Positions 1-59,849 of a DNA stretch of 59,849 nt are shown here, piece by piece. The translations under genes were made by a program, and so were the position numbers. The notes beneath the pieces were generated by a model. The model ran no database searches and was not told the DNA's origin. It saw only the letters and a program-made list of their open reading frames with translations. Every line of letters begins with the position of its first letter. The stretch's first letter is position 1. This DNA comes from an uncultured Erysipelotrichaceae bacterium (GTDB lineage: Bacteria > Bacillota_I > Bacilli_A > Erysipelotrichales > Erysipelotrichaceae). The DNA lies in contig CAMVGT010000008.1 in NCBI GenBank assembly GCA_947167125.1, forward strand, positions 1-59,849. The letters are read 5' to 3'.

Positions 1-565
1 CTTCATCCCCTTCGATAATTGTTTCTTGTAATTTCTCTATAACCTCTTCAGCAAGTTGTCGTTCGTTTCCGAGCTCTTTTACTGTCTTAGGCCAATCATA
101 TGATCCGAGATTCTCAATGAGGTATCGCATATGGCTTCTTAGCTTTCTGAGTTCTTTCATCGCATCAGCTGTCTCTCTGTCTTCCTCAGTAAGATTCTTC
201 TTTTTGGCCCGTGATGATTTTGATTCACAGTATTGTCTGACATATGAACTGGAAATGCCGGTCATCTCTGAAATCAATTCAAAAGTTCTCCCTTTTGGCT
301 TAGTACCTTGTTGTTTTTGAAGATCTAGCAGACGAAGTGCCGCTTCAATAATCGAATCTTTGATCTTCCCAGAGTAATCCAAACCGTCATTCAATTTGAA
401 GATCAGTTGAAACTGATTTAGATCCTCTTCAGTCACTTCTTCCGGTAAATTCGGAATCTCTCCTTTGAATGTGTTCAAATCAACATAAAATTCCTTACCA
501 TTCCTCTCTGATGACCATGGATCGTTTACCCGGACTTTGAATCCTTCGCAAATCAGCATCGTCAT
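1..565 (-). CDS. Partial HTH-containing protein of the mobile module (3' end off window)
   Basis: The frame stays open from an ATG at 565 to the left edge, giving at least 188 residues of the N-terminal part. It starts 7 bases after the stop of the preceding small gene and has AAAGGAGG upstream, so it continues the same operon. Residues about 85-115 look like a helix-turn-helix (a segment ending ISSSYVRQYCESK), followed by a charged, probably coiled-coil stretch. I do not recognise the family. A ParB-like or other DNA-binding partition or transfer role is possible from the HTH and the setting, but no signature box is visible. Codon use is more AT-rich than in genes beyond the tRNA. Confidence 0.7.
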   Translation of the reverse strand, partial: MTMLICEGFKVRVNDPWSSERNGKEFYVDLNTFKGEIPNLPEEVTEEDLNQFQLIFKLNDGLDYSGKIKDSIIEAALRLLDLQKQQGTKPKGRTFELISEMTGISSSYVRQYCESKSSRAKKKNLTEEDRETADAMKELRKLRSHMRYLIENLGSYDWPKTVKELGNERQLAEEVIEKLQETIIEGDE

Positions 566-572
566 ACTATGC

Positions 573-785
573 TTATACCTCCTTTATCATGGAATCCCAG
601 ATACTGGTAAACCCAAATCTCAATAACGGCTTATCCTCAGTTGTACTGAAAACGACAATTTCATAGCTTCCCAATTCACTAAAGTTCTCTGCCCATTTAA
701 GAGCTTCAGCTAATGTGGATACGTACTTTCGATCTGCTACTTTGCCGTGCTCATTGCAGATCATTGCCAGCAGATTCTTTCTCAT
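573..785 (-). CDS. Small hypothetical protein, 70 aa
   Basis: A 70-residue protein with no signal peptide or membrane segment. Its ATG overlaps the TGA of the upstream initiator-like gene in an ATGA junction, so translation is probably coupled. I do not recognise the family. The mixed charged and aromatic sequence suggests a small soluble alpha/beta protein. Its tight packing between the initiator-like gene and the partial HTH gene suggests a role in replication or maintenance of the element, which is inference from position only. Confidence 0.6.
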   Translation of the reverse strand: MRKNLLAMICNEHGKVADRKYVSTLAEALKWAENFSELGSYEIVVFSTTEDKPLLRFGFTSIWDSMIKEV

Positions 786-1699
786 TTCTGTGGGAAAAGG
801 CCAAAAGCAGTACTGTTCATAGGATCCGGGCCAAATCCTGTTTTAAATTCATTTGTGATCAGCTTGATTAAGTAATTGTGTTTGTGGTGAACGTCATCAC
901 GAACAATTTGTCCCAGTTCTGTGGAAAACAAATCATAATAAACTTTTTTCCATAGTGATTCCGCCTCTTCTCGACTACAATCGTTAATTGCGGCAATTGC
1001 AACAGGATCAGTTATTTCATCAATCGCATTGATGATTGCATTGAAGCACTGCATCATCTCCCGCTGCTGTTTGGGCTTTGAAGATTTCATAAAGTAACTA
1101 CACATATAAACATTCATTAGCTTCCGCTTGAAACCGTCCAGATCAACATCCTCGCGCGCGTGCGAAGCATCATCATCCTCAATATTTGGTTCGAAAGTAT
1201 TAGTACTGACAGTATTTGTATAGAAAGTATTTGTTGTGGTTGGATTTTCCGTTAACGGGTCATCCGAGTACGGAAAATCCGTAGTCGGAAAATCCGTACA
1301 CGGTTTTTCATCCGTGGTTGGAAAATCCGTACAGCGATCCAGATCAGCACTTGTAAGGCCTTCTGAAATCTGAGGACAGGGAATGAAGTATGGATTGTCT
1401 AAAGGATCTTCATAAATGATGTAATCATATTTTCCATAGAATCCCCGTTCATCACGATGCTGGGTTTCACTGCGAGCGATATATCCGTATTCGATCAGCT
1501 TTTCTATCCCAGTTCTGACCGAATCACGCTTATCCTTGTGACGCTCGGCTAGGTACCGTATTGAAAATTCCCAGTCATCAGGAAACTTCATCATGTTGCA
1601 ATAGATACCGATTTCCTTGTAGGAAAGCCGGTGATCTTCGAAGATCAGGTTTTGAATTAATGTGAACTTTCCAGAACGCACTTTCTTCAATTTAGGCAT
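782..1699 (-). CDS. Winged-helix replication-initiator-like protein of a mobile element
   Basis: 305 residues, starting at an ATG with GGAGG 8 bases upstream. Residues about 10-75 form a winged-helix domain of the kind found at the N-terminus of DnaD-like replisome organisers and element-encoded initiators (KFTLIQNLIFEDHRLSYKEI, then PDDWEFSIRYLAERHKD). A Thr/Pro/Asp-rich linker follows (about 115-170), and the C-terminal part is helical. The linker is encoded by short direct repeats with 15-bp phasing, reported separately as a candidate origin. That matches phage initiators such as lambda O, where the origin lies inside the gene. Loading a helicase at an element origin is the likely job. The exact family is uncertain, and a transfer-region regulator is the alternative. 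Confidence 0.7.
   Translation of the reverse strand: MPKLKKVRSGKFTLIQNLIFEDHRLSYKEIGIYCNMMKFPDDWEFSIRYLAERHKDKRDSVRTGIEKLIEYGYIARSETQHRDERGFYGKYDYIIYEDPLDNPYFIPCPQISEGLTSADLDRCTDFPTTDEKPCTDFPTTDFPYSDDPLTENPTTTNTFYTNTVSTNTFEPNIEDDDASHAREDVDLDGFKRKLMNVYMCSYFMKSSKPKQQREMMQCFNAIINAIDEITDPVAIAAINDCSREEAESLWKKVYYDLFSTELGQIVRDDVHHKHNYLIKLITNEFKTGFGPDPMNSTAFGLFPQK
1192..1331. repeat. Iteron-like repeats inside the initiator gene, candidate origin
   Basis: Two repeat sets lie side by side within the coding sequence. AGTATTWGT occurs at 1196-1204, 1211-1219 and 1226-1234, exactly 15 bp apart. The core GGAAAATCC occurs at 1272-1280, 1287-1295 and 1320-1328, with an inverted copy at 1242-1250. The copy at 1269-1283 is the perfect inverted repeat TACGGAAAATCCGTA. 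The 15-bp spacing equals five codons, so the repeats also give a repetitive Thr-rich protein linker. Repeats in the middle of an initiator gene are a known origin layout. That this one is an origin is inference. Confidence 0.45.
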
Positions 1700-1742
1700 G
1701 CGATTATCCTCCGATTTTTGCTAACTTCTGTGTGTTGTTTGA

Positions 1743-1759
1743 ACACAAAATTTTTGTGT
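1743..1759. promoter_or_regulatory. Perfect inverted repeat upstream of the initiator-like gene
   Basis: ACACAAAA, one central base, then TTTTGTGT, 44 bp before the initiator start. Imperfect relatives flank it (TGTGTT..AACACA on one side and GTGTAAA..TTTATAC on the other), so the region carries a cluster of dyads. It could be an operator for the nearby HTH protein or an initiator-binding site. No single choice is supported by the sequence alone. Confidence 0.35.
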
Positions 1760-1781
1760 AAAAATTTATACAAAAACTTTT

Positions 1782-1810
1782 TTGAAATAGCGTTTGTGGT
1801 ACTGTATATG
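1782..1810 (+). promoter_or_regulatory. Possible plus-strand promoter for a countertranscript
   Basis: TTGAAA at 1782-1787 and TATATG at 1805-1810 are separated by 17 bp. The -35 is good (5 of 6) and the -10 is moderate (4 of 6). It points away from the initiator gene into the hairpin-rich interval that ends in a plus-strand terminator. Confidence 0.35.
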
Positions 1811-1811
1811 T

Positions 1812-1932
1812 ACAAGCTGGGTATCATAAAAATGAGATTTTCCTAGCTTGTTACCTTTCAAAAATTCTATTGAAAGGGTGAGTCAGATTGGATAAGTGAG
1901 TTTCCTAGGCTCTTGGCTTATTCAATCTTTTT
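1812..1932 (+). ncRNA. Candidate countertranscribed copy-control RNA
   Basis: Three successive hairpins are visible: 1812-1821 with 1842-1851 (10 bp with one G-U), 1854-1861 with 1870-1877 (8 bp, 8-base loop), and 1886-1896 with 1917-1927 (11 bp with one G-U) followed by TTTTT. The last is a good intrinsic terminator for plus-strand transcription. The interval codes for nothing on either strand and lies between an HTH gene and the initiator gene, antisense to the leader of the initiator mRNA. In Inc18 plasmids this is where the antisense copy-control RNA sits. The homology of arrangement is inference. Confidence 0.35.
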
Positions 1933-1937
1933 AATTA

Positions 1938-2246
1938 CTAATTTTCAGTAGTAGCTCTAGTTGTCATCTGATTTGAGATCAGAAAGCTTCTCTGTTCTTC
2001 CACTTCTCTACGACCAATCGTGTAAAGAAGCTCATCCATTGGTCTTCCTACAGCGGTTGCATAACTGCAGATGAATGAAATCGTAGGATTTTTATCAGTA
2101 GTAAGGGCTTTTGCGAGTTGACTCCGGGAAATGCCCATCATTTGGGCAATCCGTTCCTGATTGAATACTGGGTTGTTTTGTTCTTTACGGAGTTCCCAGT
2201 CTTCACGAATGACTTCCATTGCTACTTCTGCAAAGGTTTTGCACAT
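1938..2246 (-). CDS. Small HTH (XRE/Cro-type) transcriptional regulator
   Basis: 102 residues from an ATG preceded by AGGAGG. Residues about 27-70 form a Cro/CI-type helix-turn-helix (QERIAQMMGISRSQLAKAL as helices 2 and 3). It is the first gene of the AT-rich module next to the tRNA and sits directly upstream of the structured interval and the initiator-like gene, the position of CopR/CopF repressors in Inc18 plasmids. A perfect 23-bp palindrome 22 bp before its start is a plausible operator, suggesting autoregulation. It is too short to carry a separate ligand-binding domain. Confidence 0.8.
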   Translation of the reverse strand: MCKTFAEVAMEVIREDWELRKEQNNPVFNQERIAQMMGISRSQLAKALTTDKNPTISFICSYATAVGRPMDELLYTIGRREVEEQRSFLISNQMTTRATTEN

Positions 2247-2267
2247 AAATACCTCCTTCTAGGCCTA

Positions 2268-2290
2268 TTTCTCAAACTAAGTTTGAGAAA
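2268..2290. promoter_or_regulatory. 23-bp palindrome, probable operator of the HTH gene
   Basis: TTTCTCAAACT, one central A, then AGTTTGAGAAA, a perfect dyad with 11-bp arms. It lies between the tRNA terminator and the ribosome binding site of the HTH gene. Because of its length, symmetry and position, autorepression by the HTH protein is the simplest reading. Confidence 0.55.
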
Positions 2291-2296
2291 AACGCG

Positions 2297-2332
2297 AAAA
2301 AACCCGATATTCAGCACGAATATCGGGTTTTT
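2297..2332 (-). terminator. Intrinsic terminator of tRNA-Asn, bidirectional
   Basis: A perfect 9-bp stem (CCCGATATT/AATATCGGG) with a 7-base loop, flanked by an A-run on one side and a T-run on the other, so it can work in both directions. It directly follows the tRNA 3' end in the direction of tRNA transcription. Confidence 0.85.
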
Positions 2333-2340
2333 CACATATA

Positions 2341-2416
2341 TGGCGCCTTAAACAGGACTCGAACCTGTGACACCCTGGTTAACAGCCAGGTGCTCTACCG
2401 ACTGAGCTATTAAGGC
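2341..2416 (-). tRNA. tRNA-Asn (anticodon GTT)
   Basis: A full 76-base cloverleaf can be folded: acceptor GCCTTAA with TTAAGGC, D-stem GCTC/GAGC, anticodon stem CCTGG/CCAGG with loop CTGTTAA, T-stem ACAGG/CCTGT with loop TTCGAGT. The CCA end is encoded. The anticodon GTT reads Asn codons. The foreign-looking module lies directly beyond the 3' end, the usual side for tRNA-targeted integration. Confidence 0.95.
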
Positions 2417-2484
2417 AGCAAGAGAATATTAGCACAGTGTGCCATATGGCGCAAGTAATTTTTGATTTTTTTCTCAAAAAGTTT

Positions 2485-2519
2485 CAAAAAAATACTGCCG
2501 CATCATTTGCAGCAGTATT
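2485..2519 (-). terminator. Terminator of the ABC exporter operon
   Basis: Stem AATACTGC/GCAGTATT followed in the minus direction by a run of six T. It starts 6 bases after the stop codon of the permease/protease gene. Confidence 0.8.
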
Positions 2520-2524
2520 TGCTC

Positions 2525-5182
2525 TCAAATAAACGACGCAATGAACATTCCGATGCACAGAAGCACAAACAGAATCATTCCCGGATTTGCCCAGGATACA
2601 GCGGCTGCACTTCCTTTGGGAAGCTGTTCCGCTTCCTTTGCAAAGGAAACTTCCCGCATCTGCTGTACCAGCATCACAAATCCGCCCAGGAACATTGCGA
2701 TCAGAACAACTATATAAAGGAAGAAGATAACCACCTGCGGCAGCGTCAGCAGCTTCAGAGGACTCAGAACCGCAAGCTGATCGATGTGGTTTGCGATACC
2801 CGCAAGATTTTCCATAATCTGCGGACCGGCAATGCCGCCGAAGAAATTCACAAACATATGCAGAGCGATTGTATAGCGCAGCTTCCCTGTTTTCAGATAT
2901 ACATATCCAAACACGATACCGAGTGCTGCCGCATAGAAGAACTGCGAGAAGTTTCCATGGAACAGACCGAACATGATTCCGGAAACAATGACTGCTGTTC
3001 TTCCTCCGTATATATGAAGCCTGTCAATCATCTGCCTGCGGAAGATATATTCCTCAATCACAGGCGCAAGAATCACCATAAACAGGATCCTCTGGATCAG
3101 ACTCCCCTCCATTGTCATCTGCTCAAGCGGAAGCTCGGCAGTGACAGGAAACAGAGAACCCAGAACCGCATTGATCAGAATGCCGATCACATTGCCGCAA
3201 TAGACAAGAAAGACACAGATCATCGGAAGAATGATGAAATACTTCATCCGGAGCTTCTTCCGGGGAAGTTTTTCAGCCGGTATCCTCTTCATCATCATGA
3301 TGCCTGCCGGCACCGCAAGAAGATACATCGGCGCAAACGTGATAAGCCACAGTGTCCATCCGCTGAAATCCGCAGGCATTGAATTTTTCAGCATCAATGA
3401 CAGTCCAAGCTGCAGAATAACCGTAACAGCCAGGATCAATGAAGCGCTGAGCCCGATCAGGCTGAAAGATTTTTTAGCTGCGGGAGATACTGTTTCCGTT
3501 CCGTCTGTTTCAATCTCTCTTCCTCCGCACGGTTCGGTAAATACTGCGGAAAGTCCCAGAAACAGCATTCCCAGGAAGAAATTGACAAGTGTGCAGATGA
3601 TCTCGGCAGGCACTTCATATCCCATGGCAAATCCGATTGCCAGCATGGCAATGTCCGGAATCAGACCGAAATACAGGAACATGATCTGAATGGTCTGCTT
3701 GATTGTTTTTCCGATGGAAAGCGGAATGGAAAGATCCAGGAATGTACCTACATTGGTTCCGTAGAAATCAACCGATACAATCAGCGGAAGCCACAGCAGC
3801 GCTTTGAATGGATTTGCGCCGATGATCAAAGCACCTGCAATCATCCCCGGCAGCAGGTCCAAGAGACAGTTCACACTGCCTCCCAGCAGCGAGAAGAAAA
3901 GCTTTTTCCATGCCGGATCCGGCACCAGCATAAACCAATCCAGCTGCGCGTCGGCATTTAACGGATTTCCCAATGTCCTGAAGAAGACAAACACAGCCAA
4001 TATCAGCGCAATCGGTGTAAAGGAATCCGTACCGATCGCAAATCTCAGCAGAAGTGCGCTCAGGATTCCGACCGCAAGATATGTTTCAGATGTCGCTGTA
4101 AAGTATTTCAGATGGGCAAAGCGGAAACGGTTGTACAGTGTCTTGAAGAAATATACATTCGCACCGCTTCCGTAATGGAAACCATCTCTTTCAATCCGTT
4201 CACTGCGTTCCTTTTTTCCTGCCCTTACACTCAGACTTCTTCTGTCAGACTGGGCAGCCTCCATCAGCTCCGCGACTTCCTGCGATTTGGTCATCGCGTC
4301 TTCATAGAAGTCCACATCCAGATGCCAGATCAGCCACATCAGTGCCGCGCTTCCTGCTGTATTGACAGCTAAGAACAGCAGGCTCATCAGCGGATTTCCT
4401 TCAAGGGCGTAGAATACAAATCCTCTGATCCATCCCCAGAACGGAATCCAGAAAGTCCACTTCGCACTGAAGAATCCGGATGCCGCACTGAGCCACCCTT
4501 CTGCAGACCGTACATAATACAGTCCGAACACTGCGAGAATCACCGCAATCAGAACATATACAGCTTTATGAACATTCTCTTTCACAAAAGGATAGATGGA
4601 GCCTGTGCAGTAAACGGTCAGCTGCAGAAGCTTGCCGGTGATCAGGGTAATGCACCAGGCTGCTATCAGTGAAAGAGCTGTCCATACAGGAACACCGAGA
4701 TTCAGTGTCAGATTCGGAATCTGGAAAAGAAGATACAAAGAACCGGCGACCGCCATGCCGAGCTGCGTCGCTAAACGGAACATCATGACGGACTGCGGCT
4801 TCATCGGCGAGGCAAACAGCAGATTGACATCGGCCGGAAGGAAGATCTTTCCGCCCTGCGACTGGGCGCTGTAGACCTCATACGCAAATACCGCCAGCAC
4901 AATCACAGACGCCGCGATCTCCACAGCCGCTATCCCGCTGATTCCGGTCGCTTCCTCGAAGGAAAAATCCGGTTCTTCAGCTGCAGGCTCCTGATCCTCA
5001 ATGACTTCTGTCTCCTGGTAAGGTTCATCGCCTGATGCGGCTTCTTCGAGCTTTGCGGCACCGAAACCGATCAGACCGCCGAACAGCGCACATACCAGAA
5101 TAAAGACAAGCACCCATGTTTTAAACAGCTTGCGAAACTGGTTGAAAATGGAATGCAGTGCATAATAGCCAAACAGTCTCAT
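2525..5182 (-). CDS. ABC exporter permease fused to a CPBP intramembrane protease
   Basis: 885 residues with many membrane helices. The N-terminal two thirds resemble ABC-2 type exporter permeases of the putative ABC_export kind, with a first helix near residue 25 and a charged loop following. From about residue 620 it becomes a CPBP (Abi/Rce1-like) membrane glutamic protease: motif 1 EEYIFR, motif 2 FGLFHGNF, and a later H-x3-N (HMFVN). It has a GAGGA ribosome binding site and starts just after the ATPase stop codon (gap 1 base), so the two form one transporter. Similar permease/CPBP fusions are known next to Nat-type sodium exporters. Substrate and protease target are not indicated by the sequence. 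Confidence 0.85.
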   Translation of the reverse strand: MRLFGYYALHSIFNQFRKLFKTWVLVFILVCALFGGLIGFGAAKLEEAASGDEPYQETEVIEDQEPAAEEPDFSFEEATGISGIAAVEIAASVIVLAVFAYEVYSAQSQGGKIFLPADVNLLFASPMKPQSVMMFRLATQLGMAVAGSLYLLFQIPNLTLNLGVPVWTALSLIAAWCITLITGKLLQLTVYCTGSIYPFVKENVHKAVYVLIAVILAVFGLYYVRSAEGWLSAASGFFSAKWTFWIPFWGWIRGFVFYALEGNPLMSLLFLAVNTAGSAALMWLIWHLDVDFYEDAMTKSQEVAELMEAAQSDRRSLSVRAGKKERSERIERDGFHYGSGANVYFFKTLYNRFRFAHLKYFTATSETYLAVGILSALLLRFAIGTDSFTPIALILAVFVFFRTLGNPLNADAQLDWFMLVPDPAWKKLFFSLLGGSVNCLLDLLPGMIAGALIIGANPFKALLWLPLIVSVDFYGTNVGTFLDLSIPLSIGKTIKQTIQIMFLYFGLIPDIAMLAIGFAMGYEVPAEIICTLVNFFLGMLFLGLSAVFTEPCGGREIETDGTETVSPAAKKSFSLIGLSASLILAVTVILQLGLSLMLKNSMPADFSGWTLWLITFAPMYLLAVPAGIMMMKRIPAEKLPRKKLRMKYFIILPMICVFLVYCGNVIGILINAVLGSLFPVTAELPLEQMTMEGSLIQRILFMVILAPVIEEYIFRRQMIDRLHIYGGRTAVIVSGIMFGLFHGNFSQFFYAAALGIVFGYVYLKTGKLRYTIALHMFVNFFGGIAGPQIMENLAGIANHIDQLAVLSPLKLLTLPQVVIFFLYIVVLIAMFLGGFVMLVQQMREVSFAKEAEQLPKGSAAAVSWANPGMILFVLLCIGMFIASFI

Positions 5183-5183
5183 T

Positions 5184-5918
5184 TTACTGTTCCTCTTCTG
5201 CAGAGCTCATCGCTTCCTGCGCAATTCCTTCCGTCACATCAAAGAACAGCTGTTCAAGCGTCCTGCCGTCCTCTTCCAGTTCGCTTCTTGTGATGTTGGC
5301 TTTGATCTTTCCGTTCTGCATGATAATCGTCCTGTCCCAGAGCATGTCAACGCTGTCAATAATGTGGGTTGAAACCAGCAGTGTCTTTCCCTGAGAACGC
5401 ATCGAATCAATTGTGTTTTTCAGTTCCTTGATCGCATGCGGATCCAGACCGATCATCGGTTCATCCATTAACAGGAGCTGGGGATCAGTCAAAAGACCGA
5501 GACAGATATTCAGCTTCTGCTGCATGCCTTTTGAAAGCTCATCGCCGAATTTCTTCTTTTTATCCAGAAGTTCAAACTGTTTCAGCAGTTCATCGCTTCT
5601 TTCCTTATAATTCTTCAGCCGGTATGCTCTGGCAAGAAATTCCAGATGTTCCCCGACCGTCAGGTTCGGATACAGAGCAGGAAGCTCAGGAATGTAGCCC
5701 AGTATTCTTCTGGCCTGCTGCGATTTGTTGGGATATCCGCCGATCTCGATCTGTCCTTCATATCTCAGAAATCCCATGATCGCTTTCATAATCGTGCTTT
5801 TTCCGGCACCGTTTGGTCCAAGAAGAACGGTAACGCTGCCGTCCTCCAGTTCAAACGAAAGATTGTCGCAGGCTGTTACCTTCCCGTACCGTTTTGTCAC
5901 ATTGTTCGCTTTCAGCAT
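5184..5918 (-). CDS. ABC transporter ATP-binding protein
   Basis: 244 residues from the ATG at 5918, chosen because GGAGG lies 8 bases upstream; a longer reading to 5987 has no ribosome binding site. Walker A is GPNGAGKS, the signature is LSKGMQQKL, Walker B is LLLMDEP, and the switch His is in VSTHII. Sequence style matches the ATPases of ABC-2 exporters (Nat/CcmA-like). It precedes and pairs with the permease/CPBP protein. A short acidic C-terminal tail follows the domain. Confidence 0.92.
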   Translation of the reverse strand: MLKANNVTKRYGKVTACDNLSFELEDGSVTVLLGPNGAGKSTIMKAIMGFLRYEGQIEIGGYPNKSQQARRILGYIPELPALYPNLTVGEHLEFLARAYRLKNYKERSDELLKQFELLDKKKKFGDELSKGMQQKLNICLGLLTDPQLLLMDEPMIGLDPHAIKELKNTIDSMRSQGKTLLVSTHIIDSVDMLWDRTIIMQNGKIKANITRSELEEDGRTLEQLFFDVTEGIAQEAMSSAEEEQ

Positions 5919-6093
5919 ATAAAACCTCCAAAAAACGGACACAGCTTCCGCCGCGTCCGGTTCATTCTTTTTCATAAACCCATGCACAGCGGTTTCTGTC
6001 CATGAGTCTCACCTTCATAAGACAGACCTGGAATTTGCCGTGATGTAGATCTGTCTGATGGAAGAATCCATTGGTTACTCCCTCATTGCCAAC

Positions 6094-6121
6094 ATCATAT
6101 CATGATTCCGCAGTCTGTAAA
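6094..6121 (-). promoter_or_regulatory. Promoter of the ABC exporter operon
   Basis: TTTACA (6116-6121) and TATGAT (6094-6099) on the minus strand, 16 bp apart, 5 of 6 matches to each consensus. The leader of about 170 bases contains a hairpin at 6020-6056 (AGACAGA/TCTGTCT) that could be a regulator site or an RNA element. Confidence 0.5.
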
Positions 6122-6147
6122 TATATATTTGAACGCCGGTCAGTTTT

Positions 6148-6579
6148 TTACTCTGCACAGTATTTTATGAGTTCCTGCTTCAGATACTCATATCGTTCTT
6201 TCTTTTCTGTTTTCGCAAAATGATCTTCACGCCTCTGTATCACAGAATTGCTGTAATCAAGTTTCTCTCTGAACTGCGCACTTGTCAGATCGAACAGATG
6301 TCCGTTCACCAGATTGAAACAATGGAACCCTCCTTCTTTTAAAGGAATCCCATAGACATCCCCGCCGAAAACATCCTGTGCCAGAAAGGCCGTGACAGAG
6401 CACTGTCCAAGCGTCATATTTTCTTCCGTCCAGTCCTGTCTCATACGCGGTGCGCATGTGTATGCACACCATATGCCGCTCAGAGCTTTGTAAAGATCCT
6501 GCGGTGACTGAATACCGGGAAACTTCCCATTCTGCATCTGCAGTCCTGTATCTTCCTGTCCGTAATACTGATTTTCCAT
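6148..6579 (-). CDS. YunG-family protein
   Basis: 143 residues from the ATG at 6579, which has CGGAGA upstream; the longer frame to 6660 lacks support. The core matches the YunG family: LYKALSGIW, then GQCSVTAFLAQDVFGG, then HCFNLVNGHLFDLT and QF. The conserved Cys and His give it a possible papain-like or transglutaminase-like look, but the biochemical role of the family is not established. It is soluble with no signal peptide. It stands alone, divergent from the plus-strand ydjI gene. Confidence 0.75.
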   Translation of the reverse strand: MENQYYGQEDTGLQMQNGKFPGIQSPQDLYKALSGIWCAYTCAPRMRQDWTEENMTLGQCSVTAFLAQDVFGGDVYGIPLKEGGFHCFNLVNGHLFDLTSAQFREKLDYSNSVIQRREDHFAKTEKKERYEYLKQELIKYCAE

Positions 6580-6746
6580 CGCATTTTCTCCGTTTTCAAA
6601 ACCAATTATACAAAAACGGAAAAAATTTTTTAAGGATTTCCGAATTTCAAATGTAATCATCGTATGCGGCCGAAATTAAAACTCAGCGCCGTTCAAAAAT
6701 GCTATTATGCAATTAGTAAGTTTAAAAACAGAAAGGACAAGGAAAT

Positions 6747-7964
6747 ATGGGTTTATTATTAGCCTCCATGAGTGCAGCTGGATCTGTACTCGCTGATCAG
6801 TGGAAGGAGTATTTCTACTGCGATGCTCTGCCTGCTGACACAATCTGCCGCAAAGGCGTAAAAAGAACAACAGGTTTCTCCTCCAACCGCGGAAATGACA
6901 ATATCATTACCGACGGTTCCCTGATTGCCGTAGCAGACGGCCAGTGTATGATCATTGTTGAAAATGGTCAGGTCGTCGATATCTGTGCAGAACCCGGTGA
7001 ATACAAATACGATTCCAAGACTGAACCGTCCGTATTCACAGGAAGCCTCGGCGATGCCGTGAAGAACGTCTTCGCTCAGTTCGGCAAGAGATTCCAGTTC
7101 GGCGGCCAGGCTGCTGAAGACCAGAGAATCTACTACTTCAACACAAAGGAACTGCCCGGCCTGAAATACGGAACCGCTTCTCCTGTACCGTTCCGTGTCA
7201 TTGACACACGTGCCAATATCGATATCGATATTTCGGTCAAGTGCTTCGGTGAATACAGCATTAAGGTTTCCGATCCGATTCTTTTCTATACCAATGTCTG
7301 CGGCAACGTGTCCGGTGACTACAAGGTATCCCAGATTGAGAATCAGATGAGAAGCGAACTGCTGACAGCACTGCAGCCGGCATTCGCGAAGATCTCCGCT
7401 TCCGGTGTACGCTACAGCGAAATCCCGGGCCGTACAATGGAACTGACAGACGCTCTGAACGAAGCTCTTTCTAAAAAATGGAAAGAACTGCGCGGCATTG
7501 AAATCGTCTCCTTCGGCATGAATTCCATCAAGGCGAACGAAGAAGATGAAGAAAGAATCAAGCAGCTTCAGACAGCAGCCACATACACCAGCACCATCCA
7601 CGCAGCTGCCGGCACAACCGCAGCGGCAATTGATGCGATGCGCGATGCGGCTAAGAATGAAGGCGGAGCTGCGATCGGGTTCATGAACTACAACGCCGCA
7701 GTCAACGCTTCCGGCGTCAACGCGTCTGCGCTCTATGCACAGGCGGCAGCTGAACAGGCAGCCGTGCAGGCAGCACAGCCTGCACCCGCAGCTCCTGCAG
7801 CAGGAACATGGATCTGTCCGAAGTGCGGAACAGCCTCTTCCGGCAATTTCTGTGCAAACTGCGGAACACCAAAACCGCAGCCGGCAAAATGGATCTGCCC
7901 TTCCTGCGGAAATGAAAACGAAGGAAACTTCTGCGCAAACTGCGGAACCCGCAAACCCGAATAA
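6747..7964 (+). CDS. ydjI: SPFH-domain protein with two C-terminal zinc ribbons (YdjI-like)
   Basis: 405 residues. Residues about 25-290 are an SPFH/band-7-like domain of the YdjI or virion-core type, starting with the typical DQWKEYFYCDAL. An Ala-rich stretch follows, and the end carries two zinc ribbons, CPKCGTASSGNFCANCG and CPSCGNENEGNFCANCG. In Bacillus subtilis YdjI works with YdjG, YdjH and PspA in membrane-stress response, as a cytoplasmic protein recruited to the membrane. Here it is first in the set, followed by the ydjG-like and ydjH-like genes, and no pspA is in the window. Start ATG with AAGGA upstream. Confidence 0.85.
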   Translation: MGLLLASMSAAGSVLADQWKEYFYCDALPADTICRKGVKRTTGFSSNRGNDNIITDGSLIAVADGQCMIIVENGQVVDICAEPGEYKYDSKTEPSVFTGSLGDAVKNVFAQFGKRFQFGGQAAEDQRIYYFNTKELPGLKYGTASPVPFRVIDTRANIDIDISVKCFGEYSIKVSDPILFYTNVCGNVSGDYKVSQIENQMRSELLTALQPAFAKISASGVRYSEIPGRTMELTDALNEALSKKWKELRGIEIVSFGMNSIKANEEDEERIKQLQTAATYTSTIHAAAGTTAAAIDAMRDAAKNEGGAAIGFMNYNAAVNASGVNASALYAQAAAEQAAVQAAQPAPAAPAAGTWICPKCGTASSGNFCANCGTPKPQPAKWICPSCGNENEGNFCANCGTRKPE

Positions 7965-7990
7965 GCATTCCTGCTGAATCAATCAGACCG

Positions 7991-8021
7991 GAAGGATTCG
8001 GAATTCGATTCCGGATCCTTC
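7991..8021 (+). promoter_or_regulatory. Long intergenic hairpin between ydjI and ydjG
   Basis: A stem of about 14 bp with one G-U pair (7991-8004 with 8008-8021) and a 3-base loop, between the ydjI stop and the ydjG ribosome binding site. No clean T-run follows (CTCTTGTCTG), so it may be a partial terminator, a processing site or an mRNA stabiliser that sets the ratio of the two proteins. Confidence 0.5.
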
Positions 8022-8050
8022 TCTTGTCTGTCACAAGGAGGTGACTACGC

Positions 8051-9142
8051 ATGCCTGACCAGGTAACAAATTACAAGTGCCCTTCCTGCGGCGGTCCGCT
8101 TCATTTCGATCCGGAACTGCAGAAGCTCAAATGCGACTTCTGCGGATCGGTTTTCGAACCGTCACAGATTGCACAGGAATACGCAGAAGCCAACGCTGCA
8201 GCGGCTGCAGCCGCAGCCCTGCCGGACAGCACACCCGAATCATTGCAGTGGAGTGACGAGGAAGCCGCAAAGTTGCGCGCGTACAGCTGTCCTTCCTGCG
8301 GTGCCGAGCTGATCTGTGATGTCAATACAGCTGCCACAAGCTGCCCCTATTGCGGCAATCCGACCGTTGTACCTTCACAGTTTGACGGTGCCCTGCGTCC
8401 GGATTACATCATCCCGTTCCGTCTGAAGAAAGAAGAAGCAGTGAAAAAGCTTTCGGATTTCTATAAAGGAAAACCCCTGCTTCCCAGTGCCTTCAGCGCA
8501 AACAATCACATTGAAGAAATCAAAGGTGTCTATGTTCCGTTCTGGCTCTACAACGGAGCTGCCGAAGCAGATCTTGCCTATCACGCAACCCGTGTGCATA
8601 CACATTCCTCGCACGACTATCTGGTAACCGTTACAGAACATTACCAGGTGGAACGCGGCGGAGAAGTCCGCTTCAAAATGGTGCCGGCTGACGCTTCCAG
8701 CAAAATGCCGGACGAATTCATGGATTCAATCGAACCGTTCAATTATGCGGATATGAAGCCGTTTGAAATGAGTTATCTGCCCGGTTATCTGGCAGACAAG
8801 TATGATGTCAGTTCGGAAGAAGACGCCGGCCGTGCGGATCTCAGAATGAAGAACAGCGCACTTGCGGCAATCTCCGCAACCGTGACCGGATATACATCCG
8901 CTGTTCCGGAAAGAGAACAGGTCCATATTATTCCGGGCCGTGTCCATTACGCATTTATGCCGGTATGGCTTCTGTCAACCAGATGGAATGATCAGATCTA
9001 TCTGTTTGCCATGAACGGACAGACAGGAAAATTTGTCGGCGATCTGCCGGTGGATATGAAAAAATTCTGGCTTTATTTCTTCGGAATCACCATAGTTCTG
9101 ATGGCAGGACTGTATGTATTGCTGTTTATGGTGCTGAAGTAA
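8051..9142 (+). CDS. ydjG: Zinc-ribbon membrane protein (YdjG-like)
   Basis: 363 residues. It starts with a TFIIB-like zinc ribbon (CPSCGGPLHFDPELQKLKCD and the next FCG), has an Ala-rich spacer, then a second ribbon (CPSCGAELICD, SCPYCGNP) and a conserved middle domain. One membrane helix closes the protein (about 335-360). This is the layout of B. subtilis YdjG, part of the PspA-YdjGHI membrane-stress module. It has AAGGAGG upstream and is 13 bases ahead of the ydjH-like gene. The protein is probably membrane-anchored by the C-terminal helix with its ribbons in the cytoplasm. Confidence 0.85.
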   Translation: MPDQVTNYKCPSCGGPLHFDPELQKLKCDFCGSVFEPSQIAQEYAEANAAAAAAAALPDSTPESLQWSDEEAAKLRAYSCPSCGAELICDVNTAATSCPYCGNPTVVPSQFDGALRPDYIIPFRLKKEEAVKKLSDFYKGKPLLPSAFSANNHIEEIKGVYVPFWLYNGAAEADLAYHATRVHTHSSHDYLVTVTEHYQVERGGEVRFKMVPADASSKMPDEFMDSIEPFNYADMKPFEMSYLPGYLADKYDVSSEEDAGRADLRMKNSALAAISATVTGYTSAVPEREQVHIIPGRVHYAFMPVWLLSTRWNDQIYLFAMNGQTGKFVGDLPVDMKKFWLYFFGITIVLMAGLYVLLFMVLK

Positions 9143-9154
9143 GGGAGGCGGATC

Positions 9155-10003
9155 ATGAAACGAATTCTGAAACTGTTCGCTGTCATCTTCGCGCTTCTGC
9201 TGATGACGGCGCCGGCTGTAAAGGCAGTCAATCCAATTTATGTAATTGACGAATACGGCGTGATTACCGAATCTGAAAAGAATGAGCTGACCGAGCTGGC
9301 CGCAAGAGTCAGTGAAGCACACAATGCCGGCGTTTACATCCGGGTCATGAATGACATGGACAGCTATTCCACCATCGAGGAATATGCGGAATCTCTGTGG
9401 ATCAACGAATTCATGGGAATGGAGAACGCGGACGACGGTATCCTGCTGGTGCTGGATATGGACACCAGAAGCTTTGACTTCTTTGTCAGAAACGGCGGAC
9501 TTGCCGAGCAGGCATTCGGTACATATGCCAGGGAAAAAATGGCTGACAGCGTTGTCAACGGGTATCTGAAAAAAGGCGATTATTACGGCGCCTTCAGGAA
9601 CTACATAGCAATCGCAGATCAGTATCTTGCCTACGCAGAAGCCGGCACACCGATTTCCTATGATTTCGATCCGGAACGGGACGAACAGGAAGCAGCCGAG
9701 CAGGCGCAGCGTGAACAGACGCAGCGCACAGCGAAAACAGGTGCGACCGTCGCGATCCCGCCGATTGTATCGCTTCTTGCGTGCCTTGGCATGAAATCAA
9801 AAAACAAAACAACAGGGCTGAAAAAAGAGGCTTCGGACTACATCGTCAAAAACGGAGTCAAGCTCTCAAAACACCGTGACCATTTCCTCTACCGCACGGA
9901 ATCGCGGACCAAAATCAACCACGACAGCAACCGCGGAGGGGGAGGCGGCGGATTCTCATCTTCATCATCAAGCTTCGGTTCACATACAAGCGGTCATTTT
10001 TAA
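9155..10003 (+). CDS. ydjH: TPM-domain membrane protein (YdjH-like)
   Basis: 282 residues. A signal peptide or helix covers residues 1-24. The TPM domain (about 27-150) starts VIDEYGVITESEKNEL and includes DDGILLVLDM. A second membrane segment follows near 200-215, and the tail is Gly/Ser-rich (GGGGGGFSSSSSSFGS). This is the architecture of YdjH and related TPM proteins. In B. subtilis it partners YdjG at the membrane. GGGAGG precedes the start. It is the last gene of the set and is followed by a strong terminator. Confidence 0.85.
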   Translation: MKRILKLFAVIFALLLMTAPAVKAVNPIYVIDEYGVITESEKNELTELAARVSEAHNAGVYIRVMNDMDSYSTIEEYAESLWINEFMGMENADDGILLVLDMDTRSFDFFVRNGGLAEQAFGTYAREKMADSVVNGYLKKGDYYGAFRNYIAIADQYLAYAEAGTPISYDFDPERDEQEAAEQAQREQTQRTAKTGATVAIPPIVSLLACLGMKSKNKTTGLKKEASDYIVKNGVKLSKHRDHFLYRTESRTKINHDSNRGGGGGGFSSSSSSFGSHTSGHF

Positions 10004-10013
10004 ACAAAAAAGC

Positions 10014-10048
10014 AGCTGTTCGGGACATGAAAGCCCGGACAGCTTTTT
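10014..10048. terminator. Bidirectional terminator between ydjH and the methyltransferase
   Basis: AGCTGTTCGGG pairs with CCCGGACAGCT (10014-10024 with 10034-10044), with TTTTT on the plus side and A-rich sequence on the other. It serves two convergent genes. Confidence 0.85.
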
Positions 10049-10637
10049 ATAACCTGCGGCAGGCAACAGCGATCCCGTCGCCTGAATCCTCATAATAGAC
10101 TGTATCAAATCTTTCATCCTGCAGGAGATGATCCCTGAACTTTCTGATCTTGTGGACCATCTGTACAGTGCTCCTGTTATGGGAAAGTGAATTGTCATCC
10201 ACGATTCCGTGAAATGCCAGGTTATCAAACAGGAATACTGTTCCCGGTCTTGAATTCTTCATAAAGTGTTCAAGATATCTTCTGTACTGTGATTTTGCGG
10301 CATCGATAAAAATCAGATCATAGATCCGGTCTGTTTCAAACTGTGCCCCGTCGCATAGATAACAGTGAATTCTGTCGGAAAGCGATTCTGCCTCCACATT
10401 CTTTACCGCCTGGGCATACATTGCGGGATCGACTTCAACCGTATCCACAGTCATATCCCATCTGACCGATGCCATGCGGATTGCGGAATAGCCGACAGCC
10501 GTTCCGATTTCCAGGATATCGCGGATGTTTTCATGGGAAGTAAGATATTCAATCAGAAAATCCATTCCGTCATCCTTCATGATCGGAATGTGGTTTTCCC
10601 TTGCGGTATCATGGATCATCTTCAGACTGTCTTTCAT
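10047..10637 (-). CDS. trmR: O-methyltransferase, probable tRNA hydroxyuridine methyltransferase (TrmR-like)
   Basis: 196 residues, class I SAM-dependent fold of the family 3 O-methyltransferases. SAM motif I is ILEIGTAVGYSAIRMA, the acidic ligand is in VDTVEVDPAMY, the metal-binding motif is LIFIDAAKSQYRRYL, and FLFDNLAF follows. The best known Firmicutes member, TrmR (YrrM), methylates 5-hydroxyuridine in tRNA wobble position. No ribosome binding site precedes the ATG, and a TATACT box ends only 8 bases upstream, so the mRNA may be nearly leaderless; ATG at codon 7 is an alternative start. A small-molecule (catechol-type) substrate is the alternative role. Confidence 0.75.
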   Translation of the reverse strand: MKDSLKMIHDTARENHIPIMKDDGMDFLIEYLTSHENIRDILEIGTAVGYSAIRMASVRWDMTVDTVEVDPAMYAQAVKNVEAESLSDRIHCYLCDGAQFETDRIYDLIFIDAAKSQYRRYLEHFMKNSRPGTVFLFDNLAFHGIVDDNSLSHNRSTVQMVHKIRKFRDHLLQDERFDTVYYEDSGDGIAVACRRL

Positions 10638-10828
10638 ACTCAGAAAGTATAACCGATCAGGCCGGTTATCACCACTTCCTTATACATGCAGTCATCTTTA
10701 TAATTATTTGTTTTGTTCTGAATTTTACAATTCAGGCTTTATATTAAATTCTTTAACAACTATAACTATCCGTTAATACAAGCATTACACAAAACCGATT
10801 ACCTTAGTGCTGTAGGACCAGGGGAATC

Positions 10829-11389
10829 ATGATTAATCGTACATCAACGAAGGATGCGCTGGCTGCCTCATTTGAACAGCTGGCAGCGTCACGCGCAATC
10901 AATAAGATTAAGATCGCAGAAATCACCGAAAACTGCGGGGTAAGCTATCCGATGTTCTATTACTATTTCAAGGACATGGATGACGCGGTGAATTATATTT
11001 TTACCAAGCAGTTTGAAGCACATTGCACAGCAGAACCGGAGGATATGGATTTTCCGTGGCTTCTGGAAACACTCTCGGATATGATCGAAGAGAAGCGGAA
11101 CTATTATATCAATGTGCTGCAGAATTCACATGGCGTGAACGCCCTGTATACACAGTCTGCGAATTTTATACTGGATTATATCCGTAAAAAGATTGCGGGC
11201 AGATTTGAAGACGGTGCAATTCCCTCAAACCTTGATATGATGCTGGAATTTTATATCTGCGGGATCCGTACCCGCACATGCGATCTGATCACGGGTGTCC
11301 CCGGCACAGACCGCAATGAGATCATTCAGATCTATATGGATGCGCTCCCTGCCGATCTTCGCCCCTACCTGATCCCTGACAGACATTAA
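10829..11389 (+). CDS. TetR-family transcriptional regulator
   Basis: 186 residues. The HTH is in residues about 8-52 (INKIKIAEITENCGVSYPMF, then YYYFKDMDDAVNYI), typical of the TetR group related to DhaS. The C-terminal ligand domain is poorly conserved. It is equal in length and overall similar to the regulator at 32352-32912, including a C-terminus with DLRPYL versus RLRPLM, so the two are probably paralogues. It is divergent from the TrmR-like gene across about 190 bp. The ligand and targets cannot be read from the sequence. Confidence 0.85.
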   Translation: MINRTSTKDALAASFEQLAASRAINKIKIAEITENCGVSYPMFYYYFKDMDDAVNYIFTKQFEAHCTAEPEDMDFPWLLETLSDMIEEKRNYYINVLQNSHGVNALYTQSANFILDYIRKKIAGRFEDGAIPSNLDMMLEFYICGIRTRTCDLITGVPGTDRNEIIQIYMDALPADLRPYLIPDRH

Positions 11390-11420
11390 GCATACCGCTC
11401 GAACACGCAGTATGCTTTTT
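11389..11420 (+). terminator. Terminator of the TetR gene
   Basis: AGCATAC pairs with GTATGCT, with a 14-base loop, followed by TTTTTTA. The stem begins inside the TAA stop codon. Confidence 0.8.
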
Positions 11421-11427
11421 TATTGAC

Positions 11428-11453
11428 CAAAAGAAAACGGGCATCTGCCCGTT
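11428..11453 (-). terminator. Terminator of the sigma-like membrane protein gene
   Basis: AACGGGC/GCCCGTT with a 4-base loop and a TTCTTTT tail in the minus direction, 9 bases beyond the stop codon. Confidence 0.8.
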
Positions 11454-11461
11454 CTCATCAT

Positions 11462-12946
11462 TTACTGTTTCGGTGTATATGTGATCCAGGTTCCGTCACT
11501 CGGAATCCATCCGTTCTCGCTGATTCTGTACCATGTATATCCATCTGCTTCCGCAGTTTCATATACATCGTATGTTGTTTCAGCTGCAGCCAGATCAATA
11601 TATGCGAAATTGATACCTGCTCCGTCACGGATTGTCAGATCTGTAACATTTGTGTATGCCTGACCGATGACAGCTTCACCTTCCGGTGTAGGCTCCGGTG
11701 TGGGTTCCGGAGTAGGTGTCGGAGTCGGCGTAGGAGTCGGTGTGGGAGTAGGAGTTGCCTCCGGTGTCGGTGTCGGCGTTGTTTCAGGAGTCGGCGTTAC
11801 TGTCTCTGCCGGCTGACTGTCGCGGTTGAACAGCGACATGATATCATTGAATGTGTAGCCTTTAATACCGAAGAGGTAGAAAGCTCCGCCTGCCAGAGCG
11901 GCGATCAGCAGAAGCGGCAGGAACCATTTCAGGAAACCGCCCTTTTTCTTCTTTCTCGGTTTTTCATCATAATCATCATCGTCATCGTCGTCATCTTCTG
12001 CCGGATAGATGATCTGGTCCATGGACTCAACAACCTTTGTCGGTTCCGGGTCAGTTTCTTCCGGAATATCAAAGAACGGCTTCTTTTCTTCTTCCGGTTC
12101 TTCTTCGCTTTCCTGTTCAAAACGGATATCACCGAACAGATCGCCTTCTTCTTCCGGCTGCGCAGGTTCTTCAAAACTCAGATCTTCCGCATCATCTTCT
12201 GCCGGTTCTTCAAAGTCTGTGAAGTTCAGATCGATATCATCCGCATCCTGATCATCTTCAACTCTCTTTTCAGCTTCATCAAACAGTTCATCCATCGAAA
12301 GATCGACTTCGTCAAAAATATCGTCTTCCGGCTTGACGGGCTCTTCAATGGCAAGCTTCGGATTCACTTTGGATGCCAGTGAAAGAAGAGCGGATACAGA
12401 TGTATCGCCCTTGCCGAGAGACTGCTTGACAGAGGCGAGAACCTTTCTGGTGTCGTCCTTTGTGATGCCGAGCTTGGCGGAGATTTCATCCAGTGACATC
12501 AGATCGAAATAACGCAGTGCCGCAGCAGCTCTTTCGCCTGCAGGCAGAGAATCAAGAGCGTGCAGAATACGGACTTTGCACTCGTCCATATTCTCAGGCA
12601 GACGGATTCCTGTATCAGGAACTTCGTCCTTGTTTGTGTATTTAAGATCCGGGTCCTCATTCACTTCAGTCGGCACAGCATTCTGCAGAGCATTGTCTCT
12701 GACAATGTCTGTAATCCAGTCTGTGAAGTTTTCTGCTGTCTCAGCGCCGTCCAGATTTTTCAGGGCATGTCTCAGCGCTGCCTGTTCTGAACGCTTTGCC
12801 TGTTCCTTGTCACCGATATACAGTCTGGTGACAAAGTACATTTCAGCTGTATATGTTTTGAGAAGGGTCGCAATTGCATCGCGGTCTCCGTCAGCCGCGA
12901 GCACAGCCAGTTCCCGTAATTCGTTTTCCGTAGGTAAGTTTTGCAT
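11462..12946 (-). CDS. Membrane-tethered sigma-factor-like protein with extracellular SH3 domain
   Basis: 494 residues from the ATG at 12946, picked because GGGGAGAAA lies upstream and the likely -10 box at 12972-12977 excludes longer starts. Residues about 5-80 resemble ECF sigma region 2. Residues about 124-182 resemble region 4, with LPAGERAAAALRYFDLMSLD and an HTH in EISAKLGITKDDTRKVL. A long acidic linker and a KKKK cluster lead to a membrane helix near 337-360. Outside follow a Pro-Thr repeat stalk (about 379-425) and a C-terminal bacterial SH3 domain (about 434-490). This suggests a transmembrane regulator sensing the wall or a ligand. Whether it binds core RNA polymerase is unknown. 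Confidence 0.8.
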   Translation of the reverse strand: MQNLPTENELRELAVLAADGDRDAIATLLKTYTAEMYFVTRLYIGDKEQAKRSEQAALRHALKNLDGAETAENFTDWITDIVRDNALQNAVPTEVNEDPDLKYTNKDEVPDTGIRLPENMDECKVRILHALDSLPAGERAAAALRYFDLMSLDEISAKLGITKDDTRKVLASVKQSLGKGDTSVSALLSLASKVNPKLAIEEPVKPEDDIFDEVDLSMDELFDEAEKRVEDDQDADDIDLNFTDFEEPAEDDAEDLSFEEPAQPEEEGDLFGDIRFEQESEEEPEEEKKPFFDIPEETDPEPTKVVESMDQIIYPAEDDDDDDDDYDEKPRKKKKGGFLKWFLPLLLIAALAGGAFYLFGIKGYTFNDIMSLFNRDSQPAETVTPTPETTPTPTPEATPTPTPTPTPTPTPTPEPTPEPTPEGEAVIGQAYTNVTDLTIRDGAGINFAYIDLAAAETTYDVYETAEADGYTWYRISENGWIPSDGTWITYTPKQ

Positions 12947-12971
12947 AGTATTTCTCCCCATCGATATTTCC

Positions 12972-13001
12972 ATTATACGACAAAATGCCTTAATTTTTCA
13001 G
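12972..13001 (-). promoter_or_regulatory. Promoter of the sigma-like gene
   Basis: A perfect TATAAT at 12972-12977 on the minus strand, with a weak CTGAAA about 18 bp upstream. It gives a leader of roughly 18 bases that just includes the ribosome binding site. It overlaps the end of the UPF0210 gene, so the two genes are transcribed separately. Confidence 0.55.
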
Positions 13002-14351
13002 ACTTTGAATCGGTGACGGAATTCTGCCGCCTCTGTGCACCATAACTGCAGGGCTGACTGTCTTCAAAGGCATGACAGGTCCTTCTCCGAGCAATCCGCC
13101 GAATACCAGATGTTCTCCCGCTTTCTTTCCGATCGCAGGGATCAGACGGCATGCGGTGGTCTTGGAATTGATCATTCCGATTGCGGCTTCATCCGCAATA
13201 ATCGCAGACAGTGTTTCGGCTGTTGTGTCGCCCGGAACAATAATCATATCCAGTCCGACCGAGCACACAGCTGTCATTGCCTCAAGCTTTTCAATCGTCA
13301 GTGTTCCTGCTTCCGCGGCTGCGATCATTCCGGCGTCTTCGCTGACCGGAATAAATGCGCCTGAAAGTCCGCCTACAGAACTGGATGCCATGATGCCTCC
13401 CTTTTTCACTGCATCATTCAGCATCGCAAGACATGCGGTTGTGCCGGGGCCGCCGCACTGTTCAAGACCGATTTCTTCCAGAATCTGGGCCACAGAATCG
13501 CCTACAGCGGGCGTCGGTGCCAGGGAAAGGTCTACAATGCCGAACGGCACATTCAGCCTTCTGGAGGCTTCACGGCCTACCAGCTGGCCCATTCTGGTAA
13601 CCTTGAATGCGGTCCTCTTGATAATCTCCGCAATTTCATCCATGGATGCTTCAGGTCCTGCTTCGCGTACGGCGTTTCTGACAACACCCGGGCCTGATAC
13701 ACCGACATTGATGACGCAGTCAGGCTCAGAAATGCCATGGAACGCACCGGCCATGAACGGGTTGTCTTCCACTGCATTGCAGAAAACAACGAGCTTAGCA
13801 GCGCCGAAACAGTTATTGTCCGCGGTCAGCTCCGAGCATCTTCTGACAATCTGGCCCATTTTCTTAACGGCATCCATATTGATGCCGGCTTTGGTGGACC
13901 CGATATTCACTGATGAACAGACAATATCTGTACATGCAAGTGCTTCCGGAATGGACTCAATGAGAAGCCGGTCGCCTTCCGTCATACCCTTCTGCACAAG
14001 CGCGGAGTAGCCTCCGATAAAATTAACGCCCAGGTCTTTTCCTGCCCGGTCGAGGGTTTTTGCGTATTTTACGCAGTCGCCGCCGCTGACACTTGCCAGA
14101 AGCGAGATCGGAGTAACCGAAATACGGGCATTCACAATCGGAATTCCGTATTCTCTTGAAATATCCCCGGCTGTTTTCACAAGGTCCTTTGCCTTGTTCA
14201 TCAGCTTCTGATAAATCTTTTCGCAGGCGCGGTCAATGTCGCTGTCTGCGCAATCCATCAGTGAGATTCCCATCGTAACGGTACGGATATCGAGGCATTC
14301 TTCATCAATCATCCGGATCGTTTCGAGAATGTTATCTGAAGTACGTGTCAT
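12990..14351 (-). CDS. UPF0210 (PFL/DUF711) family protein
   Basis: 453 residues covering the whole family length, with the typical start [20 protein letters not shown] and the Gly-rich [20 protein letters not shown]. The family shares a fold with pyruvate formate-lyase-like proteins but has no proven reaction. It is regularly encoded next to an ACT-domain (UPF0237) protein, as here with an 11-base gap, so the two probably work together with the ACT protein as an amino-acid-sensing partner. It is soluble, with no signal peptide. Confidence 0.93.
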
Positions 14352-14362
14352 ACAGCGTTCCC

Positions 14363-14632
14363 TCAGATTGTATGCATGGCATTGAAGATATCTTCATGCA
14401 TAAAATGAATTCTCAATGCCTGTTCTTTGCCGAGTTCGTCAAATTCATCCGCAATCTTGTGCATATTTTCAAGATCTTCCGGAATTTCCACAATCATAAT
14501 CATTGTGAACAGGTCCTGCAGAACCTTCTGGGTGACATCCACAATGTTAATGGTCCGTTTTGCACATTCGGTTGCGACAAATGCGAGAATACCGGGACGG
14601 TCCTTGCCGACTACTGATATAACTGCTCTCAT
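14363..14632 (-). CDS. ACT-domain protein (UPF0237)
   Basis: 89 residues, almost all one ACT domain ([20 protein letters not shown], then a second strand-helix unit with MIMIVEIP). ACT domains bind amino acids or related small ligands and often dimerise. This subfamily is found beside UPF0210 genes, the next gene downstream here. Start ATG with GGAGGAACAGT upstream. Regulation of the partner protein is the likely job, with ligand unknown. Confidence 0.92.
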
Positions 14633-14647
14633 ACTGTTCCTCCGTTT

Positions 14648-15841
14648 TTATTTTGTTTCAGACTGCAGGTCATCCAGCGAAAGACCGCAGTAATAGAGTT
14701 CCATCAGAAGATAATTCTTAACTTCCTTCATTTTTTCGACTGTTGAATCCTGGCATTCGCTTGTGGCGCGGTCTTTGCCGAATTCATATGTGCAGCTGCC
14801 CATGGAAATCAGATCTCCCTGCCAGCTGTATACATAGTTGATTGAGTAGTTTGAGTAGATAAATGTCTTGTTCGCAAAATCGATCGTATATGCCTCATTC
14901 TGATTGAATTTCATCTGAACGGCATCGCCCTCGATTTCCTCATAGCCCATTCTGCCGATCAGACGCTTCCTGAATGTCGCTGCTGTTGTCGCCTCCGGAC
15001 TGTCATCATAATCATCCCCGGTATCGATCTGACTTGTGTCGATCTCATCGGAAGATACATAGGCGCTCTGCTCTTTCTTCAGTTCATCTGAGATTGCAAT
15101 CTCGGTACTGTTCTGTGCAAACAGAGATACTTCCGAAGTGTAGGCCGCTTCAATTTCCTGTTCCTGATACGTAAAGGCTGTTTCTGCCGAAACATTCTCA
15201 CTGATGAGATAACCGTCAGAAGAGAAAGTATCCGTAACTGTCAGAGCTTTTACTTCCGCGCCGTCAAATTCGGTTACGCCATAGAAGTCATACCGGCTGC
15301 CAAAGAAGTCCTTACGGCTTTCCTCAGCGATTTCAATGACATAGATGTGATTGCCTTCCGTATCTTCTGAAGCCTTGATGGAAGAGATAATCTGCTGCGG
15401 GAATGCATAAGCTTCCAGCGGTACAAGCATCAGTTCCCTGACATTGTTCAGATTCATCTTTTCGTAATACGTGATTCCGTTGTAGCTGTTGTAAAGCGTA
15501 CCGTCATAGAAATACGCTTCCATCTGTGAATTAAGCCCGTTGGCATGAATGTTCTGTGTCAGATGAGCCGTTTCTGATTCATCCTGAACCTCCAGTACAC
15601 CATCCATCTGATACGAACTTAACGTATCGTCGGAAAAACGGAATGTATAGTCGCTCCGGATCCCGTAGCTGAGCGATGAAGCCTTTTCAGCACCGGCCAG
15701 ATCTTCACTGTAGAGCGTATAGGCATCTCCTTCGCGCGGTTTTGCCTGTTCTTCCGTTTCATCCGGCTTTGTATTTGTCTGACAGCCTGTAAGCAATAAA
15801 GCCGTCAGAAGCCATAATCCTGCTTTTTTCATAGCATTCAT
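14648..15841 (-). CDS. Hypothetical lipoprotein
   Basis: 397 residues with a lipoprotein signal: MKKAGLWLLTALLLTGC, lipidation Cys near residue 20. The mature part is acidic and Ser/Thr-rich with beta-strand character, including repeated tyrosine-rich segments such as YFYDGTLYNSYNGITYYEK, as seen in Firmicutes lipoproteins of the LppX/LolA-like kind. I cannot name the family. It lies 15 bases beyond the ACT gene's start in an operon-like line with the phosphatase gene upstream. ATG at codon 4 is an alternative start and neither has a strong ribosome binding site. Confidence 0.75.
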   Translation of the reverse strand: MNAMKKAGLWLLTALLLTGCQTNTKPDETEEQAKPREGDAYTLYSEDLAGAEKASSLSYGIRSDYTFRFSDDTLSSYQMDGVLEVQDESETAHLTQNIHANGLNSQMEAYFYDGTLYNSYNGITYYEKMNLNNVRELMLVPLEAYAFPQQIISSIKASEDTEGNHIYVIEIAEESRKDFFGSRYDFYGVTEFDGAEVKALTVTDTFSSDGYLISENVSAETAFTYQEQEIEAAYTSEVSLFAQNSTEIAISDELKKEQSAYVSSDEIDTSQIDTGDDYDDSPEATTAATFRKRLIGRMGYEEIEGDAVQMKFNQNEAYTIDFANKTFIYSNYSINYVYSWQGDLISMGSCTYEFGKDRATSECQDSTVEKMKEVKNYLLMELYYCGLSLDDLQSETK

Positions 15842-15862
15842 TGTATATCAGCCGTCAAGGAA

Positions 15863-16960
15863 TCACAACTTAAGGTTCAGTATGACCGGAATGAGAGCTT
15901 CCTCCTCCATTCCTCCTGCATGATTTCCCTTTTCATCCTTGCCTCTTCTGTAATTCAGCTCCAGCGGTGTCAGAGCGACCGCAAGATAATCACCGATGAA
16001 ATCTTCCGCACGCGGATGCGCATTTCCCTTTCCGAACACTCTCTGTTCCAATACTTCTTCATGCGTAAGCAGAAGGAACCGGTTTTTAAAGCGTTCAGAG
16101 AAGAGCTTTCTGAACCGCTCCCTGCACTCTTCCTTCACCCGGAAAGAAACCGTTCTGGCTTCCAGGGAAGGTGCGGAAAGCAGGCATTCACAGAGTTCTT
16201 CATCCTCATCCAATGCATAATGTTCAGAATCAATCTGGCTGTGATCGGCAATGATCATCAGTCCGGTATCTTCCGGCAGTCTCTCTGAAAGCTGAGCAAT
16301 CTGCTCTTCCATCATTCCGATCAGGTCAGGAAGACCGGGTGAAGATGGACCGTATTCATGCATATATCCATCCGGATCATCCCAATAACCATACACAAAT
16401 CTGCATTCAGGATCAGATGCCGCATGATATACATTCTCACAGAATTCATCAAAACTGCGGCTCGGGTGCGAAGAACCGAAAGAAGGCCATACAGAATCTG
16501 CTTTGATGCCTTTTCTGTTCAGCTTATCCATCAGCCATTCAACCGGGATTGTCCGGCTGACAAATCCAGGATACGTATCATCCCCGTACTGGGATCTTTC
16601 CCTGAACAGGATGATTTCATCATTCTTTTCCGCAAAATACTGATTCCATCCAAGCCATGCATTCTGAACCGGATACCTGCTTGTCAGGAAGGAAGTTGTC
16701 GCAGCTGAGGTAGTCGGCGGATAGACAGTCGTGGTTTCAAAAGCCATATGTGTTCTGAACCATCCTTCCGGCCTTGCGGCTTTATTGAGAACAGAAGTGC
16801 CAAGCGCATCAAGAAGAACCACAATGACGCAGCGGAACTGATTGTGATCAAGCCATCTGCTCAGCCTTTCGTCTGCCTCTTCTTCGCACTCCAGTCCGAA
16901 ATACCGGTGCAGTGCACTGCTGAGTCTTACAATTCCTCCGTACCGTTCGAAGTCGATCAT
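15863..16960 (-). CDS. Alkaline-phosphatase-superfamily hydrolase (phosphodiesterase/pyrophosphatase-like)
   Basis: 365 residues. Metal and nucleophile signatures of the superfamily are in order: VVLLDALG (Asp), then VYPPTTSAATTSFLTS (Thr nucleophile region), YWDDPDGYMHEYG (Asp and His), MIIADHSQ (Asp-His), and GNHAGGMEEE near the C-terminus (His). There is no signal peptide, so it probably acts in the cytoplasm on a phosphodiester or pyrophosphate. The start has GGGGAGGG upstream, partly inside an inverted repeat at about 16971-16990 (CGGGAAA/TTTCCCG), which might affect initiation. Confidence 0.82.
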   Translation of the reverse strand: MIDFERYGGIVRLSSALHRYFGLECEEEADERLSRWLDHNQFRCVIVVLLDALGTSVLNKAARPEGWFRTHMAFETTTVYPPTTSAATTSFLTSRYPVQNAWLGWNQYFAEKNDEIILFRERSQYGDDTYPGFVSRTIPVEWLMDKLNRKGIKADSVWPSFGSSHPSRSFDEFCENVYHAASDPECRFVYGYWDDPDGYMHEYGPSSPGLPDLIGMMEEQIAQLSERLPEDTGLMIIADHSQIDSEHYALDEDEELCECLLSAPSLEARTVSFRVKEECRERFRKLFSERFKNRFLLLTHEEVLEQRVFGKGNAHPRAEDFIGDYLAVALTPLELNYRRGKDEKGNHAGGMEEEALIPVILNLKL

Positions 16961-16999
16961 ACACCCTCCCCGCGGGAAATTTATTTCCCGGAAATAATC

Positions 17000-17030
17000 T
17001 AAAAGAAAAGCTCATCCGAAGATGAGCTTT
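17000..17030 (-). terminator. Terminator of the ribosomal protein operon
   Basis: A 10-bp stem (AAAGCTCATC/GATGAGCTTT) closed by a TTCG tetraloop with a TTCTTTT tail, 9 bases beyond the rplQ stop. Confidence 0.88.
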
Positions 17031-17038
17031 CTGATCAA

Positions 17039-17398
17039 TTAAACCAGTTCAATGAATGCCATCGGAGCAGCATCGCCGCGGCGTGTACCCGTCTTGATAA
17101 CACGTGTGTATCCGCCTTTGCGATCAGCATACTTCGGAGCTACTTCGTCAAACAGTTTCTGCAGCACAGTCTTCTGTGTCTTTTCATCCGTAACATTACG
17201 GAGATAAGCAGCAGCCTGACGGCGTGCAGCCAGATCACCCTTCTTGCCGAGTGTGATCAGTTCATCAACAACAGAACGCATATCTTTTGCCTTAGCTTCT
17301 GTTGTCTCTACCTTACCGTATAAAATAACGGAAGTTGCGAGATTTCTGAGCATCGCTTTACGATGATCAGCGGTTCTTCCAAATTTACGATTCCACAT
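17039..17398 (-). CDS. rplQ: 50S ribosomal protein L17
   Basis: 119 residues, the standard length. It starts [20 protein letters not shown], the conserved L17 opening. It binds 23S rRNA domain III near the polypeptide exit tunnel. It is the last gene of the S10-spc-alpha operon, 14 bases after rpoA, with AGGAGG before the start and the operon terminator just beyond. Confidence 0.97.
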
Positions 17399-17412
17399 AA
17401 ACGTTCCTCCTG

Positions 17413-18372
17413 TTAATCAAAGGACTTGAAACCCAGTCCGAGTTCGATGAGCTTGTCCTTTACCTCTTTGAGAGATTTCTTACCGAGGTTACGGACTCTC
17501 ATCATTTCATCCTCGGTCTTCTGTGTAAGTTCTTCTACAGTCTGAATGCCTGCGCGTTTCAGACAGTTATAGGAACGTACGGAGAGATCGAGATCTTCGA
17601 TCATCATCTGCTGTCCCTTATTCTGAGGTTCTGCACCGCCTTCTTTGATAACATCTTCCATGGACATAACTTCATCGTTAATACCGGAGATGATATCAAG
17701 ATGGTCAATCAGAATCTTAGCGCCCAGTGAGAGGGCCTTCTGAGGAGTAATGGATCCGTCTGTCCAGATTTCCATAGTCAGGCTGTCATACTTAACATCT
17801 TCGCCGACACGTGTCGGTTCAACGTTGTAAGCAACCTTTTCAATCGGTGTGAAAATGGAATCTGTGAAGACAGTTCCGATTCCCTGGGAGCTTCCCTGGT
17901 TCTTCTGCTTGTTGATGTCTGAAGAGACATAACCGCGTCCGTTCTTAGCTTTCAGCTCCATTTCAAGGCTGACACCGCTCTCGAGATGAGCGATTTCCAG
18001 ATCCTTGTTCAGGATTTCAACCTGAGCCGGGCAGATAATATCACCGGCTGTAACTGTGCAAGGTCCCTTTGCGGAGATCTGCAGGTTGTAAACTTCATCA
18101 TCCTCGATCTTCATGATCAGCTGCTTGAGCTGAAGAATAATCATCGAGACATCTTCTCTGACACCAGGGATGGATGTGAATTCATGATACACACCATCAA
18201 CCTTGATGGAGAAGACAGCTGCACCGGGAAGGGAGGATAACAGTACTCTGCGGAGCGCGTTACCGATGGTTGTGCCGAAGCCTCTCTCCAGCGGAGAAAG
18301 GACGAACTTTCCGTAGTTATCTGATTCAACGTATTCTTCTACTTTGAACTCGGCGCGTTCAAATTTCTGCAT
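17413..18372 (-). CDS. rpoA: RNA polymerase alpha subunit
   Basis: 319 residues from the ATG at 18372, which has GGAGG 7 bases upstream; an in-frame TTG six bases earlier is not needed. The N-terminal dimerisation domain is recognisable ([20 protein letters not shown]) and so is the C-terminal DNA- and activator-binding domain ([20 protein letters not shown] and [16 protein letters not shown]). It lies between rpsK and rplQ, the usual alpha-operon position. Confidence 0.98.
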
Positions 18373-18396
18373 TAACAATCCTCCTTTTCTTAAATA

Positions 18397-18798
18397 TTAA
18401 CCACGAGGCCTCTTAGGCGGACGGCATCCGTTATGAGGAATCGGAGTTACATCGTTAATTGCTGTGATCTCAAGACCAGCAGTCTGAAGAGCACGAACAG
18501 CAGCTTCACGACCAGCACCGGGACCCTTGACGTTGACTTCAACAGTCTTCATACCCTGCTGGATCGCAGCCTTCGCAGCAGCTTCAGCTGTCAGCTGAGC
18601 AACATACGGTGTAGACTTACGGGAACCTCTGTATCCGAGAGCACCTGCGGAGCTCCAGGAAATAGCGTTTCCTGCTTCGTCAGCGATTGTGACGATTGTG
18701 TTGTTAAATGTGGAATGAATATGAGCAACACCTCTTGCTATATTCTTACGTACCTTCTTCTTACGGACGGCACCCTTTCTCTGCTTGTTAGCTGCCAT
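18397..18798 (-). CDS. rpsK: 30S ribosomal protein S11
   Basis: 133 residues. The C-terminus with [18 protein letters not shown] and the [16 protein letters not shown] core are diagnostic. It lies in the platform of the small subunit near the mRNA exit. Start with GGAGG upstream, 12 bases after rpsM. Confidence 0.98.
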
Positions 18799-18810
18799 TA
18801 TGACCTCCTA

Positions 18811-19176
18811 TTACTTCTTCTTGTTCGCGACAGTACGACGCGGACCTTTTCTTGTACGGGCATTTGTGCGTGTACGCTGACCGCGGACAGGCAGACCCCT
18901 TCTGTGACGCAGACCGCGATAGCTTCCGATTTCCATCAGACGCTTGATGTCAAGAGCTCTATCACGGCGGAGGTCACCCTCAGTCTTAATAGCATCGATC
19001 TGGTTACGGATGGCTGTTTCCTGCTCATCTGTCAGATCTTTAGCGCGGATTGTTTCATCGATACCGCAAGCAGCGAGAATCTTCTTAGCTGTTGTCGGGC
19101 CGATACCATAGATGTATGTGAGTGATGTTCCGATCTGCTTGTTACGCGGAATATCAACACCGGCAAAACGTGGCAT
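18811..19176 (-). CDS. rpsM: 30S ribosomal protein S13
   Basis: 121 residues, starting [20 protein letters not shown] and ending in the basic [19 protein letters not shown] tail that contacts tRNA in the P site. AGGAGAAAA precedes the start. It follows rpmJ by 21 bases. Confidence 0.98.
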
Positions 19177-19197
19177 AACTTTTTTCTCCTCCTAAAA

Positions 19198-19311
19198 TTA
19201 ACCCTGTCTCTGCTTATGCTTCGGGTTTTCGCAGATTACCATTACAACGCCTCTGCGCTTAATGACTCTGCACTTGTCACAAATCGGTTTTACAGACGGT
19301 CTTACTTTCAT
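19198..19311 (-). CDS. rpmJ: 50S ribosomal protein L36
   Basis: 37 residues from the ATG at 19311, which has AGGAGGCG upstream. It is the zinc-binding form, with Cys and His in CDKC, ICENPKH. The open frame continues upstream in phase into an infA-like segment, but that part has no conserved start, so the short gene is right. Confidence 0.95.
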
Positions 19312-19621
19312 GTTTTTCGCCTCCTGGACAAACGTGTCTGACCTGCATTTCTGCAGGTTTTTACCCACGTATTCATTTAGGAAGAAATTTCCGGTTTCGT
19401 CTTCCGGTAAAATGCGGATGGTATGCATCCGGATTTTACCAGCAACGTGGGTGACGGTCACCGTAATGCTGAAATATCTTCCTGTTTAACGCACGTAAAG
19501 CAGAGTCTCCTCTGCGCTTTAGTCATTCTGTATGACGATTTGATTTTACGCGTGCGCTATACATTTTACGTGAATCAGGAAAGGGATGCAAGACCCCTTT
19601 CCTGTAAATTCACCAAAATGT
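19312..19621 (-). other. Structured 310-base interval between adk and rpmJ
   Basis: No intact gene. Besides the infA remnant it holds hairpins in the operon mRNA: a 9-bp stem at 19577-19603 just after adk (AGGAAAGGG/CCCTTTCCT), a GCAGAG/CTCTGC stem with GAGA loop near 19500-19516, and a 7-bp stem with GAAA loop just before rpmJ (ACCTGCA/TGCAGGT). None has a T-run, so they are more likely processing, stability or control structures than terminators. Confidence 0.5.
19396..19461 (-). pseudogene. infA: infA remnant (translation initiation factor IF-1)
   Basis: The minus-strand frame contains [17 protein letters not shown], which matches the central IF-1 strand of Bacillus (HVSGKIRMHFIRILPGD) at 14 of 17 positions by eye. 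Nothing recognisable of the IF-1 N-terminus is found in any frame upstream, and the C-terminal part (SPYDLTRGRITYR in other IF-1s) is missing. A stop lies 9 codons upstream. Position between adk and rpmJ is exactly where infA normally is. A functional copy should exist elsewhere, since IF-1 is usually essential. Confidence 0.7.
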
Positions 19622-20266
19622 TTACTTTTCCAGCGCTGCTTTGACCTCAGCGAAGACTGCTTCCTTCGCCTGGCCGGCATTGATATGTGCTACAACACCC
19701 AGAGGTTCGAAGAAATCAATGACAGGCTTTGTGCTCTTTTCATATTCATCCATTCTGACCTTGAGCTGTTCCACAGTATCGTCCTTGCGCTGTGTCAGTT
19801 CTGCTCCGCACTCGTCACAGATACCTTCTGTTTTCGGTGCGTGATTTCTGATATGGTAAATCGCTCCGCATTTCGGGCAGATTCTTCTGCCGGTAATACG
19901 GTCAACCAGCTGATCGAAATCAACTTCAAGTGCGATAACACTTTCGACCGGTTTGTTAATCTTTTCAGCGATCTTCTTGAATTCTTCTGCCTGCACAAGT
20001 GTGCGGGGGAATCCATCAAGCAGATAGCCTTTCTGGCAGTCAGGCTGCTGGAGCCTGTCTTCCACCATTGCGTTGATGACATCATCCGGAACCAGTTTTC
20101 CTGCTTCCATGTACGTTTTTGCCATCTTGCCGAGCTCAGTGTTGTTCCGTACATTTTCACGAAGCATATCGCCTGTGGAAATATGCGGGATGTCGTACTC
20201 TTTGAGGATCAGGTCACTCATTGTTCCTTTGCCTGCTCCTGCGGGACCCATAATCAGGATATTCAT
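19622..20266 (-). CDS. adk: Adenylate kinase
   Basis: 214 residues. The P-loop is GPAGAGKGTMSDL, the AMP-binding part includes HISTGDMLR, and the lid has four zinc-binding Cys (CPKC and CDEC), as in other Gram-positive enzymes. It interconverts ATP plus AMP and two ADP in the cytoplasm. Cotranscribed after secY with a 16-base gap. map, usually next, is absent. Confidence 0.98.
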   Translation of the reverse strand: MNILIMGPAGAGKGTMSDLILKEYDIPHISTGDMLRENVRNNTELGKMAKTYMEAGKLVPDDVINAMVEDRLQQPDCQKGYLLDGFPRTLVQAEEFKKIAEKINKPVESVIALEVDFDQLVDRITGRRICPKCGAIYHIRNHAPKTEGICDECGAELTQRKDDTVEQLKVRMDEYEKSTKPVIDFFEPLGVVAHINAGQAKEAVFAEVKAALEK

Positions 20267-20282
20267 CTTTCCGTTCCTCCGT

Positions 20283-21566
20283 TTAGTTTAGGAAGCCCTT
20301 GTACTGCTTTGCAGTCAGCTGACCTTTCAGCTGTGCATATGTTTCCATAGCAACACCGACAACGATAATGATACCGGTTCCGCCGATTGCAGTAGATGCG
20401 GGCAGTGATGTGAACATTGGCAGCAGGTACGGAATGATTGCGACAATCATCAGTGCGAATGCGCCAAGAACGGTGATACGGTTAAGTACTTTGCGCAGAT
20501 AAGTTCTTGTTTCCGTGCCCGGACGGATGCCCGGAATATAAGCGCCGGATTTACCAAGATTTTCTGCGATCTTGTCCGGATCTACCTGGAGATCCGTGTA
20601 GAAGAATGTAAACAGAACTGTGAGAACAGCATAGATTGTCAGTCCTGTCCAGCTGGTGAAAGAGAGAAAGCTCGACAGTTTGTTGTACAGGTCAGTATTG
20701 AAGAAACTGATGACAATCTGCGGTGCTGTCATGATCGACTGAGCGAAGATGACAGGAATAACCGATGCGCTGTTGATCTTGAACGGCAGATAAGTGATAT
20801 CTCCTCCGCCGCGAAGATTGGAACTGTTTGTGTACTGAATCGGGATCTTGCGTACCGCTGTCTCCATTATGATAACAAAAATAACGATTGCAAGATAGAG
20901 CAGGCAGTACAGAATGAACTGCAGAATACCATTAAACAGTTCAGACTGGGATGTGCCTCCCGCCAGAATGTTGTAAACCTGTACGAACGATGCAGGCATA
21001 TTGGAAACGATACCCGCGAAGATAATGATCGAAAGACCGTTTCCGATTCCCTTTGTCGAGATGCGGTCGCCAAGCCAGATCAGGAACATTGTTCCTGCAG
21101 TCATGACAGTCGCTGTGTACAGGTAGCCTGATAAGCTCGGATTCTCAAGAATTCCGTACTGCTTATCAAACCCGTATACCAGGGAGTAAGCCTGTACGAA
21201 TGACAGGACAACTCCCAGATAACGTGTGATTTTATCCATCTGCATTCTGCCGCTCTGTCCGGATTTAGCCATTTCGGTAAGAGCCGGAATGACATCCATA
21301 CTTAACAGCTGAATGATGATGCTTGCAGTAATATACGGAGATACACCCATCGCGAAGACGGACAGTCTTTCCAGAGCGCCGCCTCCGATCATGTTCATGA
21401 TACTGAGGATGGAGTTATCCGCAATCTGCGTTCCCAGAGCTGTGGCGTCAACGCCCGGCACCGGGATAGCGGAACCAACGCGATAGATCAGCAGCATGCA
21501 CAGAGTAAAGAGGATACGGTTGCGTGTTTCTTTATTCTTGAACAGGCTTGCGAACGTACGCAGCAT
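20283..21566 (-). CDS. secY: Protein translocase subunit SecY
   Basis: 427 residues from MLRTFASLF at 21566, chosen because a longer start would overlap rplO by 35 bases and AGAGGT lies before this ATG. Ten membrane helices are expected; conserved segments include VGSAIPVPGVD, the plug-region GGGALERLSVFAMG and the cytoplasmic PFILRRI-type loop region near EVQTYLRKVLNRI. It forms the SecYEG channel. Position between rplO and adk is normal. Confidence 0.96.
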   Translation of the reverse strand: MLRTFASLFKNKETRNRILFTLCMLLIYRVGSAIPVPGVDATALGTQIADNSILSIMNMIGGGALERLSVFAMGVSPYITASIIIQLLSMDVIPALTEMAKSGQSGRMQMDKITRYLGVVLSFVQAYSLVYGFDKQYGILENPSLSGYLYTATVMTAGTMFLIWLGDRISTKGIGNGLSIIIFAGIVSNMPASFVQVYNILAGGTSQSELFNGILQFILYCLLYLAIVIFVIIMETAVRKIPIQYTNSSNLRGGGDITYLPFKINSASVIPVIFAQSIMTAPQIVISFFNTDLYNKLSSFLSFTSWTGLTIYAVLTVLFTFFYTDLQVDPDKIAENLGKSGAYIPGIRPGTETRTYLRKVLNRITVLGAFALMIVAIIPYLLPMFTSLPASTAIGGTGIIIVVGVAMETYAQLKGQLTAKQYKGFLN

Positions 21567-21567
21567 T

Positions 21568-22008
21568 TCAGAGTACCTCTGCTTTTCCGCCTGCCTCTTC
21601 AATTGCCTTGAGAGCTGTCTTGGAGAACTTTTCAGCCTTCACAGTGAGCTTTTTCTCAAGCTTGCCGCTGCCGAGGACTTTCACTCCGTCAAGGTGCTTT
21701 TTGATAAGGCCTGCTTCTTTGAGTACTGCGTAGTCAATTTCCGCACCGTCTTCGAATCTGTTCAGATCTTCAACGTTAACAATTGCATATTCCTTACGTG
21801 TGAAGTTTGTGAATCCACGTTTAGGCATTCTCTTGAAGAACGGTGTCTGACCGCCTTCAAATCCAATCGCGACACCGCCGCCGCTTCTGGAGTTCTGACC
21901 CTTCTGGCCCTTACCGGAAGTCTTTCCGTTTCCGGAGCCCTGGCCGCGTCCGATTCTCTTTGATCCGAAACGCGCGCCATCAGTCGGCTTCATTTCATTG
22001 AGTTTCAT
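21568..22008 (-). CDS. rplO: 50S ribosomal protein L15
   Basis: 146 residues, with the Gly-rich N-terminus [19 protein letters not shown] typical of L15 and the [15 protein letters not shown] motif. Directly follows rpsE by 12 bases; rpmD, which usually lies between, is absent here. Confidence 0.97.
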
Positions 22009-22020
22009 TGAACAGCCTCC

Positions 22021-22539
22021 TTATCTTACTTCAGCGACTTTCATATCGCGGATCTTAGCAACCTCTTCGACTGTGCTCATCTGCTTCAGTGCGTCGAGTG
22101 TTGCATAGACAACATTGACCGGTGTACGGCTGCCGATGATCTTTGTCAGAACATCTGCAACGCCTGCGAGTTCCAGAATGGAACGGACAGCGCCGCCGGC
22201 CTTAACTCCGGTACCGGGAGCAGCGGGAGCCAGGAATACTGAGCTTGCGCCGTGCTTGCCGATTGCGGAGTGCGGTACAGTGCGGTTGTCATCAACCAGC
22301 TTAACTGTGAATACGCTCTTTGTAGCTGCTTCTGTAGCCTTCTTGATTGCGTCGGGAACTTCTGCCGCTTTGCCCATGCCGAATCCGACACGGCCCTTCT
22401 TATCGCCTACAACAACGAGTGCTGCGAAACGCATTCTGCGTCCGCCCTTTACGGTTTTGGAAACACGGTTGATGGAGACTACTACGTCTTCGAACTCTTT
22501 CGGTTCACGCCTTCTCATAGGTCTGCGTTCATTTGGCAT
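22021..22539 (-). CDS. rpsE: 30S ribosomal protein S5
   Basis: 172 residues, with the double-stranded-RNA-binding-like N-terminal domain ([20 protein letters not shown]) and the [17 protein letters not shown] segment. It contributes to mRNA entry and decoding accuracy. It has AAGGGAG before the start and follows rplR. Confidence 0.98.
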
Positions 22540-22557
22540 TTTAGTGATCTCCCTTCC

Positions 22558-22914
22558 TTAGAACTTCAGTCCGCCTTCTCTTGCGCCGTCCGCAAGAGCC
22601 TGGACTCTTCCGTGATATACATAACCGCCGCGGTCAAAGCGAACAGATGTGATACCCTTTTCTGCGCACTTCTTGGCAACAGCTTCGCCTACTGCCTTGG
22701 CAGCTTCGATGTTTCCGCCGTTTTCCAGCTTCAGTTCGAGGGAGCTCGCGGAGCAGATTGTTGTTCCGGTTGTGTCATCAATGACCTGAGCGTAGATATT
22801 CGCGTTGGAACGGAATACGTTCAGTCTGGGGCAGTCGGGAGTGCCGTTGACGACTTTGCGTACACGCTTGTGACGGCGAATACGTTCTTCATTCTTTTTA
22901 GTATTCTTCAGCAT
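22558..22914 (-). CDS. rplR: 50S ribosomal protein L18
   Basis: 118 residues, binds 5S rRNA. Basic N-terminus ([12 protein letters not shown]) and [19 protein letters not shown] core are diagnostic, and the end GGLKF is common. Cotranscribed between rplF and rpsE. Confidence 0.98.
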
Positions 22915-22932
22915 TTTTCTCTCTCCTTCCCA

Positions 22933-23481
22933 TTACTTCTTGGACGCTGCAGTCTTACCTTCCTTGCGGCGTACGTGTTCGTCATCATAACGGATACCCT
23001 TTCCGCCATAAGGTTCAGGCTTCTTCGCAGCTCTTACTACAGCAGCGAACTGACCGACAATCTGCTTGTCGATGCCGCTTACCTTGATTGTTGTGTTGTC
23101 AGGTACTTCAACCTTGACATCAGACGGAACTGTGAACTCTACCGGATGAGAGAAGCCGAGGTTGAGAGTCAGCTTGTTTCCGGAAAGAGCGGCACGGTAA
23201 CCGATACCGACAATCTTCAGAGTCTTCATGAATTCCTTGTCGCAGCCATGGATCATGGATGCGAGCAGAGCTCTTGTTGTGCCGTGGAGCTGCTTTGTAT
23301 GCTTCTCCTCGTTGGGACGCTTAACGGTCAGAATACCGTTTTCGACTGCAATGTCCATAAGCGGGGAGAATTTCTTCGTGAGAGTTCCCTTAGGACCCTT
23401 AACAGTCACCTCATTGCCTTCAGCGATTGTAACTTCAACGCCTTCAGGAATGGTAATCGCTTTATTACCGATACGTGACAT
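22933..23481 (-). CDS. rplF: 50S ribosomal protein L6
   Basis: 182 residues, two repeated L6 domains, starting MSRIGNKAITIPEGVEV and with the conserved C-terminal PEPYGGKGIRYDDEHVRRKE. It lies near the sarcin-ricin loop. Follows rpsH by 14 bases. Confidence 0.98.
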   Translation of the reverse strand: MSRIGNKAITIPEGVEVTIAEGNEVTVKGPKGTLTKKFSPLMDIAVENGILTVKRPNEEKHTKQLHGTTRALLASMIHGCDKEFMKTLKIVGIGYRAALSGNKLTLNLGFSHPVEFTVPSDVKVEVPDNTTIKVSGIDKQIVGQFAAVVRAAKKPEPYGGKGIRYDDEHVRRKEGKTAASKK

Positions 23482-23495
23482 TCGTTTTTCCTTTC

Positions 23496-23894
23496 TTACC
23501 AGACGTAAGCGATGACTTCACCGCCGACGTGCTTCTTTCTAGCTTCTTTGTCTGTCATCATTCCTTCAGATGTGGAGATGATGGCAATTCCGAGTCCGTT
23601 CAGAACTCTGGGGAGTTCCTCGCCCTTAGCGTAGATACGCAGACCGGGCTTGGAGATTCTCTTGATACCGCGGACGACTTTTTCGCCGTTTGTATACTTC
23701 AGTGTGACAACAAGCTTCTTTTCGATGCCATCGCCAACTGTTGCATAATTTTCGATGTAGCCTTCCTTCTTGAGGATCTTGGCGATTTCAGCCTTGACCT
23801 TGGAATAAGGTGCAACATCTACTGTTGTCATCTTTGCCTGATAGCCGTTTCTGATTCTGGTAAGCATATCAGCAATAGGATCTGTCATATTCAT
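23496..23894 (-). CDS. rpsH: 30S ribosomal protein S8
   Basis: 132 residues with [17 protein letters not shown] at the start and [20 protein letters not shown] at the end. It binds helix 21 of 16S rRNA and in other bacteria represses its operon. AGGAGG lies 9 bases before the start. Confidence 0.98.
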
Positions 23895-23908
23895 TGTTAC
23901 TTACCTCC

Positions 23909-24094
23909 TTACCAGCTGGCCTTCTTGACTCCCGGGATCTGGCCCTTGTAAGCCAGTTCTCTGAAGCAGATACGGCAGACTTTGTACTTTCTTAAGACGG
24001 AATGCGGACGTCCGCATCTTTCACAGCGTGTGTATTCACGTGTGCTGAATTTTGCAGGACGAGACTGCTTAACTTTTAAACTTGTTTTTGCCAT
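23909..24094 (-). CDS. rpsN: 30S ribosomal protein S14, zinc-binding type
   Basis: 61 residues, the short zinc-ribbon form with CERC and CRIC pairs. This type is typical of Gram-positive ribosomal operons. It lies between rplE and rpsH as usual. Confidence 0.98.
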
Positions 24095-24109
24095 GTTCAG
24101 TACTCCTCC

Positions 24110-24649
24110 TTACTTAGCAAACGGCATGCCGAGCTGCTTCAGCAGTGAGAATGCCTCGTTGTTTGTCTTAGCGGTTGTAACGATGACGATATCCATACCG
24201 CGGGTCTTGTTGACCTTATCGAAGTTGATTTCCGGGAAGATGAGCTGTTCTCTGACGCCGAGTGTGTAGTTGCCTCTGCCGTCGAACGCTGTAGCGCTGA
24301 CGCCTCTGAAGTCACGTACACGCGGCAGTGAGATGTTCATCAGCTTATCCAGGAATTCATACATACGGTCGCCTCTGAGAGTGACCTTGCAGCCGATTGA
24401 CATACCTTCACGGAGCTTGAAGTTCGCGATAGACTTCTTAGCTTTTGTGATAACCGGCTTCTGACCGGCGATCTGTGTCAGTTCTTCAACTGCTTCTTCA
24501 AGAGCCTTCGGGTTGGCGATTGCATCGCCGACGCCCATGTTGATGACGATCTTGACGAGCTTCGGTGCTTCCATCGGGCTCGTATAGCTGAATTCCTTCA
24601 TCAGGGAAGGCTTAACTGTATTGATATATTTCTCTTCGAGACGTGTCAT
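24110..24649 (-). CDS. rplE: 50S ribosomal protein L5
   Basis: 179 residues, 5S rRNA binding and contact with P-site tRNA. Conserved parts are [11 protein letters not shown] and [18 protein letters not shown]. Its ATG overlaps the TAA of rplX, so translation is probably coupled. Confidence 0.98.
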
Positions 24650-24972
24650 TACTTCTTAGCCTCCTTGATTTCCTCACCGGACTTCTTGAAATATCTTGTC
24701 TTGACACCCTTATCGTTGACCTTGACGCCAACACGGCTGGCTGCCTTAGCCTTCTTGTCATACAGCATGACGTTGGAAGCATCGATCGGTGCTTCTCTCT
24801 CAATGATGCCGCCCTCAGGGTTTTCCTGGGAAGGCTTGAGAGTCTTCTTGATCATGTTGACACCTTCAACGATGACCTTGTTTGTCTTAGGGTTGACAGC
24901 CTTTACTTCGCTGACAGTTCCCTTATAGTGTCCGCTGATAACCTTAACTGTATCACCTGTCTTGATTTTCAT
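24649..24972 (-). CDS. rplX: 50S ribosomal protein L24
   Basis: 107 residues with an N-terminal KOW motif ([20 protein letters not shown]). It is an early assembly protein of the large subunit. Follows rplN by 14 bases. Confidence 0.98.
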
Positions 24973-24986
24973 ATCAGACGTCCTCC

Positions 24987-25355
24987 TTATAAGACTTCCG
25001 GTGCAAGGGAGACAATCTTCATGAATCCCTTGTCACGGAGCTCTCTAGCCACCGGACCAAAGATACGTGTTCCGACCGGTGTCAGATCATCCTTAATGAT
25101 AACAGCAGCGTTATCATCAAACTTGATGTAGGAACCGTTCGGACGGCGGATGCCGTAAACGGTACGAGCGACTACGCACTTGACAACCTGGCCTTCCTTA
25201 ACGGAACCGTTCGGGCTGGCCTTCTTGACTGCGCAGACAACGATGTCGCCGATTGTAGCGTTCTTACGCTTGGAACCGCCAAGACATCTGATGACAAGGA
25301 CTTCCTTAGCACCGGTGTTGTCAGCGACATTCAATCTTGTTTCATTCTGAATCAT
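24987..25355 (-). CDS. rplN: 50S ribosomal protein L14
   Basis: 122 residues, the full family length, starting [20 protein letters not shown] and ending [11 protein letters not shown]. It lies at the subunit interface and is the docking site of factors such as RsfS. Confidence 0.98.
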
Positions 25356-25373
25356 TGCTTTCTCCTCCCGTGC

Positions 25374-25634
25374 TTAAAGAATAACTGCCTTTTCAACAAT
25401 TCTGACAAGACGGAAATGCTTGTCCTTGCTGAGAGGTCTTGTCTCCATAACTTCAACGATGTCACCGATCTTGGCTTCATTGTTTTCGTCATGTGCCTTG
25501 AACTTTGTTGTGAACTTTACCTGCCTTCCATATAAAGGATGGCTCTTCTTGGTGTTGATCGCTACGACGATTGTCTTATCCATCTTGTCGGATACGACTG
25601 TGCCGCGAAGGACCTTACGCTTGTTTCTTTCCAT
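25374..25634 (-). CDS. rpsQ: 30S ribosomal protein S17
   Basis: 86 residues, OB-fold, with [14 protein letters not shown] and the [13 protein letters not shown] signature. Primary 16S rRNA binder. Follows rpmC by 15 bases. Confidence 0.98.
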
Positions 25635-25649
25635 GTCTCATGCCCTCCT

Positions 25650-25850
25650 TTACTCAGCCTTTGCATTCGCACGTTCAGTGATAACTGTCTTGATGCGTGC
25701 GATTGTCTTCTTGATGTCTCTGATGCGAGCAGGATTCTCGAGATTTCCTGTAGCCTGTGCGAAACGCAGTCCGTACAGTTCTTCCTTCAGGGAAACTACT
25801 TCCTTCTCGAGTTCTTCATTGCTCAGGTCTCTGATTTCCTTCACATTCAT
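25650..25850 (-). CDS. rpmC: 50S ribosomal protein L29
   Basis: 66 residues, two-helix protein at the exit tunnel, where trigger factor and SRP dock nearby. [20 protein letters not shown] is the family signature. The start is 2 bases after the rplP stop. Confidence 0.97.
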
Positions 25851-25852
25851 GA

Positions 25853-26272
25853 TTACTTAGCCTCCTCGCCTTTTTTGACAAAGCGGGTCTTGACGCAGAG
25901 CTTGTTAGCTCCAAGTCTCAGAGCCTCTCTGGCAACGTCTTCCGGAACACCTGCGATTTCGAAGAGAACTCTTCCCTCCTGAACAACCGCTACCCAGTGA
26001 TCGGGAGCACCTTTACCGGAACCCATACGTACTTCCAGCGGCTTCTTGGTTTTAGCAAGCTGCGGGAATACTTTGATCCAGACTTTACCGCTACGGTTCA
26101 TATATCGTGTCATAGCAACACGGGCAGCTTCCAGCTGGTTGCTGCTGACATAAGCACCCTCGTCTGCTACGAGTCCGTATTCACCGAAAGTGACGGAACG
26201 TCCGGCTTTCGCGCGGCCTTCATAGCTGAGACGGTGAGGTCTTCTGTACTTAACTCTGTTAGGCATTAACAT
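25853..26272 (-). CDS. rplP: 50S ribosomal protein L16
   Basis: 139 residues, starting [20 protein letters not shown], with [20 protein letters not shown] typical of L16. It positions A-site tRNA. The start lies 2 bases after rpsC and has AGGAGG 12 bases upstream; ATG at codon 3 is the conventional L16 start in other species. Confidence 0.97.
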
Positions 26273-26274
26273 AA

Positions 26275-27075
26275 TTACTCGTTACCTCCTTCAGCAGGTG
26301 CTGCTGCAGGTGCAGCGGGTGCAGCTGCGTCAGCGTTGCGGCGGGCAGGTCTTCTGTCGTTTCTGCCGCGTCTGTTGTTTCTGCGGTCGCCTCTCGGAGC
26401 ACGTGCCGGTGCTTCCGGTTCCTTGACCATCTGTCCAGGGAGAACTTCTCCGCGGCAGATCCAGACTTTAACACCGAGCTTGCCGTATGTTGTCTGAGCT
26501 TCTTCGCATGCATAGTCGATATCGCTTCTCAGTGTATGAAGAGGAACGACACCTCTGGAATAACCTTCGGAACGGGCAATTTCAGCTCCGCCCAGACGGC
26601 CCTTCGCAAGAGTCTTGATACCCTTTGCGCCGGAACGCATGGTCTGCTGAATTGTCTTCTTCTGAGCAATACGGAAGGACTGACGAGCTTCGAGCTGTTC
26701 GCAGATCTTGCGGGCAACCAGACGTGCGTCGAGGTCAGGGTTCGCTACTGCGATGACGTCGATCTTAACGTTCTTGCCGCCTGTCAGCTTGGAGATTTCG
26801 GACTTGAGTGTTTCCATCTTGTCCTTGTCGCCGTCTTTGCCGAGCATTGCGCCGGGTCTTGCACATCTGACGATGAGCTTGACATCCTTCTTGCCTGTAC
26901 GTTCGATTTCGATTCTGGAAATATAAGCGTCCTTGAGCTTCTTTTCCATGAATTCACGGACTTTGATGTCTTCGTTCAGAAGATCACCAAATTCTGCTTT
27001 GTCTGCATACCATCTGGACTCCCAGTCGCGGATGACGCCGACACGCATGCCAATCGGGCTTACTTTCTGTCCCAT
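26275..27075 (-). CDS. rpsC: 30S ribosomal protein S3 with an extended C-terminus
   Basis: 266 residues against about 218 in Bacillus. The KH domain (residues about 40-110) and the S3 C-terminal domain ([13 protein letters not shown]) are intact. The extra roughly 45 residues are Arg/Asn-rich and then Ala/Pro-rich ([12 protein letters not shown], later [16 protein letters not shown]), a low-complexity tail likely to lie on the ribosome surface near the mRNA entry. Extended S3 tails occur in several Firmicutes. Confidence 0.97.
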
Positions 27076-27093
27076 ATGTCTGATCTTCCTCCC

Positions 27094-27429
27094 TTATTTC
27101 TCATCGGAAACCACTACTGTGATGTGGCTTGTTCTCTTCAGAATCTGTGATGCGCTGCCCTTTGCACGAGGCATGTAACGCTTCAGTGTGATACCTTCAT
27201 CAGCGTAGCAAGCCTTTACATAGAGCTTGTCATATTCGAGCTGGCTGTTGTTTGTCGCATTGGCAGCGGCACTCTTAACAACCTTGTAGACTGCTTTCGC
27301 AGCGTGGTTCGGTGTGAACTGCAGAATAGCCAGCGCTTCATCAACGCTCTTGCCTCTGACGAGGTCGAGAACCAGGCGGACTTTACGCGGAGTGTAACGA
27401 ACCGTCTTTGCTGTTGCTTTTACGTCCAT
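27094..27429 (-). CDS. rplV: 50S ribosomal protein L22
   Basis: 111 residues, with the [20 protein letters not shown] signature. Its long hairpin lines the exit tunnel. The end VVVSDEK is common. Follows rpsS by 15 bases. Confidence 0.98.
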
Positions 27430-27444
27430 GATACTTCTCCTCTC

Positions 27445-27714
27445 TTACGCCTTCTTGTCGCCGGCATGTCCGCCGAACTTTCTTGTCGGAACAAATTCAC
27501 CGAGCTTGTGTCCGACCATATCTTCAGTTACATAGACCGGAACATGTTCCTTGCCGTTGTAAACAGCGAATGTGTGTTCAACGAAGCTGGGGAAAATCGT
27601 TGAACGGCGGGACCATGTCTTGATTACTTCTTTTTTATTTTCCGCGTTCAGCTTGTCAACCTTCTTGAGAAGATAATCATCACAGAACGGGCCTTTTTTA
27701 ATGCTTCTTGACAT
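27445..27714 (-). CDS. rpsS: 30S ribosomal protein S19
   Basis: 89 residues, starting [19 protein letters not shown] and including [20 protein letters not shown]. It lies in the head of the small subunit with S13. Follows rplB by 23 bases. Confidence 0.98.
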
Positions 27715-27737
27715 TATTCATTCTCTCCTTTCAACTC

Positions 27738-28571
27738 TTATTTTCCACTGCGTCTTCTGACGATGTACTTGTTGCTCTTAGCCTTCTTGTTACGTGTCTT
27801 GACACCCATTGCTTTCTTGCCCCAAGGTGTCATCGGAGACTTACGGCCGATCGGTGCGCGGCCTTCACCACCACCATGCGGATGGTCGACAGGGTTCATC
27901 GCTGAACCTCTGACTGTAGGACGGATGCCTCTGTGACGTGTACGTCCTGCTTTACCCCAGCTGATCAGGGAGTATTCGCCGTTGCCGACTGTGCCGACTG
28001 TAGCGCGGCAGTTGCCGTGAACACGTCTTACTTCACCGGAGCTGAGTCTAAGTGTAACGAATCCGCCTTCAGAACCGAGGATCTGAGCGGAGCAGCCTGC
28101 AGCTCTTGCCATCTGGCCGCCCTTGCCTGCTGTAAGTTCAACATTGTGTACGATTGTACCATCCGGCATGTTGGCGAGTTCCATCGCGTTGCCGGTCTTG
28201 ATATCAACTGCCGGTCCGGAGATGACTGTGTCGCCGACATTCAGTCCTTCCGGGCAGATGATGTAGCGCTTTTCACCGTCTGCGTAGTTGAGCAGAGCGA
28301 TGTTTGCGTTTCTGTTCGGATCGTATTCGATCGCAGCTACCTTAGCAGGTACGTTGTCCTTGTTTCTCTTGAAGTCGATGATTCTGTACTTCTGCTTGGC
28401 GCCGCCGCCATGGTGGCGTGTTGTGATTCTACCTGTGTTGTTTCTGCCGCCCTTTTTGTTTAACGGAGCGAGCAGGCTCTTTTCAGGCTTTGTCTTTGTG
28501 ATCTTGTCATTGGACAAAGTCGACATGTTTCTGCGTCCGTTACTTGTCGGCTTATACTTTACAATTGCCAT
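27738..28571 (-). CDS. rplB: 50S ribosomal protein L2
   Basis: 277 residues, with the conserved [16 protein letters not shown] near the start and [18 protein letters not shown] around the functionally important His. It helps form the peptidyl transferase centre. Start with AAAGGAAAAC upstream. Confidence 0.98.
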
Positions 28572-28647
28572 TTTTATCTGTTTTCCTTTCGCATATTATC
28601 CGGAGATAGCGAGTTCCTCCGATAGGTGATTCTTACTGACTCAGTCC

Positions 28648-28932
28648 TCAGTTTTCGAAGATATCGATGGACTGGCCTTCAGGCAGCTTTACGATTGCCT
28701 TCTTGTAGGCGTTGGTCTTGCCTTCGTAACGGCCGACTCTTCTTGTCTTGGGATGAACATTGACGATGTTCACCTTTTCTGCCTTGATGTTATAAATTTC
28801 CTTGATTGCCTGAGCTACCGAAACCTTGTTGGCATTCTTTGCGACCATGAATGTGACCTTGTTTTCGTCACTGGAGAGCTTCATTGTCTTTTCGGTAACG
28901 ATCGGGCGGATAATGATATCGCGTGCGCTCAT
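28648..28932 (-). CDS. rplW: 50S ribosomal protein L23
   Basis: 94 residues, with RPIVTEKTMKLSS and VNIVNVHPKTRRVGRYEG. It is the main docking site for trigger factor and SRP at the tunnel exit. Its ATG overlaps the last base of rplD's stop codon. A 76-base gap before rplB has no gene. Confidence 0.97.
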   Translation of the reverse strand: MSARDIIIRPIVTEKTMKLSSDENKVTFMVAKNANKVSVAQAIKEIYNIKAEKVNIVNVHPKTRRVGRYEGKTNAYKKAIVKLPEGQSIDIFEN

Positions 28933-29561
28933 TATGCTAATACCTCCCCTGCTCTGGCTGCTGCTGCTTCTGTGAAGACGATCTTGTCAGCGTTGACAAT
29001 GTCGTAAACATTCAGAGAAGAAACTGTAACCAGCATGGCATTCGGAATGTTTCTCATGGAAACGTAAGCGTTGTCGAAGTCTTCGGAAGCGTCAGCGACG
29101 AACAGTGTCTTTCTGTCGAAGCCGAACTTGTCGAGAAGTGCGACAGCCTTCTTTGTCTTGATCTCGTCGAAGGAGAGATTTTCAAGAACTGTCATGTTGC
29201 TTTCAGCGAGCTTTTCGCTTAAAGCGGAGCGAAGTGCAAGTCTTCTGACTTTGCGGTTCATCTTAAGGTTGTACTTGCGGGGCAGCGGGCCGAAAGCGAT
29301 AGCGCCGCCTCTCCACTGAGTAGCTCTTGTCGAACCCTGACGGGCACGGCCTGTTCCCTTCTGGCGGAACGGCTTCTTACCTGTACCGGAAACGAATGCT
29401 CTTGTCTTTGTTGAGTGAGTGCCCTGTCTCAGACCAGCCTGGTAAACCAGGATTGCGTCATAGATTGCCTGCTGGTTCGGTTCGATTCCGAAGACAGCAT
29501 CGGACAGCTCGATGGACTTAACAACATTAGCTTCCTGATTGTAAACATCAATCTGCGGCAT
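28932..29561 (-). CDS. rplD: 50S ribosomal protein L4
   Basis: 209 residues. The long tunnel loop is recognisable (GTGKKPFRQKGTGRARQGS). In enterobacteria L4 represses the S10 operon, a role not shown for Firmicutes. Follows rplC by 9 bases. Confidence 0.98.
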   Translation of the reverse strand: MPQIDVYNQEANVVKSIELSDAVFGIEPNQQAIYDAILVYQAGLRQGTHSTKTRAFVSGTGKKPFRQKGTGRARQGSTRATQWRGGAIAFGPLPRKYNLKMNRKVRRLALRSALSEKLAESNMTVLENLSFDEIKTKKAVALLDKFGFDRKTLFVADASEDFDNAYVSMRNIPNAMLVTVSSLNVYDIVNADKIVFTEAAAARAGEVLA

Positions 29562-29570
29562 TGTTTAACC

Positions 29571-30308
29571 TCACTTTCCTGCGAGCTCTTCGTTGATTGC
29601 TTCTTCAACCTTGTTGAGCTCTTCTTCAACTGTAGCGCCCTTGTAGGAGATCAGTTCAGGAACTTTAACTTCCTTGACCGGCTTGACAGTTGTCTTGATT
29701 GCGACCAGGCCCTTCTTAGGTCCCGGAACGTTGCCCTTGATCAGAATGTAGCCTTCTTCAGCATCAACTTTGATAACTGTGAGGTTCTGATTTGTTGTTG
29801 TGACAGCACCGTAATGACCAGGCATCGGTGTGTTCTTTTCGATACGTCCGTTGTTACGGCCTGTTGTTGCGAGGGATCCGATGTGTCTGACGTTCTTGGA
29901 TCCACCATGACTTTCCGGGCCGCGGTGAGCGTTGTAACGCTTGATTGTTCCGGTGTAGCCATGACCTTTGGATGTGCCCTGTACGTCTACGACATCGCCT
30001 GCTTTGAACAGGTCAGCCTTAACTTCAGCACCGACTTCCAGACCGAGCATTTCATCAGCACGGAATTCTCTGATGTAGTGCTTCGGAGCTGTTCCGGCTT
30101 TCTTTGCATGTCCGATCGCCGGCTTTGTGGAACGCTGTTCTTTAACGTCCTCATAGCCCAGCTGAACAGCTTCGTAGCCGTCAGTTTCGTTTGTTTTCTT
30201 CTGCAGCACGACATTCGGCTTAACTTCAACAACTGTTACGGGAATGAGTTCACCATCAATTGTGAATACCTGTGTCATACCGAGCTTACGTCCTAAAATA
30301 CCTTTCAT
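29571..30308 (-). CDS. rplC: 50S ribosomal protein L3 with extended C-terminus
   Basis: 245 residues against about 209 in Bacillus. MKGILGRKLGMTQVF and GHYGAVTTTNQNLTVIKVD are typical. The last 35 or so residues form an acidic, helical extension (TVEEELNKVEEAINEELAGK). It is an early assembly protein next to the peptidyl transferase centre. Follows rpsJ by 22 bases. Confidence 0.97.
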   Translation of the reverse strand: MKGILGRKLGMTQVFTIDGELIPVTVVEVKPNVVLQKKTNETDGYEAVQLGYEDVKEQRSTKPAIGHAKKAGTAPKHYIREFRADEMLGLEVGAEVKADLFKAGDVVDVQGTSKGHGYTGTIKRYNAHRGPESHGGSKNVRHIGSLATTGRNNGRIEKNTPMPGHYGAVTTTNQNLTVIKVDAEEGYILIKGNVPGPKKGLVAIKTTVKPVKEVKVPELISYKGATVEEELNKVEEAINEELAGK

Positions 30309-30330
30309 CTGTATTCACCCGGTTCCTTTC

Positions 30331-30642
30331 TTAAAGCTTGATCTCAATGTCGACGCCGGATGGCAGATCAAGTCTGCTCAGTGCATCGATCGTCTCAGCA
30401 CTCGGACCGATGATTTCAATCAGTCTCTTGTGTGTGCGGATCTCGAACTGTTCACGAGAGTCCTTGTACTTGTGGACGGCGCGAAGGACAGTTACGACCT
30501 CACGCTCAGTAGGCAGGGGAACAGGACCAACAATCTTCTTTGCGCCATGGTTGTCAGCAGTCTTTACGATCTTTTCGCTTGCTGCATCCAGGCTCCTGTT
30601 CTCGTAAGCCTTCAGACGAATTCTTACAGAGTTCTTTGCCAT
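30331..30642 (-). CDS. rpsJ: 30S ribosomal protein S10
   Basis: 103 residues from the ATG at 30642, with AAGGAGG 9 bases upstream. [15 protein letters not shown] and [16 protein letters not shown] are typical. It is the first gene of the operon and, as NusE, also a partner in transcription antitermination. A longer frame upstream is not conserved. Confidence 0.98.
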
Positions 30643-30764
30643 GAATTTTTCCTCCTTATATTCACTCCCTTTGCGGGATCGCTCAGTGTGAGTTCCCCGG
30701 TTATCACGCTTACCGTGACAACGGATTTCCGCGTGCCGGCAATCTCCCACGTCTACGCGAGTGC
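30643..30764 (-). promoter_or_regulatory. Structured 5' leader of the S10 operon
   Basis: About 122 bases between the predicted start of transcription and rpsJ. Visible hairpins in the mRNA are GCGGA/TCCGT-type, TTGTCACG with CGTGATAA (one G-U pair, loop GTAAG), and CACT..TCCC with GGGAGTG just before the Shine-Dalgarno sequence. No terminator T-run was seen. A ribosomal protein binding site for feedback control is a reasonable guess. Confidence 0.5.
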
Positions 30765-30770
30765 TCAAGT

Positions 30771-30799
30771 ATTCTATCATTACGGGTAATGTATTGCAA
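30771..30799 (-). promoter_or_regulatory. Promoter of the S10-spc-alpha operon
   Basis: TTGCAA (30794-30799) and TAGAAT (30771-30776), spacing 17 bp on the minus strand. It is the best sigma-A-type match upstream of rpsJ. Confidence 0.65.
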
Positions 30800-30862
30800 G
30801 CAATATTTTTTCTGATTTTTCACCTGATTTTTTCTTTGTTTCTCTGTGCTCCCCGCAGATCG

Positions 30863-30887
30863 AAAAAATCCCTGATTTACAGGGATT
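30863..30887 (-). terminator. Terminator of the GH4 pseudogene
   Basis: AATCCCTG/CAGGGATT with a 5-base loop followed by T6 in the minus direction, 7 bases beyond the stop. Confidence 0.85.
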
Positions 30888-30894
30888 CAAAGGG

Positions 30895-32182
30895 TTATTC
30901 AGCTGCTTTCCATTCATCCGGAAGATATGCGGATGTATTGGCAATCATATCCTTAACAAGCCTTGCAATTTCTTCGGCTGAAGGATGATGTCCTTTAACC
31001 AGAGGATCGTTTCTGAACGATTCCTCCACCAGATTCAGGCATTCTTTTCTGCTGAGACCGTGATTAATTCCATATGCAGCCTTGAAGATCCGCTCATGGT
31101 TTTCAATATGCGGCGTGATCAGTTCCTTCAGATTCTCAGGCATTTCCCCCGCACTGACAGGTCGGACACTGTTCTTTGCGAATACCGCATTTGTTTCCAC
31201 TACCGCACTTTCCGGCAGATTCGGAATCTGAAGCGCACTGTTGGGAAGGTTGACATTGCTGATGACACGGGTGAGACCGAGAAGCGCCTTCATGAGGAGA
31301 ACATCCTCTTCTCCGGTTGATTCAAGAGGAATCTCTTCTTCTTTGTTCAGCAGTCTTTCGCTGCGGGCAAGACGCGCTTTCAGATCATCCTTGCGCCAGG
31401 AAACCGGCGTCAGGGAGAAATTCCAGGAACGGACTGTTTCGCGGTCATTGAGATATTCATTGCCCGGCATGAATTCAGCAAGATGTCTGTCGCCTGCCGC
31501 CGCGATTGCGCCATAGCGGTTAAACAGATCCATTTTGACCCTGTGCTTACAGGAGAACACATCTCCTGCCCAGTCCCAGTCCTTTCCGAGAGAACTGTCG
31601 CTCCAGCCTTCATCAAAGTGTTCATCTATATATTTACGGTACATAGGGAACAGATCACGTCCATGGCAGGACGCTTCGGTAAACCATGTGAAATGGTTGA
31701 TGCCGGTGACATTGATATGCACATCATGCCAGTCATCCACCTTTTCCCCGGTGGTTTCCTCAAAGATACCTCTGAGCACTTTCTGGGTACCGAACACTTC
31801 GTGACAGCATCCGAACGCCTTGATTCCCGGATATATCTCATACAGTGTCTTCACAAGAATGGACATCGGATTCCATTTCATCAAAAGTTCCCGGAAGAAT
31901 TGAGATCACTGCGAAGTCCGCTCCTGTCATAGCTTCTTTCAGACTGTCTTTAACTTCAAACTTCCAGTCGCCCGGTGTTTCTTCCCTTTCCATCAGATGA
32001 TTGCCGATCGTTTCATTGCGCTCCGCCGCTTCATGATCAATATCATAAAGCCTGATTGTCCCGCTGATGTTTTCCTCCATTGCAAGATCCGTCATGAAGG
32101 TCCATGCCCAGCCTCTTGAGCCGCCCCCGATATAGGCAACCTGTATATCTTTCACTTTAGTTCCGTTATTGATATATTCCAT
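30895..32182 (-). pseudogene. Glycoside hydrolase family 4 enzyme, inactivated by internal deletion
   Basis: Two frames together make a GH4 alpha-galactosidase/alpha-glucosidase-like enzyme (NAD- and metal-dependent). The first (from ATG 32182) has the dinucleotide-binding AYIGGGSRGW and ends shortly after FDEMESDVH. The second holds PMSILVKTLYE, AFGCCHEVFGTQK and the rest. In intact relatives about 50 residues separate DVH from NPMSI. Here they share one copy of CCGATGTCCAT, which encodes SDVH in one frame and PMSI in the other. A deletion between two such copies removed the piece and shifted the frame. It probably degraded an alpha-glycoside under control of the TetR gene upstream. Confidence 0.85.
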
Positions 32183-32238
32183 TGAAAACACCTTACCGCC
32201 TGTGCATATCCTGCACAGCACTTTCCTTTCCGGTTCAA

Positions 32239-32280
32239 TAAAAAAAGCATTCCCGTACAGACTATGCAGTCAGGAATGCT
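32239..32280 (-). terminator. Terminator of the second TetR gene
   Basis: AGCATTCC/GGAATGCT with a nested GACT..AGTC stem and a T7 tail in the minus direction. Confidence 0.8.
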
Positions 32281-32351
32281 GTTCTGCGATGAATGATCAT
32301 ATTTGTAAACTCCTCAGCTGTCATTACCGCTATCCTTATTAATAATTATTG

Positions 32352-32912
32352 TCAGACCATCATTTCTTTCATATGCATCAGCGGTCTGAGACGGTCAGGC
32401 ATTGCGACAATAAACGCTTCCATCAGTTCCTCTCTGCCCAGCCTGTGATTGATCAGGTGGCTGCACATCGCTGCTGTAATTCCGGCAAGATAAACATGAA
32501 GAATCAGATCATCATGCCTGTCCGGCTTCTTATACATGCAGTTGGTAATAATCAGGTCTTTGATTTTCGCATCCAGTGCCTCATGGAAAAAAGCGTGATT
32601 CGGATACTCAACAAGCGTATTTGACAGAACGTTTGTGTAGAATACGGGTTCCTCCTCCAGAATGTCCAGCAATTCTGAAAACAGGCATTGGAGGCTCATC
32701 GGTTCGAAATCAATACGTTCATCAATCGCAGTGTTGATAATATACGAAATCAATTCGTATTTACTGCTGAAATGGTGATAGAAGTTGGAATTGCTCATTC
32801 TGCAGTTACGGGCGATCTCGGCCACGCCGATCTTGTTGATTGTCTTCTTTTCTGCAAGCTCCATAACCGACTCAGTGAGCAGCTGTTTTGCGTCTTTTCT
32901 TTCAATTGGCAT
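32352..32912 (-). CDS. TetR-family transcriptional regulator (second copy)
   Basis: 186 residues. HTH in about 10-55 (INKIGVAEIARNCRMSNSNF, then YHHFSSKYELISYI). It resembles the regulator at 10829-11389 in length and pattern. Upstream of the GH4 pseudogene and in the same direction, although a terminator lies between, so control of a sugar-use gene is possible. Start with GGGGAG upstream. An inverted repeat just upstream may be its operator. Confidence 0.85.
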   Translation of the reverse strand: MPIERKDAKQLLTESVMELAEKKTINKIGVAEIARNCRMSNSNFYHHFSSKYELISYIINTAIDERIDFEPMSLQCLFSELLDILEEEPVFYTNVLSNTLVEYPNHAFFHEALDAKIKDLIITNCMYKKPDRHDDLILHVYLAGITAAMCSHLINHRLGREELMEAFIVAMPDRLRPLMHMKEMMV

Positions 32913-32928
32913 TTATTTTCTCCCCAGG

Positions 32929-32956
32929 TGACCGCAGCCAGTTACCAATGCGGTCA
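32929..32956. promoter_or_regulatory. Inverted repeat before the TetR gene, candidate operator
   Basis: TGACCGC and GCGGTCA separated by 14 bp, 17 bp upstream of the start codon and next to AT-rich promoter-like sequence (TATAGATTATAT). The layout fits autorepression by a TetR dimer. Confidence 0.45.
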
Positions 32957-33062
32957 TATAATCTATATCATCATGCTAGAAAGTGAAAAGTGTCAGTTTC
33001 ATTTAATCTGACGGTTTTTTAACAAATCAAGCAATCTGTTAAAAGATGTATTTTAAAGGACC

Positions 33063-33087
33063 GGCAGACAGCATGTCGCTGCCTGCC
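33063..33087 (-). terminator. Probable terminator of the pilus operon
   Basis: GGCAGGCAGC pairs with GCTGTCTGCC in the mRNA, 10 bp with one G-U and a 5-base loop, 17 bases beyond the adhesin stop. The following tail is only moderately T-rich, so efficiency is uncertain. Confidence 0.55.
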
Positions 33088-33103
33088 TTTCCTATCCATT
33101 TGT

Positions 33104-36100
33104 TTAGTGGATCTTGATCATGAAAGCTCCTGCCGCAAGCATCATAAAGAAGGCAACACCGTTCATTGTGAAGTTCCTCCCGGTAGGAACTGCTCCGTTT
33201 TTCTCATTCAGAAAAACATATTCGTTTTCGGTATCGTTCCTGCTGATTCTTCCGGCGATGAAATAGCCTTCTTCAGTCTGTTCCCCATGCCGTACACTGC
33301 ATATGTAGCCTTCAGAGGACGTTCTGTCTTCTTCGACTGTAAATGCGGTGTCCGCGGTAATTCCTTTCAGATGAATCGTCTGATCAGCTTCAAGTTCAAA
33401 TACGGCTTTCCTCCCGTTATCAAATGTCAGATTCCCCGTTTCCTTTAAAGTTCCATCAACCGTCTTCTCATAACCGATCTGCTGAAGCGTATCATCGCTG
33501 ACTGTCATCATGAACCGGAATTTCTTTTTCCTTGAAGCAAGATTTCCGGATACTTCTTTTTTGATTCTCAGATCCATTGCGGGCAGTGTGTTGAAAAAAG
33601 TAATCAGCACGTCTTCAAACTGATTGACTGTTTCATCACTTGTCCTCAGATCAGTGTAGGGCAGCGCCGATGAGCCTATTGCTTTGATAACCTCACCCCT
33701 CCCATATCTGTCCTCAATTGTGTATTCACCGATCCAGGGATTCGCTTCTTCCGTAAAAGCATACGTTACTGTTACGGGAACATTTCCGAAAGTTACAGAC
33801 TCTCCGTTTTTCAGGAAAAAACTTTTTACGATGTCCCCGTTTTCATCCGGTCTCCAGATACCGAATCTGGATTCGATCCTGTCGGTATCCTCAAGTCCAT
33901 GGAATTCCGCAATGAATTCAAATTCCTCATCTGTTTCCTGCGCACAGTTTTTCTGTACAGTTATGTTCTGCACATATTCCATTCTATTGGTAAATATGAC
34001 ACGGATATCCGAATCCGTGTGAATGGTTTCCAGTGCCGTCGACAGAAAATGATCGCGTTTGTCATTTAGTTTGTATGGCTTCTCGATTCCTTCATTTTCT
34101 TTTCCGTCGAAGATTTCATAGGATGCCAGATAATCTCCTCCTTCTTCGCAGATCTGATAAGTGGCACCGACCGGCAGATCCAGAAGGTCCACATATTCAT
34201 CCGCCTTTAAGCGGTATGTAAAATCAGCGCCGCCGTTCTCATCTGCGAAATAAACCTGTCCGTCTGACAGCTGATACTCCAGATCCGGATCCAGTCCGCC
34301 CAGGAAGATATGGAAGACAAATTCCTCTTCCTCCATATCCTCGTATCTGCCGGACAGTTTCTTCTCCAGACGGAGATTCACTGTTTCAGAACTGATTTCT
34401 TTCGTGTTGGTAAAATGCACCAGTGTCCTTTCCGGTGAAATGACTCCGCTGGCTCCCGAAGCCATCATCTGATATCCTTCCTGCGCATCTTCTTCCACAA
34501 GGTAAAGATATCCTTCAGGAATACCCTGAATCCTGTATGTCTCACCGGCGCCGATCAGCAGCCTGGCAATTCCGTTTTCAAAGGCAGTATCACCATAGAC
34601 TGTTCTTCCGTGAAGCGGTTCGCCTTTTTCATTGCGCAGAGTTACTGTAAAGCGGAACTTCTTGTTTTCCGCATTCTCATTGACAACATTTTTTGTAATC
34701 GCCATTTCCCCATACTCCGGAATCATTCCGCTGTAATTCAGAATCAACCCCGTTCCATGTTCCGTTATTCCCGGATTGTCATAAGTCACACTGCCCATCC
34801 ATCCGGCAATCTCATCCTCGTAAAACCAGTAATCCTTTGTTTCATCAACCACAGGGAAGGTATAGACCCATGTATCAGAATCAAGGATTTCCCAGAATCC
34901 TTCCTCTCTGTTCATAACATCCTGTTTTTCAGAATCGCCCATATCCGAAGTCACAAAGTTTTCTGAAACCGAACAGTATTCCTCATATTCTTCCGCATGA
35001 ACTTCCTGGAAAAGTCCATACATGAAAGATTTATCTGAAGAAGCTGTTTCTTTTAAAGTGAGATATCCGCCATCTCCTGTGTGGGCAAAAGTCACATCAA
35101 CATTGGACTTGCTGTAACCGGGAAGCTTCCTGCAGTTCTTGAACATATCCCTGCCGCTGTAAACAGATTCTGTAGACCAGAGATCCGAAACATAAATCGC
35201 AGACAGTTTTGAGCAGGAAGAAAACATGGAGTCCATTCTCTGTACACTCGATGTATCAAACGAAGACAGATCCAATTCTGTGAGAGATGAACAGTTACTA
35301 AACATTGAGCTGGTATTCGATAAAGCTCCTGACGAATTTGAAGGAAGACCCAAACTAGTTAGTGATTTACAGTAATGAAACATGTAATTCATATCTGTAA
35401 CAATCCCAGCTTCAAAGTGTCGTAAATCCAGTGACTGCAGGTTGAAACAATTGCTGAACATACTGTTCATATCCGTCACATAATCCGAACGGAATCTGGA
35501 CAGATCCAGTTCTTCCAGTTCTGTACATGACGCAAACATTCCTGAACTGTCTTCCGGAAGCTGAATGACATCCGCGTCAGACCACCATTGCCAGCCGTCT
35601 TCATCCATCCAGATGTAAACCGCGCAGTCGGTCTGCTCATCATCAACTCTGATCAGTCCTTCCGTTTCAAGAACTTCTTCTTTGGTCAGCTCTGTGTTCT
35701 CTTCAAACCACAGAGCTTCCGCAATCCATGCAAGTCCTGTATCTTCATCAATCCACCGGTCTTTATCAATGAATACTGTTTTCGTTTCCTGTTCCGGTTT
35801 TTCACTGCTGAGATGAATGACGGGCACAGGCCTTGGCCTGCTGCCGTCATCCATCCACCGCTTGATAATGCGGATTGTTCCGCTTCTGACTGCCTGATTC
35901 AGTATGAAATATGTACCTTGTTCATTCTGATTCAGATCATCCGATTCAACAGATCCGTCATGGTTGATCCGGATCGCATGAAGTGTTCTGTCGACCGTGT
36001 AACCTGCCGGTGCTTCCTGTTCCTGAAGAATGTATGTTCCTGCACGCAATCCTTCAAAGATAATGTTTCCCCTTTGATCTGATACTTCTGTCATATGAAC

Positions 36101-39100
36101 AGCAGTCCCGTCATCTGCTGTTCCTCTCAGAAGAAACACTGCTCCACTTAATAAACTTCCGTCATATGAGCTCTGCTTAATTATTTTCAGCTGATGCAGA
36201 GGCTCATCATACAGGATGATCTTTTCCTGATCTGATGCACTGCCGGTGATTTCAAAGGTTCCATTTTTGTGCATTATGACAGTGTGCTCAGATGGGTCGG
36301 TCAGATAACCCTGCGGACTTTCCGTTTCTTTCAGCAGATATGTTCCCGGTTCAATATCTTGGATGCGTACAGTTCCATCCACTCCGGACTCAGCGTATCT
36401 TACAATTTCAGTCCCGTATTCAGACGTTCCGCTGAGACGGTAAACAGCCCCTCCCACGCCTTTGTCCGGATAAACAGAATCATGTTTTTCAAAAACAAGA
36501 TCGCCGTGAATTCTTCTTCTGTTCAGGATGACATACGGTTCACTGACCTGTGTTTCATCCACAGACACATTCCCGTTTTCATCTACTGCTACAGTGTGTG
36601 AAATCTCCTCTTTCAGCCAGGCAGAAGGTACAGATGTTTCCTTTAATACATACGTGCCTTTCGGAATACGGCGGAAACGCACTGTTCCCTTCTCCGTGCT
36701 GACTGCTGCCCATTCTATTTTCTCCCCATATTCTGAAGTGCCTGTCAGAGTAAATTCCACTCCGGGAACCGGAACGGATTCCTCTTCATCACTCATCTTG
36801 GTCAATGTCAGATCGGCCTGCACATGCAGGGATACAGCTGTGTAATCCTGATGAATCAGATATTCTTCAGGTTCTGCATCTCCGGCATGAATCCGGCTGT
36901 ACATCCAGACATTGTTGTAGGTTTTTTCAGAAGTACCCGGAGTCCGGGGTGCCTTCATCATCACTACAGCCGCGACTGACTGAGAAGGCTGCAGTTCAAA
37001 GCTGTCTCCGTCTGCTGCCCTTCTCATGTCAATTGCGATTGCTTTCGCAGCGGAAAGATCGGAAAGATCATCAGTCCATATTGCCGGATCACTCAGGTCA
37101 TGATGATCTTCAATCTTCAGATTTTCGACGATGCTGATGTAAATGACAGGATCAATTCCTGATTCGATCAGCTGGCTGACATCAACAGCCTGCAGAGTAC
37201 CGTGCCATCCGCTGCTTTTTCCTTCCGGCGTTTCATATGTCTCCAGGGAATCAAAGAAGATCATATGATCCGCCGATGTATCCGCCGCGGTTTCAAAACG
37301 GATCCGGTAGGAATAGATTTCATCCGGGGCAGTGACAGCTTCATACGAATAAGAGCCTGAACTCCCCTTCACTTTCTTGGACAGACCGCTGATCGCGGCT
37401 GTCACAGCAGTGATATCGTATGGCTGTTCGGTGTAAAGAAAGCGCGGCCCTGCGCCGGATGGATCAAGTCTGCTGAACAGACTTTGATTGATTTCACTCA
37501 GCCCTTTGCCGTCATCATTCTTTCCTTCCGCAATATCTTCATTGCCGGTCTGATATGCGGCAGGGTTCAGAAGCGACGGTCCGTAATCGTGGATGCTTTC
37601 CCAGGAATGTACCGTATCATAATGAAGCTCATACTCCTGTGCCGGTTCATGGACCGTGACTTTTAACATCGTCCTTCCGGAATTCCGGAAGTTTTCCGTA
37701 AATTCAAAGTCATAGCAGTCTTCCGGAAGAGTGCCCGCTTCACTGACGACATAAACGGTATCCTCCCTGTATGTACTTCCTGCAGGAAGAAGATCGTAGA
37801 AGATTCCGGAGGATTGGATCACAGGCTTCTGGATACCGGTCTCATCGGAAACTGTTTCCTTCAGAGAAACCTTCCAGGAAACAGTGAACTCCTTATTCCG
37901 AAGATCATTCGAACTGGAAACCACGCGTTTTTTCAGTTCCGATTCCCGGAAAGCCCTGCGGATCCGGTTGGCGGCGCTGCGCCTCAGAGAAGTCAGTTCG
38001 TCCCCGCTGACGCTGACTTCGAAAGACTCTGTATTGGTCAGCTTCACTTCATCCATGTCTTTGATCAGACTCTGCACATGTTCTGTATTCAAAAGAGAAA
38101 GCGACAGGTCAAATCTTGCCCGCATGTGATAATGGGCATTTTCCGATGTCACTCTGAACCCGCTGCATTCTTCAAGAAACACGATCTCTGAATCATGCAT
38201 TTCAACCAGCGCTGAGCTGATTGACCAGGAATCCGTATACAGCGACAGTATGCAGAACTGCTTCCATACACCGTTAAACAGGCCATCAAAAGTAACGGTG
38301 TCCTGCGGTCTGAATACCGGCTGTACCGGTTCGAATGACTGCGTTTCTTCATTGAACTGCGCGTCTTCGAATACAAAGTCATAATGCAGGGAATCAAATC
38401 TGTAATCATCCTGATTCAGCTTCTGATCTGTGCTGTTCAGATACAGGTCCTCATCGCACAGTTCATAGCGGACCGGGACTTTCCCGTAAGACGAAGGATC
38501 AAGCGGATCGCTTCCTTCTTCGCGGCTCCATTGGTATGGATAGCCTTCCATGATCATGTGATATTTCAGATTCCCTATGGCATCGGTTTTTTCTTCCTGC
38601 AGAAGATTCAGTCCGAAATATGTCTCTCCAGCATATTTCTCCGATCCGAGCGATCCGGCAGGTTCATGGAAAGATGTTCTTTCCTTCTGCCAGCTCGCGC
38701 TTGATTCAGCTTCCGTGACCGGATCCTCTCCATCCTCCGGAATCACCGATACCTTCACATGATTGTCAATCTGAATGCGCTGCGCCGCGCTTTTTTTATG
38801 AGCAGTCAGCACATAGTCTGTGCGTAACTGATCATCAGTCTGATGGAGAATTCTGTTATCCGTCACAAAGCCGTCGGTATTCTGAAACCAGTAACCGATT
38901 ACCCTTGTGTCCGTCTGTTCGGAAAAGATCTGATCATCAATCTCAAAGGTATAGGGCTGTGTCGGATTGGCAGACAGCGTACTCCGCACTTCCCAGATCA
39001 GATATTCCTCATTGACAGAATCCTCCGGTTTTTCCATCCATGCCGGATTCCATGAAAGATATTCCGCCGGATAGCGCTTTACTGCCGAGATGACTTCAAC

Positions 39101-40312
39101 TCCGGTATTCACCCGGATGTTTTCTGCCGTGTCCTTCAGCTTTCTTTCACTGCCGTCTTCATCCGTCAGGATGATTTCCGCTTCAAAAGGAAGCGTCTGT
39201 GATCCGTCTCTGTACGCAAACGTTTCGCTGTCCGTGACATAGCTGATTTCGAAATATCCTTCGAGTCCTGCACTCTGCTCATGCAGGGAGATGATTTCAA
39301 TCTTTCCATCTCTCTCATGCCAGGCAAATTCATCATCTGCTTCCGCTTCTTCTTCCTTTACAACCGACAGCTCCGCAAAATCTGCAGGCACTCCTTCCCG
39401 GCTGTTCAGAATATGCAGCGGAACTGTGATCTTCAGTCTGCCTTCCGCAATTTCATGAATTCCGCTGAGCGAAAAACTGACACGGTAGGTAAACCGGTGG
39501 CCGGCAGCGGATGATGCCGGTGTCCAGACATAGCTGCCCGACTCTCTGTCATAATCCGCCCCGCCGGTCAATGAAGCTTCAAAGTATGTAATCTCTGCAG
39601 ACATCTGCTGTGACTGAAGAAACGATTCTGCTGAGTCAAATATCTCAATACCCGCGTCTCTGACTGCCTGCACTGTTTCCGCAAGCACCGCGTTCTGATT
39701 CAGGATTTCTTCCGGCAGCGGAAGAATCACAGAACTGACATGGCGGTGTAGCGCATAGCTGAGCGCACTGTACAGAACCGCGGAAGAAGCTCTGCCGCTT
39801 TCATCAAAGACAGTCAGTGAAAGAATTCCGTCCTGTACCTGCTCTGCCAACGCGGCAGAGATCCCTGAATCAGCACCTGCTGACGAAGTAAAGGACACCT
39901 GTTCAGCGGATGGATTGCCGCAGAGTCCTTCAATCACCGCAACCGCGGCAGATGAATCCGTACTTTCACTTTTCTTCTGCTGAAGAAGATCAAATACCTG
40001 TTCATCGCCATCATCGCTGACCTGCGTTGATCCGGCAGCGCTGACCCATACATCCTTCTGCATCGCATGGGTCTGATATGCGGCTTCTGCCGCCTGAGCA
40101 GTCTCTGCATCCGGATATTCCAGATGCCATACGGTAAGCCCGTCAGTCAGCTGATCAGATCCGAGAACATACTGTTCATCTTCCGGATTCAGCTCATCCG
40201 CTGTCAGCAGATACCTGTATGGTTTTTCAGAAGCTTCCGCCTGCGGAATCAGGGATACCGCAGTCAGAAAAACCATCAGTCCTAAAAATGTTTTTCTAAT
40301 ACTCTTCTTCAT
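33104..40312 (-). CDS. Giant cell-wall-anchored pilus adhesin with SpaA, BspA-repeat and pseudo-subtilase domains
   Basis: 2402 residues from the ATG at 40312, with GGAGG 6 bases upstream; it overlaps the preceding gene by 17 bases. A signal peptide (1-28) is followed by a degenerate subtilisin-like domain (about 120-230), which keeps AVAVIEG, a TVFDESG-x-YSALSYAL core and a DAGIEIF strand but lacks the catalytic His. Ig-like regions follow, then three SpaA-type domains (about 1165-1475, e.g. PGTYLLKETESPQGY), a BspA/DUF285 leucine-rich block with at least four repeats (about 1590-1750, LDLSRFRSDYVTDMNSMF), and four pilin-like domains of about 100-130 residues. The end is VPTGR, a hydrophobic helix and KIH, a sortase signal. 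A role at the pilus tip is likely. Confidence 0.88.
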   Translation of the reverse strand: MKKSIRKTFLGLMVFLTAVSLIPQAEASEKPYRYLLTADELNPEDEQYVLGSDQLTDGLTVWHLEYPDAETAQAAEAAYQTHAMQKDVWVSAAGSTQVSDDGDEQVFDLLQQKKSESTDSSAAVAVIEGLCGNPSAEQVSFTSSAGADSGISAALAEQVQDGILSLTVFDESGRASSAVLYSALSYALHRHVSSVILPLPEEILNQNAVLAETVQAVRDAGIEIFDSAESFLQSQQMSAEITYFEASLTGGADYDRESGSYVWTPASSAAGHRFTYRVSFSLSGIHEIAEGRLKITVPLHILNSREGVPADFAELSVVKEEEAEADDEFAWHERDGKIEIISLHEQSAGLEGYFEISYVTDSETFAYRDGSQTLPFEAEIILTDEDGSERKLKDTAENIRVNTGVEVISAVKRYPAEYLSWNPAWMEKPEDSVNEEYLIWEVRSTLSANPTQPYTFEIDDQIFSEQTDTRVIGYWFQNTDGFVTDNRILHQTDDQLRTDYVLTAHKKSAAQRIQIDNHVKVSVIPEDGEDPVTEAESSASWQKERTSFHEPAGSLGSEKYAGETYFGLNLLQEEKTDAIGNLKYHMIMEGYPYQWSREEGSDPLDPSSYGKVPVRYELCDEDLYLNSTDQKLNQDDYRFDSLHYDFVFEDAQFNEETQSFEPVQPVFRPQDTVTFDGLFNGVWKQFCILSLYTDSWSISSALVEMHDSEIVFLEECSGFRVTSENAHYHMRARFDLSLSLLNTEHVQSLIKDMDEVKLTNTESFEVSVSGDELTSLRRSAANRIRRAFRESELKKRVVSSSNDLRNKEFTVSWKVSLKETVSDETGIQKPVIQSSGIFYDLLPAGSTYREDTVYVVSEAGTLPEDCYDFEFTENFRNSGRTMLKVTVHEPAQEYELHYDTVHSWESIHDYGPSLLNPAAYQTGNEDIAEGKNDDGKGLSEINQSLFSRLDPSGAGPRFLYTEQPYDITAVTAAISGLSKKVKGSSGSYSYEAVTAPDEIYSYRIRFETAADTSADHMIFFDSLETYETPEGKSSGWHGTLQAVDVSQLIESGIDPVIYISIVENLKIEDHHDLSDPAIWTDDLSDLSAAKAIAIDMRRAADGDSFELQPSQSVAAVVMMKAPRTPGTSEKTYNNVWMYSRIHAGDAEPEEYLIHQDYTAVSLHVQADLTLTKMSDEEESVPVPGVEFTLTGTSEYGEKIEWAAVSTEKGTVRFRRIPKGTYVLKETSVPSAWLKEEISHTVAVDENGNVSVDETQVSEPYVILNRRRIHGDLVFEKHDSVYPDKGVGGAVYRLSGTSEYGTEIVRYAESGVDGTVRIQDIEPGTYLLKETESPQGYLTDPSEHTVIMHKNGTFEITGSASDQEKIILYDEPLHQLKIIKQSSYDGSLLSGAVFLLRGTADDGTAVHMTEVSDQRGNIIFEGLRAGTYILQEQEAPAGYTVDRTLHAIRINHDGSVESDDLNQNEQGTYFILNQAVRSGTIRIIKRWMDDGSRPRPVPVIHLSSEKPEQETKTVFIDKDRWIDEDTGLAWIAEALWFEENTELTKEEVLETEGLIRVDDEQTDCAVYIWMDEDGWQWWSDADVIQLPEDSSGMFASCTELEELDLSRFRSDYVTDMNSMFSNCFNLQSLDLRHFEAGIVTDMNYMFHYCKSLTSLGLPSNSSGALSNTSSMFSNCSSLTELDLSSFDTSSVQRMDSMFSSCSKLSAIYVSDLWSTESVYSGRDMFKNCRKLPGYSKSNVDVTFAHTGDGGYLTLKETASSDKSFMYGLFQEVHAEEYEEYCSVSENFVTSDMGDSEKQDVMNREEGFWEILDSDTWVYTFPVVDETKDYWFYEDEIAGWMGSVTYDNPGITEHGTGLILNYSGMIPEYGEMAITKNVVNENAENKKFRFTVTLRNEKGEPLHGRTVYGDTAFENGIARLLIGAGETYRIQGIPEGYLYLVEEDAQEGYQMMASGASGVISPERTLVHFTNTKEISSETVNLRLEKKLSGRYEDMEEEEFVFHIFLGGLDPDLEYQLSDGQVYFADENGGADFTYRLKADEYVDLLDLPVGATYQICEEGGDYLASYEIFDGKENEGIEKPYKLNDKRDHFLSTALETIHTDSDIRVIFTNRMEYVQNITVQKNCAQETDEEFEFIAEFHGLEDTDRIESRFGIWRPDENGDIVKSFFLKNGESVTFGNVPVTVTYAFTEEANPWIGEYTIEDRYGRGEVIKAIGSSALPYTDLRTSDETVNQFEDVLITFFNTLPAMDLRIKKEVSGNLASRKKKFRFMMTVSDDTLQQIGYEKTVDGTLKETGNLTFDNGRKAVFELEADQTIHLKGITADTAFTVEEDRTSSEGYICSVRHGEQTEEGYFIAGRISRNDTENEYVFLNEKNGAVPTGRNFTMNGVAFFMMLAAGAFMIKIH

Positions 40313-40811
40313 CCCTTCCTCCGCTGATTCTGAACAGAACCGCCGCAATCGCAAGCGCTGCGAATGAAGTCATCGCATAGCCTGCGGCCCACATCGAATC
40401 AGATGTGTCAGGCGACTGTTTCCTGATCCGGTTCTGCCAGAATACTTTTTCCGTTTTGTGATCACTGCCCTCACGGTAGAGAAACGCACTTTCGATTTCT
40501 CCCTTTCCGGCAGCTCTTACCTCCAGTACATAGACTGAAGGATCCGTGATTTGAAAAGGTTCCGTGCCTTCTTTCTGATACAGAACATAGGTATAGATCC
40601 CCTGCTCTTCAAAGAAGAAGTCAATCGTTCCTTCTTCACCGTCTTTCAGAGACAGCTCTGCAGATACGGGAAGCGGAAAGGAAGGATCTTCAGCTTCCAC
40701 AATCACAATGCCGCCGCCCCCTATTTCTGCCGGAATGGTGACATGGCCTTTCAAAACTGGCTGAAACAAAGGAATGGCTGCTGCCAGTCCGAGTTTCAGA
40801 AGACTGTTCAT
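40296..40811 (-). CDS. FctB-like minor pilin or anchor subunit
   Basis: 171 residues, with an N-terminal signal peptide, one FctA/Spy0128-like domain (PLPVSAELSLKDGEEG, then QGIYTYVLYQKEG and YVLEVRAA), a C-terminal helix and a charged tail. The sequence before the helix, SPDTSD, looks like a changed LPxTG-type sorting signal. Its place after the sortase and pilin matches fctB in streptococcal FCT loci, where it anchors the pilus base. The start overlaps the sortase stop. Confidence 0.72.
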   Translation of the reverse strand: MNSLLKLGLAAAIPLFQPVLKGHVTIPAEIGGGGIVIVEAEDPSFPLPVSAELSLKDGEEGTIDFFFEEQGIYTYVLYQKEGTEPFQITDPSVYVLEVRAAGKGEIESAFLYREGSDHKTEKVFWQNRIRKQSPDTSDSMWAAGYAMTSFAALAIAAVLFRISGGRDEEEY

Positions 40812-41512
40812 GATCCGCTCCTTTCCTTATCATTGATCCAGGCAAGAACGACGGTCCGTGCCATCGTATCAGGATACTGGCATGTACTCATCGCCAGTAT
40901 TCTGCTGTCTGTCTTATCCGGATGAATCCCGTTTTTCTCCAGATACAGAAGCAGCTGATCACTCCTGCCGGGATCGAAAACTGCATTTTCATATGCGGAA
41001 CATTCAATTGCCGCGAATATCTCAAGATCGTAAACATCTTCCTGTACAAAGAGCGTTCCTTCGGTATGTGTCTTCAGGAATTCTTCGTCCAGATACTGAT
41101 CCAAAGCCCCGAACATCATCTGATGATCCATGTGATGGCCGTAAATCAATGAATATTCATCTGAGAAATCCGCGCTGTTTCTGCTGTCGAGAAACAGTGA
41201 ACCGCTGAGTGAGAATTCGCCGTATGGATTCTTGTTCAGATATTCCATATTGTCTTTGCCCTGCATCACCGGCGCGTCCACTCCGGCATCCTTCAGGGTA
41301 AGCCAGCAGACAGATCCTTTCAGATCCTCATAGAGAACCTGCATGTCTTTTTTGGACTCGGGCCGGAAGCGGAGAACGGATGAATCGGATGCGCTTTGAT
41401 ATAGATAGTACGTATCCATTGCAGAATAAAGACCGGCAAGAAGAAGCAGAAGGCAGAACAGGAATACTGCCAGATTGACAATGCGGTCGACCAGCCGCAG
41501 GATCCACATCAT
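40808..41512 (-). CDS. Class B sortase, pilus polymerase
   Basis: 234 residues with an N-terminal membrane helix (about 10-30). The catalytic His is in YGHHMDHQ, the Cys in MSTCQYPD and the Arg in ARTVVLAW. The order and spacing are those of class B sortases, which in FCT-3/FCT-4 streptococcal pilus loci join pilin subunits. The LSxTC-type Cys context supports class B. Located between pilin and minor pilin genes. Confidence 0.88.
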   Translation of the reverse strand: MMWILRLVDRIVNLAVFLFCLLLLLAGLYSAMDTYYLYQSASDSSVLRFRPESKKDMQVLYEDLKGSVCWLTLKDAGVDAPVMQGKDNMEYLNKNPYGEFSLSGSLFLDSRNSADFSDEYSLIYGHHMDHQMMFGALDQYLDEEFLKTHTEGTLFVQEDVYDLEIFAAIECSAYENAVFDPGRSDQLLLYLEKNGIHPDKTDSRILAMSTCQYPDTMARTVVLAWINDKERSGS

Positions 41513-41533
41513 TCTGCCTTCTCCTGCAATTTC

Positions 41534-42712
41534 TTAACGGATGATGCGGTTGTTCATGGAAGCCATGCCGGCAGCGCCGATCAGGATAAAGAGCGCATAA
41601 GGCATCATGGACATGGCGATACCGGTCGGAATGACGCCGTTTCTTGTGTTCTGGAAACCGACATTCAGATCCGCTTCCTGAATTGTTCCGGTGTTAGCCG
41701 CATAGTGCTCTGCGTCTACTGTATTCAGAGCTGCGGAAACATAGTCTTCCTGCGCTTCGCTGACTGTGTAGGAAGCTCCTTCAGGAAGCTGATGGATCGT
41801 GATGGACTGACCATGCTTGAGGTAGAAATCCTGACTGACAGCACCATCCGCGTCGCATGTCAGTTTTGTGACGGCATTCGCCTCACCCATCTCATCCTTT
41901 GTGTAGACAGTCGCGCTGTTGGCAAGCGGAGCTGCTTCGGCTGCGGCTGTGACATCGACCGCAAGCTCTGTACCTTTGCCGGCACCTGTGATATTCAGTG
42001 TGAATTTGAAATACTTGTCATGAGATGCCTGGTTTCCGGTAACCAGCTTGGTCAGGGTCAGATCCTTTGAAGACAGACGGTTGATAAAGCCGGTAACCTT
42101 GTTTTCAACTTTCGCAAGAGCCTCATCCACATCATTGGAGCCGCCTTCCGCATTTCTGACAGGTGCTTCTGTTCCGGTGTGCAGGACATAAGAAGCGACA
42201 GACAGAGATCCTTCGGTATCGATGACATAGACATCAAGTGTCTTTTGTTGGGAATCCTGGACAAACGGTGTGCCTTCCTGCGCGGTTTCGGAAACGATGT
42301 AGCGGTAGATACCCGGCTCATCAAATGTGACTCCGGAGAAATCCACATTCAGAACCTTGTACGCATACTTTTCATCTGCGCCGATTTCCAGAACATCATC
42401 CGCCTGTACAGTATCCAGAGTTGTATCTCCGGGAGCGAATACAGCGCTGTTTGTGATCTGCGGGGTCCCCGGACCGGCTAAGACCTGCATGCCGTTTTCA
42501 GAAGCGGCGATCGGTGTACCGGACGCAATGGAGAATGTGAATTCAGCAGCCGGAACATTGGCGTCTTTGTCAAGAATCAGATACTTGTCAAAGGTTGTGC
42601 CGGTTCCCTGCACCGGTGTGTAGTTTGCTGCACGGGCAGCGGTCAGGTTCAGCGCGAAGACGCTCAGTGCGGCAGTGCTCAGCGCAGTCAGCTTTTCAGC
42701 CTTTCGATTCAT
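41534..42712 (-). CDS. Major pilin, FctA/Spy0128 type
   Basis: 392 residues with a signal peptide (1-28), an N-terminal Spy0128-like domain (TTFDKYLILDKDANVPAAEF, then PGIYRYIVSE) and a second pilin domain beginning DLTLTKLVTGNQASHDKYFK. It ends in the sorting signal VIPTGI, a hydrophobic stretch and NNRIIR. Residues of the FDKYL type carry the lysine used for polymerisation in such pilins. GGAGG precedes the start. Subunits are probably crosslinked by the adjacent sortase. Confidence 0.9.
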   Translation of the reverse strand: MNRKAEKLTALSTAALSVFALNLTAARAANYTPVQGTGTTFDKYLILDKDANVPAAEFTFSIASGTPIAASENGMQVLAGPGTPQITNSAVFAPGDTTLDTVQADDVLEIGADEKYAYKVLNVDFSGVTFDEPGIYRYIVSETAQEGTPFVQDSQQKTLDVYVIDTEGSLSVASYVLHTGTEAPVRNAEGGSNDVDEALAKVENKVTGFINRLSSKDLTLTKLVTGNQASHDKYFKFTLNITGAGKGTELAVDVTAAAEAAPLANSATVYTKDEMGEANAVTKLTCDADGAVSQDFYLKHGQSITIHQLPEGASYTVSEAQEDYVSAALNTVDAEHYAANTGTIQEADLNVGFQNTRNGVIPTGIAMSMMPYALFILIGAAGMASMNNRIIR

Positions 42713-42736
42713 TTTTTCATCACCTCCTTATGTGAT

Positions 42737-43237
42737 TCAGAATCCCCTTCTGCGGAAAAGAAAGATCACTTTTCCGAGAAGGGCACTTTCAGGGATGGAG
42801 CCATACGTTCTTGAGTCGGAAAGATCAGTCCGGAAGTCGTTCAGCAGGTACCAGTGTTTTTCACTCACAGTGATCTGAAGACTTTCAGAGGAAGGACCCG
42901 GTATTGTCGGGTAGAAGATTTCCTCCGCCGGCTGATATCCGTTGATCAGAAGGATTTCGCCCTGTGTAATTTCGACAGTGTCGTTTTCCCCTGCCGCAAT
43001 GCGGGCAAACCGGACGGCGCCTCCGGTCTGGTATGCGATGGTCTCTGATCGGGTGTAGGGCTCCAGTCTGTAGGTAATACACAGGTCGCCATCGCGCAGG
43101 GTCGGATACATGGAATTTCCCCTGACCGGGTAAATTCCGAATACTCTTGTAAAAAGCAGCCGCAGAATGACAAGTAGGAGGATTAAACGATTACCAACTT
43201 TTCGAACTGAAGTATGCCAGCTGTCAGGATTCATCAT
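42737..43237 (-). CDS. sipA: SipA-like signal-peptidase-type pilus protein
   Basis: 166 residues with one N-terminal membrane helix (about 15-33). Box B with the nucleophile region is GNSMYPTLRDGD, and box E is LNDFRTDLSDSRTYGSIP. In active enzymes the catalytic Lys is in a YVKRIIGLPGD-type segment; here the aligned segment is RFARIAAGEND, with Ala at that site. Streptococcal SipA, first gene of FCT loci, is likewise a non-standard signal peptidase needed for pilus polymerisation. The gene precedes the pilin by 24 bases. Confidence 0.8.
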   Translation of the reverse strand: MMNPDSWHTSVRKVGNRLILLLVILRLLFTRVFGIYPVRGNSMYPTLRDGDLCITYRLEPYTRSETIAYQTGGAVRFARIAAGENDTVEITQGEILLINGYQPAEEIFYPTIPGPSSESLQITVSEKHWYLLNDFRTDLSDSRTYGSIPESALLGKVIFLFRRRGF

Positions 43238-43408
43238 CGGGAACGCTCCTTGAAGAAGTAGAGGTTAGTGTATGGTCCAGAGATAAGGAACATCCCCGAT
43301 TGTGTCATTCTGCGGGGTGCAGGATTATTAATAGCGGATTTTCTCTCTTCGCGAAACGGAGAGATTTTCATATCTGACGGTTTGTATACGGATCCTGAAA
43401 ATCCGCTT

Positions 43409-43448
43409 TTTCTGACAGATCCGCCCGATCTGTCGGTTTCTGACAGAT
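43409..43448 (-). promoter_or_regulatory. Alternating repeats upstream of the pilus operon
   Basis: TTTCTGACAGAT occurs twice 28 bp apart (43409 and 43437), with the inverted ATCTGTC between them. In RNA these allow two mutually exclusive stems (ATCTGTC/GACAGAT on one side, ACAGAT/ATCTGT on the other). It lies about 170-210 bp upstream of sipA, suitable for a regulator-binding array or an RNA switch. A further GTCAGAT is nearby. Confidence 0.45.
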
Positions 43449-43464
43449 TTGAAAAACTGCAGGA

Positions 43465-43500
43465 AAAATAAAAAAAGCACCCCTTTCCTGAAGAGGTGCT
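43465..43500 (-). terminator. Terminator of the MFS-HAD-barnase-barstar operon
   Basis: AGCACCTCTT/AAGGGGTGCT-type stem in the minus direction with T7ATTTTT after it, 9 bases beyond the barstar stop. Confidence 0.85.
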
Positions 43501-43509
43501 AACCCGGTT

Positions 43510-43782
43510 TTAACGGAACAGAATATGAAGATAAGGATTGTTTTCCGCTGCCCGTCCGATGACAAGCAGTACTTTGTAGGCATATGGATTTTCACAGATC
43601 GTCTGTACACAGTCGCGGTCCAGAACAATTTCTGTTTCTTCCGCCACTTCCTCCAGACAATCCCTGAGCGCGTCCAGATTTCTTCCGAAATAGTCCGGCA
43701 GGCTGAATGCCTCTTTCATATAGATTCCCATATCTTCCCGGTTTGTCAGGCGGGAAGCGTCAAGTCTGATTCTTCTGCTCAT
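43510..43782 (-). CDS. Barstar-family ribonuclease inhibitor
   Basis: 90 residues from the ATG at 43782, with GGAG upstream and a 1-base gap after the barnase gene. The diagnostic segment is LPDYFGRNLDALRDCL, closely like barstar LPEYYGENLDALWDCL, and includes the Asp residues that plug the barnase active site. Cytoplasmic. It should protect the cell against the product of the preceding gene before export. Confidence 0.88.
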   Translation of the reverse strand: MSRRIRLDASRLTNREDMGIYMKEAFSLPDYFGRNLDALRDCLEEVAEETEIVLDRDCVQTICENPYAYKVLLVIGRAAENNPYLHILFR

Positions 43783-43783
43783 A

Positions 43784-44356
43784 TCATTCATCTCCGTCAT
43801 ACAGCTGTTCAAAAGATTCATAGTGATCATCGGTATACCAGACATCACCGTCTTCGGTAAAGATGATGCGTTTGGCGCCGCGTGATTTTCTGTGCATGGT
43901 ATCAATATCGCATTCGTAATAATCGTCGCCGTTTTCCGGCAGGAGTCCTTCATAGTTTCCGAAATAATCGCCGCCGATGCACATTCCCGGGATCACCTGG
44001 TTCAATGCGCCGTTTTCCCAGCCTTTCTTTCTTGCCTCTTTCTTGGTCATATAGCAGGAAGGCAGATGATGGAATGTGTAGATATACAGCGCAACTTCAT
44101 CCTTGGTGTCATAGACATCATCTTCCGAGATTGAAGCCTGAGGCTCTTCCGTCGGTTCCGGTGTCGGGGTGGCTTCCGGGGTGGGAGCCGGCGTGCTTTC
44201 CGGCGTCGGTGTCGGTGAAGGTTCTGCCTGTTCTGTTTCCGCAGGAACCGGCTGCGGTTCCTTTGTCGGCTGAGGATCTGTTTTTTTACAGCCTGCCAGA
44301 CCTGCAAGCATTGTGATGCTTAACAGGGCAAGCAGATGTTTTCTGAATTCTTTCAT
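43784..44356 (-). CDS. Barnase-family ribonuclease lipoprotein
   Basis: 190 residues, with a lipoprotein signal (MKEFRKHLLALLSITMLAGL, Cys after AG), then a Pro-Thr-Glu repeat stalk (about 30-65) and a barnase/N1-like domain (about 75-190). Matches include GMCIGGDYFGNYEGLLP, the catalytic Glu in YYECDID, two Arg in SRGAKRIIF and the catalytic His in DDHYESF. The barnase Lys27 position is His (FHHLP). A lipid-anchored RNase on the cell surface is unusual; most relatives are secreted. The gene overlaps the HAD gene by ATGA. Confidence 0.85.
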   Translation of the reverse strand: MKEFRKHLLALLSITMLAGLAGCKKTDPQPTKEPQPVPAETEQAEPSPTPTPESTPAPTPEATPTPEPTEEPQASISEDDVYDTKDEVALYIYTFHHLPSCYMTKKEARKKGWENGALNQVIPGMCIGGDYFGNYEGLLPENGDDYYECDIDTMHRKSRGAKRIIFTEDGDVWYTDDHYESFEQLYDGDE

Positions 44357-45021
44357 TGCAATCCGCCTTTCTCCAATACATCGCACAGTTCAAAGAGTGT
44401 GCTGATTCTGCAGCCTGTATAATCGCTGACTGTTCCTGTTTCCTCCGGGATCCAGACCGCTTTCATGCCGGCATTCAGCGCGCCGTATATATCGGTGAAG
44501 AAGGTATCTCCGACAAATACGGTTTCTCCGCACGATGCGCCGAGCCGTTCTGCAGCGATTTCAAAGATCCTGCGGTCGGGTTTGTGAATGCCGTACTGTC
44601 CTGAAACAATCACTTCATCCACGAGCTGATCAACCTGCAGACTCTGAATCTTGGCAAGCTGTGATTCATATGTGCCGTTGGACAGGATTCCGGTTCTGTA
44701 TTTCTGATGAAGACGCTTCAGTACTTCCTTTGCGCCATTCCGTTCCGTCTGGAAACGGTCAAAATTGTCTGCCCAGTACTTTGCCCATTTCTGAACATCA
44801 ATGTCACCGATATACGGCTTCATGGCTTCCATGACAGTATTCTTTTTTGCGATGCCGTTCTGATCATACAGCATGCAGCGCTGAACAAGCGCCTCCATTT
44901 CAACGCTGTCATCTGAGATTTCAGGACAGATCTGATGCATCATATCGCGGTACATCTTATAGGCAGAACGTTTCCGGTCGCTGAGCGTGCCGTCGTAATC
45001 AAACAGAATTGCTTTGATCAT
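44353..45021 (-). CDS. HAD-superfamily hydrolase (YjjG/Gph-like)
   Basis: 222 residues. Motif I is FDYDGTLSD, motif II is SNGTY, and motif IV is FVGDTFFTDI. A helical cap lies between motif I and II. Likely a small-molecule phosphatase, e.g. on a nucleotide or sugar phosphate, substrate not indicated. It overlaps the MFS gene at its start and the barnase gene at its end, both by 4 bases, so all are translated together. Confidence 0.88.
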   Translation of the reverse strand: MIKAILFDYDGTLSDRKRSAYKMYRDMMHQICPEISDDSVEMEALVQRCMLYDQNGIAKKNTVMEAMKPYIGDIDVQKWAKYWADNFDRFQTERNGAKEVLKRLHQKYRTGILSNGTYESQLAKIQSLQVDQLVDEVIVSGQYGIHKPDRRIFEIAAERLGASCGETVFVGDTFFTDIYGALNAGMKAVWIPEETGTVSDYTGCRISTLFELCDVLEKGGLQ

Positions 45022-46259
45022 GCGGCCTGCCGGTCCTTTCTGCGCAGCAGATTGAGAACCAGAAGGATGACTCCTGTCTGCAGTACCAGACAGAGGATCA
45101 GCGCCGGGTTATAGGATCCTGCCGCGTCATAAAGCATACCGAACAGGGTGACAGCCAGCGCATTTGCGGCTGCCAGGGCAAACGACATAATCGGATAGAC
45201 TCTTGTATAATTCTCCATTCCGAATGTTTCGCGGGTCAGAACAGAGATCGCTGTTGAACTGTTGGCAAAGCTGAAGCCGAACAGGAACGCGCTTGCGATC
45301 ATGACAGCCGGTGTGTGCACCGTCAGCATCAGCACGACCGCGATCACATTGATGCAGGCACATAATGTTGAAGTTTTATGGCCGCCCATTTTATCCACGA
45401 GGGTACCGTACATCAGCTTTGAGACAATATTGGCTGTACTTGCCATTGAGCTCATCAATGCGCCGACACCTGCCGTAAAGCCCAGGGAAAGACCGAGGGA
45501 AGGAAGATGCTGCATCATTGCGGCAATTATCGCAACAAAGATTGTAAAGAGAAGAATGGAAATCATCTCCACCGAGAAAATTTCGATATGGCCGCTGTTT
45601 GCGGTATAGACAACCTTGTCTTTGTTTTCTTCACGGTATTTCAGATAGTCTTCGTATCCGTAAGGCTGCAGGCCTGCGGATTGCGGACGCAGCTTCACCG
45701 GAAGTAAGAGCGCAGGAGCGCAGAACACCAGCATGACACCCGTCACGAATACATATCCTGTACGCCATCCCTGGGAAAGGATGACATTGGTGATGATATT
45801 GGACAGCAGAACGCCGGGAAGACCGGAGAATGCCATCGCAATGGAAACCATCAGACCGTTGCGCGCATAGAACCAGTTATTGATGACAGTCGTCGCCAGT
45901 ACAAAGCTTAACAGTCCCGCTCCCGCTCCGCGGATGATGCTGATGAGATACATCAGCCAGATGCTTGAAGTCATTGAAAGCAGAAGCGTTCCGCCGCAGC
46001 ACAGCAGACTGCCCGCAATGATCAGCGGCTTCAGCATCTTCTCATTCCTCAGAATCACCGGAATCAGAAGACCGGAAAATGCCGAAGAAAGAGCGGTAAT
46101 GGTGTACATCAATGAGATGGAACCGGATGAAATACCGAGATCTTTCGACATGTGGCTGTAGAACAGACCTGCTGTTCCGCTGCAGATGCCGACTGCAGTT
46201 CCGACCAGTCCGCACATAGCAAGCATCACATATACATACATGGCTCCGTTTTTCTTCAT
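45018..46259 (-). CDS. MFS transporter (monocarboxylate/oxalate-formate antiporter type)
   Basis: 413 residues with 12 predicted membrane helices in two halves and a central charged loop (LKYREENKDKVVYTA). The pattern SKLMYGTLVDKMGGHKTS, between helices 8 and 9, is the classic MFS loop. Style is that of the oxalate:formate and monocarboxylate carrier group. Start with GAGGAAACC upstream. First gene of the operon that ends with barnase and barstar, so it may export or import a metabolite handled by the HAD protein. Confidence 0.85.
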   Translation of the reverse strand: MKKNGAMYVYVMLAMCGLVGTAVGICSGTAGLFYSHMSKDLGISSGSISLMYTITALSSAFSGLLIPVILRNEKMLKPLIIAGSLLCCGGTLLLSMTSSIWLMYLISIIRGAGAGLLSFVLATTVINNWFYARNGLMVSIAMAFSGLPGVLLSNIITNVILSQGWRTGYVFVTGVMLVFCAPALLLPVKLRPQSAGLQPYGYEDYLKYREENKDKVVYTANSGHIEIFSVEMISILLFTIFVAIIAAMMQHLPSLGLSLGFTAGVGALMSSMASTANIVSKLMYGTLVDKMGGHKTSTLCACINVIAVVLMLTVHTPAVMIASAFLFGFSFANSSTAISVLTRETFGMENYTRVYPIMSFALAAANALAVTLFGMLYDAAGSYNPALILCLVLQTGVILLVLNLLRRKDRQAA

Positions 46260-46320
46260 ATGGTTTCCTCTTTTCGCAATCCATTATACATGATCGTTTT
46301 CACGCATTGTCTTTAAACCG

Positions 46321-46346
46321 AAAAAACCATGGGATTTTCCCATGGT
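46321..46346 (-). terminator. Terminator of the SNF2 gene
   Basis: ACCATGGGA/TCCCATGGT, 9-bp stem with 3-base loop and a T6C tail, 12 bases past the stop. Confidence 0.85.
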
Positions 46347-46357
46347 CATGCATGAAT

Positions 46358-49300
46358 TCAGGAAAGCAGTTCGAGAAGTTCGTCTCTGGAAAGCTGTCCG
46401 AGTGAAGTTGTCTCGCCGGAAAGGATTGCGTCGGAAAGATCTTTTTTCGCTTCCTGCAGCTCCAGAATCTTTTCCTCAATCGTATCCTTGGCAATGATTC
46501 TGTATACCGTAACGGTGCTCTTCTGCCCGATGCGGTGGGCTCTGTCGGTCGCCTGGTTCTGGGCCGCCAGATTCCACCATGGATCGTAATGGATGACAAC
46601 ATCCGCGCCGGTGAGATTGAGACCGGTGCCGCCGGCTTTCAGGGAAATCAGGAAGACCGGAACTTCGTTCTCATTGAACTGATGCACCAGCTTCATACGC
46701 TCTTCCTTGCCGGTGGAGCCGTTGATGACATAGTATTCAATCTGCCTTTCATCCAGTTCCTTTTTCAGAATGTCCAGCATTGAAGTGAACTGGGAGAAAA
46801 CCAGCATCTTGTGTCCGCCGTCAATCGCACTTTCAATCAGCTGGATGCAGGCATCCTTTTTTGCCGATTCACCGCTGTAGTTTTCCAGGATCAGTGACGG
46901 ATCGCAGCAGATCTGACGGATTCTGGTCAGTTCCGCCAGGATGCGGATCTTGTTCTGACCGTCATCATCGGATGAGGCGATCATCTGCTTCATCCTGACA
47001 ACCTGGCCGTCATAGACTTTCTGCTGTTCTTCATCAAAGCGTGCATAGCGCACTTCTTCCATCTTTTCGGGAAGATCCTTGAGCACATCCTGCTTCAGAC
47101 GGCGCAGAATAAACGGCGAAACCATCTTCCTTAACTGTGCTGTGATCAGCTCATCCTTATTCTTCGCAATCGGCGTTTCAAAGGAGGTGCGGAAGCGGTC
47201 ATAGGTATAGAGGAATCCGGGCATCAGGAAATCGAAGATGCTCCAGAGTTCGCTCAGACGGTTTTCAATCGGCGTTCCGGTCAGCACAAAGCGGTGTTCG
47301 GCGTCGATGATTTTAACGGCTTTGGAAACAGCTGCTTTGGGATTCTTGATAAACTGGCCTTCATCCAGTACTTCGCAGGCAAACTGATGGCCTTTGTATT
47401 TTCCGATATCGCGCTTGAGCAGATCATAGGATGTGACAAAGACATCGGTATCCTCATCCATCAGCTTAGATCTTGCGGCAGCTGTTCCCGCAAGCGGAAT
47501 GACTTTCAGCTGCGGCGCGAAGCGGGCAAATTCCTCCGCCCAGTTGAACACAACCGATGCCGGACAGACAATCAATGAAGGTCTGGTTTCCCCTGCTTCC
47601 TTTTCCGCAAGCAGGTAGGCAATCATCTGGATCGTCTTGCCGAGTCCCATGTCATCCGCAAGAATGCCGCCGAAGCCAAGACCTGACAGTGTGCGCAGCC
47701 ACTTAGTGCCGTAGATCTGATAGTTTCTCAGCATCGGCTTCATTGAGGAAGGCACATCGTATTCCGAGTCTTTGACGGAATTGAAGTTGCGGATCAGATT
47801 GCGGAAATGACGGTCGCGTTCAGCTGCGATCGAGTCATGTTCCTCAAGCATCTTATTGACATAGAGCGCGCGGTAAGCCGGCAGATGGAGTTTTCCTTTG
47901 ACGAATTCATCAAGGTCGATTCCCATTGAATCCATCATTTCGGTTAACATTTCCATCGATTCATTCTGATCGAAGGCAATGAACTCACCGTTTCTCAGAC
48001 GGTGGAATTTCTTCTTTCTGCGGTAGCTTTCCAGAACTTCAAGAAGTTCATCGGCTGACAGCTGCTGGGTGGTGATCTCAAGATCCAGCAGATTGTTGGA
48101 AAGCGATACGCCGACATTGATGACCGGCGTGCGTCTGATGCGCAGGCGTCCGAACGCGTCGGAAGCGTGCACTTCGCCGATCTCCATCAGTCTGCGCACA
48201 CCGCTGTCCAGCAGTTCATAAAGACTGTCATCATCCTTGTCCTCAAAGAAATATTTCTTTTCCGGATTATAGTAGGAGAACTGCTGCTCCACTGCTTCAA
48301 CCGCCGCGTTTTCCTGTGTGTAATCGCGCCAGGAAGGCAGCGGCAGATCTGCGTCTGTCACAGCTTTGAGATCAATGCTGTTTTCGTCATAATCGACTTT
48401 TCCGGTACATGTGACAATATTGTCTTCCACATCCAGCCAGAAGGAGAAGCGTGCTTCAGGCGGCAGGAAATCAATTACCGTTTCATCTTCCTCAAGCGTG
48501 ATCATCGGATGTTCTCTGAGGGCAGGAAGAACACGGTAGTAGAATTCGGAAAGATGGCGGACGCCGATCTTCATCTTGATCGATGTTCCGGATGAGGCAT
48601 CCAGGAACGGCTGAACAAACTGACGGTCCTCTTCCGAAAGAACAGAAAGGTATTTTCCGGAAATGAAGTAGACCGATTTTGCGCCGTTGATCATGACAGG
48701 CAGTGTTCCGGTAATTGTCACGCCGGCAAATTTATCCCTTTCAATCAGCTTTTCCACTTTCAGACTGAGACGGAAGGGAGCCTGTGTGACCTGCAGATAT
48801 TTCGCGGCATCCTCGTTTCCTTTATCTGAAAACGGAAGCGATTTGCCGTTGGAAAGCTCATAGAAATCATCAAGAACCTGCCCCCGCAGCCCGAAATAAG
48901 ATGCTGTTTCTTTCTGCTGCACATCGCCATACTGGCGTCTGACACGTTCACGGAAGATCTCTTCCTCTTTCAGCTGCTTGCGCATGAACTGATACCAGGG
49001 CTCTGATTCATCCGTGAATGTTTCCCTGGAAAACTGCAGTTCATTGCCTTTGCCGAGTTTGAAAATCCCGAAGTTTTCCTTCGTTTCTTCCATTTCCGGC
49101 ATATTTTTCAGAACATACAGCTTACTGGTTCCGATCCGGAAGGAAAGCTGCAGTTCATCCCCTTTGGAAAGGGTCAGCCTTGGTTCAAGGGTAATCACCC
49201 TGGCTCTTGTTGTATTTTCATCAATCTTCCTGATTGCCTGCATTCCGGCAAAGGCATTCAGGAGGGAAATACCCATCGGACTGGTTTCATCGCCCGGATT

Positions 49301-49960
49301 GTATTTCTGAATGTATCGATCCAGCAGGATCAGAAACGCGATCTGATGTTCGCACAGTTCTCGTCCGCTGCTGTAAATAGAACTGTAATAGAAGCTGTGG
49401 CAGGCATCGCAGTCAGCCATTTCAATCCGGTCGCGGTTGAACTGCACCCGCAGGGATGCCCTTCCGTTTCTTGTGATCACGTACCCGGTCGCAATTCCGA
49501 TGAGGTTTTCATTGTATCCATAGCTGCGGTAGCCGGTCTGAACCCGCTCAAGCACAACGTTTCCCGCTTCCAGAAGATGCTTTGCACTGCGGATCCGGTT
49601 TGAAGAAAACCGCATGTTTTCCGTCATCCGGGCAAGGTTGAAATAATAATCCTCATGCGTTTTGGGATCGAAGAGTTCGTTATCGACTAAATTCTGCTTT
49701 TCGCCATAATACATTGCGGCCGCCATATGCCTGCAGAAATAGCCTCTGCCGCCTTCAAAACAGCTGCACTCGCCCAGCAGCCTCAGCCCGATTGTCTTCA
49801 TCACAACCCGTCTGCGGATGCCCCTGTCCTCGACAGACACCACAAAACGGGTCGGATCGGTTTCCCGGTAATTGGATACCGCGCCGTTCTGAAACAGGTT
49901 ATAGCCTTCGCGCAATGCGTCATCGCGGAAATAATTTTTCCAGTTTTCCAATTTTGCCAT
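46358..49960 (-). CDS. SWIM zinc-finger SNF2-family ATPase
   Basis: 1200 residues from the ATG at 49960. Residues about 70-90 carry a SWIM finger (CSCFEGGRGYFCRH). A long middle region precedes the SNF2 core: Walker A GGILADDMGLGKTIQM (about 760), DEGQ-type Walker B (about 865), and a C-terminal helicase half with LTGADVVIHYDPWWNLAAQN and QATDRAHRIGQK. Such proteins are DNA translocases related to RapA/YwqA and are thought to remodel nucleoprotein or RNA polymerase. The start is uncertain, since AAAGG is only 2 bases from the ATG and a TTG six codons upstream is possible; a TACAAT box just before suggests a nearly leaderless mRNA. Confidence 0.88.
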   Translation of the reverse strand: MAKLENWKNYFRDDALREGYNLFQNGAVSNYRETDPTRFVVSVEDRGIRRRVVMKTIGLRLLGECSCFEGGRGYFCRHMAAAMYYGEKQNLVDNELFDPKTHEDYYFNLARMTENMRFSSNRIRSAKHLLEAGNVVLERVQTGYRSYGYNENLIGIATGYVITRNGRASLRVQFNRDRIEMADCDACHSFYYSSIYSSGRELCEHQIAFLILLDRYIQKYNPGDETSPMGISLLNAFAGMQAIRKIDENTTRARVITLEPRLTLSKGDELQLSFRIGTSKLYVLKNMPEMEETKENFGIFKLGKGNELQFSRETFTDESEPWYQFMRKQLKEEEIFRERVRRQYGDVQQKETASYFGLRGQVLDDFYELSNGKSLPFSDKGNEDAAKYLQVTQAPFRLSLKVEKLIERDKFAGVTITGTLPVMINGAKSVYFISGKYLSVLSEEDRQFVQPFLDASSGTSIKMKIGVRHLSEFYYRVLPALREHPMITLEEDETVIDFLPPEARFSFWLDVEDNIVTCTGKVDYDENSIDLKAVTDADLPLPSWRDYTQENAAVEAVEQQFSYYNPEKKYFFEDKDDDSLYELLDSGVRRLMEIGEVHASDAFGRLRIRRTPVINVGVSLSNNLLDLEITTQQLSADELLEVLESYRRKKKFHRLRNGEFIAFDQNESMEMLTEMMDSMGIDLDEFVKGKLHLPAYRALYVNKMLEEHDSIAAERDRHFRNLIRNFNSVKDSEYDVPSSMKPMLRNYQIYGTKWLRTLSGLGFGGILADDMGLGKTIQMIAYLLAEKEAGETRPSLIVCPASVVFNWAEEFARFAPQLKVIPLAGTAAARSKLMDEDTDVFVTSYDLLKRDIGKYKGHQFACEVLDEGQFIKNPKAAVSKAVKIIDAEHRFVLTGTPIENRLSELWSIFDFLMPGFLYTYDRFRTSFETPIAKNKDELITAQLRKMVSPFILRRLKQDVLKDLPEKMEEVRYARFDEEQQKVYDGQVVRMKQMIASSDDDGQNKIRILAELTRIRQICCDPSLILENYSGESAKKDACIQLIESAIDGGHKMLVFSQFTSMLDILKKELDERQIEYYVINGSTGKEERMKLVHQFNENEVPVFLISLKAGGTGLNLTGADVVIHYDPWWNLAAQNQATDRAHRIGQKSTVTVYRIIAKDTIEEKILELQEAKKDLSDAILSGETTSLGQLSRDELLELLS

Positions 49961-49999
49961 ATCCTTTATTGTATTCAAAAAACAGAAATAATAACAGAG

Positions 50000-50032
50000 A
50001 GAAAAACAGACAGAGCTGCTTCTCCATCTGTT
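50000..50032 (-). terminator. Probable terminator of the alcohol dehydrogenase gene
   Basis: AACAGA/TCTGTT with an inner GAG/CTC pair and a T-rich tail, 13 bases past the stop. The stem is short, so moderate confidence. Confidence 0.55.
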
Positions 50033-50044
50033 TTCGTAAAGGTT

Positions 50045-51121
50045 TTAAAGTCCTGCAATCTGCTTCAGAAGATCTGCTGTCATCTCAAATCTGCAGCTCT
50101 TCATCCGCACCGGATTTGCGGCAACTGTTTCGTATGCACGCTTCAGTGTTTCCGGTCTGACTTCAATTGTCCCGAATATTTCATTCAGGAAATCCTTCAG
50201 TTCTTCAATTGTTTCAAAACCTGCAGCGCGCAGGATTGCGCTGCGGTCCTCTTCATTGGCGCAGGCAATGAAATTTCCAAGGAAATAACCTGCCGCCCGG
50301 CCATGAGGAATATGATCCTCATAGGTCAGAATGTAGCTTAAGGCATGCGGAACGGAAGTGCCTGTCTGGGCAATCGCGATACCGGCAAAGGCGGAAGCAC
50401 GCATCAGCTTTGCCCGATCTTCATCATCCGCTTCTTTTTTCGCGCTCAGTACATCTCTGACATCCTTCCAGATCGAAAGCCCGCTGAGTGCTGCAGATCT
50501 TGAATAATCATCCGCTTTTACACTGAGATAGCTTTCCGCCATGTGCGCAAATGCGTCGGCGGCTGTATTGACAATCATTGAATGCGGCGCTGTTCTCAGA
50601 TACTTCCCGTCAATCAATGCGAGCTTCGGGAAGATTCTGTGCGGAATCGAAATCTTTGTTTTCTTTTCGTGAACGGTCAGGACTGAGACACCCGTTACTT
50701 CCGATCCGGTTCCGCATGTGGTCGGAACCGCGATCACGCTCAATGCATCGGCAGGAAGGGAAGCGTCATAAAGATCTTCCGGCTTTCCGTTCCGTTTCAT
50801 CAGGAAGGCAATCGCCTTGGCCGCATCAAGCGGCGATCCGCCGCCGATTCCGATCACAAAATCAGCTTTTTCCTGCATTCCGTAAGCAGCCGCTTTTACA
50901 ACTGTCTCAACCGAAGGATTTTCTTCGATTTCATTGAAGACGCTGTATTCAGCGCCGTTTTCCTTTAATGCGTTTAAGACATCATCCAGTGCGCCGCAGG
51001 AAACTGCGGAATGCCGCCCTGTCACAATCAGGGCATGGGAGCCGTATGATGAAAGTTCTTTCGCATGCGCTTTGACGCATTCATTTTCATCATAGACCCT
51101 GACAGGCATGTAGTATTTCAT
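50045..51121 (-). CDS. Iron-containing alcohol dehydrogenase
   Basis: 358 residues, with NAD(P)-binding GIGGGSPLDAAKAIAF and VPTTCGTGSEVTG, and metal ligands in AADAFAHMAESYL and in the HALSYILTYEDHIPHGRA segment. This is the Fe-ADH family, which includes glycerol, 1,3-propanediol and butanol dehydrogenases. The substrate cannot be fixed. It is 12 bases after the cupin gene and probably cotranscribed. Confidence 0.93.
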   Translation of the reverse strand: MKYYMPVRVYDENECVKAHAKELSSYGSHALIVTGRHSAVSCGALDDVLNALKENGAEYSVFNEIEENPSVETVVKAAAYGMQEKADFVIGIGGGSPLDAAKAIAFLMKRNGKPEDLYDASLPADALSVIAVPTTCGTGSEVTGVSVLTVHEKKTKISIPHRIFPKLALIDGKYLRTAPHSMIVNTAADAFAHMAESYLSVKADDYSRSAALSGLSIWKDVRDVLSAKKEADDEDRAKLMRASAFAGIAIAQTGTSVPHALSYILTYEDHIPHGRAAGYFLGNFIACANEEDRSAILRAAGFETIEELKDFLNEIFGTIEVRPETLKRAYETVAANPVRMKSCRFEMTADLLKQIAGL

Positions 51122-51133
51122 ATCTGCCGCACC

Positions 51134-51484
51134 TTATGCATAGACAATGACAGCGACCAGTTCCACAATTTCTTCTGTCCGGTTGGCAATGGAATGGCCT
51201 TCGCCCGGCGGGCAGATTGTCACATCGCCTGCGGAAACAGTGCGAATCGTGCCGTTATCGCTGTATTCTGCTGTTCCTTTGAGAATATAGAACAGTTCGG
51301 AATCTGTTTCATGGACATGATAACCGATGGAACAGCCCGGATTCAGTGTGATCTTTGAAAAGAGACGTCCCTTTTCACACAGTTCCTTCGGATCGTTAAT
51401 GAAGTTGGTAAGCTGAACGGTTCCGTCGCCGTCACGCATGTGTTCACGGTATTCAACCGTGCATTCGTTTTCACGTCTGATCAT
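51134..51484 (-). CDS. Cupin-domain protein
   Basis: 116 residues from the ATG at 51484, with AAGGA upstream. Cupin motif 1 is IGYHVHETDSELFYILKG, and motif 2 is VTICPPGEGHSIAN. Metal ligands of the His-His-Glu-His type are present. Could be an isomerase, a dioxygenase-like enzyme or a metabolite-binding protein. It sits directly before the alcohol dehydrogenase, so a shared pathway is possible. Confidence 0.85.
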   Translation of the reverse strand: MIRRENECTVEYREHMRDGDGTVQLTNFINDPKELCEKGRLFSKITLNPGCSIGYHVHETDSELFYILKGTAEYSDNGTIRTVSAGDVTICPPGEGHSIANRTEEIVELVAVIVYA

Positions 51485-51518
51485 GATTTTTCCTTCTTTC
51501 CTCAATTTCTTAACAGAA

Positions 51519-52922
51519 TTATAGCAAGTCATCCGTCAGTGTGAAAAGACCGGTTCCGCTCTTCACTGTCCGGTTGACCCTGCGGTTGTTCTTTAACCAT
51601 GCCGCAATAAATTCCAGATCCCGTTTTTCCGTGATTTTCCGGTTGTAGGAATAGAATGCCTGGATCGTCTGATCGCATGCTTTGTTCAGTTCAACGGTGA
51701 TGTAGGATGCCTCCGGCTGACTCTTTCTGCGGATGAAGAAGATCTGCGATGTCCCTTTTTCATAGCGGGAAACATACAGGCTTCCGACACAGTTGTGATT
51801 GTTGCGGCCTTCATAAATCAGGTCGCTTCTCTTCTGCGGCAGAACCACAGTCAGCTCTTCACTTTCAAACAGGTAGACGGCAAGCTGGTCATAGCGGTCG
51901 GCATAGACCTTCATTGTCTTTTCGTCATTGCCCGCCTCTTTTTTCTCCCTCTGCATGATTTCCATCATGTCATGTTCATCGCGCAGATTTTCCGTCCGGT
52001 AATCCGGCTCCACCTTGTTTCTCTGACAGAGGCGGATGTAATCCCAGAGATAGATACATGCCTGCTGCGGATCCATTCCTGTTTTTCCATGATCATTGCG
52101 AAGATCCCTGATCAGCTGGTCGGCATCATATGCAGTCTGTCCGTCCGCTGTGCACTGCGTGATCTTTTCGAAGCTTTTGCGGAAGCGTTCCCCGCCGCGG
52201 ATCATCATTTTCACAAGCGGTGTGACATTGGCGTCGGTCACATGGCAGCCGGTCAGTATCTGCATGATCCACAGCCATTCGGAAAGATCCAGCTTAAAAT
52301 TCAGCAGCTGCGACCACTGTCCCTTTGTCAGTGAAGTGATCTGCTTTACATTGCCCGCATTCCGGAAACATTTCTCAAACTGAGCCACAAGCGAAGGCGG
52401 ATAGTTATCCCGCAATACCCAGTTCAGGATAATTGATTCAAATCCTGCTTTATATAATTTTTCGATCTGCGGATAATTCAGCGAATGAATGGCGAAGGAC
52501 GTTTCCACAACATCGCGGTCATATTTCATCAGCAGATGATCCATCTGTTCCGAATCCCAGAGGATGATTTTTGAAGCGGTATACGGATGCTTTGCATGAA
52601 AACGGTCAAGATTGAACACATATGCCTTTGCGCCGATCCTGCGGTAGACAAGAGATTTCTGTTCGCTTCTGTAGGTGCTGCGGATCAGATCCCAGTAGGC
52701 GCCGATCTGATCGATCTTCTTTGCTTTTTCAAATTCCTCTTTCTGAAAGGAATCCATTCCCAGTGTCCAGAAAGAATCTGTTTCCTCATTGTAAAGGACA
52801 ACAAGATATTCACTTTTTTCTCCGCCGTGTTCAGCATAAACCGGCGAATCAATCTGCCCGATTTCTTTAAAATCGCGGATGACAAAATCATTCAGTTCAA
52901 ACTGAAGCTGTGACAAAAACAT
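51519..52922 (-). CDS. PcfJ-domain protein
   Basis: 467 residues from an ATG with AAGGGGG upstream. The C-terminal half has the PcfJ domain, with conserved NHNCVGS, SRYEKGTSQIFFIRRK and a following strand (SYITVEL). PcfJ is named after a gene of the enterococcal conjugative plasmid pCF10; its function is not settled. The N-terminal part is helical. No mobility genes surround it. Neighbours in the same direction are the cupin and the alcohol dehydrogenase. Confidence 0.82.
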   Translation of the reverse strand: MFLSQLQFELNDFVIRDFKEIGQIDSPVYAEHGGEKSEYLVVLYNEETDSFWTLGMDSFQKEEFEKAKKIDQIGAYWDLIRSTYRSEQKSLVYRRIGAKAYVFNLDRFHAKHPYTASKIILWDSEQMDHLLMKYDRDVVETSFAIHSLNYPQIEKLYKAGFESIILNWVLRDNYPPSLVAQFEKCFRNAGNVKQITSLTKGQWSQLLNFKLDLSEWLWIMQILTGCHVTDANVTPLVKMMIRGGERFRKSFEKITQCTADGQTAYDADQLIRDLRNDHGKTGMDPQQACIYLWDYIRLCQRNKVEPDYRTENLRDEHDMMEIMQREKKEAGNDEKTMKVYADRYDQLAVYLFESEELTVVLPQKRSDLIYEGRNNHNCVGSLYVSRYEKGTSQIFFIRRKSQPEASYITVELNKACDQTIQAFYSYNRKITEKRDLEFIAAWLKNNRRVNRTVKSGTGLFTLTDDLL

Positions 52923-52945
52923 GAACTCCCCCTTTCATGTCGATT

Positions 52946-52995
52946 TGATGATTTGGTTTTTTCGTGAGATGGAATTCCATCTTACACCAAACCAA
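52946..52995. promoter_or_regulatory. Palindrome upstream of the PcfJ-like gene
   Basis: AGATGGAATTCCATCT is a perfect 16-bp palindrome, extended to a 22-bp dyad with one mismatch, and flanked by a wider inverted pair TTTGGTTT/AACCAAA. It lies in the 107 bp between a terminator and the ribosome binding site. An operator or an mRNA hairpin is equally possible. Confidence 0.45.
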
Positions 52996-53029
52996 ACTGT
53001 TTGCATGTGTAAAAATGATGAAAACAGAA

Positions 53030-53066
53030 AAATGACAGCAGACTGAATCATTTCTTCCGCCTGCTG
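53030..53066 (-). terminator. Terminator of the cystatin-like gene
   Basis: TGACAGCAG/CTGCTGTCA, 9-bp stem with a longer loop and a T5 tail in the minus direction. Confidence 0.8.
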
Positions 53067-53111
53067 TCAGAATCATAGCCGGTACGCAGATTTCCTTTTT
53101 TTCCCGGTGTT

Positions 53112-53469
53112 TTATTCGAGCATGAAATCAAGAACGCTCACATTGCCGTTCAGATCCTCATGAATCGTAATGATCGCATACTGCTTTTCACCATCGGCAT
53201 AATGCGCTTTGGATTCCGCCCGGATCCGGTAATTGGTGCCGTTGACAATCTGGGTATCGATAACCTCGACTGCACGGTAATTGAAACCGACAATCCGGTG
53301 ATTGCCTTCTCAAAGATTTCAGTAATCTCCGGCGGTACAGTCTGGATGTCTTTTTCAGTCCATCTGCCTGCGATTTTTCTTCATATCTGTACGGAGCAGT
53401 TCTTACTTCCGCTCCTGCCAATAACACCGCGGCTGCTGCGCCAGCAATAAATGCCTTTAACATATTCAT
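53112..53469 (-). pseudogene. Cystatin-like secreted protein with two frameshifts
   Basis: The first frame gives MNMLKAFIAGAAAAVLLAGA, a signal peptide, and goes out of frame after EEK. The second gives AGRWTEKDIQ and EIFEKAITGL, and the third VGFNYRAVEVIDTQIVNGTN and ITIHEDLNG. Joined, they make a cystatin-like domain with the QxVxG protease-contact motif as QIVNG. Each break fits the loss of one base, one in an A-run and one in a GG. Real decay or sequencing error cannot be separated here. Such domains inhibit papain-like cysteine peptidases. Confidence 0.7.
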
Positions 53470-53548
53470 ATACCTCTGAAATGATATTTCATGATTCCCT
53501 CGCACCTATATATACAGAAAAGCCTGCTTGCAGCTCACAGCAATTCCG

Positions 53549-53571
53549 AAAAAAAAGAGGATTTCTCCTCT
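53549..53571 (-). terminator. Terminator of the DJ-1 family gene
   Basis: AGAGGA/TCCTCT with a GAAA loop and T8 after it, just past the stop codon. Confidence 0.85.
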
Positions 53572-53577
53572 GAATGA

Positions 53578-54174
53578 TTATGAATTTCTGACGCATTCGT
53601 TCAATGCGTTATACAGGGTTCCGTTTTTGACGGCTTCGACATTTCCGCCAAGCACTTCCGCAAGCTTAAACGCAAATGGGAATGTTGTCGCAGGTCCTCT
53701 GCTGGTGATCAGTTTTCCATCCTGCACAACCATCATATCCATTTTGGAATTGTCATCGATATAGTCGGAATCTTCAAACATGGCACGGTATTTGTCTGCC
53801 GGATAGGAGGTCAGTGTTCTGCCTTCGGAAACGCCTGCCTGCTTCAGAACCATCGGACCGGCACAGATTGCCGCAACATATTTATCTTCCTTTACAAACT
53901 TCTGAACCCATCTGATGACAAGTTCGCAGTTTTTCAGATTTTCAGCTCCGGGCATTCCGCCGGGAATCACGACCATGTCATATTCATCAAAGATATCTTC
54001 AGAAATGATCCGTTCTGCTTTGACATAGATATCATGACAGCCTCTGACCATCTCTCCTTCGATGGATACGGAATCCGCTTTGACGCCTGCTCTTCTGAAA
54101 ATGTCAACAACGAATAAGGATTCACCTTCTTCAAATCCATCCGCTAAAAGTACTGCTGCTTTCTTTTCACTCAT
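53578..54174 (-). CDS. DJ-1/PfpI family protein
   Basis: 198 residues. The conserved Cys is in the nucleophile elbow AAICAGP, the assisting Glu is in LADGFEEGE, and VVIPGGMPGAE is typical. The group includes YajL/ThiJ-like deglycase, chaperone and amidase activities, none assignable here. Soluble. It has AGAGATG upstream and stands alone between terminators. Confidence 0.93.
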   Translation of the reverse strand: MSEKKAAVLLADGFEEGESLFVVDIFRRAGVKADSVSIEGEMVRGCHDIYVKAERIISEDIFDEYDMVVIPGGMPGAENLKNCELVIRWVQKFVKEDKYVAAICAGPMVLKQAGVSEGRTLTSYPADKYRAMFEDSDYIDDNSKMDMMVVQDGKLITSRGPATTFPFAFKLAEVLGGNVEAVKNGTLYNALNECVRNS

Positions 54175-54320
54175 CTCTTTTTACCTCACACCTGCATTAT
54201 GATTGAAATCCGGTTTTTTCCCAAGCAATTTCCAGAATATGGAAACCGGCTCTTTGAAACAAGGCTGAGTGCAGTATGCCGGGATGGGCTGGCGGTGATC
54301 ATCTGTATTGCTGAATCTAC

Positions 54321-54347
54321 GGAAAAGGGAACGGTCCGGCCGTTCCC
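54321..54347 (-). terminator. Terminator of the SGNH hydrolase gene
   Basis: GGGAACGG/CCGTTCCC with a 5-base loop and TTTTCC tail, about 28 bases beyond the stop. The other flank also has a T-run, so it may act both ways. Confidence 0.8.
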
Positions 54348-54374
54348 TGTTTTGATTTGGTTCTGCTTTTTCTT

Positions 54375-55511
54375 TTATTCACCGGTCAGCTGCTTCAGAT
54401 CATAGTTCTGCGCCATGATCCGTCCGCCTTCTTCATTAGGATGCAGATGGTCGCCCTGATGAAGACCTTCTTTGAAATAAAGTCCCTGCAGATCTCTTGC
54501 CTTAACCGCCTTTTCCTGATCCACTACGTAATCGAAGATGCCGGCTGTGCGGATCCATTCATTCCATTCCAGGCGGACATTCTCCATTTCCTGTGTGAAT
54601 TTTCCCATGGAACGGGCACATTTCAGGCGCGGTGTGATCGTCTGAACAGCAACGCGGATATTCCGTTCATGAAGCTGATTGACGATATCCGTTACGGCTT
54701 TGATAAATGCATCTGTATTGATTGTTCCCTTTGTTTCTTCCGTGATATAAGAAACATCATTGACGCCGAGTGCGAAGATAACAGTACTGACATTCGGAAT
54801 ATTCAAAACATCATCTTCAAAGCGGTTTATCCCTTCTCTTCCGAACAGCTTTCCCATTGCGCCGTCTCTGCGATACAGGAGACAGTTGCCGGAAATACCG
54901 GAATTCAGCAGAACATATTTTCCGTGATATGCGTCTTCAAGGCGCCGGGAGAGCGGTTTTGTCCATCTGCTCATTGCCGTGATGGAATCACCGAATGCCA
55001 CAACACATGAGGTATCTGTTTCTGTTTCGGCTTCAATCAACTCCAGAGCCGGAACAGTATTGGAAATCCCCAGCAGCTTTAAAAACAGCGGCTTATGAAT
55101 TTCACCGGATTCAGGAAGGACATCCGTCAGGTTTCCATCCTGCAAGTCTGCATATTCTTCGATGGAATTGCCGTCTGTGATGAGACCGCTGTAACAGATC
55201 CTGACGGTCAGATCGCACGGCCCGTCTGTCACTACATCTGTTTCATCGCTTGTCATTACCGTATTCATCGGCACTTCAAAAACACTGCTTCCCTGAGAAG
55301 ATACATAATGAATCGTATTGTTATGAATTACAGAGACGCCTTTGATGTCATAAGGATTGTTTCCGTAGCGGTTGGAAAAGCGCATCCTGACCCTGGTACA
55401 TGCGAAAGGAATACGGATGGTAAATGTAACAGTTTTTTCTTTGTCAGAACCTCTTTTTGACAGAGCGTTCTCTGTGATTGCCTGATGCCAGACAGGAACC
55501 CAATGTTTCAT
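54375..55511 (-). CDS. SGNH/GDSL-family hydrolase with N-terminal beta domain
   Basis: 378 residues. Residues about 1-160 look like a beta-sandwich domain of the kind preceding esterases, and the hydrolase follows: block I VVAFGDSITAMS, block II NSGISGN, block III GVNDVS, block V DHLHPN. Catalytic Ser, Asp and His are in place. No signal peptide, so cytoplasmic or exported another way. Likely deacetylates a glycan or small ester. Its start overlaps the end of the deacetylase remnant by ATGA. Confidence 0.88.
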   Translation of the reverse strand: MKHWVPVWHQAITENALSKRGSDKEKTVTFTIRIPFACTRVRMRFSNRYGNNPYDIKGVSVIHNNTIHYVSSQGSSVFEVPMNTVMTSDETDVVTDGPCDLTVRICYSGLITDGNSIEEYADLQDGNLTDVLPESGEIHKPLFLKLLGISNTVPALELIEAETETDTSCVVAFGDSITAMSRWTKPLSRRLEDAYHGKYVLLNSGISGNCLLYRRDGAMGKLFGREGINRFEDDVLNIPNVSTVIFALGVNDVSYITEETKGTINTDAFIKAVTDIVNQLHERNIRVAVQTITPRLKCARSMGKFTQEMENVRLEWNEWIRTAGIFDYVVDQEKAVKARDLQGLYFKEGLHQGDHLHPNEEGGRIMAQNYDLKQLTGE

Positions 55512-55963
55512 GCATTTCCCCTTTCATGATCTTCAAATGCTTCGGAAATGGAACAGCAGATGATATCCTTCTGAGATGAAACCTTTCTGCAGATTTCCGT
55601 CATCTTGCGCCAGTTGCTTTCTTTTGTATTGAAATCAAATTCATAGCCGTGTGCGAACATCACAAACAGCATGTCTTCCTTCCGCTCTTCATTTATGAAC
55701 CTGTCAATTTTCTCAAATGCTTTCTTCGAAATATGCCAGCAGGTCATCGGCAGATGATACGGATCTTCCGGAAAACGGAAGGAGTCATCCGACTTCACGA
55801 CTCTTGCGTATTTCACGCCGGCTTTTTTCAGATATTCTGCAGAAGCTTCTGATGAAACGCCGTACGGATAGGCAAAGCCTGTGACTTTTCTGCCGAAAAT
55901 TTCACTGAGATCCTTTACGTCCTGTACAATTTCCTCTTCCAGTTCGGAAGGACCGCATTTCAT
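55508..55963 (-). pseudogene. Polysaccharide deacetylase, 5'-truncated
   Basis: 151 residues remain, starting KCGPSELEEEIVQD and including the third NodB motif FAYPYG and the later VMFAHGYEF. The first motif (Asp-Asp) and the His-x3-His metal site, which come before this point in NodB-type enzymes, are missing. A start codon at 55963 exists but lacks a proper ribosome binding site. The upstream sequence is an AraC gene end on the other strand, which shows the truncation point. The enzyme probably acted on acetylated cell-surface sugar together with the SGNH hydrolase. Confidence 0.75.
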
Positions 55964-55971
55964 CCTTTCTG

Positions 55972-56070
55972 CGTTTCTGCGATCAGAGCTACTTCACCGC
56001 ATGTTTTAAAAAACATACCGGGATGACACCGAAGGAATACCGTGATAACGCACAGAAACAGATCGCTTAG
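55972..56070 (+). pseudogene. C-terminal remnant of an AraC-family regulator
   Basis: The plus strand reads RFCDQSYFTACFKKHTGMTP then KEYRDNAQKQIA and a stop, matching the last helix-turn-helix and tail of AraC regulators. Nothing of the rest of the gene is found to the left, where the deacetylase remnant starts on the opposite strand. The two remnants touch, so one deletion of a divergent pair explains both. Confidence 0.7.
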
Positions 56071-56089
56071 ACCTGCTTCTGTTTTTTCA

Positions 56090-57790
56090 TCAATTGTAAT
56101 CTCCGCCTTCAACGCCGAAGTATTCTTCAAATGAATACCAGACGTCTGTATTGTAGATCTTTGTCGCATATTCCACGCCGATATAGCGGAAATGCCATGG
56201 CTCATAGGAATAGCCGGTGATTGCGTCCTTGCCTTTGGGATAGCGCATGATGAATCCGTATTCATGGGCATGATCCCGCAGCCAGATTCCTTCCGGTGTA
56301 TATTCCATCGCCTGGGTCAGATAGGTTGCCCCGTCATGGTCGGAAATATCCGCCGCAAGTCCGGTCTGATGATCGGAATAGCCCGGTCTTGAACTGATCG
56401 TGTCCGCTGTCGCCTGTCCGTATTGGGCAACATATCCCCAATAAAGCTGATTCTGCAGTGCTTCCGAGCGGTAGGCAGAACCAAGTCTGAGGGTAATTCC
56501 GCTTCTTGCGGCGGCCGCAAACATCTGCTCGATTGCATAGGCAGCTTCGCTTCGCAGATACATCGTATAGTTCATCGCCACATTCGGGATGACCAGGTCG
56601 GACGGCGCATAGCCTTCCGGAAGCCTGTGCTTTTTGTTTGCGACAACCAGATAGCTTGATGTGTCATTGAAATCCACCTGATGGCCGTTATCGTCAAAGA
56701 AGCAGCTGACTCCGCCTATGGTTTTCTTTCCGACAGCCATCGCCCCGCCTGTTTCATCGAAATAATAGGTATAGCCGTTCAGATTCAGCCAGCCGTACTG
56801 CTTGATTCCGTTTGAGCTGTAGTAATATGTTTTCCCGCCTGCTGAACGGAATCCGGTTTTCATCGCGCCGGTTGACGGATCGAAATAGTATTCATTGCGG
56901 TTGATCGACTGTTCACCGAACAGCATATGGCCTTTTTCATCGAAGTAAACCGTCTTGCCTTCATATTTCTGAAAACCATACTGCATTGCGCCGTCATTTT
57001 CATCGAAATAATAGGTATAGCCGGAAATCTTTCTTTCTCCGGTTACCATCCTGCCGCTGGAATTGTAATAAACCGTTTTCCGTTCCGGCTTGATATATTT
57101 AAAACCGGTGCTCAGCTCGTATGTTTTATCATCGAAGTAATACCAGTATCTGCCGTCAAACACCTGGCCGGATTTCTTTGTGCCGGTTTCTTCATCCACA
57201 TAATAGGTTTTGCCGAATTCCTGGATAAATCCGGAACAGGGTTCCCATGTCTCTTCGTTGATGTAGTAATAAACCCCATCGACAAGTACTGTGCCGGTGC
57301 ATCTTTTTCCGGTTTCAGGATGATAGCAGTAGGTCTTTTTGATCTGCTTATGATAAACCAGCCCGGTTACCATATGCCCGTCTTCTTCATCAAAGTAATA
57401 CCAGTCGCCGTCGATAAACTGCATGCCCCGCAGTTCTTCGCCTGTATCCGGATCTGTCACAGCAGGTTCATTCACTTCCTGCAATGCAGGCTCTTCAAAA
57501 ACCACTTGCGTTTCTTCAGGCATCGCCGTTTCTTCCTGTACAGCTTCTGCCGGCTGTTCTTCCGTTTCCTTCAGTTCCGGTTCTTCTGCAGGCACAGATT
57601 CTTCCGCAGCTGTCACTTCCTGAACGTTTTCATTCTGCGGAATGCTTTCTTCAGGAATTTCTTCTTCCTGAACCGGCTCTTCTTTGGGCATATTTAATAG
57701 CGCGTCAACCTTCTGCATATGCGGGATCATAAAGACAATTCCCATGCATAAGGCCAGCGATGTTACGGCAATTGTTCTGTTTCTGTTCAT
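56090..57790 (-). CDS. GW-repeat cell-wall protein with VanY D,D-carboxypeptidase domain
   Basis: 566 residues from the ATG at 57790, with AGGAG 6 bases upstream. A signal peptide or anchor (1-26) is followed by an acidic Glu/Pro region (about 30-110) and about ten choline-binding-type repeats with YYFD cores (about 115-390). The VanY domain covers about 420-566: YRSEALQNQ, the zinc site in SDHQTGLAADI and in EPWHFRYIG. It would trim D-Ala from peptidoglycan stems at the wall. Its repeats match those of the next protein almost one for one. Confidence 0.9.
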   Translation of the reverse strand: MNRNRTIAVTSLALCMGIVFMIPHMQKVDALLNMPKEEPVQEEEIPEESIPQNENVQEVTAAEESVPAEEPELKETEEQPAEAVQEETAMPEETQVVFEEPALQEVNEPAVTDPDTGEELRGMQFIDGDWYYFDEEDGHMVTGLVYHKQIKKTYCYHPETGKRCTGTVLVDGVYYYINEETWEPCSGFIQEFGKTYYVDEETGTKKSGQVFDGRYWYYFDDKTYELSTGFKYIKPERKTVYYNSSGRMVTGERKISGYTYYFDENDGAMQYGFQKYEGKTVYFDEKGHMLFGEQSINRNEYYFDPSTGAMKTGFRSAGGKTYYYSSNGIKQYGWLNLNGYTYYFDETGGAMAVGKKTIGGVSCFFDDNGHQVDFNDTSSYLVVANKKHRLPEGYAPSDLVIPNVAMNYTMYLRSEAAYAIEQMFAAAARSGITLRLGSAYRSEALQNQLYWGYVAQYGQATADTISSRPGYSDHQTGLAADISDHDGATYLTQAMEYTPEGIWLRDHAHEYGFIMRYPKGKDAITGYSYEPWHFRYIGVEYATKIYNTDVWYSFEEYFGVEGGDYN

Positions 57791-57821
57791 ACTCATCTCC
57801 TGCGGATTGGATCATTGATTC

Positions 57822-57847
57822 AAAAATACCGGAAAAGCCGGTATTTT
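57822..57847 (-). terminator. Terminator of the C39-type wall protein gene
   Basis: AAAATACCGG/CCGGTATTTT, 10-bp stem with a 5-base loop and T-rich ends, 7 bases past the stop codon. Only 31 bp separate it from the VanY gene start. Confidence 0.85.
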
Positions 57848-57854
57848 CAATCTG

Positions 57855-59849
57855 TCAGAACCATTGTTTGTAGAAAGCATAGAATACGTAGCCGCCGCGG
57901 TTGTCCGTACGGTCCGTGCTTCTCTGTGCCCAGATGGTATTGATGTCATACCATCCGTTTCTTGAAGAATACAGCGGATCCTGTACATAGACGCTGTTTC
58001 CGCTGATCGCGGTCAGAATGATCATGTGGGTAAATCCGGACGGACAGAAGAGTCCCGGATTCATCGCAGCCGTGACAACTTTGCCCATGGTCAGCTGCGC
58101 TTTGAGATTGCTTAATGAACCGATTGCGGTAGTCTGGATCCCCCAGGCGGCTGCCGCTTTGGGCGCGCATAATCCGGAGCCTCCGACTTCTGTGCGGTTG
58201 TATTCCGAAGTGCTGTTGTACAGCCAGTATGCCACATCATTGGGAGTAACCGCGGTTCCTGTGACTGCGGAAATTGCCATTGCGATGCTGGAAGGAACAC
58301 AGCCTGTATTTGCCATATTCCATGCGCCGTAATAGATGGAACCCCATCTGCCGTCGCCTTGTGCATAATAGGGAACACTGTAGTGATACGGATTGATGAT
58401 TGCACCGTTGGATTTGACATTGTATGTATTGCCCTGATAGGTAAAGGCAGATGTCTTCATCCGTCCGTTGGAATCATAATAGCGCAGCACATCGGAATCA
58501 GACAGATAGCGGAAGCCGGTATATCTTGCGCCTGTATCCGGATTGAGATAATACCAGTAGCCGTTGATCTTTTTCTCACCATACTGCTTGCGTCCGTTTT
58601 CGTTATAGTAGACCGTAATTTTCTTGTTGCTCAGATAATAGAAACCGGTAACCATGGCGCCGGTGGACGGCTTGAAATAGTATTCGCCGGTACCGATCTT
58701 CTGTTCCCCAAACAGCATATGGCCGTTTTCATCAAAGTATGCGGTCTTTTTTGCGGAAGGAATTTCGGTGAATCCGGTTGCCATGCCGGCAGTGAATTCA
58801 TCGAAATAATAGTTGTAGGAGCCGATCTTTCTTTCGCCTCTGACCAGTCTTCCTTCCTCATCGTAATAGGAAGTTTTCTTTTCTTCCTTGATATATTTGA
58901 AGCCGGTATGTTTCTGATATGTTTCTTCGTCAAAGTAATACCAGTCCTGTCCGTCAAAGACCTGACCGCTTACCTTTTCTCCGCTTTCTTCATCAATATA
59001 ATAGGTTTCCCCGAATTCCCGGATCATTCCGGAAGAAACAGCGCCGGTATCCTCATTGAGATAGTAGTTTTTCCCTTCCTCCTCAATGGTGCCGTGGCTC
59101 ATGATTCCGGTCTCAGGATCGTAATAAACCGTTCTGTGCAGTTCTTCAATATAGTGGAAGCCTGTCAGCATATGGCCGTCGCTTTCATCAAAGCAATACC
59201 ATGATCCGTCAATAAACTGCTGGCCTTTCAGCAGATACCCTTCCGATGGATCAAGATAATATTTTTCTTCTTCCACCGCGGTCAGTCCGGTTTTCATGAT
59301 CCCGTCTGCCGGATCAAAATAATATGTCTGCCCGTCCGCATTCAGCCATCCGAGCGCCTTGTCGCCGCTAGCCGGATCGACATAATATGTATTGCCGTAT
59401 TCCTGAATGAAGCCGGAGCACAGAACACCGGTTTCCCCATGGAAATAATAGCTGCCGGTTTCCGTGACTACTTTTCCGTACTGCATGATGCCGGTTGAAG
59501 GATCCAGCCAGTATGTATTGCCTGCATATTCCTGCATTCCATACAGCATTGCCCCGTCAGTTTCACTGAAGTAATAGCGGTTTCCTTCAATTGTCTGAAT
59601 GCCTTTCAGAGGCTCATTGGTTGCAGGATCATAGTAATAGATGAAGCCGTCAATCTCTGTAAATCCGGAATAGACAGGCGGAGTTTCCGTTTCCTCTTCC
59701 GGAACGGTTTCATCCGCGACAGGTTCTTCCGGCTGCGGCTCTTCCGGCAGAGGGTCCTCAGGATTTTCTTCTCCAGGTATTTCCTCTTCAGAAGTTTCTT
59801 CTTCGTTTTCTTCCTCTTCCGGGATTTCTTCTTCAGCGGTTTCTTCTGT
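57855..59849 (-). CDS. GW-repeat cell-wall protein with C39-like cysteine peptidase (5' end off window)
   Basis: The frame is open to the right edge, leaving 664 residues; the N-terminus and signal are outside. The visible N-terminal 75 residues are Glu/Pro-rich, followed by about 16 wall-binding repeats (YYFDxxTG type). The C-terminal peptidase_C39_2 domain (about 490-664) has the catalytic Cys in NTGCVPSSIAMAI, His in GFTHMIILT and Asp in YVQDPLY. A start at 59549 would remove the acidic region and is not likely. It probably cleaves peptide bonds at the cell surface, substrate unknown. Confidence 0.9.
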   Translation of the reverse strand, partial: TEETAEEEIPEEEENEEETSEEEIPGEENPEDPLPEEPQPEEPVADETVPEEETETPPVYSGFTEIDGFIYYYDPATNEPLKGIQTIEGNRYYFSETDGAMLYGMQEYAGNTYWLDPSTGIMQYGKVVTETGSYYFHGETGVLCSGFIQEYGNTYYVDPASGDKALGWLNADGQTYYFDPADGIMKTGLTAVEEEKYYLDPSEGYLLKGQQFIDGSWYCFDESDGHMLTGFHYIEELHRTVYYDPETGIMSHGTIEEEGKNYYLNEDTGAVSSGMIREFGETYYIDEESGEKVSGQVFDGQDWYYFDEETYQKHTGFKYIKEEKKTSYYDEEGRLVRGERKIGSYNYYFDEFTAGMATGFTEIPSAKKTAYFDENGHMLFGEQKIGTGEYYFKPSTGAMVTGFYYLSNKKITVYYNENGRKQYGEKKINGYWYYLNPDTGARYTGFRYLSDSDVLRYYDSNGRMKTSAFTYQGNTYNVKSNGAIINPYHYSVPYYAQGDGRWGSIYYGAWNMANTGCVPSSIAMAISAVTGTAVTPNDVAYWLYNSTSEYNRTEVGGSGLCAPKAAAAWGIQTTAIGSLSNLKAQLTMGKVVTAAMNPGLFCPSGFTHMIILTAISGNSVYVQDPLYSSRNGWYDINTIWAQRSTDRTDNRGGYVFYAFYKQWF

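Follow-up and report, generated by a model that had tools for sequence, protein, structure and literature searches.

A membrane protein conserved in one genus of Erysipelotrichaceae carries an ECF sigma-like domain with a changed polymerase-facing surface

We found that a single-chain membrane protein, encoded in a 59,849-nucleotide stretch of DNA from an uncultured Erysipelotrichaceae bacterium (contig CAMVGT010000008.1; hereafter, the window), carries a sigma2-sigma4 domain that is changed at most of the positions where a sigma factor would dock onto the beta-prime clamp of RNA polymerase. The domain is nevertheless under purifying selection and is not decaying. From comparisons of sequence, we moderately favour the interpretation that the protein is a membrane-tethered sigma mimic, in which the fold has been reused as a protein-binding domain and no longer serves as a polymerase subunit.

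The gene lies on the minus strand, as do all features of the window given positions below, in a single open frame of 503 amino acids at positions 11462–12973; the preliminary description had placed its end at 12977. The likelier start is at 12946 (Met10, giving 494 amino acids), since a GGGGAGA stretch lies just 5' of Met10 and the starts of the orthologs, judged from their upstream sequences, agree. On the 5' side are an ACT-type gene (a label from sequence only) and a DUF711 gene (12990–14351), the latter identified by its Pfam match (PF05167). A consensus scan returned a promoter-like CTGAAA-18-TATAAT at 12972–13001 (10/12 matches to consensus), which overlaps the end of the DUF711 gene, and a terminator-like hairpin 3' of the stop codon at 11433–11456; in these scans, the count of promoter-like patterns was not clearly above that in shuffled sequence, and the count of terminator-like hairpins was not above it. 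Further along the window, positions 14648–15841 encode a lipoprotein-like protein with no confident family match in profile scans.

A profile of the N-terminal part, applied at 1e-8, matched sequences in 119 of the 315 genomes of the order. Close relatives (2.4e-49 or better) were confined to 21 of these 315 genomes, all in the genus of the window. The family analyzed below comprises 20 of 21 strong profile matches, with one omitted that is cut at a contig start (L093). At six of the first eight ortholog loci viewed (L009–L016), the sigma-like gene directly follows DUF711; L011 and L012 are the exceptions. Across a collection of named organisms, a sigma-like gene was present at 4 of 80 DUF711 loci (L103, L104 from isolate NK3D112, L105, and L106), all in Erysipelotrichaceae, and was absent from the other 76, including three Solobacterium records. 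At two loci (L108 and L111), a methyltransferase gene directly follows DUF711. A diverged copy of the sigma-like gene (L189) is flanked by a lipoprotein-like gene on one side and a methyltransferase gene on the other; by eye, these two resemble genes near the window gene, including the lipoprotein-like gene described above.

The sigma-like part comprises a region 2-like domain (residues 16–101; 12671–12928) and a region 4-like domain (residues 129–188; 12410–12589), joined by a short linker with the motif Tyr112-x3-Asp116-Glu117 (12623–12640), each residue of which is present in 20/20 family members. Single-sequence profile matches are marginal: NCBIfam TIGR02937 matched residues 32–186 of the protein at 6.4e-10 (38.9 bits, below the cut-off of 42.9) and just passed at 43.1 bits in a six-frame search of the genome, Pfam Sigma70_r4_2 fell just below its cut-off (3.1e-5), and Pfam Sigma70_r2 gave no match in the window protein at E up to 1. 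A profile built from nine orthologs, however, matched solved ECF sigma factors over both regions (8z6g, 7.4e-14; SigW 5wuq, 8.4e-11), so the likeness exceeds chance. The AlphaFold2 model of residues 1–225 (pLDDT 77.1, pTM 0.74) had sigmaE as its top Foldseek match (4.1e-5). Taken separately, the sigma2-like domain aligned with 4lup (TMt 0.78, rmsd 1.5) and the sigma4-like domain with 2h27 (TMt 0.70–0.72), each with an E-value only near 0.1. Collectively, the profile search, the model, and the fold search place sigma2 and sigma4 folds in the window protein, as the preliminary description had read from the letters, and supply the comparison of a predicted structure with ECF sigma factors that it had called for. 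Among 11 relatives scanned, Sigma70_r4_2 was matched in nine; Sigma70_r2 was matched in one, versus 9/9 membrane-anchored ECFs.

C-terminal to the sigma-like domains, the chain continues with an acidic linker (residues 206–351; 11921–12358) in which 61 of 146 residues are acidic and 15 basic, a single membrane helix by hydropathy scan (residues 352–370; 11864–11920), a Pro-Thr stalk apparent from the sequence (residues ~385–434; 11672–11821), and an SH3-type domain of bacterial kind (residues ~435–503; 11465–11671). The linker, helix, and stalk were borne out as previously described, and the layout is conserved across the genus; exactly one hydrophobic helix was found in each of the 19 of 20 family members whose sequence covers the helix region. 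The SH3-type assignment was likewise supported. The Pfam SH3_3 profile was matched in 9 of 11 relatives scanned, and the isolated domain models as all-beta (pLDDT 91.9); no Pfam SH3 match was obtained in the window protein itself. Bacterial SH3b and cell-wall-targeting domains headed the list of fold matches, in which no E-value fell below 0.08 (0.09–0.3 for such folds), and lysostaphin SH3b with a peptidoglycan fragment (5leo) was among the leading ones. We infer that the SH3-type part lies outside the cell and that the wall is its probable ligand. In the window protein, a basic stretch that precedes the helix fits this orientation; several relatives have strongly acidic helix flanks in its place.

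Other proteins share this tail. Two of them carry the same helix, stalk, and SH3-type domain behind a zinc-ribbon-like N-terminus in place of the sigma domain (L018 493–2028; L019 961–1962), and the tail therefore seems modular. Another two combine the tail with a sigma2-like remnant and lack region 4 (L017 613–2217; L022 1027–2286). In L016/L078, L101, and L187, a sigma-like protein ends in a frame that stops just past the membrane helix, without an SH3 domain in frame.

Next, we examined the residues expected to face the polymerase. In a structural study of sigma32 (PMC10216364), D77, E81, I84, and M87 contact the beta-prime clamp, and the partner residues include R275, R278, and R281. By motif and spacing, these four residues correspond to positions 61, 65, 68, and 71 of the window protein, consistent with an ungapped alignment to AlgU there. 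The family was compared with 18 membrane-anchored ECFs, hand-picked from the retrieved matches, and nine soluble ECFs, namely seven of the eight shorter sigma factors of the same genome (L062 omitted) and two from other genomes, giving 27 comparators. Three copies (L190 1130–3697, L191 3052–5091, and L193 758–2071) and four duplicate loci (L028, L031, L095, and L099) were omitted; for nine diverged paralogs and two degenerate rows, separate counts were kept. Fisher tests on these residue counts ignore shared descent and were not used as evidence.

The family departs from the usual residues at three of the four clamp-contact positions, and the window protein, with R61, A65, and R68, does not have the clamp-contact residues of sigma32. 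An acidic residue at position 61 was found in 1/20 family members, versus 18/18 membrane-anchored and 9/9 soluble ECFs. Likewise, Asp, Glu, or Asn at position 65 was present in 5/20 members, compared with 15/18 membrane-anchored and 9/9 soluble ECFs (24/27 comparators). Position 68 is Arg or Lys in 17/20 members, versus 0/18 and 1/9, respectively. By contrast, position 71 is hydrophobic or aromatic in all 20, and Gln or Asn at the neighboring position 64 is kept in 14/20 (26/27 comparators). The RpoC of the genome keeps the arginine-rich clamp stretch (YRRVITRNNRLKKLL), which a basic residue on the sigma side should repel, and all seven of its own soluble ECFs examined have an acid at position 61. 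Among the diverged paralogs, four of nine have an acid at position 61 and three of nine have Arg or Lys at position 68; the change is therefore not uniform beyond the family. The changes within the family are shared by descent and may thus reflect only a small number of independent events.

The changed domain is constrained. Its dN/dS was 0.015–0.21 in the 9 scorable of 10 pairs, a rough estimate because several pairs are close to saturation at synonymous sites. It was lower than that of the linker in 8/8 comparable pairs, and lower than that of the SH3-type domain in 4/7 and higher in 3/7. The family also has conserved residues of its own: R50 in 20/20, L51 in 19/20 versus 0/27 comparators, and P101 in 16/20 versus 0/27.

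The residues facing DNA gave a mixed picture. In the recognition helix, position 178 is hydrophobic in 20/20 family members and 9/9 paralogs, and is Arg in 18/18 membrane-anchored ECFs. Since this position is Arg or Lys in only 5/9 soluble ECFs, its change is weak evidence when taken by itself. At position 100, where region 2 ends, a basic residue occurs in 1/20 members, 11/18 membrane-anchored ECFs, and 8/9 soluble ECFs. Two basic positions of the recognition-helix region are retained, position 176 in 14/20 and K183 in 20/20, and the family cannot be told apart from the membrane-anchored ECFs by the net charge of region 4. The substitutions suggest that the sigma-like domain may have lost DNA binding. 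The preliminary description had named the loss of both beta-prime- and promoter-contacting residues, together with an absence of polymerase binding, as the sign of a domain that only resembles sigma; about half of that picture is what we see, the clamp-contact residues being changed and the promoter-contact residues partly so.

To place the family, a maximum-likelihood tree of 58 sigma domains was built, with midpoint rooting only. The 20 family members and nine paralogs formed one branch (100/95), which, with the two degenerate rows, was nested among the membrane-anchored ECFs with the usual residues (96/92 and 96/93). These ECF-like proteins of Erysipelotrichales (L190–L200 and L094–L102) are thus the nearest relatives in the tree. 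They have a helix after the sigma part (one hydrophobic helix in 17/18 sequence pieces and two in the other), and many of them have the Tyr-x3-Asp-Glu linker residues in common with the family. Unlike the family, they retain the sigma residues examined. All nine that were scanned cleared the Pfam thresholds for both region 2 and region 4. WG repeats were above cut-off in three of these nine, and matches to SH3, NlpC/P60, and Ig-like domains were below cut-offs. Given this nesting, the polymerase face appears to have changed only after membrane anchoring had arisen.

The joining of a sensor and a sigma-like part in one chain, which the preliminary description had set apart from the usual separate anti-sigma factor, is real, and has precedents. 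According to a report on ECF52 (PMC5826349), SCO4117 of Streptomyces coelicolor joins an ECF sigma factor, a transmembrane region, a Pro-rich stretch, and a carbohydrate-binding domain in one chain; the same report mentions a zinc finger, proposes release by proteolysis, and reports the group only in Actinobacteria. The window protein resembles ECF52 in the order of membrane helix, Pro-rich stretch, and a binding domain that is predicted to be outside. It differs in its changed clamp-contact residues and in having an SH3-type domain, with no carbohydrate-binding match, where ECF52 has a carbohydrate-binding one. The window protein, which has one cysteine in its whole length, gave no Pfam match (E up to 1) to an ECF52-type zinc-finger (anti-sigma) domain after sigma4. 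IutY of Pseudomonas putida (ECF243) likewise unites a sigma factor and a membrane-spanning regulatory part in one protein; it is an active iron-starvation sigma factor with a fused anti-sigma part and is cut by Prc and RseP. ECF48 and ECF53 are among further described one-chain membrane ECFs. The layout is therefore of a known kind; the novelty lies in a membrane protein whose sigma domain has been altered while staying under constraint.

A different precedent is PhyR of Alphaproteobacteria, whose ECF sigma-like domain acts not as a sigma factor but as a sigma mimic that binds the anti-sigma factor NepR (PMC4598750). PhyR is controlled by a receiver domain, of which a Pfam scan of the window protein (E up to 1) showed no sign; the window protein has a membrane helix and an SH3-type domain instead. 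Word searches of one open-access library found no membrane-spanning sigma mimic.

The preliminary description had left three options: release of a sigma factor by proteolysis, a membrane-bound role in transcription, or reuse of the fold. The last is the best supported and the others less so, because three of four clamp-contact positions are changed family-wide while the domain remains under purifying selection. In the mimic reading, the lineage probably began with an ECF sigma factor that was already a single, membrane-anchored chain; the sigma2-sigma4 fold would have been kept, with the clamp-docking face and some of the promoter-contact face remodelled, yielding a protein-binding domain that has presumably lost polymerase binding. 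Outside, the Pro-Thr stalk would bear the SH3-type domain, probably wall-binding, and information on the state of the wall might pass by way of the helix and the acidic linker to the partner bound by the sigma-like domain. Among possible partners, an anti-sigma factor or some other protein that binds sigma factors is the likeliest by analogy with PhyR, a suggestion that we make tentatively. The protein could then be a transmembrane counterpart of PhyR, in which a wall-binding SH3-type domain outside controls the holding or release of such a partner inside; we regard this fuller scheme, too, as possible but doubtful.

The same data bear on the possibility that the protein is a true ECF sigma factor, kept inactive at the membrane until wall sensing by the SH3-type domain triggers its release through regulated proteolysis close to the helix. 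In favour, profile, model, and dN/dS indicate that both sigma domains are folded and conserved, and the membrane-anchored ECFs that lie closest in the tree have the usual residues. In most members, Q64 and basic 176 are retained, as is K183 in all, and some diverged paralogs keep the acid at 61. Two further points count against the mimic: TIGR02937 was just passed in the genome search, and position 71 stays hydrophobic. One-chain designs with proteolytic release are described as well, proposed for ECF52 and shown for IutY. Against this stand the three changed clamp-contact positions, two of them arginines that in the window protein would face an arginine-rich clamp, and the acid at 61 that every examined soluble ECF of the genome has. 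We consider a genuine sigma factor rather unlikely.

If instead the sigma4-like helix-turn-helix bound DNA, the protein would be a membrane-tethered regulator with no role as a polymerase subunit, and basic 176, invariant K183, and the frequent Sigma70_r4_2 matches among relatives would fit. The uniformly hydrophobic position 178 and the two same-tail relatives that entirely lack region 4 (L017 and L022) make this improbable. Those two relatives, with their worn-down sigma part, would in turn suit a protein that is mainly a wall anchor, with the SH3-type tail as the working part and the sigma-like domain as a structural remnant, as would the same tail on the zinc-ribbon-like proteins. We think this very unlikely too: the dN/dS of the sigma part is low, always below that of the linker and on either side of that of the SH3-type domain, and L016/L078 has the sigma part and helix without an SH3 domain in frame. 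A sigma mimic at the membrane thus remains our preferred reading.

On that reading, the family would make it possible to trace how a transcription-factor fold left transcription, in a series that runs from soluble ECFs, through membrane-anchored ECF-like proteins with the usual residues, to a membrane protein with a rebuilt polymerase face under purifying selection. Should the partner be an anti-sigma factor, the wall could signal to genes with neither a released sigma factor nor a two-component system, and if the transmembrane mimic is true, a whole sigma factor would have been turned into the output domain of a receptor. More generally, 'sigma factors' called by profile match need not be sigma factors.

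Membrane-anchored ECF-like genes also occur in tandem, four in L190 (G013:C60) and two in L191 (G013:C9), with nearly identical sigma parts and differing outside parts. Genomes of two genera, G124–G130 (g22) and G088 (g21), have many ECF-like frames of ~330–490 amino acids, with at least nine scored matches per genome; a first look gave 19–36 candidates in each g22 genome and 89 in G088. These frames are possibly large paralog families of membrane-anchored ECFs.
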